Source of the DNA: Lachnospiraceae bacterium
GTDB lineage: Bacteria; Bacillota; Clostridia; Lachnospirales; Lachnospiraceae
Length of the DNA: 36,032 bases
Direction: 5' to 3'
NCBI GenBank assembly: GCA_024694965.1
Contig: JAILJC010000079.1
Span: 1-36,032 of the forward strand
Part shown: piece by piece, positions 1 to 36,032 of the stretch
How the letters are laid out: every line of letters starts with the position of its first letter
Position numbering within the stretch: position 1 is the first letter of the stretch
Translations under genes and position numbers: made by a program
The notes under the pieces: generated by a model
The model's database searches: none
Seen by the model: the letters and a program-made list of their open reading frames with translations, nothing else
Told to the model about the DNA's origin: nothing

Positions 1-693
1 GTTTTCTTAGGCGGCGCGGGAGTGTCAACGGAGAGCGGGATCCCGGATTTCAGGAGCAAAAACGGCCTGTATCATCAGAAGAACAGGAAGTTTTCGGGAT
101 ATAAGCCGGAGTATCTTTTAAGCTACGACTGCCTTAAGCACAAACCGGAAGTGTTCTTTGATTATTACAGAAGCAATCTTGACGCCAGAGCAGTGGAACC
201 GAATGCTGCACATTATAAACTGGCGGAAATGGAAGAAAAGGGGCAGATTGTCGGTATTGTGACCCAGAACATAGATGGCCTCCATCAAAAGGCCGGCAGC
301 AAAAATGTCCAGGAGATCCACGGTACCATATGGAAGAATCACTGCATTTCATGCGGCGCGGAATATGATGTAAATTACATCTTTGACAGTAAAGATAAGA
401 TTCCGAAATGTGAAAAGTGCGGGAAAACAGTACGCCCGGATGTGACTCTGTATGGGGAGTTCCTTCCTGAGGAGGCATACAATAATGCTATCGAGATGAT
501 GAACCGTGCCGACTGCCTTATAATCGGAGGGACTTCATTGGAAGTGGGTTCGGCATCCCAGCTTGCGCATTTATTCCACGGGCCGCATCTTATCATCATA
601 AACAAAGGGAAAACAAAGCTTGAAGGCCGTGCAGAGCTTGTATTTCATGACAGCATAGGTAAGGTCCTGTCGGAATTGATTCATCTGAGGTGA
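1..693 (+). CDS. SIR2-family NAD-dependent protein deacylase (5' partial)
   Basis: A sirtuin that removes acyl groups from protein lysines, using NAD+ and releasing nicotinamide and O-acyl-ADP-ribose; expected to be cytoplasmic. The reading frame is open from base 1, so the true start lies before the window and roughly 10-20 N-terminal residues are missing. Visible motifs are the NAD loop GAGVSTESGIPDFRS, the TQNIDGLH segment, the catalytic histidine in EIHGT, a zinc ribbon with two CxxC pairs (CISC and CEKC), and the GTSLEVGSASQL segment of the NAD pocket. This is the full class-III/U bacterial core. The stop lies 3 bases before the next start, so the two genes are probably co-transcribed. 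The family call is firm; the acyl-group preference cannot be read from the sequence. Confidence 0.95.
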   Translation, partial: VFLGGAGVSTESGIPDFRSKNGLYHQKNRKFSGYKPEYLLSYDCLKHKPEVFFDYYRSNLDARAVEPNAAHYKLAEMEEKGQIVGIVTQNIDGLHQKAGSKNVQEIHGTIWKNHCISCGAEYDVNYIFDSKDKIPKCEKCGKTVRPDVTLYGEFLPEEAYNNAIEMMNRADCLIIGGTSLEVGSASQLAHLFHGPHLIIINKGKTKLEGRAELVFHDSIGKVLSELIHLR

Positions 694-696
694 AAT

Positions 697-1044
697 ATGA
701 ACGCAGAAAGAAACCATACAATTGCAAAGACAATGATGATCATCCCCATCGTCCTTTTGGCAGTCACGCTGCTTTCGCTGGCAATCGCAACTGCCCTTGA
801 AGGGCCTACCGGCAGGGGAACTGTTTATTCAATATTTATGATCATAGTGTTGATAGGGTTGTTCCTTGCGCCGCCGGCATGCTTTATCTTTTCGATAATC
901 GCGATTGTCTTTTCGGGGAAGGCGATGAAAGAAGGGAATTCAAAGTCCGTAAAGATACTTATCATAGGTATTATTGAATTAGTATTTTCTGTAGGCGGTG
1001 TGATATTGGCAATATTAATGTTTATAGGCGGACAGAGTGTGTGA
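697..1044 (+). CDS. Small integral membrane protein, unknown function
   Basis: A 115-residue protein I do not recognise. It has a short charged N-terminus (MNAERNHTIAK) and three hydrophobic stretches at about residues 12-33, 43-72 and 86-110, separated by short polar loops (EGPTGRGT and GKAMKEGNSKS), so it is probably an inner-membrane protein with three helices. The start is 3 bases after the sirtuin stop, and the stop is 27 bases before the aminotransferase start, so it sits inside an apparent operon. There are no catalytic motifs or cysteine clusters. The layout is like many short DUF-type membrane proteins of clostridia, but nothing gives a function. Confidence 0.75.
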   Translation: MNAERNHTIAKTMMIIPIVLLAVTLLSLAIATALEGPTGRGTVYSIFMIIVLIGLFLAPPACFIFSIIAIVFSGKAMKEGNSKSVKILIIGIIELVFSVGGVILAILMFIGGQSV

Positions 1045-1071
1045 TTCTTGCCCGAATGCGGAGAAACGATC

Positions 1072-2244
1072 ATGAAGAGATTGTCATCAAGGACCAATGA
1101 TTTTACGGATTCCGTCATAAGGCGGATGACGAGGATATCAAACAAATATGATGCGGTAAATCTGTCGCAGGGATTTCCCGATTTTGATCCGCCTTCGGAG
1201 ATACTTAACAGACTGGCTGAGGTATCACATGAAGATTTCCATCAGTATTCCATAACTTGGGGAGCCCGGAATTTCCGTGAGGCCCTTGCAAGAAAGCAGA
1301 CACGGTTTATGGGTATGGATATCGATCCTGAAACGGAAATAGTTGTAACCTGCGGAAGTACTGAAGCCATGATGGCAGCTATGATGACGGTTGCGGATCC
1401 CGGGGATAAAGTCATCGTTTTCTCACCGTTTTATGAAAATTACGGAGCCGACACCATTCTTTCGGGAGCGGAACCGATATACGTTCCCTTAAATCCGCCC
1501 GATTTCAGTTTTGATCCCGATGTGCTTGAAAATGCGTTTAAGCAGAGTGTCAAAGCGCTTATTCTTTGTAACCCGTCAAATCCAAGCGGAAAGGTGTTTT
1601 CATACGATGAGCTTAAGATTATCGCTGATCTTGCCATAAAGTATGATGCATATGTTATCACTGATGAGGTTTATGAGCATATAGTATATGACCCGTACAA
1701 ACACACATATATATCTACGCTCCCGGGTATGAGGGAGAGGACCATATCCTGTTCATCACTTTCAAAAACATATTCCATCACGGGATGGAGGCTTGGTTAT
1801 ACGATAGCTTCACAGGAGATCACGGACAGGGTAAAAAAGGTCCATGATTTTCTTACAGTCGGCGCCGCTGCCCCGTTGCAGGAGGCCGTGATCCCGGGAC
1901 TTAATTTCGGGCAGGAATACTATGATAAACTGAAACAGACTTATACTAAGAAGAGGGATCTGTTCTTAAGGGGTCTTGATGATATCGGGATAAAACATAC
2001 GGATCCTCAGGGAGCATACTATGTAATGCTTGATATTTCAGAATTCGGATATGCAAGTGATCTTGATTTTTGTGAAAAGCTTGCAGAAAGAGTCGGGGTA
2101 GGAGCGGTCCCGGGCTCAAGCTTTTTCAAAGAAGATATCAATCATCTTATAAGGCTGCATTTTGCCAAAAAAGACGAAACTCTTAAGGCAGCTCTTGACA
2201 GGCTGGCGGATATAAGGATGAAGATGAGCAAAAATGATGCATAA
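1072..2244 (+). CDS. PLP-dependent class I/II aminotransferase
   Basis: Fold-type I aminotransferase moving an amino group between an amino acid and a 2-oxo acid with pyridoxal phosphate. Motifs are NLSQGFPDFDPP near the N-terminus, the CGSTEAM segment of the PLP phosphate site, NPSNPSGKV (substrate/PLP asparagine), DEVYEHIVYD (aspartate to the pyridine nitrogen), the Schiff-base lysine in SLSKTYSITGWRLGY, and the C-terminal arginine in LIRLHFAKK. The 390-residue length is normal. An upstream in-frame TTG at 1048 exists, but ATG 1072 has a GGAGA ribosome site at the right distance, so I chose it. It overlaps the next gene by 11 bases. It resembles the methionine/aromatic/aspartate aminotransferase group (YbdL/PatA-like); the substrate is not resolved. 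Confidence 0.93.
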   Translation: MKRLSSRTNDFTDSVIRRMTRISNKYDAVNLSQGFPDFDPPSEILNRLAEVSHEDFHQYSITWGARNFREALARKQTRFMGMDIDPETEIVVTCGSTEAMMAAMMTVADPGDKVIVFSPFYENYGADTILSGAEPIYVPLNPPDFSFDPDVLENAFKQSVKALILCNPSNPSGKVFSYDELKIIADLAIKYDAYVITDEVYEHIVYDPYKHTYISTLPGMRERTISCSSLSKTYSITGWRLGYTIASQEITDRVKKVHDFLTVGAAAPLQEAVIPGLNFGQEYYDKLKQTYTKKRDLFLRGLDDIGIKHTDPQGAYYVMLDISEFGYASDLDFCEKLAERVGVGAVPGSSFFKEDINHLIRLHFAKKDETLKAALDRLADIRMKMSKNDA

Positions 2245-3826
2245 TATTGTAAAAGACATTGTAAAGGGAATGTTTATCCTTGTGCTCCTCTGTATGATAT
2301 CAGGATGCGGGAAAACTGCGGATAATAGTGACATGGAAAAGACAGATGTAACGCAGGATGTAACACAGGATGTAACTCAGGATACAACTATTATCAGGGA
2401 ACCGATGCAGGAACTTGAATTTACACGTGACGGAAAGAAAATATATGGCAGGCTCTATCTTCCGGAAGGGACGGGTCCGTTTCCGGCAGCTATTATGGGA
2501 CATGGATTCGGAGCCGACTTGTCTATGATGGAAGGCTATGCAAAGTCATTCACCGAAAATGGGATAGCTGCCTATGCATTTGATTTTATCGGCGGAGGAC
2601 ATGGCATTAAGAGCGATGGTAAGATGACGGAGATGTCTGTACTTACCGAAGCTGCTGATATGAATACCGTGCTTGACGGTATGCGCGCCCTCGATCTTAT
2701 CGATAAAGAAAACATCTTTGTTATGGGCGGAAGCCAGGGAGGTTTTGTAGCTACTTATATAGCGGGTACACGGCCGGATGATATAAAAGGACTTATCGCG
2801 CTTTATCCTGCATATGTACTGCAGGATGATGCGAGGAAAAGGACAAAAGACGGTACTGAGTTTTTTGATACCTTCAGTGTTATGGGCAATACGATCAGCA
2901 GACTGTATGATGAAGATGCCCTGTCTTTTGATATTTATGATGTTATGAAGAACTTTAAGGGTGATGCCCTTCTTATACATGGAACAGCCGATACGATAGC
3001 ACCATATTCGTATTCTGAAAGAGCAGTTGATACACTCCCATCTGCCAGGCTTATAACTATAGATGGTGCAGGACACGGCTTTGGCGGTAAAGATGATGAA
3101 TATGCTACGCAGTGTGCGATTGATTTTATAAAAGAAGAGTCAGGGATCAAGGGAAACAGCAACATGGATGAAAAGGAGGATATGATGATTACAGACAGGA
3201 TAAGGCTTTTTACTCAGAACAGCATACGGATTGAATCGGATGCGGGCATCATATATGTGGATCCATTCAGCATGAAGGAAGAGCCGCAAGATGCTGATTT
3301 CATTCTGATAACTCACAACCACTATGACCATTTTTCTCCGGAAGATATCCTTAAGGTATGCAAGGACAGTTCGGTCATGATCATTCCCGAAAACATGGAA
3401 AGTGATGCCGGGGAACTTACGGATGCAGTGGATATGATATATACTGTAGAACCGGACATGAAAAAGACCGTGCAAGGACTGGAACTTGAGACGATCCCCG
3501 CATATAACAATACAAAATCATTTCATCCTAAGAAGGCCGGATGGGTAGGATATATCTTAACGGTAGACGGCAAGAGGATATATATCGCCGGGGATACTGA
3601 TATGACTGACGATAACAGAAAAGTCAAATGTGATGTAGCCATGATCCCTATCGGCGGGACATATACTATGGATCCAAAACAGGCCGCAGAGCTAATTAAT
3701 ACGATAGGGCCTGAGATAGCGATTCCGACGCATTATGGCAGTGTTGTTGGCTCGCCTGCGGCCGCCGATGAATTTGCCAATCTTGTTGGAGCACCTGTTA
3801 AGGTTGAAATAAAGAAGGAGTATTAA
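2234..3826 (+). CDS. Lipoprotein: alpha/beta hydrolase (feruloyl-esterase-like) fused to an MBL-fold hydrolase
   Basis: A 530-residue two-domain protein. Residues 1-25 form a lipoprotein signal ending in the lipobox ISGC, so it should be anchored on the outer face of the membrane. A short DVTQ-repeat linker follows. Residues about 55-305 are an alpha/beta hydrolase: HGFGAD oxyanion region, nucleophile S167 in GGSQGG, acid in HGTADTIAP and histidine in GAGHGF, like cinnamoyl/feruloyl esterases. Residues about 317-530 are a UlaG-like metallo-beta-lactamase fold with an intact zinc motif THNHYDHF, an AGDTD aspartate and a PTHYG histidine. The joint contains GGAGG followed by two ATG codons, as if two genes had fused. 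It overlaps the aminotransferase by 11 bases. The hydrolase half is paralogous to the esterase at 12655-13398. Substrates are unknown. Confidence 0.9.
   Translation: MMHNIVKDIVKGMFILVLLCMISGCGKTADNSDMEKTDVTQDVTQDVTQDTTIIREPMQELEFTRDGKKIYGRLYLPEGTGPFPAAIMGHGFGADLSMMEGYAKSFTENGIAAYAFDFIGGGHGIKSDGKMTEMSVLTEAADMNTVLDGMRALDLIDKENIFVMGGSQGGFVATYIAGTRPDDIKGLIALYPAYVLQDDARKRTKDGTEFFDTFSVMGNTISRLYDEDALSFDIYDVMKNFKGDALLIHGTADTIAPYSYSERAVDTLPSARLITIDGAGHGFGGKDDEYATQCAIDFIKEESGIKGNSNMDEKEDMMITDRIRLFTQNSIRIESDAGIIYVDPFSMKEEPQDADFILITHNHYDHFSPEDILKVCKDSSVMIIPENMESDAGELTDAVDMIYTVEPDMKKTVQGLELETIPAYNNTKSFHPKKAGWVGYILTVDGKRIYIAGDTDMTDDNRKVKCDVAMIPIGGTYTMDPKQAAELINTIGPEIAIPTHYGSVVGSPAAADEFANLVGAPVKVEIKKEY
2345..2380 (+). 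repeat. Three 12-bp tandem repeats encoding a DVTQ linker
   Basis: Three direct 12-bp units read gatgtaacgcag, gatgtaacacag and gatgtaactcag, differing only at one base each, followed by a degraded partial fourth unit (gatacaact). They encode DVTQ three times, just after the lipobox of the hydrolase-MBL lipoprotein. Because the unit is a multiple of three, copy-number change would lengthen or shorten the membrane tether without breaking the frame. Confidence 0.9.
3175..3187 (+). promoter_or_regulatory. Internal Shine-Dalgarno and in-frame ATG pair at the hydrolase/MBL joint
   Basis: GGAGG at 3175-3179 is followed by in-frame ATG codons at 3182 and 3185 (residues 317 and 318 of the fusion). 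The second ATG is 5 bases from the GGAGG, a workable though short spacing. The residues after it (MITDRIRLF) look like the natural N-terminus of a free MBL-fold protein. This could allow a second, cytoplasmic MBL product to be made from the same message, or may simply be a relic of gene fusion. Confidence 0.6.
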
Positions 3827-3842
3827 GGATCAGTTTATCGAT

Positions 3843-4316
3843 ATGAAAGCAAATGAAAAAACCAATGTAATGAGGGTTCTTGACGGAAAAAAGATATCAT
3901 ATGAAAGCCATTCATATGAGCCGGATGCAACGCTTACCGGTGAAGATATAGCAGGCATACTGGGTGAGGAGCCCGATAAAGTGTTTAAAACGCTTGTGAC
4001 GCAGGGAAAGTCAGGGGCATATTATGTGTTTGTTGTGCCTGTCAAGGCAGAGCTTGATCTTAAGAAAGCTGCCAAAGCATGCGGTGAGAAAGCCGTCGCC
4101 ATGATAAAGCAGAAGGAATTGCTCCCGCTTACAGGTTATGTGCATGGTGGGTGCTCACCTGTCGGGATGAAAAAGCAGTTTAAAACATTTATCCATAAAA
4201 CAGCGACCGATCATGACAGGGTATTCGTCAGTGCGGGTAAGGTCGGCTTTCAGATCGAACTTGCCCCGACAGATCTTATAGATGTCGCAGGATGTATTGT
4301 TGAGGATATTATTTAG
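3843..4316 (+). CDS. ybaK: Cys-tRNA(Pro)/aminoacyl-tRNA deacylase YbaK
   Basis: A 157-residue YbaK/EbsC-family trans-editing enzyme. The family hydrolyses mischarged Cys-tRNA(Pro), and sometimes other aminoacyl-tRNAs, made by prolyl-tRNA synthetase. Visible are the N-terminal MRVLDGKKISYESHSYEP strand region, the KVFKTLV segment with the conserved catalytic lysine, the VFVVPVKAELDLKKAAK stretch, and the diagnostic GGCSPVGMKK loop. The length matches the family. The start is ATG 3843, 16 bases after the lipoprotein stop, with only a weak purine stretch upstream, so it may rely partly on coupling. A second, ProX-type editing protein is encoded at 27517-28062. The family call is secure; the exact mischarged substrate is inferred from homologues. 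Confidence 0.93.
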   Translation: MKANEKTNVMRVLDGKKISYESHSYEPDATLTGEDIAGILGEEPDKVFKTLVTQGKSGAYYVFVVPVKAELDLKKAAKACGEKAVAMIKQKELLPLTGYVHGGCSPVGMKKQFKTFIHKTATDHDRVFVSAGKVGFQIELAPTDLIDVAGCIVEDII

Positions 4317-4367
4317 GATTTTGTTTAGGATCAAGTCGGGGATTTGCACACGCTAAGGAGAATTACT

Positions 4368-4559
4368 TTGCAAAACAACAATGAAATCGAACCGAATATT
4401 GAGAGGATTACAGGTTTTGCCGGAGCAAAATTCGGCGGATCCCCGGATGGAAGCAGCATGCGCAAGGACGCAGATAATCCGTTGCGCAGGCTTTTCAATT
4501 CCGATAACAGCGAGATGTTTGAAGGATCCGAAAATTTTACCTGGATAGACAGGGAGTAG
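4368..4559 (+). CDS. Small hydrophilic protein, unknown function
   Basis: A 63-residue product starting at TTG 4368, chosen because AAGGAG (4355-4360) lies 7 bases upstream; an earlier in-frame TTG at 4344 has no such site. The sequence is polar, rich in Asn, Asp, Glu, Gly and Ser, with no membrane segment, no cysteines and a tryptophan near the C-terminus (FTWIDRE). I do not recognise it. It sits between ybaK and an esterase in the same orientation, 52 bases after ybaK. It could be a small regulatory protein or an over-called frame; the good ribosome site is the main support. Confidence 0.5.
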   Translation: MQNNNEIEPNIERITGFAGAKFGGSPDGSSMRKDADNPLRRLFNSDNSEMFEGSENFTWIDRE

Positions 4560-4598
4560 AAGATATAAATGGAAGAGGAACGGGCATAAGGAGTTAAC

Positions 4599-5447
4599 AT
4601 GAAGATACTGGGTTATAATCTGTCGCCTCCGAAAGGAGTAGTTGCATCTAAGATAAAGATCCCCGGCAGAAATGGAAATATACCTGCTCTTATAGTCAGT
4701 AAGGAAGGAGTATCAGAGCCAACTACCGGAGTTCTATGGATACACGGCGGCGGTTATGCTACCGGCATGAAAGAAATGCTGTATATGGGACGTGGTATAG
4801 ACCTTGCATTAAGGCATGGCGCGGTAGTCGTAGCTCCCTCGTATACTCTTTCATTCAAAACCCCATATCCTGCTGCTGTAGATGACTGCTATGATGTGCT
4901 TATTTACATTAAGGAGCATACGGCAGAGCTGGGGATAAGGGATGACCAGATCATGATCGGAGGAGAAAGTGCCGGTGGCGGACTGACGGCAGCGCTCTGC
5001 ATGATGGCAAGAGATAAAAAAGAAGTAAATATCGCCTATCAGATGCCTTTATACCCTATGCTTGATGATCATGATACGGAAAGTTCCAGGGATAATCATG
5101 CAAAGGTATGGAACACAAGGCGTAATCATATGGCTTGGAAGATGTATTTAAAAGGTATCGCCGACAACGACGTAACTCCGTATGCGGCACCTGCGAGACA
5201 GACAGATTATTCCGGTTTGCCGCCTGCATATACCTTTGTTTGTACTGCGGAACCTTTTTACTGTGAAACGCTGACTTTCATTGACAATCTGAATAAGGCC
5301 GGGGTAGAGGCTTCCGTAGATGTTTACGAAGGATTGTTTCATGCTTTTGATATGAACGCACCCAAACTGGACATCAGCCGGGAAGCCATAGAACGCTTCA
5401 ATGAGAAATTTGCCTACGCTAAGGAACATTACTTCGCGGAACAATAA
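4599..5447 (+). CDS. Alpha/beta hydrolase, hormone-sensitive-lipase-like esterase
   Basis: A 282-residue carboxylesterase of the HSL/BD-FAE group, probably hydrolysing short acyl esters in the cytoplasm (no signal peptide). Motifs are the oxyanion HGGG in LWIHGGGYATG, nucleophile S124 in GGESAGGG, and a C-terminal histidine in GLFHAFD; an acidic residue in the CTAEPFYCE region fits the acid position. AAGGAG sits about 7 bases before ATG 4599. The gene follows the small unknown protein by 39 bases and precedes a GlsB-like membrane gene. The substrate is not determinable; rumen relatives often act on acetylated or phenolic plant polymers. Confidence 0.9.
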   Translation: MKILGYNLSPPKGVVASKIKIPGRNGNIPALIVSKEGVSEPTTGVLWIHGGGYATGMKEMLYMGRGIDLALRHGAVVVAPSYTLSFKTPYPAAVDDCYDVLIYIKEHTAELGIRDDQIMIGGESAGGGLTAALCMMARDKKEVNIAYQMPLYPMLDDHDTESSRDNHAKVWNTRRNHMAWKMYLKGIADNDVTPYAAPARQTDYSGLPPAYTFVCTAEPFYCETLTFIDNLNKAGVEASVDVYEGLFHAFDMNAPKLDISREAIERFNEKFAYAKEHYFAEQ

Positions 5448-5478
5448 CAATGTTATTTAAAATAAAGGAGGATTTATC

Positions 5479-5715
5479 ATGGGATTAATAGCTGGTATCA
5501 TAGTAGGAGCAATATCCGGCTGCATCGCGGGAGCGATCATGGACAGTAAAGGTGGATTGTTAAGGAACATACTGCTCGGTCTGGTGGGCGGTTTTGTTGG
5601 AAGCTTCCTGTTCAGGATCATTGGATTTCATGCGTCCAGTATCATCGGAAGCATAATAACCTCGGTTGTCGGTGCCTGTGTTGTTATATTTGTCGGCCGT
5701 AAGTTAATGAAATAG
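5479..5715 (+). CDS. GlsB/YeaQ/YmgE family stress-response membrane protein
   Basis: A 78-residue glycine-rich membrane protein with the family pattern GxxxGxxxGxxM: IIVGAISGCIAGAIMDSKGG, then LLGLVGGFVGSFLF and a third hydrophobic stretch IIGSIITSVVGACVVIFVG. The family (transglycosylase-associated protein) is linked to envelope and general stress but has no proven biochemical activity. An AAAGGAGG ribosome site lies upstream. The stop is 20 bases before the ATG of the next small membrane gene, suggesting a two-gene unit. Confidence 0.9.
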   Translation: MGLIAGIIVGAISGCIAGAIMDSKGGLLRNILLGLVGGFVGSFLFRIIGFHASSIIGSIITSVVGACVVIFVGRKLMK

Positions 5716-5735
5716 TGCAAGAAGGATACAAAGAT

Positions 5736-5969
5736 ATGAAGCAGGAAGAACGGGAAGAAAAACTGGGACAGGCGGTCATGGGCATAAGCTGGATCCTGTT
5801 CGCGCTGAGATTTATAGTCGTAACGGGGCTTTTGGCGCTTGCCGGATTGTATGTCCTTAAAAAACCGCTGTGGCTTGCACCTGTGATCGCAATTGCAGCA
5901 TTTGTCGCATACCGGCTTATATACAGCCTTATCTGGAAACTTATCGAGCTTGGAACAAGGCAGAAATAA
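5736..5969 (+). CDS. Small two-helix membrane protein, unknown function
   Basis: A 77-residue protein with an acidic/basic N-terminus (MKQEEREEKLG) and two hydrophobic stretches, about residues 15-42 and 45-70, ending in a basic tail. ATG 5736 is preferred over a GTG at 5715 that overlaps the previous stop, because GAAGGA lies 9 bases before it. It is co-directional with and close to the GlsB-like gene, so a shared envelope role is possible, but I recognise no family. Confidence 0.65.
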   Translation: MKQEEREEKLGQAVMGISWILFALRFIVVTGLLALAGLYVLKKPLWLAPVIAIAAFVAYRLIYSLIWKLIELGTRQK

Positions 5970-5970
5970 G

Positions 5971-6012
5971 AAAAAAAGTGCCTCCGCTTTCGGTTGATCC
6001 TTAAGCGGAGGC
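5971..6012 (-). terminator. Rho-independent terminator for the minus-strand small gene
   Basis: A perfect 10-bp stem, gcctccgctt (5980-5989) with aagcggaggc (6003-6012), encloses a 13-base loop. On the minus strand the stem is followed by a run of seven T (plus-strand A-run 5971-5977), the classic intrinsic terminator layout for the gene at 6040-6225. There is no T-run on the plus side. The first 14 bases of the stem-loop recur in the hairpin at 30751-30783. Confidence 0.85.
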
Positions 6013-6039
6013 GGATGGGGATTATGAAAACAAAGAATG

Positions 6040-6225
6040 TCATACTACCTTTTTCATATCTGCGGCATTTATCTTAAAAATATATGCCGTTTTGCCGCCG
6101 AAAGTACTGCGCCTGTCCTCTTCAAGGTTGTAGTTAACATTTGCTTTGTCGAGCTTTTCGATGAACTCATCCCTCTGAAGTTCCGAATAAAGAATTACCT
6201 TTTCTTTTTTAGTAAAGAGTGTCAT
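6040..6225 (-). CDS. Small soluble protein, unknown function
   Basis: A 61-residue protein with an excellent ribosome site (AAAGGAGG, 9 bases before ATG) and its own terminator, so it is very likely real. The sequence begins MTLFTKKEKVILYSELQRDEF and ends with a hydrophobic/basic pattern (KTAYIFKINAADMKKVV), suggesting a small alpha/beta fold with ferredoxin-like spacing. It is faintly like DUF2007-type putative signal-transducing proteins, but I cannot confirm that. It is monocistronic and divergent from tex, with which it shares the 183-base intergenic region. Confidence 0.75.
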   Translation of the reverse strand: MTLFTKKEKVILYSELQRDEFIEKLDKANVNYNLEEDRRSTFGGKTAYIFKINAADMKKVV

Positions 6226-6254
6226 AACTTAATCCTCCTTTATGATTTATATTG

Positions 6255-6269
6255 AGCCAAATTTTGGCT
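6255..6269. promoter_or_regulatory. Perfect 7+1+7 palindrome, possible operator
   Basis: agccaaa-t-tttggct is a perfect inverted repeat with a one-base centre. On the minus strand it lies directly upstream of a TATAAA-like hexamer and the ribosome site of the small gene at 6040-6225, where a repressor could block transcription. No matching -35 hexamer is clear, so the promoter part is weak. Confidence 0.4.
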
Positions 6270-6314
6270 GTGTTTTGATTTCGGTTGTAGTATAGTATTG
6301 TATATGGGAGTTTT

Positions 6315-6351
6315 CTTCTCGTTTTTTTATCATGACCATATCATTTTTTGA
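6315..6351 (+). repeat. 37-bp conserved upstream element, copy A (tex)
   Basis: This copy begins cttctcgttttttta and ends atatcattttttga, with an 8-base middle (tcatgacc). Copy C at 30865-30901 shares both outer blocks exactly and copy B at 26128-26164 matches it at the end block, all with the same 37-base length. It ends 57 bases before the tex start, nearly the same distance as copy B from its gene (58). It is probably a regulatory site or promoter-associated element; the binding factor is unknown. Confidence 0.7.
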
Positions 6352-6408
6352 CTGAAAATAATAAACGCGTAAGTCACAGTAAATATATATGGAGAGCAGT
6401 TAGTATAA

Positions 6409-8601
6409 ATGGATGTAATATCTTTGATCTCCGGGGAAATCGGAGCAAAAACATGGCAGGTTGAAGCTGCCGTAAAACTGATAGATGAAGGGAACACCAT
6501 CCCCTTTATCGCAAGATACAGAAAGGAAGTTACGGGAAGCCTCAACGATGAGCAGTTAAGGGCTTTGTCCGTTAAGCTTTCTTATCTTAGGAACCTTGAG
6601 GAGAGAAAACAGGAAGTCATTGAACTCATTGATGCTCAGGGCAAGCTTACGGATGAGTTAAGGGCTGCGATACTTGCCGCCGAAAAGCTTGTAACGGTAG
6701 AGGATCTGTACAGGCCGTACAAGCAAAAGAAAAAGACAAGAGCCGATGCGGCGAAAAAGCGCGGACTTAAACCGCTTGCCGACTTTATAATGCGCCAGGA
6801 TACCGATCATCCCGTTGAGGAAGAAGCTGAGAAATATGTTACGGGAAAGATAGAACCTGCATCCGACAGCAAGGAAGATGAAATAAAAGCATCGGAGAAG
6901 GAAGTGCTCGATGCAGCGGCTGCGATAGCCGGCGCATCCGATATCATAGCGGAAGACATTTCCGATAATGCCGTGTTCCGTGAATACATACGTAACATGA
7001 CCCGCAGGGAAGGCAGTATCATATCCGAAGCAAAGGACAGTGAGGCAGAATCAGTATATCAGAATTACTATGATTTTGAGGAAGGGATAACAAAGATCGC
7101 AGGATACAGGATCCTGGCGATAAACAGAGGAGAGACGGAGAAGTTCCTTTCGGTTTCCGTTTCCGCACCGCAGGAGAGGATACTTGGTTATCTCGAAAAG
7201 AAGATACTCATATCGGACAATCCGTATACGACACCGATAATAAAAGCGGCGGCGGCTGATTCTTACAGCAGGCTCATAAGCCCTTCCATCGAACGTGAGA
7301 TAAGGAAGGAACTGACTGAGAAAGCTGAGGACGGTGCGATAGAAGTATTCGGGAAGAACTTAAAGCAGCTGCTTATGCAGCCGCCCATTGCGGGGCAGAC
7401 GGTGCTTGGCTGGGATCCCGCTTTCCGTACGGGCTGCAAGCTTGCCGTGGTAGATCCTACAGGAAAGGTACTTGATACAACTGTCATCTATCCGACGGCG
7501 CCGCATAACAAAACGGAAGAAGCAAAAAAAGTATTAAGATCACTTATAAAAGAATATAATATATCGCTCATATCCATCGGAAACGGCACGGCGTCGAGGG
7601 AATCCGAGCAGGTTGTGGCAGGATTGTTAAAGGAAATGCCGGAAGCGGGGATACATTATATTATCACAAATGAGGCAGGGGCCAGTGTGTATTCCGCAAG
7701 CAAGCTGGCCAATGAAGAATTTCCGGAATTTGATGTGGGCCAAAGGAGCGCTGCATCGATCGCAAGGAGAGTCCAGGATCCTTTGTCAGAGCTTGTAAAG
7801 ATCGAACCGAAAGCGATCGGAGTGGGGCAGTATCAGCACGATATGAACCAGAAAAAGCTTTCCGACACACTTACAGGCGTTGTTGAGGATGCGGTAAACA
7901 ATGTCGGAGTTGATCTTAATACGGCATCGTTTTCACTTTTATCATATATTTCAGGCATAACATCAACCGTTGCCAAAAACATAGTTGATTACAGGGAAAA
8001 GAATGGCCGGTTCCGTTCAAGGAGAGAGCTTTTAAAGGTTGCAAAGCTTGGACCCAAGGCTTTCGAACAGTGTGCCGGTTTCTGCCGTATAAGTGACGGC
8101 GATGAACCGCTCGATGCAACGGCAGTGCATCCGGAATCATATGACAGTGCCAGGGCACTTCTTAAAAAGATAGGCTGCGATGTCAGGGATGAAGGCAAGA
8201 TAAGTTCCTTTAAGAAAAACCTTAAAAACGGAAAGGCCCTTGCAGATGAGATTGGCTGTGGCGAGATCACGCTTATGGATATTTTGACGGAACTTGAAAA
8301 GCCGGCAAGGGATCCGAGGGAGGATATGCCAAAGCCGGTGCTTAGTTCGGATATCCTGGAAATGAAGGATTTAAAGCCCGGTATGAAGCTTAAGGGCACG
8401 GTGAGGAATGTAATTGACTTCGGTGCCTTTGTCGATATCGGTGTTCATGAAGATGGTCTTGTCCATATCTCAAAGATGGCGGACAGATATGTAAAACACC
8501 CGCTGGAAGTTGTTTCCGTAGGTGATGTGGTTGATGTAACAGTGCTCGAAGTAGATGAAAAGAAGGGAAGGATATCCCTTTCCATGGTCGACAGGAGGTA
8601 G
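6409..8601 (+). CDS. tex: Transcription accessory protein Tex, S1 RNA-binding
   Basis: A 730-residue Tex homologue, a cytoplasmic nucleic-acid-binding protein acting with the transcription machinery. Domains in order: an N-terminal helical Tex region (EVTGSLNDEQLRAL, LYRPYKQKKKTRAD), a YqgF/RNase-H-like domain starting near residue 328 (LGWDPAFRTGCKLAVVDPTG), tandem helix-hairpin-helix motifs near residues 500-560 (LLSYISGITSTVAKNIVDYR), and a C-terminal S1 domain near residues 645-725 (GTVRNVIDFGAFVDIGVHED). The length and order are typical. The ATG has a GGAGA stretch about 13 bases upstream, rather far. The gene is preceded by copy A of the 37-bp element and followed after 4 bases by a flavodoxin gene, so the two may be coupled. 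Confidence 0.96.
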   Translation: MDVISLISGEIGAKTWQVEAAVKLIDEGNTIPFIARYRKEVTGSLNDEQLRALSVKLSYLRNLEERKQEVIELIDAQGKLTDELRAAILAAEKLVTVEDLYRPYKQKKKTRADAAKKRGLKPLADFIMRQDTDHPVEEEAEKYVTGKIEPASDSKEDEIKASEKEVLDAAAAIAGASDIIAEDISDNAVFREYIRNMTRREGSIISEAKDSEAESVYQNYYDFEEGITKIAGYRILAINRGETEKFLSVSVSAPQERILGYLEKKILISDNPYTTPIIKAAAADSYSRLISPSIEREIRKELTEKAEDGAIEVFGKNLKQLLMQPPIAGQTVLGWDPAFRTGCKLAVVDPTGKVLDTTVIYPTAPHNKTEEAKKVLRSLIKEYNISLISIGNGTASRESEQVVAGLLKEMPEAGIHYIITNEAGASVYSASKLANEEFPEFDVGQRSAASIARRVQDPLSELVKIEPKAIGVGQYQHDMNQKKLSDTLTGVVEDAVNNVGVDLNTASFSLLSYISGITSTVAKNIVDYREKNGRFRSRRELLKVAKLGPKAFEQCAGFCRISDGDEPLDATAVHPESYDSARALLKKIGCDVRDEGKISSFKKNLKNGKALADEIGCGEITLMDILTELEKPARDPREDMPKPVLSSDILEMKDLKPGMKLKGTVRNVIDFGAFVDIGVHEDGLVHISKMADRYVKHPLEVVSVGDVVDVTVLEVDEKKGRISLSMVDRR

Positions 8602-8605
8602 ATGT

Positions 8606-9082
8606 ATGAGCAAAGTATTAGTGGCGTTTTTTTCGGCAAGCGGGATCACAAAAAAACTTGCGGGTAATCTTGCAGATGCTGTAGGAGGCGATCTGTTTGA
8701 GATCGTTCCGGAAAAACCATACAGCAAATTGGATCTTATGTGGATGAATCCGCTCAGCAGAAGTTCTGTTGAAATGAAGGATCGTTCATGCAGGCCGGCC
8801 ATTGCATCAGTGGTTGAAGACATTTCACAGTATGATGTGATCTTCCTGGGATTCCCCGTGTGGTGGTACCGGGAGCCTTCGATAATTGATACATTTGCAG
8901 AGAGCTATGATTTTGCAGGCAAAACAATAGTTCCTTTTGCGACATCAGGCTCTAGCGGGATAGGCGAATCCGGTAAAAATATCGGTGAACTTGCAAAGGG
9001 TGCCACGGTAGATGAAGGATTACGGTTCAAAGCAAATGCTTCTTTAGATGAACTCAGATCATGGGCAGAAAAATTCATATAA
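8606..9082 (+). CDS. Flavodoxin-like FMN protein
   Basis: A 158-residue flavodoxin-fold electron carrier or NAD(P)H-dependent oxidoreductase. The FMN phosphate loop is VAFFSASGITKKLA after strand 1. VIFLGFPVWWYREPSIIDTF is the typical second FMN loop of the long 'flavodoxin_4' group, and FATSGSSGIGESGKNI is the third. ATG 8606 follows the AGGAGG that overlaps the end of tex, so translation may be coupled to tex. No Fe-S cysteines are present. Its partner is unknown. It is one of three flavodoxin-fold proteins in the window (others at 22690 and 26878). Confidence 0.88.
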   Translation: MSKVLVAFFSASGITKKLAGNLADAVGGDLFEIVPEKPYSKLDLMWMNPLSRSSVEMKDRSCRPAIASVVEDISQYDVIFLGFPVWWYREPSIIDTFAESYDFAGKTIVPFATSGSSGIGESGKNIGELAKGATVDEGLRFKANASLDELRSWAEKFI

Positions 9083-9130
9083 TTTGCCCCTGAAAGTTAA
9101 ATTGGTAAAGGTTATATAGGAGGCGCAGAT

Positions 9131-9397
9131 ATGTATTACGTACCCGATGGGACGGAGAGATGTGGGTTTTATGAATGCAGTGACTGCGGTAACCGGTTTC
9201 TTGATATAAGGATAGCACCGTCATTGGTATGTCCATACTGCGGAGAAGAGGTCAGCATGGAAATCGGGCCGGATGATGAGATGCCTATGCCGAATGAAGC
9301 AGCAAAGCTCCTGAAGATGCTGGAAGGGGAAGATGTCGAGAAGTATGATGTCCTGCTGAGCCTTGCGGTAACGGGCGGGGATTACGGATGGATATGA
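9131..9397 (+). CDS. Small zinc-ribbon protein
   Basis: An 88-residue protein with two CxxC pairs (CSDC about 15 residues in, and CPYC about 19 residues later), which should bind one zinc (rubredoxin/zinc-ribbon knuckles). The C-terminal half is acidic (DDEMPMPNEAAKLLKMLEG). AGGAGG lies 8-9 bases before ATG 9131. The stop is 15 bases before the HD-domain gene. I do not recognise a named family. The ribbon could bind RNA or protein; no enzymatic motif is present. Confidence 0.75.
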   Translation: MYYVPDGTERCGFYECSDCGNRFLDIRIAPSLVCPYCGEEVSMEIGPDDEMPMPNEAAKLLKMLEGEDVEKYDVLLSLAVTGGDYGWI

Positions 9398-9412
9398 TTG
9401 GAGTTGATAAAT

Positions 9413-9874
9413 ATGGGCAGACTTAAAGATCTTAGGAAATACGTTAATAAAGAACTGAATAAGATGGAGGATGAAGATAAGCGTATCAGCGCAGTGTCGC
9501 ATCTGTATGGCGTTTCTCTTGCAGCAACAATGATAGCAAAGAAGCGCGGTCTTGATCCGGAGCTGGCATCTATGGCGGGTATGCTTCATGACCTTCATGC
9601 TTATAAAACCGGCTCATATGATGATCATGCACATAAGGGTGCCGAGCTTGCAAGAAAGATACTTGGCAAGCTGGAACTGACGGATGAGGCTGAAACGGAT
9701 ATCATCTGCTCCGCAATCTATCATCATGATGATAAGAAGAACACAGACAGTCCGATGGATGAAGTTTTAAAGGATGCGGATGTGATCCATCACTGCATGA
9801 ATGACCTGTCCAAAGAGATAAAGGAGAAGGAACAGGTCCGTTACGATAAGTTATGTGAAGAATTTGGTATGTGA
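9413..9874 (+). CDS. HD-domain phosphohydrolase
   Basis: A 153-residue HD-superfamily protein. Metal ligands are visible in order: H in VSHLYGVS, HD in GMLHDLHAYK, a possible H pair in AIYHHDDKK, and D in KDADVIHHC. The family cleaves phosphate esters of nucleotides or similar small molecules, and short stand-alone members often have unknown substrates. ATG 9413 is chosen because TTGGAG lies about 9 bases upstream; a TTG at 9398 abuts the previous stop. It is part of a tight run of small genes (9131-10783), spacing 12-15 bases. Confidence 0.88.
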   Translation: MGRLKDLRKYVNKELNKMEDEDKRISAVSHLYGVSLAATMIAKKRGLDPELASMAGMLHDLHAYKTGSYDDHAHKGAELARKILGKLELTDEAETDIICSAIYHHDDKKNTDSPMDEVLKDADVIHHCMNDLSKEIKEKEQVRYDKLCEEFGM

Positions 9875-9886
9875 AAGGAAACTGTT

Positions 9887-10069
9887 ATGGAAACATGGTA
9901 TTATGAAGTGGTGAGCATAGATGGAGATTATGCGAACCTTCGCAGAACTGATATTGAATCGGATGATCTGAAGCTTGTTGCAAGAGCATTGCTCCCACCG
10001 GAAATTGTCGAAGGCAGCAGGCTTAAATATGAAATGATGCAGTATACACTGGGAGGAGAAAATGCTTAA
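9887..10069 (+). CDS. Small beta-rich protein, DUF3006-like layout
   Basis: A 60-residue protein with the pattern VVSIDGDYANLRRTD...LLPPEIVEGSRLKYE. This recalls short DUF3006-type proteins (a strand with 'GDYAVL', then 'P..l..G..L'), but the match is weak. There is no signal peptide or membrane segment. GAAAGGA lies about 7 bases before ATG 9887. Its 3' end overlaps the next gene by 8 bases, implying translational coupling with the C_GCAxxG_C_C protein. Confidence 0.65.
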   Translation: METWYYEVVSIDGDYANLRRTDIESDDLKLVARALLPPEIVEGSRLKYEMMQYTLGGENA

Positions 10070-10478
10070 AGACAGTTTTGAGAAATATTATTTTGAGCAA
10101 AATTACAACTGCGCTGAAACATTGATACGGGCAGCAAACGAGTATTATGACCTGAAGCTTCATGACAGGGACATGATAATGCTTGGAGGTTATGGCGGGG
10201 GGTTACAGACCGGTAATACCTGTGGTGCCGTACTGGCGGCGGTTTCTGTCCTTTCAATGAAATATATTGAGCAAAAAGCTCATGACAGCAAGGATATAAA
10301 GCCTGTAACCACTGCCCTTATTCGTGAATTCGACAAAAAATACGGTTCGGTATTGTGTAAAGATATCAAGCCTCAGTCATTTGATCCACTAAACAGATGT
10401 AAAAAGACAGTCGAGGCAGCCTGCGACATACTTGAGGCAGTTATAGCCGATTATGAAAACAAAGCAGATAAAGAATAG
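10062..10478 (+). CDS. C_GCAxxG_C_C family putative redox protein
   Basis: A 138-residue member of the C_GCAxxG_C_C family, small proteins thought to be redox-active or metal-binding. It shows an N-terminal cysteine in NYNCAETLI, the glycine-rich GGYGGGLQTGNTCGAVLAA core with its conserved cysteine, then single cysteines in SVLCKDI, NRCKK and EAACDIL. GGAGGAG lies just before ATG 10062, which overlaps the previous gene. In many anaerobes such genes sit beside metal-handling or electron-transfer genes; here the neighbours are a zinc ribbon and an HD protein. The activity is unproven. Confidence 0.88.
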   Translation: MLKDSFEKYYFEQNYNCAETLIRAANEYYDLKLHDRDMIMLGGYGGGLQTGNTCGAVLAAVSVLSMKYIEQKAHDSKDIKPVTTALIREFDKKYGSVLCKDIKPQSFDPLNRCKKTVEAACDILEAVIADYENKADKE

Positions 10479-10486
10479 GAGAACGT

Positions 10487-10783
10487 ATGGCGAAAAGACC
10501 TAAGAAAAAACCGACAATAGCAACGGTGCTTATGCCGCTAATAACTATTCCGATAGTTGCGCTTATCGATATCGGACTGATCGCATTAGGCGGATATCTG
10601 GATGTTGCAATGTACGACCCAAAGCCCGGAACCATCGGTACTCCGGTGCCGTTTTTTACGGCGATATTATCGGTTGGGGCCGGATTGGTCGCCTTGATCG
10701 GATTTATCGTTATGATCGTACTGATGATAGTTGGTGCTGTGCGGCTAAGTAAAAGTTCCAAAGAACGGGATGATGAAAGATAA
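10487..10783 (+). CDS. Two-helix membrane protein, unknown function
   Basis: A 98-residue protein with a very basic N-terminus (MAKRPKKKP), two long hydrophobic stretches (about residues 11-36 and 52-85) and a charged tail (KSSKERDDER). The proline/glycine loop DPKPGTIGTPVPFF between the helices is probably extracellular by the positive-inside rule. TAGGAG lies 7-8 bases before ATG 10487. It overlaps the following acyltransferase gene by 14 bases, so the two are probably made together. No family is recognised. Confidence 0.7.
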   Translation: MAKRPKKKPTIATVLMPLITIPIVALIDIGLIALGGYLDVAMYDPKPGTIGTPVPFFTAILSVGAGLVALIGFIVMIVLMIVGAVRLSKSSKERDDER

Positions 10784-12035
10784 TTTTGAAAGATTTGATA
10801 TGAAAGCGCCGCCGGTCAGAACGAAGTGGTACCTGCGGCCCCTTACATATATCCTCAGTGCGCCGGATGTGATCAGTCATAAATGCATTATCACAAAGAC
10901 TAACACCGAGGGATTAAAGCCGCCTTTTGTGCTGCTGTGCAATCATAACGCCTTTATGGATTTTAAGGTGGCGACGAAAGCCATTTTTCCCTGGAGTGCA
11001 AACTATGTGGTGGCGATAGACGGATTCATCGGAAGGGAAAAGCTGTTAAGAGATGTCGGATGCATCTGTAAACGCAAATTTACTGATGATGTGCAGCTTA
11101 TCAAACAGCTGATACAGACAGTTAAAAACGGGGATGTTGCCATTATCTATCCGGAGGCCAGGTATTCACTTTGCGGAACAACGGCCGTGCTGCCCGAATC
11201 GATAGGAAAATTATGCAAGCTGTTGAAGGTACCGGTAGTAACACTTATCTGCCACGGGCATCATATCAATTCACCGTTTTGGAACCTTCATGACAGAAAG
11301 GTAAAACCTACAGAAGCCGAATTCACTCAGATATTTGATTCGGAGACGTTGAAGAATACTTCCGTATCCGAAATCAACGATAAGATATCTGAGATGTTTA
11401 AGTATGACGATTATAAATGGCAGAAGGACAGGGGTATAAGAGTCACTTATAAAGGACGGGCCGAAGGGCTTCACAAAGTGCTTTATCAGTGTCCTGCGTG
11501 TAAAGCAGAGTATAAAATGTCTTCCAAAGGGACCCTGCTTAAATGCAATGCCTGTGATAAAGAATGGAACATGACGGAATTAGGCAAACTGCAGGCGGTA
11601 TCGGGGACGACAGAGTTTTCCCACATCCCGGACTGGTATGAATGGGAAAGGGAAAATGTCAGAAATGAAGTTAAGTCAGGGATCTATTCCACAGGTGAAC
11701 TCCCGGTCCGGGTTGATTCGCTTCCAAACGCAAAAAAGTTCATTCCTTTAGGAAAAGGAACCATGATCCATGATATGAACGGTTTCAGGGTGAGAGTTAC
11801 GGATGATGACGGTGATGTCTTTGAGATGGAGAAAACTGTTCCTTCCCTGTATTCCTGCCATATCGAATATGAGTATCTGGGGAAATACGGTGACTGCGTA
11901 GACTTAAATACACTGACGGATACATGGTACATATATCCCGATCCGGAAAAATGTGATTTTTCGATAACAAAGATGGCACTGGCGACGGAAGAATTGTATT
12001 TTGACTATATGTCTAAAAAGAAGGAGAGTAAATAA
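10770..12035 (+). CDS. PlsC-like acyltransferase with C-terminal zinc ribbon and extra domain
   Basis: A 421-residue protein. Residues about 45-230 are a lysophospholipid/glycerol-phosphate acyltransferase domain: catalytic NHNAFMDF (NHx4D) and YPEARYS in the place of the usual PEGTR-type motif. Residues about 246-275 hold a zinc ribbon (CPAC, then CNAC), followed by about 145 residues of a beta-rich domain I do not recognise. Typical PlsC enzymes end near 250 residues, so the rear 170 residues are an addition. Two ATG codons (10770 and 10773) both fit. It overlaps the upstream membrane gene and abuts the methyltransferase. The role is likely membrane-lipid remodelling; the ribbon may bind a partner or substrate carrier. 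Confidence 0.85.
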   Translation: MMKDNFERFDMKAPPVRTKWYLRPLTYILSAPDVISHKCIITKTNTEGLKPPFVLLCNHNAFMDFKVATKAIFPWSANYVVAIDGFIGREKLLRDVGCICKRKFTDDVQLIKQLIQTVKNGDVAIIYPEARYSLCGTTAVLPESIGKLCKLLKVPVVTLICHGHHINSPFWNLHDRKVKPTEAEFTQIFDSETLKNTSVSEINDKISEMFKYDDYKWQKDRGIRVTYKGRAEGLHKVLYQCPACKAEYKMSSKGTLLKCNACDKEWNMTELGKLQAVSGTTEFSHIPDWYEWERENVRNEVKSGIYSTGELPVRVDSLPNAKKFIPLGKGTMIHDMNGFRVRVTDDDGDVFEMEKTVPSLYSCHIEYEYLGKYGDCVDLNTLTDTWYIYPDPEKCDFSITKMALATEELYFDYMSKKKESK

Positions 12036-12626
12036 ATGACAGAGAGCCTGACAAAACGCTATTATAAGGATTATTCGCAGGAGTTTTTTGATTCTACCAT
12101 AAATGCGGACCTGACTCCGTTATATGACCATTTCTTAAAATATGTACCGGTTAACGGATATATACTTGATCTTGGCTGCGGTTCGGGAAGGGATACCAGG
12201 GCATTTTTGGATAAGGGTTTTAATGTAGATGCGATAGACGGATCAAAGGAACTGTGCGCACTGGCCGGCGAATATACCGGGATCGAAGTTAAGTGCATGG
12301 ATTTCACACAGGTTGAGTGCGATGAGAAATATGATGCCATTTGGGCATGCGCTTCACTGCTTCACGTGGGATCGGATAAGCTGCCGGAACTTATAAATAA
12401 ACTGCGCGGTGCACTAAAGCCGGGCGGGATATGGTATATGTCATTTAAGTTTGGTGATTTTGAAGGTGAGAGGGACGAAAGGTTTTTTATGGATATGACA
12501 TCTGAGAGGTTCAAAAAAGTCTTAAGCCGGCTTAAAGGATGGGAGCAGGTTGAAGAATGGGAATCCGAGGATATAAGGCGAGGTAAGAATGTTCATTGGT
12601 ATAACACCATCATAAGAAAAGCATAA
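12036..12626 (+). CDS. Class I SAM-dependent methyltransferase
   Basis: A 196-residue Rossmann methyltransferase. The SAM-binding motif I is ILDLGCGSGRDTRAF, acidic motif II is AIDGSKELC, motif III lies around KCMDFTQVE, motif IV is YDAIWACASLLHV, and the post-motif LKPGGIWYMSFK is typical of the TehB/UbiE-like Methyltransf_11/25 group. AAGGAG lies 9 bases before ATG, which starts directly after the stop of the acyltransferase (no gap). The substrate is unknown; coupling to a lipid acyltransferase gene is suggestive but not proof of a lipid substrate. Confidence 0.92.
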   Translation: MTESLTKRYYKDYSQEFFDSTINADLTPLYDHFLKYVPVNGYILDLGCGSGRDTRAFLDKGFNVDAIDGSKELCALAGEYTGIEVKCMDFTQVECDEKYDAIWACASLLHVGSDKLPELINKLRGALKPGGIWYMSFKFGDFEGERDERFFMDMTSERFKKVLSRLKGWEQVEEWESEDIRRGKNVHWYNTIIRKA

Positions 12627-12654
12627 AAGCTAAAGCTCAGGATAGAACAGGGAT

Positions 12655-13398
12655 ATGAAAAAAGAATTTGCTGTAAAGAAAAAAGACAACAAAAATATCA
12701 GCGGCATTATATATCGCCCGGAAGGAGACGGGGTATTCCCTGCGGTTATCTTTTCGCACGGTTTCGGTGCCACATACAGGGATATAGAACACTACGGGGA
12801 TGATTTTATTCAGGCCGGTATAGTGTGCGTGTTTTTTGATTTCTGCGGCGGGAGCCCGGATTCAAAAAGCGACGGTACAATGCTTGAAATGACACTTGAT
12901 ACTGAAGTTGATGATTTAAGGTGCGTGATGGATGCCGTAAAAGATCTGCCATATGTTGACAACGGTTCCCTGTATCTTATGGGAGAGAGCATGGGTGGTA
13001 CCGTTTCGGCGATCGCAGGTTGCCGCTTTTATGATGAGGTTAAAGGTCTGATCCTGTGGTATCCCGCTTTTAATATCCCGGATGATGCAGAAAGAAGGAT
13101 GAAGAAGGGTATACGCGACATTATGGGAATGCGGATATCCGGGGACTTTGACAGTTCGGCAGCGGGGCTTGATGTTGTAAGCATTCAGGAAGGTTTTGAT
13201 AAACCGGTGCTTATAATACATGGAGATGCGGATGATATAGTCCCGATCGAGTATTCAAAACAGGCAGTTGATGCATATGAGTATGCGCTCATGCATGATA
13301 TTCCCGGTGCGGGGCACGGTTTCAAAGGTGATGAGCGCATAATCGCAAAGACAGCATCAATTTCTTTTGTTAAGATATTTGAAGAAATGAAGCGATAA
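12655..13398 (+). CDS. Alpha/beta hydrolase, cinnamoyl/feruloyl-esterase-like
   Basis: A 247-residue cytoplasmic hydrolase without signal peptide. Catalytic features: HGFGATYRD oxyanion region, FDFCGGSPDSKSDG, nucleophile S112 in GESMGG, acid in HGDADDIVP and histidine in GAGHGF. The same landmarks, including SDGxMxEM and the two-glycine step, occur in the hydrolase half of the lipoprotein at 2234-3826, so the two are paralogues, one secreted and one cytoplasmic. This group includes Est1E-like enzymes that release ferulate or related esters. The ribosome site is weak (CAGGGA). A strong hairpin follows, ending the operon. Confidence 0.9.
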   Translation: MKKEFAVKKKDNKNISGIIYRPEGDGVFPAVIFSHGFGATYRDIEHYGDDFIQAGIVCVFFDFCGGSPDSKSDGTMLEMTLDTEVDDLRCVMDAVKDLPYVDNGSLYLMGESMGGTVSAIAGCRFYDEVKGLILWYPAFNIPDDAERRMKKGIRDIMGMRISGDFDSSAAGLDVVSIQEGFDKPVLIIHGDADDIVPIEYSKQAVDAYEYALMHDIPGAGHGFKGDERIIAKTASISFVKIFEEMKR

Positions 13399-13414
13399 AG
13401 ATACATATAATAAT

Positions 13415-13452
13415 ATCAGGCAGGTTACGGGTATCCGAACCTGCCTGATTTT
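13415..13452. terminator. Bidirectional intrinsic terminator between convergent genes
   Basis: A perfect 12-bp stem, atcaggcaggtt (13415-13426) with aacctgcctgat (13438-13449), encloses an 11-base loop that can pair further (cgg with ccg). It is followed by TTTTA on the plus strand and an AT-rich tract on the minus side. It lies between the esterase (+) stop at 13398 and the DUF4428-SHOCT gene (-) stop at 13480, so it can serve both. Confidence 0.9.
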
Positions 13453-13479
13453 ACATAAAACAATATTTCTTGCGGATAA

Positions 13480-14286
13480 TTACAGATTGAGCAGTTCTTT
13501 TTTCTTCTTTTCAAACTCGTCCGGTGTCAATGCTCCCATATCGAGAAGTTCCTTAAGCTGTTTTACCTGCTCTATAGCACTTGCACTGTCTACTGCAGCA
13601 GTATTTGCCTGCACTGCGCCGGCGGGTGCCTGGCGCTGGCCGGATTTATACTCCTTAAAGCACTGATAAATTTCATTTGCACACATGTAAGCCTTATCAA
13701 CTTCTGTTTCTGAAGTTGACCATCCGGGCAGCATATCAATGCGGATACGGTCTGCATTAAGAGGATTGGCTCCGAACTTGATCTCAAAATACATTCCGAT
13801 CACCTTGCAGCCCTGAGGACAGCGCGGCATATCGGGAAACCTTGATCCGAAGTTATCCGAAAGAAGGTAATTCAGTATTCCCATGAGACTGGAATCATTT
13901 TGACGCTCCTCTTCGGAGAGAGCTGCCGTATTAAGATCAACGTTGTAGCTTATTACATTATCGAAAGAGAAAATATCGGGCCTTGCATCCTTGATCAATG
14001 CAAATTCTCCGCTGTTGTCATCAACAGCCATGATCGGATGTCTTGAATCAAAGTCAAATTGTCTTGTGATGTTAAATTGGTTGTTGAAGCGTTCGTCGTT
14101 TTCTTCTTTGATCCTTATCTGTTCCTCAACGTCTTCAACGGACATATTACCGAGGCCCTCGGTATAGGGTGACATCCTGCCGTGACAGTCACCGCAGATA
14201 TACTCCCCATTGGCGATCTTATAGCGTGTGATAAGCCCTGCTTTGCCGCCGCATAATGCGCATTCTTTCTTTTCAAACAGTCCCAT
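13480..14286 (-). CDS. DUF4428-SHOCT domain protein
   Basis: A 268-residue soluble protein. The N-terminus carries a DUF4428 zinc-binding head: CALCGGKAGLITRYKIANG, then CGDCHGRMS (two CxxC pairs about 23 residues apart). The middle holds a beta-rich region with DPARPDIF-like strands of unknown role. The C-terminus, after an alanine-rich linker (AGAVQANTAAVDSAS), is a SHOCT motif (VKQLKELLDMGALTPDEFEKKK), a short helical pair thought to mediate oligomerisation. AGGAGGT precedes ATG at the right distance. It is a single-gene unit convergent with the esterase. The architecture is common in gut and rumen Lachnospiraceae; the function is not established. Confidence 0.9.
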   Translation of the reverse strand: MGLFEKKECALCGGKAGLITRYKIANGEYICGDCHGRMSPYTEGLGNMSVEDVEEQIRIKEENDERFNNQFNITRQFDFDSRHPIMAVDDNSGEFALIKDARPDIFSFDNVISYNVDLNTAALSEEERQNDSSLMGILNYLLSDNFGSRFPDMPRCPQGCKVIGMYFEIKFGANPLNADRIRIDMLPGWSTSETEVDKAYMCANEIYQCFKEYKSGQRQAPAGAVQANTAAVDSASAIEQVKQLKELLDMGALTPDEFEKKKKELLNL

Positions 14287-14375
14287 TTCATACCTCCTAA
14301 GTGATTGTGTATTAAGACAACGTAATTATATTATCAATCATTATATGGGTCAATAGAATCCGGTGGTACCCGCGG

Positions 14376-15215
14376 TCAGTATTGTTTTGAGCATTCTTCC
14401 GAAATAGGACCCTCCATAAGCGTGGGATTTTCGACCAGCAATTTAATAAGCCTCATAGAGCGGGCGTAATAGAAACCGTCAGATATTCTTTCGTCTATCG
14501 TGAAAGCCAGGTCAAGTTCCCTTTTTGTGGTAACGCTCCCATCCCGGTTTAAACGTGTCCGGTTTTGTTTTGATCCTACAACTATAAATAATGAGGTTGT
14601 CCCCCAGTTTAACAGATGGTGATATATGGTATTAAGCCCAAAGGAGCCCAGATTTGCAAGAACAACAGAAGACTGGTAAGTATCACCTGAAATAACGGAT
14701 TCCGGCATCCATCCGTGCCTGTCAAGAAACCTCGCGATCATTCCGACAAGGTGTTTCCCGGGAATCTTTTTGATGAAATTCATGGCTTCGGTAGCGTCAT
14801 CATCCTGAGTCTTGCAAAGAGCTATCTGCCCTCTGACCTTTAGGATAATACTTTCAAGATTGTCGTCATCGTCAACGAAGATCCTTGCAAGGGTTTCATC
14901 CCCGTCAAATGCAGCTGAAAGGTTGTTTCTCTGGTACAAGTTGTTATTTGTGATAAAACGGTTGATATGCGGCCTCAGTCTTATCATTTTAAGTGCTGCG
15001 GCTATTACGATATCAAAAACCGAGATGTTGATATCAGGATGGCTTTTATTGAATTCCCTTACATATTGTTCGGTAAATGATATATCTACGGAGAGAGTCA
15101 GATGTGCCTCATTATCACACCTGTTTGGCATGATAAGCGGCATGATGTAATGCATTGAATCAATATCTCTTATCAGAGTTCCGTCACGTCTGTCGCCTAA
15201 TCTGCGCTTGCCCAA
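14376..15215 (-). CDS. Lone E2-like (CAT-fold) acyltransferase
   Basis: A 279-residue protein resembling the catalytic domain of 2-oxo acid dehydrogenase E2 / chloramphenicol acetyltransferase, but with no lipoyl or E3-binding domain and no E1/E3 genes nearby. Family landmarks: GDRRDG and MPLIMPNR at the N-terminus, NISVFDIVIAAALK, VVLANLGSFGLNTIYHHLLNWG, and DERISDG at the C-terminus. In classical E2 this last motif is DHRxxDG with the catalytic histidine; here that position is glutamate. Start TTG 15215 is chosen for its GGGAGGG site; a TTG at 15233 is also in frame. It overlaps the PAP2 gene by 32 bases. It may act in acyl transfer using another residue, or be a non-catalytic scaffold. Confidence 0.8.
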   Translation of the reverse strand: MGKRRLGDRRDGTLIRDIDSMHYIMPLIMPNRCDNEAHLTLSVDISFTEQYVREFNKSHPDINISVFDIVIAAALKMIRLRPHINRFITNNNLYQRNNLSAAFDGDETLARIFVDDDDNLESIILKVRGQIALCKTQDDDATEAMNFIKKIPGKHLVGMIARFLDRHGWMPESVISGDTYQSSVVLANLGSFGLNTIYHHLLNWGTTSLFIVVGSKQNRTRLNRDGSVTTKRELDLAFTIDERISDGFYYARSMRLIKLLVENPTLMEGPISEECSKQY

Positions 15216-15870
15216 TTTTAAAGTCCCTCCCAAAAAGAATCAGTTTCAGAAAAACAAATAAAACGAGTGCTGCCAATACATCGGTAAACGAGTGCTGTTT
15301 AACAAAACATACCGAAATGCATATAAGTAATGCCCAGACTGTTACGAAGATCCTTTTAGACAGTTTTATGTCTTTTGCAGTAAGCCAGGCAGACAATACC
15401 GCGATGGTATACCCCACATGAAGGGAAGGACATACTCCCGTGGGAGTGTCCATTGAATAAATGATCCCAAGGATCCATGTGCAGAGATTGGCATGTTCAA
15501 AATGATCGGGCCTTAAGTACTGTACAGAGGGCCATACGATATAGGTGACGATCGCGATTATCTGCATGCCGACTATCAGCTTTTGAGCTTTAACAAAACT
15601 CTTTATATCGTAAAACAGAAATTCAAGCAGTGACCACACCATGTAAAAGTACCATGAGGCGTAAAACAGTACGAAATACTCATTAAACGGTATGATATCG
15701 TCAACAACGCTATGGATCACATGGCACCTGCTTTCGGGTATGATCCTTTCCGTAACAAAGTACATGATAAAGTAGGCGATCCATCCGATGAGCAGGAGCA
15801 AATGGCGATATTCGCGGCTTGTTATATTTGACAAACGCAGTTTTCTGTAATCAACAACGGGTTTCTTCAT
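15184..15870 (-). CDS. PAP2-superfamily membrane phosphatase/phosphotransferase
   Basis: A 228-residue multi-spanning protein with about six hydrophobic helices. PAP2 active-site motifs: CPSLHVGYT (motif 2 with its histidine) and KQHSFTDVLAA (motif 3, nucleophilic histidine and aspartate). The KQHS form is seen in inositolphosphotransferase-like (AUR1-type) members as well as lipid phosphatases. It overlaps the upstream acyltransferase gene by 20 bases and the downstream E2-like gene by 32, a tightly coupled operon, so a role in phospholipid or glycolipid processing at the membrane is likely. The exact lipid is unknown. Confidence 0.9.
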   Translation of the reverse strand: MKKPVVDYRKLRLSNITSREYRHLLLLIGWIAYFIMYFVTERIIPESRCHVIHSVVDDIIPFNEYFVLFYASWYFYMVWSLLEFLFYDIKSFVKAQKLIVGMQIIAIVTYIVWPSVQYLRPDHFEHANLCTWILGIIYSMDTPTGVCPSLHVGYTIAVLSAWLTAKDIKLSKRIFVTVWALLICISVCFVKQHSFTDVLAALVLFVFLKLILFGRDFKIGQAQIRRQT

Positions 15871-16603
15871 TGTATTCTTTCGTTAAACGGATAATCTTTT
15901 TTGAAACATTTGGATAAGGCACAACGCGGTGCCGCGGCATTTTATAAGCAAGTTCCGAGATACTGTCCTGAAGGTATGTGCATATCCTTTCGGCTTCGTC
16001 ATCTGATGCAGAATCAGGCGAATAAAGTATCGGCTCACCGAAAACAAGCTTTCCGAGCTTCGGGCATACATACATGGGCACAAACGGGATACTTTGTCCG
16101 GTCTGTCTGAAGTAATAATTTGCTACATGGACAAAGCCCCCTTTAAATCTGTGTACAATGTTATTATACTCAATATATTCTTCCGGAAAGATAACGACTG
16201 CAGCTCCGGTTTTCAGCCTTTCACAGGATAGCTCAAAAGTTTTCATGATACGGTTATCATGGTATACCGGTATTGTTTCGGCATTTGTAAAAACTATCTG
16301 TGAAGCCTTTGGGAGCATGTACGAGAACAGTCTGAAAACAGGCCTTATAAGAGCCGGTTTATTTGACCAGAAATCCCTGTACGCATAATCCGCCACCTTG
16401 TCCTTTTCCATCATATCACTTACACACCAGGTGGAATGTTCCTTTGGAAAGTATATTTCAGCCGCTATGGGACCAAAGGCCTGAGAGTGATTGCCTACAA
16501 CAACAGCAGGTCCGTCAGGGAGATTTTCGCCCCCTTCTATCTGATATACCGGCGTAACAGCGGACGCTATTTTCCTTATCACCAGAAATACAGGATGTTT
16601 CAC
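15851..16603 (-). CDS. Lysophospholipid/1-acyl-glycerol-phosphate acyltransferase (PlsC-like)
   Basis: A 250-residue acyltransferase. Motif I is NHSQAFGP (NHx4-like, with the final acidic residue replaced by GP context) and the second block is FPEEYIEYN in the place of the PEGTR-type motif; VPMYVCPKLGKLVFGEPI resembles motif IV. A longer frame begins at GTG 16642, but it has no ribosome site and lies only a few bases from the likely -10 box. GTG 16603 has GGGGAGG 6 bases upstream, so I prefer it. It is the first gene of the three-gene minus-strand operon. The unusual motif I suggests altered acceptor use. Confidence 0.85.
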   Translation of the reverse strand: MKHPVFLVIRKIASAVTPVYQIEGGENLPDGPAVVVGNHSQAFGPIAAEIYFPKEHSTWCVSDMMEKDKVADYAYRDFWSNKPALIRPVFRLFSYMLPKASQIVFTNAETIPVYHDNRIMKTFELSCERLKTGAAVVIFPEEYIEYNNIVHRFKGGFVHVANYYFRQTGQSIPFVPMYVCPKLGKLVFGEPILYSPDSASDDEAERICTYLQDSISELAYKMPRHRVVPYPNVSKKIIRLTKEYNEETRC

Positions 16604-16642
16604 CGGATGCCTCCCCAAAAGGAATTTTCTATCCAAATACAC

Positions 16643-16674
16643 AGTATATCACATACACCCGTATATGTGGTAAA
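16643..16674 (-). promoter_or_regulatory. Likely promoter of the acyltransferase operon with a spacer palindrome
   Basis: On the minus strand a TATACT -10 box (16643-16648) has an upstream TG, and a TTTACC-like -35 (16669-16674) lies about 20 bases away. The spacer holds an inverted repeat, ACATACAC (16651-16658) with GTATATGT (16661-16668), matching 7 of 8. The site lies between divergent starts (operon at 16603, ABC permease at 16689), so one regulator could control both. The -35 is weak. Confidence 0.4.
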
Positions 16675-16688
16675 ATAATTGATAAGGT

Positions 16689-17120
16689 ATGATTAAAATA
16701 TGGGTTAAAGACGCACTTCGCAATATCTGGAAAAGAATAGTATCATGGCTGTCCATTGTTACGATTGTTTTCATCGAAACAACTCTTATCCTTGGGCTTT
16801 ATTTTGGGTCGGCAACCGTGACCAAAGCCGGCAATGCTTTTATTGTCGGACAGAATTTCAAGGATTTCGATGTGTCCTTCAATATAGGTATTAAAGAGGA
16901 GGAGATCGGGAGGATAAAAGAGCTTGAACAGATAGTTGACGCCGAAGGTCAGATTTCAGTATCCGGAATTGCAGCCTTTGAAGAGAACAGCGCAGGAGTG
17001 ACTCTGATATCCATAACCGATCGTATAAGCGTTCCTACGGTAACACAGGGGGAACTTCCGTCAGCTCCTGATGAATGCGCTGTTTCATACAGTGCGATCG
17101 GCAAGATAGGAGCAAAATAG
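16689..17120 (+). CDS. ABC permease N-terminal fragment
   Basis: A 143-residue frame covering the first membrane helix (about residues 18-40, SWLSIVTIVFIETTLILGLY) and the start of the extracytoplasmic domain (GQNFKDFDVSFNIGI...GELPSAPDECAVSYSA). It stops at TAG 17118-17120 inside the domain, directly after a four-A run; the -1 frame continues the expected sequence. The ribosome site is poor (AAGG touching the ATG). On its own it would be a single-helix stub with no transport role. Confidence 0.7.
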   Translation: MIKIWVKDALRNIWKRIVSWLSIVTIVFIETTLILGLYFGSATVTKAGNAFIVGQNFKDFDVSFNIGIKEEEIGRIKELEQIVDAEGQISVSGIAAFEENSAGVTLISITDRISVPTVTQGELPSAPDECAVSYSAIGKIGAK

Positions 17121-17339
17121 GCGACGAGATTGAAATAAACATTTCCGCAGACCAGTTTGAAGGGGTTTTATCCAATAACAGATTCAGGATAACGGGAGTT
17201 GCCGCGCACCCCGATTACATGGTCAACATTTCCACTGATTATATCGTTATTCCCCTTTCGTGTTTTGATACCTCAGAACTGTCTTTTGATTATTCCAATA
17301 TCCTTGTAGACGCAGACATTACGGAGAATACTTTTAAGA

Positions 17340-20321
17340 GTGCCTACAAAGCAAAAAAGCAGCGGGTTAAAAGAGATCGTTGAGAGAGAAGCCGAGGTCA
17401 TGCTGGGACTCAGGGGCGACGAGGTTTACGGGGAACTTGACAAAGAATATGAAAACGCGGTGCAAAAGGCAGAGGAAGAGCTGGCTAAGGGAAAGAGCGA
17501 GCTTGATGATGCGGTGAAGCTCTTTAATGACACCGATGTCGCTGCGCAGGAACAGATAAAAGACGGTGAAGAAAAAATAAAAACCCTGAGGGAAACGGCC
17601 GAGAAAGAGATCGCTGAAGCCGAAAGAAAGATAGAAAAAGGTGAAAAAGAATATAAAACCCTGTTGGAAGAAGGAGAAAAGCAGCTGGCTGATGCGAAAG
17701 TTCAGATGGAAGATGAGCTTGAAAAATACAGAGAGAAGCTTTCGGAAGGCCGCTTAGAACTGGAAAAGGCCGAGAAGACCCTTAAGGAGAAGGAGGCAGA
17801 GTATAGTGCCGGGAAGGAGAAACTTCTTAAGGGAAAGGAAGAACTGGATAAAGGCTGGGAGGAATATTACAGTGCATTAAGGCAGATCGACAAAAAGCTT
17901 AATGATTCTATTATCGATCAGATAATCCGCCTGTTAAGGGCGATCATAGACCCGTACGATTCCGCTGTCGATACAGATGATGAGCTGATCGATTCAAATA
18001 TTGACATGATAGTCGATGAGCTTATAGAAATGACGGATCCGACTTATTATGAAATAGAGGAATTAATAGATAAGCTTGAAGGATGCAAGGGAAGAGGTAC
18101 GGTTTCAAGGTGCTCTGCTGTGCTGCGCATTTATGATGACCTGACTTCAGGTCTTTCAAGGTCTGTAAAAAAAGATTTTGAAAAAAGAATGGGAATAGAT
18201 GAATTCAGAAAAGGGCTTAACAAGCTTAAAGAAGCGATAAAAACGCTTGATGATTATCAGAAACAGTACGATCAGGGAAAGGAGCAGCTTGAAGAAGCCA
18301 GGAGTCAACTGGATCAGGGATGGGCTGCTTTTGAAGACGGTGAAAGGCAGCTTAAAGAAGGGCAGGCCGAGTTTGACAGTAAGGAGGCGGAAGCAAGGCA
18401 GCAGCTTGAGGACGCCCAAAATGAGTATGAGCAGAAAAAGGCAGATGGCGCAAAGCAGCTTAAAAATGCCAAAGCGCAGCTTAGCTCAAAATCCGCGGAA
18501 GCTGATTCTACCTTAAAGGACCTGGAAGAAGAACTTAAAAAGGCAAAAGAGGAATATGCTGTTCAGAAAGAGGACGGAGAGAAAAAGATAAGCGAAGCCA
18601 CACAGCAATATGAAGATGCAAAAAGGGAAGCCGATGAGAAGCTTTCCGAATTAAAGGCGCAGATCGATAATATGAAGAGTGCGGCGATAAATCCCATTGT
18701 CCAGACAAGGGATGTCAATTTTCCGTATGTCCAGACCAAGTCCTTCATAAAAGCGCTCGGCGGATTCTTTGGCGTATTTACACCTTTGTATGCCGCAATA
18801 ATAGCGATAGTATGCTTTTTCACCATGACGATCATCATATCGGAGCAGACGAGTCAGATAGGAACCTGCAAGGCTTTTGGCATGCATGAATCAGAGATCA
18901 TGAGAAAGTATCTCGTATTCGGTGTTTCAGCCGCACTTATCGGAGCGCTGACGGGTGTTCAGGGAGCCTTTGCCATAGAGAAGTTTCTCATAAACACCAT
19001 GAAAAGCAATATGGCATTCCCGATGGACAATACGGGACATGACATAATAATGATAATACTTCTGCCTGCAATGGAAGTGTTTATAACCGTACTGGCTGTC
19101 CTCTGGTCATGCCACAGGTACATCAGGTGTTCGGCCGTGGGACTGATAAGCGGGAATGAACCGGTCGCAAGATACAGGAAAAAAGCAGGCGGATCAATTT
19201 CAAAAAGCATTTATCTGAATCTTATCATAAACAATCTGTTCACGGACATCGGGAGGGAAGTGGTTTCCGTTGTCACCATTGTCGTGTGTGTGTTCCTTGT
19301 CGGTTTCGGAATCGATATAAAGCTTGCCTACGAGGGGGCCCTTGGCAGGCAGATGCATGATATATGGCAGTATGACATCACGTTAACGGAATCGGGCACA
19401 ATAACCGACGAAGAAAAAGAAGCGGTAAAACAGGCGCTGGCTCCGTACGACACGCTGTATCTGCCTATTACCGCGGGAGTGATATCCGACGGAGATTCAC
19501 AGATCCTTACCAGTATGATCTGTGTTGATGACAAGGACGAGTTCGCAAGATTCTATGTGCTTAAAAACCCGAAGGGAAAAAATACAGATGTTTTTGATGA
19601 CGGCGTTCTTGTGACCAAGGAAATGTTAGACAAAAACGGTCTTTCGACGGGCAGTACCGTCAGTCTTGTCAGCGAAGACTTAAAGTATTCGGATGTTACC
19701 GTAAAGGACATCTTCATGCTCTATGCGGGAAAGACCATGATAATGACAAGTGATTACTACAGGGAACGGTTCGGTAACGATCCCGTGTCCAATACCTATT
19801 ATATCAAGGCGGGAGAAACAGGCGGCGCGGCCACACTTAAAGAGAGGCTGTCAGAGCTTCCGGGAGTTTCATCGGTTGAACTGACAAGCAATCTAAGGGA
19901 CAGGAACCTGGCGGTTGTTAATGTTTATAATGCCGTTGTTGTCATAGTCATTCTTTTTTCGGTCATGCTGTCGTTCATGATCCTGCTTAACCTAAGCAAT
20001 ATCCTGGTGGCACACAGGATGAGGGAGCTTCTTACGATGCGTGTAAACGGATTCTACGACGCTCAGGTCATCGGATACCTGACAAGAGAAGTCATAATGA
20101 CCGTTACGCTGGCTGTGGTGACGGCACTGGCAGTGGGACTGCCGGTTACGGGCATAATAATAAAGAGCATAGAAACAGATGCGTTCATGTTTGTAAGACA
20201 GCCGTACTTTTTTGCCTGGACGGCATCGGTTGTGATAAACGTTCTGTTTTCGGCGATCATAAACTTTATTGCATTCAGGAAGGTAAACAAGGTTCCACTT
20301 ACGGATATCAGTAAATATTGA
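17340..20321 (+). CDS. ABC permease main fragment: coiled coil and FtsX domains
   Basis: A 993-residue open frame. The first 40 or so residues overlap the frameshift zone, so its natural N-terminus is upstream. Residues about 30-110, 110-190 and 300-450 are highly charged heptad-like helices rich in Glu, Lys, Ala and Gln (for example KAEKTLKEKEAEYSAGKE), the long periplasmic coiled coils seen in YhgE/FtsX-like Firmicute permeases. TM segments begin near residue 480 (FFGVFTPLYAAIIAIVCFF) with the FtsX signature (TSQIGTCKAFGMHESEIM). A second MacB-like extracytoplasmic domain is at about 660-850, and a final three TM helices lie at about 870-980. It probably exports or extracts peptides or lipids with the GAF-ABC ATPase 12 bases downstream. 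Confidence 0.85.
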   Translation: MPTKQKSSGLKEIVEREAEVMLGLRGDEVYGELDKEYENAVQKAEEELAKGKSELDDAVKLFNDTDVAAQEQIKDGEEKIKTLRETAEKEIAEAERKIEKGEKEYKTLLEEGEKQLADAKVQMEDELEKYREKLSEGRLELEKAEKTLKEKEAEYSAGKEKLLKGKEELDKGWEEYYSALRQIDKKLNDSIIDQIIRLLRAIIDPYDSAVDTDDELIDSNIDMIVDELIEMTDPTYYEIEELIDKLEGCKGRGTVSRCSAVLRIYDDLTSGLSRSVKKDFEKRMGIDEFRKGLNKLKEAIKTLDDYQKQYDQGKEQLEEARSQLDQGWAAFEDGERQLKEGQAEFDSKEAEARQQLEDAQNEYEQKKADGAKQLKNAKAQLSSKSAEADSTLKDLEEELKKAKEEYAVQKEDGEKKISEATQQYEDAKREADEKLSELKAQIDNMKSAAINPIVQTRDVNFPYVQTKSFIKALGGFFGVFTPLYAAIIAIVCFFTMTIIISEQTSQIGTCKAFGMHESEIMRKYLVFGVSAALIGALTGVQGAFAIEKFLINTMKSNMAFPMDNTGHDIIMIILLPAMEVFITVLAVLWSCHRYIRCSAVGLISGNEPVARYRKKAGGSISKSIYLNLIINNLFTDIGREVVSVVTIVVCVFLVGFGIDIKLAYEGALGRQMHDIWQYDITLTESGTITDEEKEAVKQALAPYDTLYLPITAGVISDGDSQILTSMICVDDKDEFARFYVLKNPKGKNTDVFDDGVLVTKEMLDKNGLSTGSTVSLVSEDLKYSDVTVKDIFMLYAGKTMIMTSDYYRERFGNDPVSNTYYIKAGETGGAATLKERLSELPGVSSVELTSNLRDRNLAVVNVYNAVVVIVILFSVMLSFMILLNLSNILVAHRMRELLTMRVNGFYDAQVIGYLTREVIMTVTLAVVTALAVGLPVTGIIIKSIETDAFMFVRQPYFFAWTASVVINVLFSAIINFIAFRKVNKVPLTDISKY

Positions 20322-20333
20322 TGGAGGGTATTT

Positions 20334-21560
20334 ATGGCATTTAAAGCAGAAAACATTCAGGTCCTGTATAAGATAATGCAGCTTTTGGAAGGGGATCAAA
20401 GCGACACCCTTGAAAGCAGCATTTCCGATGCTATGGAAATTCTGATAAGGGAATTTAAAGCCGAGTCGGGAGCACTGTGGCTTAAGAACCGTGATTCTCA
20501 GCACATCTACAGTATAGTTTCCATAGGTGATGCGAACATTACGGGTTTTTCGATCGAAAACGGCCAGGGGCTCATAGGGGCGGCTTGTGAAAGCTTTGAA
20601 CCTGTAGTGATATATGATGTATCCGGAGATGACAGGTTCCCTGCGGGCAAGGATGAGATAACGGGGATCGAGGTAAAGAATATCCTGCTCATGCCAATGC
20701 AGCTAAGAAAAGAAGTGATCGGCTGTGTCGAGATATTCAACAGGACCGATAATGAGAAGTATTCGGAGGATGATATTTCACTCATACATTCTTTTGCCGG
20801 ACTGGCTTCGCTCCTCATGGATGAGAAGGGATACAGTTATGCGCCCGATGTAAACAAAAAACCGATAATGTCCCTACGGGGAATAACAAAGGATTATCCT
20901 TCGGGACTTGAGGTTGCGCATATCCTTAAAGGGATAGATCTGGATATATTTGAAAATGAGCTTTTGGTCATTCTTGGTGAGAGCGGATGCGGAAAGTCAA
21001 CACTGCTTAATATTATAGGTGGAATGGACAGCCCGACAGGTGGTAAAATATCATTTGACGGAAGAGATTTTTCCCGCCCAAGCACGAAGGAGCTGGTGGA
21101 TTTCAGGCGGGATTCCATAGGATTTATTTTTCAGGCATATAACCTTATGCCTAATCTTACGGCACTTGAGAATGTACAGTTTATCGCGGAACTTTGTAAG
21201 CATTCGGGAAGCGCAAAAGAAGCCATTGACATGGTGGGACTTTCGGACAGGGCAAATAATTATCCTTCCATGATGAGCGGCGGGCAGCAGCAGAGAGTTT
21301 CCATCGCAAGGGCGATCGTTAAGCGGCCGAGGATAATCCTGGCAGACGAGCCGACGGCAGCGCTTGACTTTTCTACCGGACAGGAAGTCCTTGAACTTAT
21401 TGAGAGGCTCATATCCGAAAAGATAACTACAGTGGTGATGGTCACCCACAATGTTGAGATCGCAAAGATGGCCAACAGGGTTGTAAGGGTACGAAACGGA
21501 AAGATCTCAAGCATAAGGATCAATTCGTGGCCGATGCATGCGGCGGACCTTGTCTGGTAG
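20334..21560 (+). CDS. ABC transporter ATPase with N-terminal GAF domain
   Basis: A 408-residue fusion. Residues about 15-165 form a GAF-type sensor domain (ALWLKNRDSQ, the GFSIENGQGLIGAACES block, NILLMPMQLRKEVIGCVEIF). Residues about 180-400 are a LolD/MacB-type ABC ATPase: Walker A GESGCGKST, Q-loop FQAYNLMP, signature MSGGQQQR, Walker B IILADEPTAALD and H-loop VTHN, all intact. GGAGGG lies 6-7 bases before ATG. It follows the permease by 12 bases and should power it. The GAF head suggests that transport is gated by a small ligand (such as a cyclic nucleotide) or redox state, which is inference. LolD-type ATPases normally lack this head. Confidence 0.92.
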   Translation: MAFKAENIQVLYKIMQLLEGDQSDTLESSISDAMEILIREFKAESGALWLKNRDSQHIYSIVSIGDANITGFSIENGQGLIGAACESFEPVVIYDVSGDDRFPAGKDEITGIEVKNILLMPMQLRKEVIGCVEIFNRTDNEKYSEDDISLIHSFAGLASLLMDEKGYSYAPDVNKKPIMSLRGITKDYPSGLEVAHILKGIDLDIFENELLVILGESGCGKSTLLNIIGGMDSPTGGKISFDGRDFSRPSTKELVDFRRDSIGFIFQAYNLMPNLTALENVQFIAELCKHSGSAKEAIDMVGLSDRANNYPSMMSGGQQQRVSIARAIVKRPRIILADEPTAALDFSTGQEVLELIERLISEKITTVVMVTHNVEIAKMANRVVRVRNGKISSIRINSWPMHAADLVW

Positions 21561-21587
21561 TTTTTGTATTTGGGGGTAAAGGCTTAA

Positions 21588-22673
21588 ATGGCAAAAATTT
21601 ATGAAATATACGGGCATGATGCGCATGAGATGACAAAAAGCCTGATGAGCGCGACATCAATTGCAGATATCATCCCGAAGGATGCGAGTATAGCATTAAA
21701 ACCGAATCTCGTGGTTGCCGATGTGGCCGAAAACGGAGCAACTACGCATCCCGGCGTCCTTTCGGGCTGCATTGAATATCTTAAGGAAAACGGTTTCAAT
21801 GATATTTCGATAATAGAAAGTTCATGGGTAGGTGAAACCACTGAACGCTCGTTAAAAGTCAGCGGTTGTGACAGGATATGTGAAAAGTACGGTGTTCCCT
21901 TTTATGACCTTAAAAAGGATAAGGTAAGGCGGGTGGATACCCCTTTTCGCACTATGGAAATAGCATGCAGGGCAATCGATGCGGATTTCCTTATCGATCT
22001 TCCGGTACTTAAAGGGCACTGCCAGACTGTAATGACCTGTGCGCTGAAAAACCTAAAAGGCTGTCTGCCGGATCATGAGAAGAGAAGGTTTCATACAGAC
22101 GGACTTTTAAAGCCCATAGCCGCGCTCGCATCCGTATTAAAGCCTGATCTTGTCATAGTAGACAGTATCTGCGGAGACCTGGATTTTGAAGAAGGAGGAA
22201 ACCCTGTTCAGACCAACAGGATGATGCTCGGGACCGACGCCGTACAGATCGATGCCTATGGTTGTACACTTATGGGTCTTAAAGTGGATGATGTTCCCTA
22301 CATTAGGCTTGCAGAATCATGGGGCGCGGGAAATACAAAGGTAGATTCCGGTGATATAATAAGGGTAAACGAGCCGACTCAGTCGCATGATTATCCGGCC
22401 GCATCCGGTAAAGTAAAAAACCTGGTACGAAACGTAAGCGCTGATTCTGCCTGCTCTGCCTGTTATGCGTCATTGGTCAGGGCATTATACAGGGCAGATA
22501 AAGAAGGAGTGCGTGTTAATAAAAAGATATTCATAGGGCAGGGGTATCAGGGGAAAGAACTCAATGGTATCGGCATCGGCAGATGCTGCAGGGGTGCAAA
22601 AACCTGCATAATGGGATGCCCGCCCACCGCAGATGCCATACTTGAGCACTTAAGAGAAACCGCAGTTTTGTGA
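21588..22673 (+). CDS. DUF362 domain protein with C-terminal cysteine cluster
   Basis: A 361-residue DUF362 protein, a family related to iron-sulfur/flavin electron-transfer proteins of unknown activity. Landmarks: IALKPNLVV near residue 38, TTHPGVLSGCIEYLKENG, DLPVLKGHCQTVMTCALKNLKGC in the core, and NRMMLGTDAVQIDAYGC. The C-terminus has cysteines in SACSACYASL and in RCCRGAKTCIMGCPP, enough for an Fe-S cluster although not in the exact ferredoxin spacing. A GGGGGTAAAGG stretch precedes ATG. It is followed by a flavodoxin gene whose ATG is 16 bases downstream, so electron transfer between the two products is plausible. Confidence 0.88.
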   Translation: MAKIYEIYGHDAHEMTKSLMSATSIADIIPKDASIALKPNLVVADVAENGATTHPGVLSGCIEYLKENGFNDISIIESSWVGETTERSLKVSGCDRICEKYGVPFYDLKKDKVRRVDTPFRTMEIACRAIDADFLIDLPVLKGHCQTVMTCALKNLKGCLPDHEKRRFHTDGLLKPIAALASVLKPDLVIVDSICGDLDFEEGGNPVQTNRMMLGTDAVQIDAYGCTLMGLKVDDVPYIRLAESWGAGNTKVDSGDIIRVNEPTQSHDYPAASGKVKNLVRNVSADSACSACYASLVRALYRADKEGVRVNKKIFIGQGYQGKELNGIGIGRCCRGAKTCIMGCPPTADAILEHLRETAVL

Positions 22674-22689
22674 ATTGAAAGGAGGAAGC

Positions 22690-23142
22690 ATGACTACAGC
22701 AATAGTTTATTATTCTCAGCACCATAGCAACACGAAGAAACTGCTTGACGCCATCTGTGATGTTGATATGACGGTAACGCTCATAAATGCGGCGGAAAAG
22801 ATAGAAGTGGACCTTCGCAATTTCGACCGCATAGGCTTTGCTTCCGGTATCTATTACAGCAATTATGCAAAGCAGGTCCTTAACTTTGCATCCGTAAATC
22901 TCCCCGCACAGAAGCCGGTATTCTTCATAGCTACATGCGGGGCCAAACGCGATAATTATTTTGATTCAATAAAGGAAATAGCAAAAAAGCGGGACTGCAC
23001 CGACCTTGGAAGCTACCTGTGTTTCGGGTATGACACCTTCGGACCGTTCAAGCTGGTAGGCGGCCTTAAAAAGGGACATCCGACAGATGAAGAGATACAG
23101 GGTGCGGTTGATTTTTACTGTAACTTAGGGCGCGAGAGCTAG
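22690..23142 (+). CDS. Flavodoxin family protein
   Basis: A 150-residue flavodoxin-fold FMN protein. The phosphate loop is IVYYSQHHSNTKKLL; the second loop is GFASGIYYSNYAKQVLNF, and the third is FFIATCGAKRDNYFDS. ATG 22690 is chosen because AAAGGAGG lies directly upstream; an in-frame TTG at 22675 sits before that site. The gene is the second of a two-gene unit with DUF362 and ends in a CTAG that also serves as the stop of the convergent FMN-dependent dehydrogenase gene. It probably carries electrons for the DUF362 protein; the donor is unknown. Confidence 0.9.
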   Translation: MTTAIVYYSQHHSNTKKLLDAICDVDMTVTLINAAEKIEVDLRNFDRIGFASGIYYSNYAKQVLNFASVNLPAQKPVFFIATCGAKRDNYFDSIKEIAKKRDCTDLGSYLCFGYDTFGPFKLVGGLKKGHPTDEEIQGAVDFYCNLGRES

Positions 23143-24032
23143 ATCCATAAAGCAGAATCATCTATATCCGCAACCTTTGCAAAGCCGGTAAAGCTCATTA
23201 TGTATTTAAGCTCATTGCCTACTTTGGTTAAAAATTCACGGGCACCGGATACGCCATCCTTCTCAAGGGAGGGCAGCATCGAACGTCCGACTGCTGCAGC
23301 ATCCGCACCGAGGGCAAGGGCCTTGTATACATCTGCGCCGCTTGATATGCCGCAGTCAACGATTATTTCGACATCCCTGTCCGCAAGAGCTTCTTTTATG
23401 TCGGGAAGGATCATCACAGGCGGTACGGCATAAGGAAGCCTGCCGTGATGATGGCTCACGATTATGGCTTTTACTCCGGCATCCGCACATTTTATTGCAT
23501 CCTGCACACTGAGTACTCCCTTAATAACAAAAGGGAGGTCATATGACTCTGCATAAGAAGCGATCATGTCTGAAGTCTGGGCGGCCATTTTTTCGCCGAT
23601 CACCACATCGTACCCGTCCTCTCCGAAGATGTGGTCTATATCCATGCCGATGGCGAAAGCTCCGTGTTCTTTGGCAAACGCCATCTGGTCCCTGACTTTG
23701 CCGTTATCGGCATAGGGCTTTACGATCCTTACGGTTTTTGCACCGGTATCCGCGATCTTTTTGAACATATCATTTTCCATCATTCCGACGAAATTCAGGA
23801 TATTAAGTTCCTTTGCCGCAATGGAGTATTCTTCAAGCCCGGTCAGTTCGCGGCCCGCATAATTTCCAAGATGGGAAAAAGCGGGTGTCATTACGGGCAT
23901 GCTGAATTCGGAACCTAAAAAACTGCAGGTAAGATCGGCCTCAACCGAATCTATCAGCCGTTCCTCGATAAGTATGGAATCCAGATACTGTTCGTTGATC
24001 ACGTTTGCATCAGAAAGTTTGGTATAAGCCAT
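23139..24032 (-). CDS. FMN-dependent alpha-hydroxy-acid dehydrogenase-like protein
   Basis: A 297-residue TIM-barrel flavoprotein of the FMN_dh (lactate oxidase / glycolate oxidase) family, though shorter than the usual 350-380. Motifs: VMTPAFSHLGNYAG near the N-terminus, LPFVIKGVLSVQDAIKCADAGVKA (FMN-contact lysine), VSHHHGR where the family has SNHGGR with its active histidine, IIVDCGISSGADVYKALALGADAAAVGR (FMN phosphate site), and a C-terminal MSFTGFAKVADI. AAGGAGGAA precedes ATG. It overlaps the isomerase gene upstream by 23 bases, so it is the last gene of the alcohol dehydrogenase operon. The substrate, a 2-hydroxy acid, is inferred. Confidence 0.87.
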   Translation of the reverse strand: MAYTKLSDANVINEQYLDSILIEERLIDSVEADLTCSFLGSEFSMPVMTPAFSHLGNYAGRELTGLEEYSIAAKELNILNFVGMMENDMFKKIADTGAKTVRIVKPYADNGKVRDQMAFAKEHGAFAIGMDIDHIFGEDGYDVVIGEKMAAQTSDMIASYAESYDLPFVIKGVLSVQDAIKCADAGVKAIIVSHHHGRLPYAVPPVMILPDIKEALADRDVEIIVDCGISSGADVYKALALGADAAAVGRSMLPSLEKDGVSGAREFLTKVGNELKYIMSFTGFAKVADIDDSALWI

Positions 24033-24843
24033 GTAATTCCTCCTTCAGATAACCTAAGTATTTTATATATTCTTCATCGGTGTTTAAGTGTTCCAGTATG
24101 ACCGGCATGTCTTCATCCGCTTCATTTGCCTTTGAGGCATAATAACGCAGCGGCAGTTCGCCTTTTCCGGGTGCGCATTCCTCAAGCCTGAAAGTATATT
24201 CCTCACTGAGATGGATGTCCTTTATATGGCAGCTTTTTATCCTGTCGCCAAACAGATCAAAACATTCATCTATGAATTCCTCCATGGCAAAATATCTGTC
24301 GGCCGAATTGATCATATTTACGATATCAAGATGAACGGCGAACCTGTCCCTGTCAACCGCCTCGAGCAGCTTAAGATATTCCTTTGGTCCCGTCGGTATC
24401 ATCCAGGGCATCGGTTCAAGAGTAAAATATGTACGCTTAACCTCCGCCCTGTCTATGACTGTCTGCACCATCTTCACTGTCTCGGAAAATGCTTCTTTGG
24501 AAAAGTTTTCCTTATAGTGTCCGTCCCAGCGCGGACCGAAGGAACCGGCCACATTGACGGCACACCTTGCACCGATGTGATCGGCAAGCCTTAACTGCTC
24601 CACGCTGTAGTCAAGGTTTTGCTTTTGCTCGTCGGGATCCCGGGAGATCGCATTGCGCCATATGCCGACTTCCGCGATAAGAAGGTCATTTTCGTCAGCC
24701 GCCTTTTTATATGCGTCTGCCTTTTTAATGTCTTCGTTGCTCTGTACGGGAAAAACCACTGCCCTGCAGCCGAGTTCTTTTTGCTGTTTTGCCCATTCTT
24801 CCGCCGTGCCATGGCTGATGGGTGATGATGTACCCAGTCTCAT
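24010..24843 (-). CDS. Sugar phosphate isomerase/epimerase, AP-endonuclease-2-like TIM barrel
   Basis: A 277-residue xylose-isomerase-like TIM barrel. Likely metal ligands lie in order: E in TLEPMPW, D in VHLDIVN, H in SCHIKD and E in ILEHLN. Other landmarks are MRLGTSSPISHG at the N-terminus and APGKGELPLRY. The family isomerises or epimerises sugars and related polyols, including inosose- or tagatose-type substrates. AGGAGG lies about 6 bases before ATG 24843. It lies between the iron alcohol dehydrogenase and the FMN-dependent dehydrogenase, suggesting a catabolic pathway for a sugar or hydroxy acid. The substrate cannot be named. Confidence 0.9.
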   Translation of the reverse strand: MRLGTSSPISHGTAEEWAKQQKELGCRAVVFPVQSNEDIKKADAYKKAADENDLLIAEVGIWRNAISRDPDEQKQNLDYSVEQLRLADHIGARCAVNVAGSFGPRWDGHYKENFSKEAFSETVKMVQTVIDRAEVKRTYFTLEPMPWMIPTGPKEYLKLLEAVDRDRFAVHLDIVNMINSADRYFAMEEFIDECFDLFGDRIKSCHIKDIHLSEEYTFRLEECAPGKGELPLRYYASKANEADEDMPVILEHLNTDEEYIKYLGYLKEELHGLYQTF

Positions 24844-24869
24844 TAGTACCTCCTGAAGTTCCTATAATT

Positions 24870-26045
24870 TTAAACCATCATACGGTATATCTTTGCACAG
24901 TCATCTTCGTTAAGTGTTATGAATCCCGAAATGGTGCCGTCCCTTCCGTCTCCCCTGCACAGTACTTCAACAAGCTTGGGTATATCCTCTTCCTTTGCGC
25001 CAAGCTCTTCAAAATTCTTGGGCATTCCAATGGAAATAAGGTAATTCCTGAACGCTTCGATACCTGCTTTTGCAGTGACCTCGGGATGTGCAAAATCCAT
25101 CTGACAACCCCAAACCCTTACAGCCGCCTGTGCGAACCGCATAACATTGTGGGATAGTTCATATGTGAATACTGCCGGCATGGTTACTGCCAGTCCTGCC
25201 CCGTGTGCACAGTCATACAGCGCCGATAATTCATGCTCGATGGTATGGCTTAACCAGTCCTGGCTCCTTCCGACTCCGCATGAATTGTTGTGTGCCATGG
25301 TCCCGGCCCACATGATATTTGCCCTTGCCTCATAGTTATCCGGATCGGCAATGACTCTCGGACCTTCATGTATCATGGTGAGAAGAAGTGCTTCGATGAG
25401 CCTGTCGGTAACCTCGACTTCTTCGGTATTGGTAAGATATCTCTCATACAGATGCGCCATGATATCCGTTATACCGGCTGCAGTCTGGAAAGCGGGCAGA
25501 GTCTGTGTGAGTGCGGGATTGAGTATACTGAATTTCGGACGTATGGCATCACCGGTGGCTCCGCGCTTAAACATGCCTTCCTCTTTAGTGATAACGGAAT
25601 CGGGACTTCCCTCGCTTCCCGCAGCGGCGATCGTAAGCACTGTTCCGATACCCAATGCGTTTTCTATCCTCTTTCCCCTGTAAAAATCCCAGAAATCACC
25701 GTCATATACAACTCCCGCCGCAATAGCCTTTGCAGAATCAATAACGCTTCCGCCTCCGACAGCGAGAATGAAATCCACATTTTCCTTTTTGCAAAGATCG
25801 ATACCTTCATAAACAAGGCCGCTCCTTGGATTGGGCTTAACACCGCCTAATTCGACAAAAGGTATACCGGCATCATTCATCGATTTTTTCACCCGATCAA
25901 GCAGGCCCGAACGGACTACACTGCCACCGCCATAGTGGATGAGCACTTTGGTTCCGCCGAAACGCTTAACATACTTTCCGGCCTCCAGCTCGGTATCCTT
26001 TCCAAAAGCAAAACATGTGGGTGAGTAGAATTCAAAATTATTCAT
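24870..26045 (-). CDS. Iron-containing alcohol dehydrogenase
   Basis: A 391-residue group III (YqhD/BdhA-like) alcohol dehydrogenase using NAD(P)H and a divalent metal. The nucleotide loop is GGGSVIDSAKAIA; other landmarks are YGGGSVVRSG near residue 38 and TIAAAGSEGSPDSVIT. The metal site is read from GITDIMAHLYERY (D and H) and from HTIEHELSALYDCAHGAGL (two H). The length is normal. A GAAAGGA site precedes ATG 26045. It is the first gene of the minus-strand operon, transcribed from the region at 26046-26222 that it shares with the divergent SGNH hydrolase. The substrate is probably a butanol-type alcohol or an aldehyde; not resolved. Confidence 0.95.
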   Translation of the reverse strand: MNNFEFYSPTCFAFGKDTELEAGKYVKRFGGTKVLIHYGGGSVVRSGLLDRVKKSMNDAGIPFVELGGVKPNPRSGLVYEGIDLCKKENVDFILAVGGGSVIDSAKAIAAGVVYDGDFWDFYRGKRIENALGIGTVLTIAAAGSEGSPDSVITKEEGMFKRGATGDAIRPKFSILNPALTQTLPAFQTAAGITDIMAHLYERYLTNTEEVEVTDRLIEALLLTMIHEGPRVIADPDNYEARANIMWAGTMAHNNSCGVGRSQDWLSHTIEHELSALYDCAHGAGLAVTMPAVFTYELSHNVMRFAQAAVRVWGCQMDFAHPEVTAKAGIEAFRNYLISIGMPKNFEELGAKEEDIPKLVEVLCRGDGRDGTISGFITLNEDDCAKIYRMMV

Positions 26046-26127
26046 ATAGCAGTCCTTTCCGCCTTTAAGGCCCTTTGTTTGTGTTAAACCTGATAAAAAT
26101 AAGTATATATTATATGACGGGCGGTTA

Positions 26128-26164
26128 CTACTTATTTCTTTACGGTGGATATATCATTTTTTGA
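26128..26164 (+). repeat. 37-bp conserved upstream element, copy B (SGNH hydrolase)
   Basis: This copy ends atatcattttttga, identical to the other two, and has cttatttctttac in the first part. Aligned without gaps over 37 bases it matches copy C (30865-30901) at 29 positions. It ends just before the putative -35 hexamer of the hydrolase promoter and 58 bases before its ATG, almost the same spacing as copy A before tex (57). It also lies upstream of the divergent alcohol dehydrogenase. Confidence 0.65.
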
Positions 26165-26194
26165 TTGTCCTTTCAAATTTTGAAATAGTATAAT
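26165..26194 (+). promoter_or_regulatory. Sigma-70-type promoter with spacer palindrome
   Basis: A TATAAT -10 (26189-26194) has TTGTCC as a 4-of-6 match to the -35 (26165-26170) with an 18-base spacer. The spacer contains the perfect palindrome tttcaaa-t-tttgaaa (26171-26185), the same 7+1+7 shape as the site at 6255-6269. A repressor bound there would block the SGNH hydrolase gene. Confidence 0.6.
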
Positions 26195-26222
26195 AGCATT
26201 AAAAAAGGAGGGATATGCTCTT

Positions 26223-26867
26223 ATGGATAAGAAAAGGATACTGTGTTTTGGGGATTCGCTTACATGGGGATACGATCCCGATAAGAGGATCCGTTTGCCG
26301 GAGGACAGCAGGTGGCCGATGGTGATGCAGGAGCAGCTGGGAAGCGGTTATACCGTCATCGAAGAAGGGCAGAACGGACGTACCATAGCAACGGAGGATC
26401 CGGCGGAAGGAGAAAAGAACGGCCTAAAGTATATCGGTCCCTGTCTTGAAAGTCATTCTCCTCTCGATATAGTGATCATCATGCTTGGGTCAAACGACTG
26501 CAAGCGTAAATTCGCATATTCTTCAATGGATATAGCAGGTGAGATGCAGATACTGCTGGAAAAGGTTTCTTCCTACAATCATTTCAGGTGTTCGGATAAA
26601 TTCAAGATCATCCTCATCTCGCCGCCTCATCTCGCCGAATCGATAAAGGATTCATGGCTTGGCGACAGTTTTGGATACGAAAATGCAAGAAAGCTCTCGA
26701 TGGAACTGGCGGAGTGGTATAAACAGCTTTCACAAATGTACGGATGCCTGTATATTGATGCTTCCGAATATGTGAAGGCGAGTGATTCTGACGGATGTCA
26801 CCTGGATGCGGAAAATCAGCGTATACTTGGAAAGACAGTTGCAGACTTTATAAAAGCTTTAAGTTAG
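26223..26867 (+). CDS. SGNH/GDSL hydrolase (arylesterase/acyl-CoA thioesterase-like)
   Basis: A 214-residue SGNH-fold esterase. Blocks: FGDSLTWGYDP (nucleophile serine), EEGQNGRTIATED (G and N of the oxyanion hole in the NG form), IIMLGSNDCK (asparagine block) and the catalytic pair DGCHLD. There is no signal peptide, so it is cytoplasmic. AAGGAGGG lies about 11 bases before ATG 26223; an earlier ATG at 26215 is out of frame. It is the first gene of a forward unit that continues to the flavoprotein 10 bases later. The family removes acetyl or other acyl groups from small molecules or glycans; the substrate is unknown. Confidence 0.93.
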   Translation: MDKKRILCFGDSLTWGYDPDKRIRLPEDSRWPMVMQEQLGSGYTVIEEGQNGRTIATEDPAEGEKNGLKYIGPCLESHSPLDIVIIMLGSNDCKRKFAYSSMDIAGEMQILLEKVSSYNHFRCSDKFKIILISPPHLAESIKDSWLGDSFGYENARKLSMELAEWYKQLSQMYGCLYIDASEYVKASDSDGCHLDAENQRILGKTVADFIKALS

Positions 26868-26877
26868 GATAGGCATA

Positions 26878-27504
26878 ATGGAAAAGATGAAAGTACTGAT
26901 ACTTAACGGAAGCCCTAAAACAAACGGAAACACGATGGTCTCGGTCAATGAAATGGTAAAGGTTTTCCGGGAAGAAGGAGTTGAAACGGAAGTCGTTCAC
27001 GTTGGAAACAGGGATATAAGAGGCTGTGTTTCCTGCGGGTCATGCCGGAACAGTGGAAAATGTGTATTTGATGATGCGGTCAATGAACTGGCTCCGAAAT
27101 TTGAGGAGGCTGACGGACTTATTGTCGCTTCTCCCGTTTATTATGCTTCCGCAAATGCCACTCTGATCGCCTGCCTTGACAGGCTGTTTTACAGTACCGG
27201 ATTTGACAAGACGATGAAGGTCGGGGCAAGCGTTGTTGTTGCCCGGCGCGGCGGATGCTCGGCCACATATGATGAATTAAACAAGTATTTTACGATAAGC
27301 GGCATGCCCGTAGCTTCCAGTCAGTACTGGAACAGTGTGCACGGAAACGAACCCGGACAGGCCGAGCAGGATGCTGAGGGACTGCAGACAATGAGGACAC
27401 TTGCAAGGAATATGACTTTTCTTATGAAGAGCATCGAGCTCGGAAAGGAAAAGTACGGCCTTCCCAAGAAGGAAGAGCATTTATGGACACATTTTATAAG
27501 ATAG
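26878..27504 (+). CDS. NADPH-dependent FMN reductase-like iron-sulfur flavoprotein
   Basis: A 208-residue flavodoxin-fold protein of the NAD(P)H-dependent FMN reductase / iron-sulfur flavoprotein group. The FMN loop is LILNGSPKTNGNTM. CVSCGSCRNSGKC gives four cysteines in compact spacing (Cx2Cx2Cx5C), as in Isf-type 4Fe-4S flavoproteins. Further on are ASPVYYASANATLIACLDRLFY (FMN loop) and RRGGCSATYDELNKYFTISG. An AGGATAGG site lies just before ATG. It sits in the forward unit between the SGNH hydrolase and the ProX-like gene. The role is redox; the partner is not known. Confidence 0.92.
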   Translation: MEKMKVLILNGSPKTNGNTMVSVNEMVKVFREEGVETEVVHVGNRDIRGCVSCGSCRNSGKCVFDDAVNELAPKFEEADGLIVASPVYYASANATLIACLDRLFYSTGFDKTMKVGASVVVARRGGCSATYDELNKYFTISGMPVASSQYWNSVHGNEPGQAEQDAEGLQTMRTLARNMTFLMKSIELGKEKYGLPKKEEHLWTHFIR

Positions 27505-27516
27505 GGGATAAAACAG

Positions 27517-28062
27517 ATGGAGTTGTATAAAGGAAGGCCTGATAATACGGAAGGAAGGCTGCCGCGTGAGATGCGGACATATGATTTCCTCGACGGGCTT
27601 AACATTGAGTATTTCAGGACGGATCATGAACCGGCAAATAACATGGAAGCGTGCAATGAGATAGATGCGGTGCTCGGCGTGATCATTTGCAAGAACCTGT
27701 TCCTGTGTAACAGACAGAAAACGGATTTTTATCTTTTGATGATGCCCGGAGACAAGAAGTTTAAGACAAAAGAACTGTCATCGCAGATAAATTCGGCAAG
27801 GCTGTCTTTCGCATCTCCCGAGGATATGCTTAAATACCTGGATATCGAGCCCGGTGCGGTAAGCATAATGGGACTTATGAACGATAAGGACAAGGCGGTT
27901 CATTTACTTATTGATGAGGATGTACTTGAGGGCGAGTATCTTGGCTGCCATCCGTGCGTATGCACATCAAGTCTTAAAATGAAAACAGAGGATGTTGTTA
28001 AAAAGTTTCTTCCGGCGACAGGACATGATTTTAAGACAGTACATCTGGTGGGAGAGGATTAA
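27517..28062 (+). CDS. Prolyl-tRNA editing protein, ProX/YbaK-EbsC family
   Basis: A 181-residue ProXp-type deacylase of the INS/YbaK-EbsC fold, hydrolysing Ala-tRNA(Pro) in family members studied. Landmarks: FRTDHEPANNMEACNEID, VIICKNLFLCNRQ with the conserved lysine, the FYLLMMPGDKKFKTKELSSQI segment, LDIEPGAVSIMGLMND, and GCHPCVCTSSLKM. AGGGGA lies about 7 bases before ATG. Together with YbaK at 3843-4316 the window encodes two distinct proline-tRNA editing types. The neighbours (SGNH hydrolase, flavoprotein, macro-domain protein) give no obvious link to translation. Confidence 0.92.
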   Translation: MELYKGRPDNTEGRLPREMRTYDFLDGLNIEYFRTDHEPANNMEACNEIDAVLGVIICKNLFLCNRQKTDFYLLMMPGDKKFKTKELSSQINSARLSFASPEDMLKYLDIEPGAVSIMGLMNDKDKAVHLLIDEDVLEGEYLGCHPCVCTSSLKMKTEDVVKKFLPATGHDFKTVHLVGED

Positions 28063-28080
28063 GAGTCGGGGAGATGACCT

Positions 28081-29184
28081 ATGGCTTTTCGGATAGTAAG
28101 AGACGACATAACAAATGTATCGGCCGATGCGATCGTAAATCCGGCTGATGAGGATTTCACTTACGGTGTGGGGCAGGCTGTGCTTGCGCCTGCTTTCGGG
28201 CATCCTTCGAAATATATCATCCACACCGTTGCTCCGGAATGGACAGACGGTGAGCAAGGTGAACGTGAGGCATTAAGACTGTGCTATGAGAACTGCCTTA
28301 ACCTTGCCCTTGAAAACGGATGTGAGAGCATCGCTTTTCCGCTTATAGCGGCCGGGTCAGGCGGCTTTCCGAAGGAAGAGTCATTACAGACGGCGGTTGC
28401 TGTGTTCGGTGATTTTTTATCCCGTGAAGATATGCAGATCATACTGGCCGTATCCGAAGAAGGATCATTAATCCTGCCGGGTAAGATATTCAGCGGCGTT
28501 GATGCATATATCGATGAAAACTATATATCTGAGCAGCCGGAGGAAGAGTATGAGGATACTCATCCACATAGGGAAAAGAGAAAACCGCGCGGGGTAGGGA
28601 AACTGCTTTCATCGCTTCTTATGCCTCGGGATGACTGGGTCGCAAAGCACGCCGCCAAGATAGTGGAAGATGAACCGGAAGAAGATACAGTAGAGGATGC
28701 GGCCGAATTCTATTATGAGGCTGCTGCGAAAGATGAAGGGCCGGTCGGGAGTGCGGGTATGTTCATGGCACAGCCGCAGGCTGCCATGTTCGGCGCAGCA
28801 ACAGCCATGTCGGCGCCGTCCCTGGATGAGCGGGTGACCCATGTGGCGGATACCTGGCAGGAGAATCTCCTGCACCTTATAGATGAGCGGGGGTACACGG
28901 ATATCGAGGTATATAAGAGGGCAAATGTTGACCGGAAGCTGTTTTCCAAGATAAGGAGCAATGCATCATACCAGCCCAAGAAGATAACCGCTCTGGCTTT
29001 TGCGCTGGCACTCAGGTTAAACCTTGATGAAACGAAAGACTTCTTAAGCCGCGCGGGATATGCATTGTCTCCGAGCAGTGTTTTTGATCTTATAATAAAG
29101 TATTTTATAGAACAGGAGGTTTATGATACATATTCGATAAACCTTGCGCTATTTGAGCATGACCAGCCGCTGCTGGGCGAATGA
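28081..29184 (+). CDS. Macro-domain protein with C-terminal helical/HTH-like domain
   Basis: A 367-residue protein. Residues about 1-150 are a macro domain (MAFRIVRDDITNVSADAIVNPAD; KYIIHTVAPEW; FPLIAAGSGGFPKEE), the fold that binds ADP-ribose. The glycine-rich loop and helix that normally follow NAAN (GGGVxxAI...) are absent: the sequence passes directly from NPADEDFTYG to GQAVLAPAF, about 25-35 residues short. An acidic, low-complexity linker (about 155-245) leads to a helical C-terminal domain of about 115 residues (ERGYTDIEVYKRANVDRKLFSK; KDFLSRAGYALSPSS) that looks like an HTH-type unit. GGGGAG precedes ATG. A VWA gene follows. It may bind nucleic acid or ADP-ribosylated targets; catalysis is doubtful. 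Confidence 0.85.
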   Translation: MAFRIVRDDITNVSADAIVNPADEDFTYGVGQAVLAPAFGHPSKYIIHTVAPEWTDGEQGEREALRLCYENCLNLALENGCESIAFPLIAAGSGGFPKEESLQTAVAVFGDFLSREDMQIILAVSEEGSLILPGKIFSGVDAYIDENYISEQPEEEYEDTHPHREKRKPRGVGKLLSSLLMPRDDWVAKHAAKIVEDEPEEDTVEDAAEFYYEAAAKDEGPVGSAGMFMAQPQAAMFGAATAMSAPSLDERVTHVADTWQENLLHLIDERGYTDIEVYKRANVDRKLFSKIRSNASYQPKKITALAFALALRLNLDETKDFLSRAGYALSPSSVFDLIIKYFIEQEVYDTYSINLALFEHDQPLLGE

Positions 29185-29298
29185 TTCTTACATATGATCA
29201 ATGTCGCCTGCCATGCGACCAGACGATCTCCCAAATATCCTATACTTGCCTCAACAGGAAAAAAACAGGCCGGAAGGCGGAAAGAGAGGTAAGGTATT

Positions 29299-29973
29299 AT
29301 GAAGAAAGGATTAACGGAGATCGTTTTTATTTTGGACAGGAGCGGATCGATGGGAGGACTTGAAGCAGATACGATAGGCGGATACAATTCAATGCTCACA
29401 AAGCAGAAAAGTGAGGAAGGTGAAGCGATCATATCGACGGTTTTATTTGATGATAAGGTTGAGGTCCTGCATAACAGGAAGAGCCTTGAGCAGATGAAGC
29501 CCATAACAAATAAGGATTACTACGTCCGCGGATGCACGGCACTCCTTGATGCGGTGGGAAGCTCCATAAAGCATATCGGCAAGATCCATAAGGAAGAGGG
29601 CGATGAAAGCCCTGAAAAGACCATTTTCATAATCACGACCGACGGCATGGAAAATGCAAGTAAGAAATATACCTATGACAAGGTTAAAAAGATGGTCGAA
29701 AAGAAGAAAGAAAAGAATAACTGGGAATTCATTTTCATGGGCGCGAATATGGACGCCATAAACGTTGCAAGCCGGTTCGGTGTTGCGGCCAACAGGGCAG
29801 TCCGCTTTGAGAATGACAGCATGGGAACAGCACTTAATTATTCGGTAATGTCAAAACTGGTAAGCTGTGCGAGGGCAGCAGGATCGGCAAAAGAGATGGG
29901 CAAAGCTATCGAGTGCGAAGATGCTCTTGAAGAGATCCGCGATGATTACGCCAGACGGCATCAGGGATCATGA
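29299..29973 (+). CDS. VWA domain protein
   Basis: A 224-residue von Willebrand A-type protein, cytoplasmic (no signal). The MIDAS metal site is complete: DRSGSM near residue 14, GCTALLDAVG (threonine) and ITTDGMEN (aspartate). It is like TerY-type and cobalamin-chelatase-associated VWA proteins that hold partner proteins together. AGAGAGGTAAGG lies upstream of ATG. It follows the macro-domain gene after 114 bases with no strong terminator, so the two may be co-expressed. No kinase, PP2C or Ter gene is present in the window, so the tellurite-type triad is not supported. Confidence 0.9.
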   Translation: MKKGLTEIVFILDRSGSMGGLEADTIGGYNSMLTKQKSEEGEAIISTVLFDDKVEVLHNRKSLEQMKPITNKDYYVRGCTALLDAVGSSIKHIGKIHKEEGDESPEKTIFIITTDGMENASKKYTYDKVKKMVEKKKEKNNWEFIFMGANMDAINVASRFGVAANRAVRFENDSMGTALNYSVMSKLVSCARAAGSAKEMGKAIECEDALEEIRDDYARRHQGS

Positions 29974-30164
29974 GAAGGACACTTCGTTTTTGTTAAATTT
30001 TGCCATGTTTAAACCTTGTATGAACAATATGTATGCTAAATAATTATAATTTATGCAGGGTTTTATTACAAGCTGAATGTCAAAGCATTTAAAAGAAAAC
30101 AGAGTCAAAAATGTGTTATACTGAATATTATAATTAAAATGTTGGAAGGCACGGCTTCATAGTG

Positions 30165-30770
30165 ATGAATATTTACGTTGATTTTGATGATTGTCTGTGT
30201 GAGACTGCCAGGCACTTTTCGGGGTTTGTTGCGGAGCTTTTCGGGAAGGATATACCATACGAAAACATTAAGTACTTCAATCTTCAAAAGTCGTTTTCCC
30301 TTACGGATGAGCAGTATGAGATCATGATGATAAAAGCACACAGTCCCGAAGTACTCCTTTCATATGAGGAGACACCGGGTGCGGTGGATACGGTCAACGG
30401 CTGGATCGACAGCGGATATGATGTGTCGGTGATAACCGGACGGCCGTACAGCGCTTACGCGGCATCACGCAAATGGCTTGATGAGCATGGGCTTTTTCGT
30501 GCAAGGCTTTACTGCCTTAACAAGTACGGACGGGACAGCTTTATAAAAAACAGCGATTTCAGTCTTGAGCTTGAGGATTACCGTAAGATGCATTTTGATT
30601 ATGCGGTGGAAGATTCGCCCTCGGCATTTAAGTTTTTTGATCATCTGCCGGAGCTTAAGGTAATGGTCTATGACCGCCCGTGGAACCGTGAATGCGAGTT
30701 GCCGGGAGATAGATACAGCCGCTGCCGTGATTGGGATATGATAAGGAAACGCCTCCGCTTTCGGGACTGA
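30165..30770 (+). CDS. HAD-superfamily 5'(3')-nucleotidase-like protein
   Basis: A 201-residue HAD phosphatase of the NT5C/YqfW-like group, dephosphorylating (deoxy)nucleotides. Motif I is VDFDDCLCETA (DxD), motif II SVITGRP, a lysine-containing region DYRKMHFD, and motif IV VEDSPSAFKFFDH. ATG 30165 directly follows a GTG at 30162 in the same frame; a GGAAGG site lies 13-16 bases upstream, rather far, so the start is uncertain by one codon. The C-terminus (RKRLRFRD) overlaps a GC-rich hairpin. It stands alone between the VWA gene and the kinase operon, in AT-rich surroundings with a TATACT at 30117. Confidence 0.85.
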   Translation: MNIYVDFDDCLCETARHFSGFVAELFGKDIPYENIKYFNLQKSFSLTDEQYEIMMIKAHSPEVLLSYEETPGAVDTVNGWIDSGYDVSVITGRPYSAYAASRKWLDEHGLFRARLYCLNKYGRDSFIKNSDFSLELEDYRKMHFDYAVEDSPSAFKFFDHLPELKVMVYDRPWNRECELPGDRYSRCRDWDMIRKRLRFRD

Positions 30771-30783
30771 CCCGGGCGGAGGC
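30751..30783 (+). repeat. GC-rich hairpin sharing 14 bases with the terminator at 5980
   Basis: gcctccgctttcgg begins both this hairpin and the one at 5980-6012, and both close with gcggaggc. Here the inner part is cggg with cccg and an offset TTT bulge. The hairpin overlaps the last codons and stop of the nucleotidase gene. No T-run follows on either strand, so it is a terminator-like or mobile hairpin rather than a proven terminator. Confidence 0.55.
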
Positions 30784-30851
30784 TTGGTGGAAGTATTGTA
30801 AAGCTGAAAAAGCTGTACAACTATAATTTTGTGATTATAGTATATTATTAA

Positions 30852-30901
30852 TCAAAAAATAATACTTCTCGTTTTTTTACAGGTCATATATCATTTTTTG
30901 A
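30852..30901. promoter_or_regulatory. Inverted repeat around element C in the kinase leader
   Basis: TCAAAAAATAAT (30852-30863) and ATCATTTTTTGA (30890-30901) are inverted repeats matching 11 of 12 with 26 bases between. The right arm is the conserved tail of the 37-bp element. It ends 7 bases before the ribosome site GAGGTG (30909-30914) of the kinase. It could be a dyad operator or an RNA hairpin affecting translation. Confidence 0.45.
30865..30901 (+). repeat. 37-bp conserved upstream element, copy C (hybrid kinase)
   Basis: Outer blocks cttctcgttttttta and atatcattttttga are identical to copy A at 6315-6351; only the 8 central bases differ (caggtcat here, tcatgacc there, which contain ggtcat and atgacc, reverse complements of each other). 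It ends only 18 bases before the kinase start, closer than in copies A and B. Confidence 0.7.
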
Positions 30902-30919
30902 TGTCAATGAGGTGTAAAA

Positions 30920-33799
30920 TTGAACACACATGATATTTTAATTTCAATACAATACGTGACGATAAGCGTTTTGTTCATTGAAATATGTATTGTTTTCCTA
31001 AGATGGAAAAATTCTATCCATTCATATCTTTTTCTGGCATTGATGGCTTCGTTTATAAGCAATGTCGGTTATCTGTTCGAAATGAAGGCGGGATCGGAGG
31101 AGACATATATCACGGCCCTTAAGTTTTCATACATAGGAAGGGTATGGATCGTTTTTGCATTCTTCCTGTTTGCGGCAAAAATGTGCGGGATAAAGATACC
31201 GAGGGGAGTTGTACTGTCTCTGGTGCTTATACATATCGGGATCTTTATTTCGGTACTTAACATCGGAAGTAGCAGTTTATACTATACGGATTACCGGTTT
31301 GTTCCCGATCCGGTATTCCCAAAGTTCTATCACGGCAACGGAAGCATGCATGACCTTTATGTGGGACTCAACGGTATCCTTATCGTCCTTGGCATGACGT
31401 GGGTAATAAGGGAGTTTGTCAGGGAGAAGAATAAAGCATCAAAGTCAAGGTTCCTTATGCTCATCATGGCATTTGGTGTTGAGGGCTTATCTTTCATATT
31501 GCAGATGACGGGTGTGTTCGGTATCAAAGAATACTACGACCTGACAATACCGGGCGTTTTGTTCGGGACCGTATTCATGCTTATAGGCATCCTTGGGTTT
31601 GATCTCCTGGGCGCACGGGAGATAGCCAGGGATTTTGCCATAGACAGGATTCCCGAAGGTATCATAGCCGTGGATAACGATGGCAGGATTCAGTACTACA
31701 ACGAGCCTGCCGCAAAGATATATCCCGAGTTTGACAGCTTTTTCAGGAAGGGTCCGTTAAAGTCGGCCGCAAAAAGCATGTATACCCCGTATGATATCAT
31801 TTCATTTATTTCGGATGCAGTTACGACGGGTGATACGCTTAAGGTGGATGACAGGATATATACTCCCGAAGAAAACGACTTAATGTACAAGGGAGAAAAT
31901 TACGGCAAGCTGTATACCCTGGTTGATGATACGGAGCATTATCAATACATGGACGAGCTTCAGAAACAGAGGGACATAGCCGACAGCGCAAATGCGGCAA
32001 AGAGCAGGTTTCTGGCAAACATGTCCCATGAGATAAGAACACCCATAAATGCGATCCTCGGAATGGATGAGATGATCCTGCGCGAATCGGAGGAAAAGCC
32101 CATCCGCTTATATGCCTCGGATATAATGTCGGCGGGCCGGACGCTTTTATCCCTAATAAACGATATCCTTGACCTGTCAAAAGTCGAGGAAGGAAAGATG
32201 GAGATAATCCCTGTCCAGTATGATCTGTCTTCCCTTATAAACGATCTGGTTCATATGACCCGTGACAGGGCGGCCAAAAAAGGACTTAAGTTCAGCGTCA
32301 GTGCAGATGAACATATACCGCATCTTTTAAACGGCGATGAGATCCGTATAAGGCAGTGTGCGATGAACCTGCTGACAAACGCGGTAAAATATACCGAAGA
32401 AGGAGAAGTATCGGTTACGGTTTCATTTGAAAAGGCTGATAAAGATCATATCCTTCTTTCATTTACGGTCAAGGATACCGGGATAGGTATGAGGGAAGAG
32501 GATATAGATAAGCTCTTTTCTCCTTACAAGCGAATTGATGAAAAGAGAAACCGTACGATCGAGGGAACGGGACTGGGCATGAGCATCACAAGACAGATGC
32601 TTGAACTTATGGGAAGTTCTCTTTCGGTACACAGTGAGTACGGCAGGGGATCGGAATTTTCATTTGCCGTTAAGCAGGAAGTGGTAAAATGGGATGAGCT
32701 CGGAGATTACACCGCCAGGTTCGGTGATGATCACGCTCTTTCATATGAGTATCATGAACTGTTCCATGCGCCCGATGCAACTATCCTTGTTGTGGATGAC
32801 ACGGAGGTTAACCTTACCGTCATACAGAACCTGCTTAAGAAGACGAAGATCGGGATAGATACCGCCTTGTCGGGAAAGGATGCATTAAAACTTGCTTCCG
32901 AAAAGCTTTATGACGTGATATTCATCGATCATATGATGCCTGATATGGACGGCATCGAGACATTAAACCATATACGGGATTCTGGAATGAGCAAGGATGT
33001 TCCCGCTGTGGCGCTTACGGCCAATGCGGTTTCGGGTGCGAGGGAAATGTACCTTGAAGCGGGATTTGCGGATTATCTTTCAAAACCGGTTGACGGTGAA
33101 AGGCTGGAGAAGCTGCTTAAGAACATGCTCCCTGATGATAAGCTTAAGGAGCCTTCGGACGAACCGGACAGGGAAGAGCCGGAAAAGGAAGATTCACACG
33201 GTGAAGGACCGGCAGCAGGCCTTATGTCATGTCTTAAGGACATTGATGAGATAGATGAAGAAGCAGGCCTTAAGAACTGCGGCTCGGAAGAAGGATACTT
33301 ATCCGTTCTTTCCGTATTCCGGAAGACTGCCTTATCAAAAGCGGATGAGATTGAGAAGTTTTGCGGGGACGGCGATATAGAGAATTACACGACCAAGGTC
33401 CATGCGCTTAAGAGTTCAGCAAGGATCATAGGAGCGGCTGAGTTGTCCGAACTGGCAAAGGATCTTGAAGATGCGGGAAAGAGAAAAGATATCACCTATA
33501 TAAACGAAAATACCGACAGGCTTCTTAGCATGTACCGTGAGCTTTACGATAAGCTGTCGCGGCTTGATGATGAGGATGAGGACCTGCCTCCTATCGGTGA
33601 AAAAGCACTTAAGGAAGCATATCAGACCATCATTGAGATAGCGGGCAGCATGGATTACGGTATGATGGAGGGCATACTTAAGGACCTTAAAAAATACAGT
33701 CTTCAAAAACCGGATAAGGAGAAGATATCAAAGATTGAATGCATGCTTACGGAGCTTGACTGGGACGGTATTATAAAAACAGCAGGTGAAGGATTATGA
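30920..33799 (+). CDS. 7TM hybrid sensor histidine kinase with REC and HPt domains
   Basis: A 959-residue membrane sensor kinase. Residues about 10-235 hold seven hydrophobic helices (histidine-kinase N-terminal 7TM type), followed by a PAS-like segment (about 240-340, IPEGIIAVDNDGRIQYYNEPA). Then come HisKA with H370 in NMSHEIRTP, HATPase_c (NLLTNAVKYT N-box, DTGIGM, GTGLGMS), a receiver domain with D670 in FIDHMMPDMDG, and an HPt domain with H828 in HALKSS. A short acidic C-terminal extension follows. Start TTG 30920 has GAGGTG 5 bases upstream. It overlaps the EIIC-EAL gene by ATGA, so the two proteins are translationally coupled. There is no DNA-binding output domain. Its leader carries element C. 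The stimulus is unknown. Confidence 0.95.
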   Translation: MNTHDILISIQYVTISVLFIEICIVFLRWKNSIHSYLFLALMASFISNVGYLFEMKAGSEETYITALKFSYIGRVWIVFAFFLFAAKMCGIKIPRGVVLSLVLIHIGIFISVLNIGSSSLYYTDYRFVPDPVFPKFYHGNGSMHDLYVGLNGILIVLGMTWVIREFVREKNKASKSRFLMLIMAFGVEGLSFILQMTGVFGIKEYYDLTIPGVLFGTVFMLIGILGFDLLGAREIARDFAIDRIPEGIIAVDNDGRIQYYNEPAAKIYPEFDSFFRKGPLKSAAKSMYTPYDIISFISDAVTTGDTLKVDDRIYTPEENDLMYKGENYGKLYTLVDDTEHYQYMDELQKQRDIADSANAAKSRFLANMSHEIRTPINAILGMDEMILRESEEKPIRLYASDIMSAGRTLLSLINDILDLSKVEEGKMEIIPVQYDLSSLINDLVHMTRDRAAKKGLKFSVSADEHIPHLLNGDEIRIRQCAMNLLTNAVKYTEEGEVSVTVSFEKADKDHILLSFTVKDTGIGMREEDIDKLFSPYKRIDEKRNRTIEGTGLGMSITRQMLELMGSSLSVHSEYGRGSEFSFAVKQEVVKWDELGDYTARFGDDHALSYEYHELFHAPDATILVVDDTEVNLTVIQNLLKKTKIGIDTALSGKDALKLASEKLYDVIFIDHMMPDMDGIETLNHIRDSGMSKDVPAVALTANAVSGAREMYLEAGFADYLSKPVDGERLEKLLKNMLPDDKLKEPSDEPDREEPEKEDSHGEGPAAGLMSCLKDIDEIDEEAGLKNCGSEEGYLSVLSVFRKTALSKADEIEKFCGDGDIENYTTKVHALKSSARIIGAAELSELAKDLEDAGKRKDITYINENTDRLLSMYRELYDKLSRLDDEDEDLPPIGEKALKEAYQTIIEIAGSMDYGMMEGILKDLKKYSLQKPDKEKISKIECMLTELDWDGIIKTAGEGL

Positions 33800-35901
33800 A
33801 TAATACATTTTTAAAGAAAGTAACTGTCATAACGGGTACGATAAAAACAAGCCTGGCAATGGTGATCCCCATTCTGTTCATAGGAAGTATCACGGTTTTG
33901 CTTAACGGCTTTCCGATACAGGCCTATCAGGATTTTATAAGTACCTTTATGGGAGGGGCATTAAGGAGCATCCTCCTTATGGTCCAGACGGCGACCGTAG
34001 GGATACTTGCCATATACATAACGGTAGCATTAAACCTAAGCTATATGCACCGGACGGACGAAGGAATGAGGCTTGTTTTCAGGTTCGGAAGCCTTCTCGG
34101 ATGTCTTACGGGATTTCTTATCATTACGGGATTGTTTTCCGGAGAGCCTGATCTGTCGCTCCTTAGCGGGCAGGGTGTGTTCAGTGCTCTGGTGGCAGGC
34201 ATCGCCGGTTCGGTCCTGTTTAAAAAATTTGAAGAACTTTTCAAAATGCGGAAAATGGTTTTTGTTGACGGTGCGGATTCGGAGTTCAATGCTGCCCTTC
34301 ATGTGATCCTGCCATTCCTCAGCGTGACTTTAGTATTTGCCGTGGTAAATTATCTTATCACAGTCTGTTTTCAGGTCCAGAGTATCCAGCATCTTTTCAT
34401 GAAGGTTATGGATGCGATCTTTTTAAGGATGCACAGGTCCTATTCAAGCGGTCTTTTGTTCACCACTCTTACCAGTATAATGTGGTGGTTCGGGATCCAC
34501 GGGAACAATGTCCTAAATCAGGTGGCGGTGGAGATGTTCACCGAGATAATCCCGGGTGAGATAGTTTCAAAGAGTTTTATTGATACTTTCGTCAATATGG
34601 GCGGGACCGGATGTACGATCGGTCTTCTGTTTGCGATGATGGTGTTCGGAAAACGAAGCTCCACCAAAAAGCTTTCGGGCATGGCGCTCCTGCCGGGCAT
34701 ATTCAATATAGGGGAGATGATGGTCTTCGGTTTCCCGGTAATTTACAATCCGACCATGATAATCCCGTTCATCCTGGCACCGATCCTTTGTTTTTCATGT
34801 GCTTTCCTGCTTACTGTCACAGGATTTTTACCGCCTGTTGCAACTGAGGTTGTATGGACAACACCTGCGCTCATGAGCGGGTATCTGGCTACGGGTTCGG
34901 TAAAGGGTATCATTGTCCAGCTTCTTAATATCGTTATCTCAACCGCCTGCTATGCGCCGTTTGTGATAAGGTATGAGAAAGAATCACTCGATGAGTTTTC
35001 TTCCGCTATGAATGAACTTGTATCAATACTTAAGAAGAGTGAAGAGCTTGCGGAAGAAGTTGTGCTGACGGAATGCGAAGGAAATGTGGGAAGGCTCGCC
35101 AAGCTGCTTGCGACGGACCTTGATGCGTCACTGTCAAAGTCGTCGCCCGATGCGGATCATGAAAGGGCTGAAAGCCCGCTTATTATAAAATACCAGCCGC
35201 AGTATGATAATCTTGGCCGGTGCATGGGAGCGGAAGCGCTGCTTCGGTGGAACCACGTAAGGTACGGGATAATCTATCCGCCGCTTGCCGTTCAGATAGC
35301 TAAGGAAAGCGGTGCGCTTTACAGGCTGGAAACATATATCATAGAAAAGGCTATACGCGATTCGGCTTCTTTAAGGGAATGCTTCGGAGATAAGTTTAAG
35401 TTAAGCGTCAACGCTACGGTAACGACTCTTTATGATAAGAGATTTGTTTCGTTTCTGCAGACGATGGCGGACCGTTATAAATTAAAGACGGGAAACATCT
35501 GTATAGAGATCACGGAGGAGACCGAGCTTGTGACGACGGAGGAAACCGGTGAGCTTATTAAGAATATAAGAACTTTCGGATATACCTTTGCCCTGGATGA
35601 TTTCAGCATGGGTCACACTTCGCTGCAGTATCTGCAGCACAACCAGTTTGATATAGTAAAGCTTGACGGTAACCTTGTAAGGTCGATACTTACGAACGAC
35701 CGCACAAAGGAGATAATCAACTCGATCGTATATCTGTCAAAGTCTCTTGATTTCAAAGTCCTTGCCGAGTTCGTGGAAACTCCGGAACAAAAGGAGGCGC
35801 TTGAGCAGATAGGATGCCTGTTGTATCAGGGATACTTATTCAGCCCGGCGCTTGATAAGGATGTATTGATCTCGGAGCATGGTAAAGACAACGGTAAATG
35901 A
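33796..35901 (+). CDS. PTS EIIC-EAL fusion: sugar-permease domain with c-di-GMP phosphodiesterase
   Basis: A 701-residue fusion. Residues about 1-400 are a PTS EIIC (cellobiose/lactose ChbC-type) membrane domain of about ten helices, with the conserved sugar-site histidine H235 in WWFGIHGNN and glutamate E307 in NIGEMMVFGFPVIYNP, both kept. After a helical linker (about 400-465) comes an EAL domain with YQPQYD, E480-A-L, a metal asparagine in SVNATV, EITEET, D601-D602 in LDDFSMG, K622 in IVKLDG and E658-E661 in AEFVET, so it should hydrolyse cyclic di-GMP. No EIIA or EIIB gene is visible, so EIIC may be a sensor or a partner of distant EIIB. Coupled by ATGA overlap to the kinase. This is a rare domain order. 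Confidence 0.93.
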   Translation: MNNTFLKKVTVITGTIKTSLAMVIPILFIGSITVLLNGFPIQAYQDFISTFMGGALRSILLMVQTATVGILAIYITVALNLSYMHRTDEGMRLVFRFGSLLGCLTGFLIITGLFSGEPDLSLLSGQGVFSALVAGIAGSVLFKKFEELFKMRKMVFVDGADSEFNAALHVILPFLSVTLVFAVVNYLITVCFQVQSIQHLFMKVMDAIFLRMHRSYSSGLLFTTLTSIMWWFGIHGNNVLNQVAVEMFTEIIPGEIVSKSFIDTFVNMGGTGCTIGLLFAMMVFGKRSSTKKLSGMALLPGIFNIGEMMVFGFPVIYNPTMIIPFILAPILCFSCAFLLTVTGFLPPVATEVVWTTPALMSGYLATGSVKGIIVQLLNIVISTACYAPFVIRYEKESLDEFSSAMNELVSILKKSEELAEEVVLTECEGNVGRLAKLLATDLDASLSKSSPDADHERAESPLIIKYQPQYDNLGRCMGAEALLRWNHVRYGIIYPPLAVQIAKESGALYRLETYIIEKAIRDSASLRECFGDKFKLSVNATVTTLYDKRFVSFLQTMADRYKLKTGNICIEITEETELVTTEETGELIKNIRTFGYTFALDDFSMGHTSLQYLQHNQFDIVKLDGNLVRSILTNDRTKEIINSIVYLSKSLDFKVLAEFVETPEQKEALEQIGCLLYQGYLFSPALDKDVLISEHGKDNGK

Positions 35902-35937
35902 CTGAGGCAGAAAAGATATTTGCAGCTGAGGGTTTAA

Positions 35938-36032
35938 ATGGGACTGTTTGATCGTATAGAAGAAAAAGAACCTGACAGCAGGCCGCCTGTTGTCATGGCG
36001 GGTATCAGGACAAACGAGGATGACGAAGAATT
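35938..36032 (+). CDS. Unidentified gene, 3' partial
   Basis: The start of a gene at ATG 35938, with GAGGG about 5 bases upstream, 36 bases after the EIIC-EAL stop. About 31 residues are visible (MGLFDRIEEKEPDSRPPVV...), hydrophilic and acidic, with no motif I recognise. It may be the third member of the kinase operon, or a small regulator; the sequence ends too soon to tell. Confidence 0.55.
   Translation, partial: MGLFDRIEEKEPDSRPPVVMAGIRTNEDDEE

Follow-up and report, generated by a model that had tools for sequence, protein, structure and literature searches.

Sugars are tabled as inputs to c-di-GMP enzymes in only a few cases in the part of a review that was available to us (PMC8846402), where a PTS_EIIC input to a c-di-GMP protein is counted as a rare pairing and placed among the phosphoreceiver domains. 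A described case in which a PTS component governs an EAL phosphodiesterase by sugar is PdeS of Vibrio cholerae, controlled by EIIA-Glc (PMC6877527); there, a separate EIIA acts through its phosphorylation state, whereas in the protein analyzed here a membrane EIIC would be the covalent input to the EAL domain. The two halves of this protein have their closest described counterparts in the permease ChbC (3QNQ) and in BifA (PDB 8ARV), the latter sharing its EAL fold and catalytic residues but differing in the input domains. Our literature searches brought up no work on the function of an EIIC-EAL protein, in line with the original prediction, which knew of no described function for such a fusion, and the available parts of two Clostridioides difficile papers (PMC6200980, PMC9286219) do not mention an EIIC fused to an EAL domain.

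The fusion (hereafter E) and the 7TM hybrid histidine kinase encoded before it (K) lie on a stretch of 36,032 nucleotides, here called the window, from Lachnospiraceae bacterium (GCA_024694965.1, contig JAILJC010000079.1, positions 1-36,032, forward strand). The source genome is 88% complete, which bears on every absence claimed for it. An Rfam scan of the window returned no family at or over threshold. The 14 promoter-like sites (9.7 expected, sd 3.2) and 3 terminator-like sites (4.3 expected) that were found enter none of the conclusions below. The features considered are the following:

30920..33799, + strand: K, 7TM hybrid histidine kinase, 959 aa, TTG start (ORF call, Pfam)
30971..31609, + strand: HisKA_7TM membrane input of K (PF16927, e-value 6.7e-16)
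31997..32677, + strand: HisKA and HATPase_c of K (PF00512, PF02518)
32783..33118, + strand: receiver domain (Response_reg) of K (PF00072), with D670
33305..33526, + strand: HPt domain (Hpt) of K (PF01627), with H828
33796..33799, + strand: ATGA overlap (ATG of E at 33796, TGA of K at 33797-33799)
33796..35901, + strand: E, EIIC-EAL fusion, 701 aa (ORF call, Pfam, AlphaFold, Foldseek)
33853..34782, + strand: PTS EIIC domain of lactose/cellobiose type, residues 20-329 of E (PF02378, e-value 5.7e-24)
34252..34308, + strand: loop, residues 153-171 of E, where transporter-invariant residues are lost in fusions (residue comparison)
34498..34500, + strand: pocket histidine H235 of E (= ChbC H250)
34714..34719, + strand: E307 (= ChbC E334), kept, and M308, where transporters carry P (residue comparison)
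34963..35178, + strand: helical EIIC-to-EAL linker with conserved E416, G432, A435 and L438, HAMP-like but not shown as HAMP
35179..35847, + strand: EAL phosphodiesterase domain with intact catalytic residues (Pfam residues 462-684; PF00563, e-value 1.2e-54)
35938..36032 (contig end), + strand: truncated open frame 3' of E, 31 codons, for which no identity was found

A renewed ORF call reproduced both reading frames, their lengths and the ATGA overlap as first described. We put at roughly two in three (0.66) the probability that E is a sugar receptor derived from a PTS permease, standing outside phosphotransfer and switching its EAL domain, and sharing an operon with the kinase in this lineage.

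The EIIC part of E matches the ChbC profile strongly (e-value 1.1e-64, profile positions 13-401), scores 188.3 bits against the PTS lactose/cellobiose EIIC family TIGR00410, under the curated cut-off of 236, and its AlphaFold model (pLDDT 81, pTM 0.68) was matched by Foldseek to the EAL domain of BifA and to ChbC, the latter with an e-value of 7e-13 but a TM-score of only 0.31-0.46. Residues H235 and E307, which had been singled out as the sugar site, align with H250 and E334 of ChbC (positions counted by hand along the profile alignment), so that the conserved pocket His and Glu of ChbC are both found in E. Among 68 fusions, compared with 24 stand-alone transporters (the single EIIC-MCP protein, L099, is counted among the 68), H235 is kept in 65/68 and E307 in 67/68. 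The opposite holds for residues invariant in transporters: P161, V164, F168 and P208 are present in all 24 stand-alone relatives and P308 in 23/24, while the fusions retain P161 in 0/68, P208 in 1/68 and P308 in 1/68. P208 is kept by the EIIC-MCP protein, and P308 by one EIIC-EAL protein (L103). At these five positions, E carries D, F, L, I, and M, and differs from ChbC in lacking both Pro 308 and the signature that its stand-alone relatives show in the loop 153-171, as well as in carrying an EAL domain in a genome with no PF02302 EIIB match. Among rows from outside the set in which the rule was found, eight further fusions all lacked both P308 and P208 (8/8), against 24/24 and 23/24 stand-alone rows keeping P208 and P308, respectively. 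One stand-alone row without the transporter signature (L162) is directly followed by an EAL part in another frame and counts as a split fusion; the row itself was left unaltered. The EIIC of E looks like a sensor rather than a normal permease, although the fused EIICs could still transport sugar.

If E were still a working permease, an EIIB would have to serve it in trans, and the EAL domain would read its phosphorylation or transport state. EI and HPr are indeed present in the source genome, the pocket residues are kept, and the review cited above groups PTS_EIIC with phosphoreceiver domains in its available part. The only two PTS_EIIC matches of the source genome, however, are both EIIC-EAL proteins, and neither a PF02302 EIIB nor a PF02255 EIIA match was found there; the early remark that no EIIB is encoded at the locus thus holds for PF02302 across this 88% complete genome. 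These absences refer to two of the several EIIB and EIIA families, which also include PF00367, PF00358 (EIIA-Glc), PF00359, and PF03610. The same two families are also missing from all 12 genomes of the genus that carry an EIIC-EAL; across the 37 sampled genus genomes, PF02302 was matched in one and PF02255 in none, while HPr occurs in 37/37 and EI in 24/25. At the level of the order, 26 genomes encode a fusion or an EIIC of fusion length, 13 with and 13 without a PF02302 match, so phosphotransfer in trans may occur in the former. The lack of PF02302 and PF02255 matches in the source genome and its fusion-carrying relatives of the genus, together with the disappearance of P208, P308 and those residues of the 153-171 loop that are retained in transporters, makes a permease role of E improbable. 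The present data favor sugar reception apart from the phosphotransfer chain over the phosphoreceiver role given to PTS_EIIC in the review.

The pairing of EIIC and EAL had been called unusual, which agrees with its rarity in the available part of the same review, but it is no one-off, as it was verified in 25 of the 392 genomes sampled from the order (source genome included). In a tree of 43 fusions (EIIC-MCP among them) and the 24 stand-alone transporters, the fused EIICs form a single clade separate from the transporters (branch support 100/96), and it is inside this clade that the EIIC-MCP protein, so far a single case, carries a chemoreceptor output in place of the EAL domain. The C. difficile protein WP_003435700.1, whose database label is only EAL domain-containing protein, shares the EIIC-EAL architecture of E and shows the pocket and the residue losses of the other fusions. 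The PLSDB gene table, perhaps not a complete one, has no kinase-annotated gene within 5 kb of it. The proposed role of EIIC as a sugar sensor gained comparative support: no PF02302 or PF02255 match in the source genome, a retained pocket, the loss of transporter-only residues, and one chemoreceptor output.

Outside the kinase clade, the neighboring genes of E have no sugar pathway in common. Inspection by eye placed one distant locus (L113) among genes resembling a glycosyl hydrolase, a LacI-type regulator and ABC sugar transport, and a flagellin-like gene beside another (L108), each a single case. An HPr-like gene adjoins the second EIIC-EAL in 7/7 loci and was considered as a meaningful link, but the same gene with the same helicase also occurs at a type A locus (L046), and weak HPr-like matches are found in most genomes of the genus. 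This neighborhood may simply reflect synteny with the helicase, and we built no conclusion on it.

On the output side, the EAL residues E480, D601, D602 and K622, reported from the start as kept, proved invariant among 36 aligned relatives, and E holds all nine catalytic residues (E480, N539, E571, E574, D601, D602, K622, E658, and Q678), whose roles we take to be those of their counterparts in RocR-type enzymes. All nine are intact in 65/67 EIIC-EAL rows (type A 36/37, type B 7/7, distant 22/23), the exceptions being L103 and L059, the latter from a genus genome (G016) in which the EAL part is cut short. Judging from these residues, the EAL part of E probably destroys c-di-GMP. The linker between the two domains carries a motif resembling the second HAMP helix. 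Comparison with the HAMP profile (hhalign) gave a probability of 13% and a score of 16.5, where 100 column shuffles reached 11.3 at the 95th of 100 and 18.1 at maximum, and eight control regions scored 8.8 to 12.6 except for one HPt region at 18.8; the type A linker alone scored 12.1, and Pfam detected HAMP in 1/10 linkers (e-value 0.055). Since the score was no better than that of one control region, we make no claim of HAMP identity.

K is a HisKA_7TM hybrid kinase by its 7TM input, HisKA, HATPase, receiver and HPt domains and its phosphosites (Pfam and alignment). It shares 52-73% identity with 11 relatives, with H370, D670 and H828 invariant in all 12 rows. Of the domain order originally read from it (7TM-PAS-HisKA-HATPase-REC-HPt), all parts lie over the Pfam cut-off but the PAS domain, a weak match below it (e-value 0.008). 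A kinase of this type adjoins E in 16/16 rows of one clade (15 upstream, 1 downstream; SH-aLRT 98) and is absent from the 20/20 other close loci that could be judged, and none of 20 distant fusions adjoins a relative of its 7TM input. On this comparative evidence, the association with the kinase is genuine but recent, restricted to one clade, and any coupling of E to K would be lineage-specific.

What the link means depends on how the two proteins work. They could form one receptor complex, in which EIIC passes its sugar signal sideways to the 7TM kinase and the EAL domain is a second output, much as UhpC passes its signal to UhpB. The unbroken adjacency in the clade fits this idea, often with a 4-base overlap (also in L013, L029, L037, L039, L047, L059, and L069), as does the finding that, of the kinase orthologues in the 37 genus genomes, the five whose 7TM region is nearly complete all adjoin E. 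At the distant locus L120, moreover, a HisKA_7TM-PAS-HATPase-CheX kinase, with no detected similarity to the 7TM part of K, and a receiver gene are found beside the fusion but on the opposite strand. This might represent a kinase-fusion pairing that arose a second time, independently. Against a complex stand the 20 close and 20 distant loci where E occurs without this kinase, and one genome (G007) in which the kinase lacks E and directly precedes a tandem-receiver regulator gene; we regard a complex of this kind as unlikely, if less so than a permease role.

The same regulator gene follows E in 5/12 kinase-linked loci, and E is independent of this kinase over most of its range, both of which suit an arrangement in which E and K only share an operon, K working with the tandem-receiver regulator and E alone. 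The link nevertheless persists in each of the 16 rows of the clade, although their E proteins have drifted to about 70% identity to that of the window, and the L120 pairing also speaks against mere co-residence, so that we give this arrangement close to an even chance, falling slightly short of it. The partner of K was first sought in the following partial gene or in an unlinked regulator; the former is the 31-codon frame without found identity, and the tandem-receiver regulator, not seen on the truncated contig of the window, is the better candidate and probably the partner. Given this better partner, and because the kinase adjoins the fusion in a single clade, the proposal of a coupled kinase/EIIC-EAL module is weakened, its linkage standing for that clade.

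In the sugar-receptor reading that we prefer, E would act as a membrane-bound sugar receptor, its ligand most likely being a disaccharide or a short oligosaccharide. Its receptor part would derive from a cellobiose/chitobiose-type PTS permease that left the phosphotransfer chain, and its pocket would retain sugar binding. ChbC is a dimer, and binding may move the EIIC dimer of E between conformations, a change that would be relayed by the long C-terminal helix to a dimeric EAL domain, which would then hydrolyze c-di-GMP faster or slower. In the lineage of the window, E and the 7TM hybrid kinase belong to one operon, which in several relatives also includes the tandem-receiver regulator, and by which sugar-controlled c-di-GMP breakdown and a phosphorelay would be produced together. 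We infer that sugar is bound and with what sign it acts, that c-di-GMP is hydrolyzed, that the dimer works in this way, and that kinase and E exchange any signal; the idea of a sugar-switched phosphodiesterase is well supported by comparison of sequences.

More broadly, it seems somewhat likelier than even that a class of sugar receptors evolved from PTS permeases, with an EIIC off the phosphotransfer chain that kept its pocket and lost the transporter signature. It would be wired to several outputs (mostly c-di-GMP breakdown, chemotaxis once, and c-di-GMP synthesis once from a different EIIC type), extend over several Bacillota families, with C. difficile among their members, and in rumen Lachnospiraceae be joined to a kinase/response-regulator operon. 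If so, a transporter family would be a supply of ready-made receptors, a residue signature would allow receptors and permeases to be told apart in genomes, and a few substitutions would suffice to test how a transporter turns into a sensor. A function would also be suggested for a C. difficile EAL protein so far named by its domain alone, and plant-fiber sugars would be tied to the c-di-GMP-controlled behavior of rumen bacteria.

Two overlapping genes lie at the right-hand side of the window, with an ATGA joining the end of the first to the start of the second:

30920-33799, + strand: K, a 7TM hybrid histidine kinase (959 aa, TTG start)
33796-35901, + strand: E, an EIIC-EAL fusion (701 aa)

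Reading of the ORFs agreed with the original prediction in coordinates and overlap. The kinase had been described as 7TM-PAS-HisKA-HATPase-REC-HPt, and HisKA_7TM, HisKA, HATPase_c, Response_reg and Hpt were recovered above the Pfam cut-offs, the PAS domain being a weak match under its cut-off; the phosphosites H370, D670 and H828 of K were invariant in an alignment of 12 kinases. In E, Pfam placed PTS_EIIC at residues 20-329 and EAL at residues 462-684, and in an AlphaFold model (36 sequences, mean pLDDT 81, pTM 0.68) a helix formed by residues 370-418 leads from the EIIC part toward the EAL domain. Structure comparison of this model gave good EAL matches and a match to ChbC (3QNQ) with a low TM-score (0.31 to 0.46). 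Elsewhere in the window, an FtsX-like permease precedes an ABC ATPase that bears a GAF domain at its N terminus (17340-21560), and a Macro-domain protein precedes a small protein that resembles a von Willebrand A domain by eye and has no Pfam match (28081-29973).

A profile of 24 EIIC parts matched one PDB sequence, 3QNQ (E 1.1e-64, cut-off E ≤ 0.001), and in this alignment, with residue numbers counted by hand, H235 and E307 of E pair with H250 and E334 of ChbC. Retention of this sugar-site pair had been proposed for E and extends to its relatives, as seen when 68 fusions (37 type A, i.e., of the window's kind, 7 of a second kind found in the genus, type B, and 24 distant ones, one of them an EIIC-MCP) were compared with 24 stand-alone transporters, using the positions at which 22 or more of these transporters share a residue. 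Among the positions retained were W230 (67/68), G233 (68), H235 (65), G236 (67), N304 (68), E307 (67), G312 (67), P314 (68), N318 (66), W354 (65), and T355 (68). Others were nearly always lost, both in one loop (fusions still having I153, 3; P157, 3; V160, 4; P161, 0; V164, 1; F168, 2) and outside it (P208, 1; P308, 1; P353, 1; E401, 5), with L171 (11) and N306 (27) intermediate. These counts therefore indicate, at the level of sequence, that the pocket is preserved in the fusions and that a second set of residues is altered, mostly one loop and the Pro308 beside the pocket Glu. The only row with P208 is the EIIC-MCP (L099), and the only one with P308 is L103, which also lacks E307 and two EAL residues. 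In rows that had no part in finding the rule, all eight further fusions (L150-L153, L156, L162, L209, L210) were without Pro at 208 and 308, while the stand-alone rows from the phylum-search loci had P208 in 24/24 and P308 in 23/24; the loop was laxer in these 24 rows (P, V, P, V, F in 19). In a tree of EIIC parts, a single branch (support 100/96) separates 43 fusions (every distant and type B row, 24 and 7 in number, plus 12 of the 37 type A) from the 24 transporters.

The output domain appears intact as well. Nine EAL residues, whose roles we assume to be those of known EAL enzymes (E480, N539, E571, E574, D601, D602, K622, E658, and Q678), were all present in 36/37 type A, 7/7 type B, and 22/23 distant EIIC-EAL rows, the exceptions being L059, with a shortened EAL part, and L103. 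The original observation that E480, D601/D602 and K622 are kept was borne out in the window and in nearly all relatives, and since the nine residues are intact, the EAL domain is expected to be an active phosphodiesterase.

Absence of an EIIB near E had also been claimed, and the window's whole genome (2.76 Mb in 228 contigs, with 88% completeness) likewise gave no PF02302 match; it has 16 EAL matches and two PTS_EIIC matches, both of them EIIC-EAL (type A in the window, type B on contig C196). Across the genus, 15 of 37 genomes had 20 PTS_EIIC matches: 8 type A, 7 type B, one GGDEF-EIIC, and four in which the frames inspected showed no such fusion (G050 has two of these, G051 one, and G013 one that a contig end cuts). 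For the two families searched, EIIB PF02302 was found only in G051, whose EIIC is unfused, and EIIA PF02255 in 0/37 genomes, so none of the 12 genus genomes with EIIC-EAL matched either. HPr was present in 37/37 and EI in 24 of 25 genomes examined. Beyond the genus the pattern is mixed: 26 genomes of the order have a fusion, or an EIIC frame long enough for one, and PF02302 matched in half of them (13) and not in the other 13.

Type B has constant neighbours in 7/7 genus loci, a small HPr-like protein and a PTS_EIIC_2 (PF13303) protein, the latter identified with Pfam in L058 and through BLAST clustering elsewhere:

L058:8344-8580 (contig C196 of the window's genome, G000), L062, L063, L064, L065, L070, and L074: type B loci with the HPr-like neighbour

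By eye, the HPr-like protein lacks the active His15 stretch of HPr and has the Ser46 region; in this it is like Crh of B. subtilis. The association may be mere synteny, as L046 has the HPr-like gene beside the same helicase as type B loci and no type B gene in the 18 kb covered.

A conserved linkage of kinase and EIIC-EAL, as originally envisaged, held in one clade only. Among 41 non-redundant type A rows, K lies directly upstream in 15, at least 500 bases upstream are free of K in 21, and 5 were not judgeable. All 15 belong to a single 16-row clade (SH-aLRT 98), whose remaining member, L026, has its kinase (52% identical) immediately downstream; the 20 other rows that could be judged fall outside this clade. 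No relative of K's 7TM part was detected within four frames on each side of 20 distant fusions (L107-L126; BLAST, E ≤ 1e-3), with flanks of at least 3 kb per side except downstream in L111 (869 bases) and L123 (353 bases) and upstream in L122 and L126 (about 2 kb). Against a clean negative stands L120:3397-7081 (G134:C1), where a HisKA_7TM-PAS-HATPase-CheX kinase adjoins the EIIC-EAL on the opposite strand, with a receiver gene behind; Pfam covered the neighbours of L120 only, and other unrelated kinases could have escaped.

In the 37 genus genomes, five kinases match K residues 1-345 near full length at ≥ 66%, and all five adjoin E. A sixth, cut by a contig end (L148:1180-4474, G007:C40), has a tandem-receiver regulator immediately after it and no intervening E; the second half of this regulator is a receiver above the Pfam cut-off and the first is receiver-like by eye. 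Such a regulator follows E in 5 of the 12 kinase-linked loci with enough downstream DNA (L022, L034, L037, L039, L047) and is absent behind E in the other 7; in L042 it overlaps E by 4 bases. Given these arrangements, K and the regulator are likely a phosphorelay pair with E inside their operon. Any regulator of the window's own is out of sight because the contig stops 131 bases past E. In another locus (L013:370-5013), c-di-GMP and phosphorelay genes cluster upstream of the kinase and EIIC-EAL; they encode a second hybrid kinase, a receiver-HD_5 (HD-GYP-like) protein, and a tandem-receiver regulator.

EIIC profile matches occurred in at least 67 of 392 genomes of the order (E ≤ 1e-20) and at least 61 of 398 of the phylum, lower bounds as only up to four candidates per genome were scored. 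The 25 fusion-length proteins examined from the order (own genome aside) came from 24 genomes, 24 proteins carrying EAL and one MCP, with both kinds in G152. EIIC-EAL was verified in 25/392 genomes, own included, a count that leaves out two further genomes with fusion-length frames, G269 and G185. The 30 phylum loci returned held five further one-frame EIIC-EAL and one split over two overlapping frames (L162, G790:C10, starts 1456 and 2442), probably a broken or mis-assembled fusion. Named cases are C. difficile WP_003435700.1 and Acetoanaerobium noterae; a 47% identical EIIC-EAL in a Treponema brennaborense MAG (L049:161-2230) possibly reflects transfer or a binning error.

Two single cases carry other outputs. 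In L099:442-2790 (G152:C11), a possible sugar chemoreceptor, an MCP signalling domain sits on an EIIC of the same clade as E's, and L073:1265-3664 (G021:C50) joins GGDEF to PTS_EIIC (Pfam) of a different, by reading fructose-like, type. One input with several outputs looks like a receptor module, as far as L099 and L073 go. G152 also has the EIIC-EAL L130, and G021 is a genus genome without PF02302 match.

In a 2022 review (PMC8846402), PTS_EIIC is a rare input of c-di-GMP proteins, termed phosphoreceiver, and PdeS with EIIA-Glc is tabled as a PTS link, which acts via a separate EIIA (PMC6877527). No functional study of EIIC-EAL was found in the literature searched, most subscription papers lying outside its reach. 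Several of the permease features tested were missing from E, which is therefore not classed as a PTS permease; it is filed as a putative c-di-GMP phosphodiesterase whose receptor derives from a permease. The architecture of E, its intact sites, the absence of partners from two families and the loss of the signature are read from sequence. When sugar binds, the EIIC dimer would change conformation, and the continuous helix would transmit this shift to the EAL dimer. The ligand, the sign of its effect and this dimer mechanism we infer, together with a role that E may have in attachment or motility.
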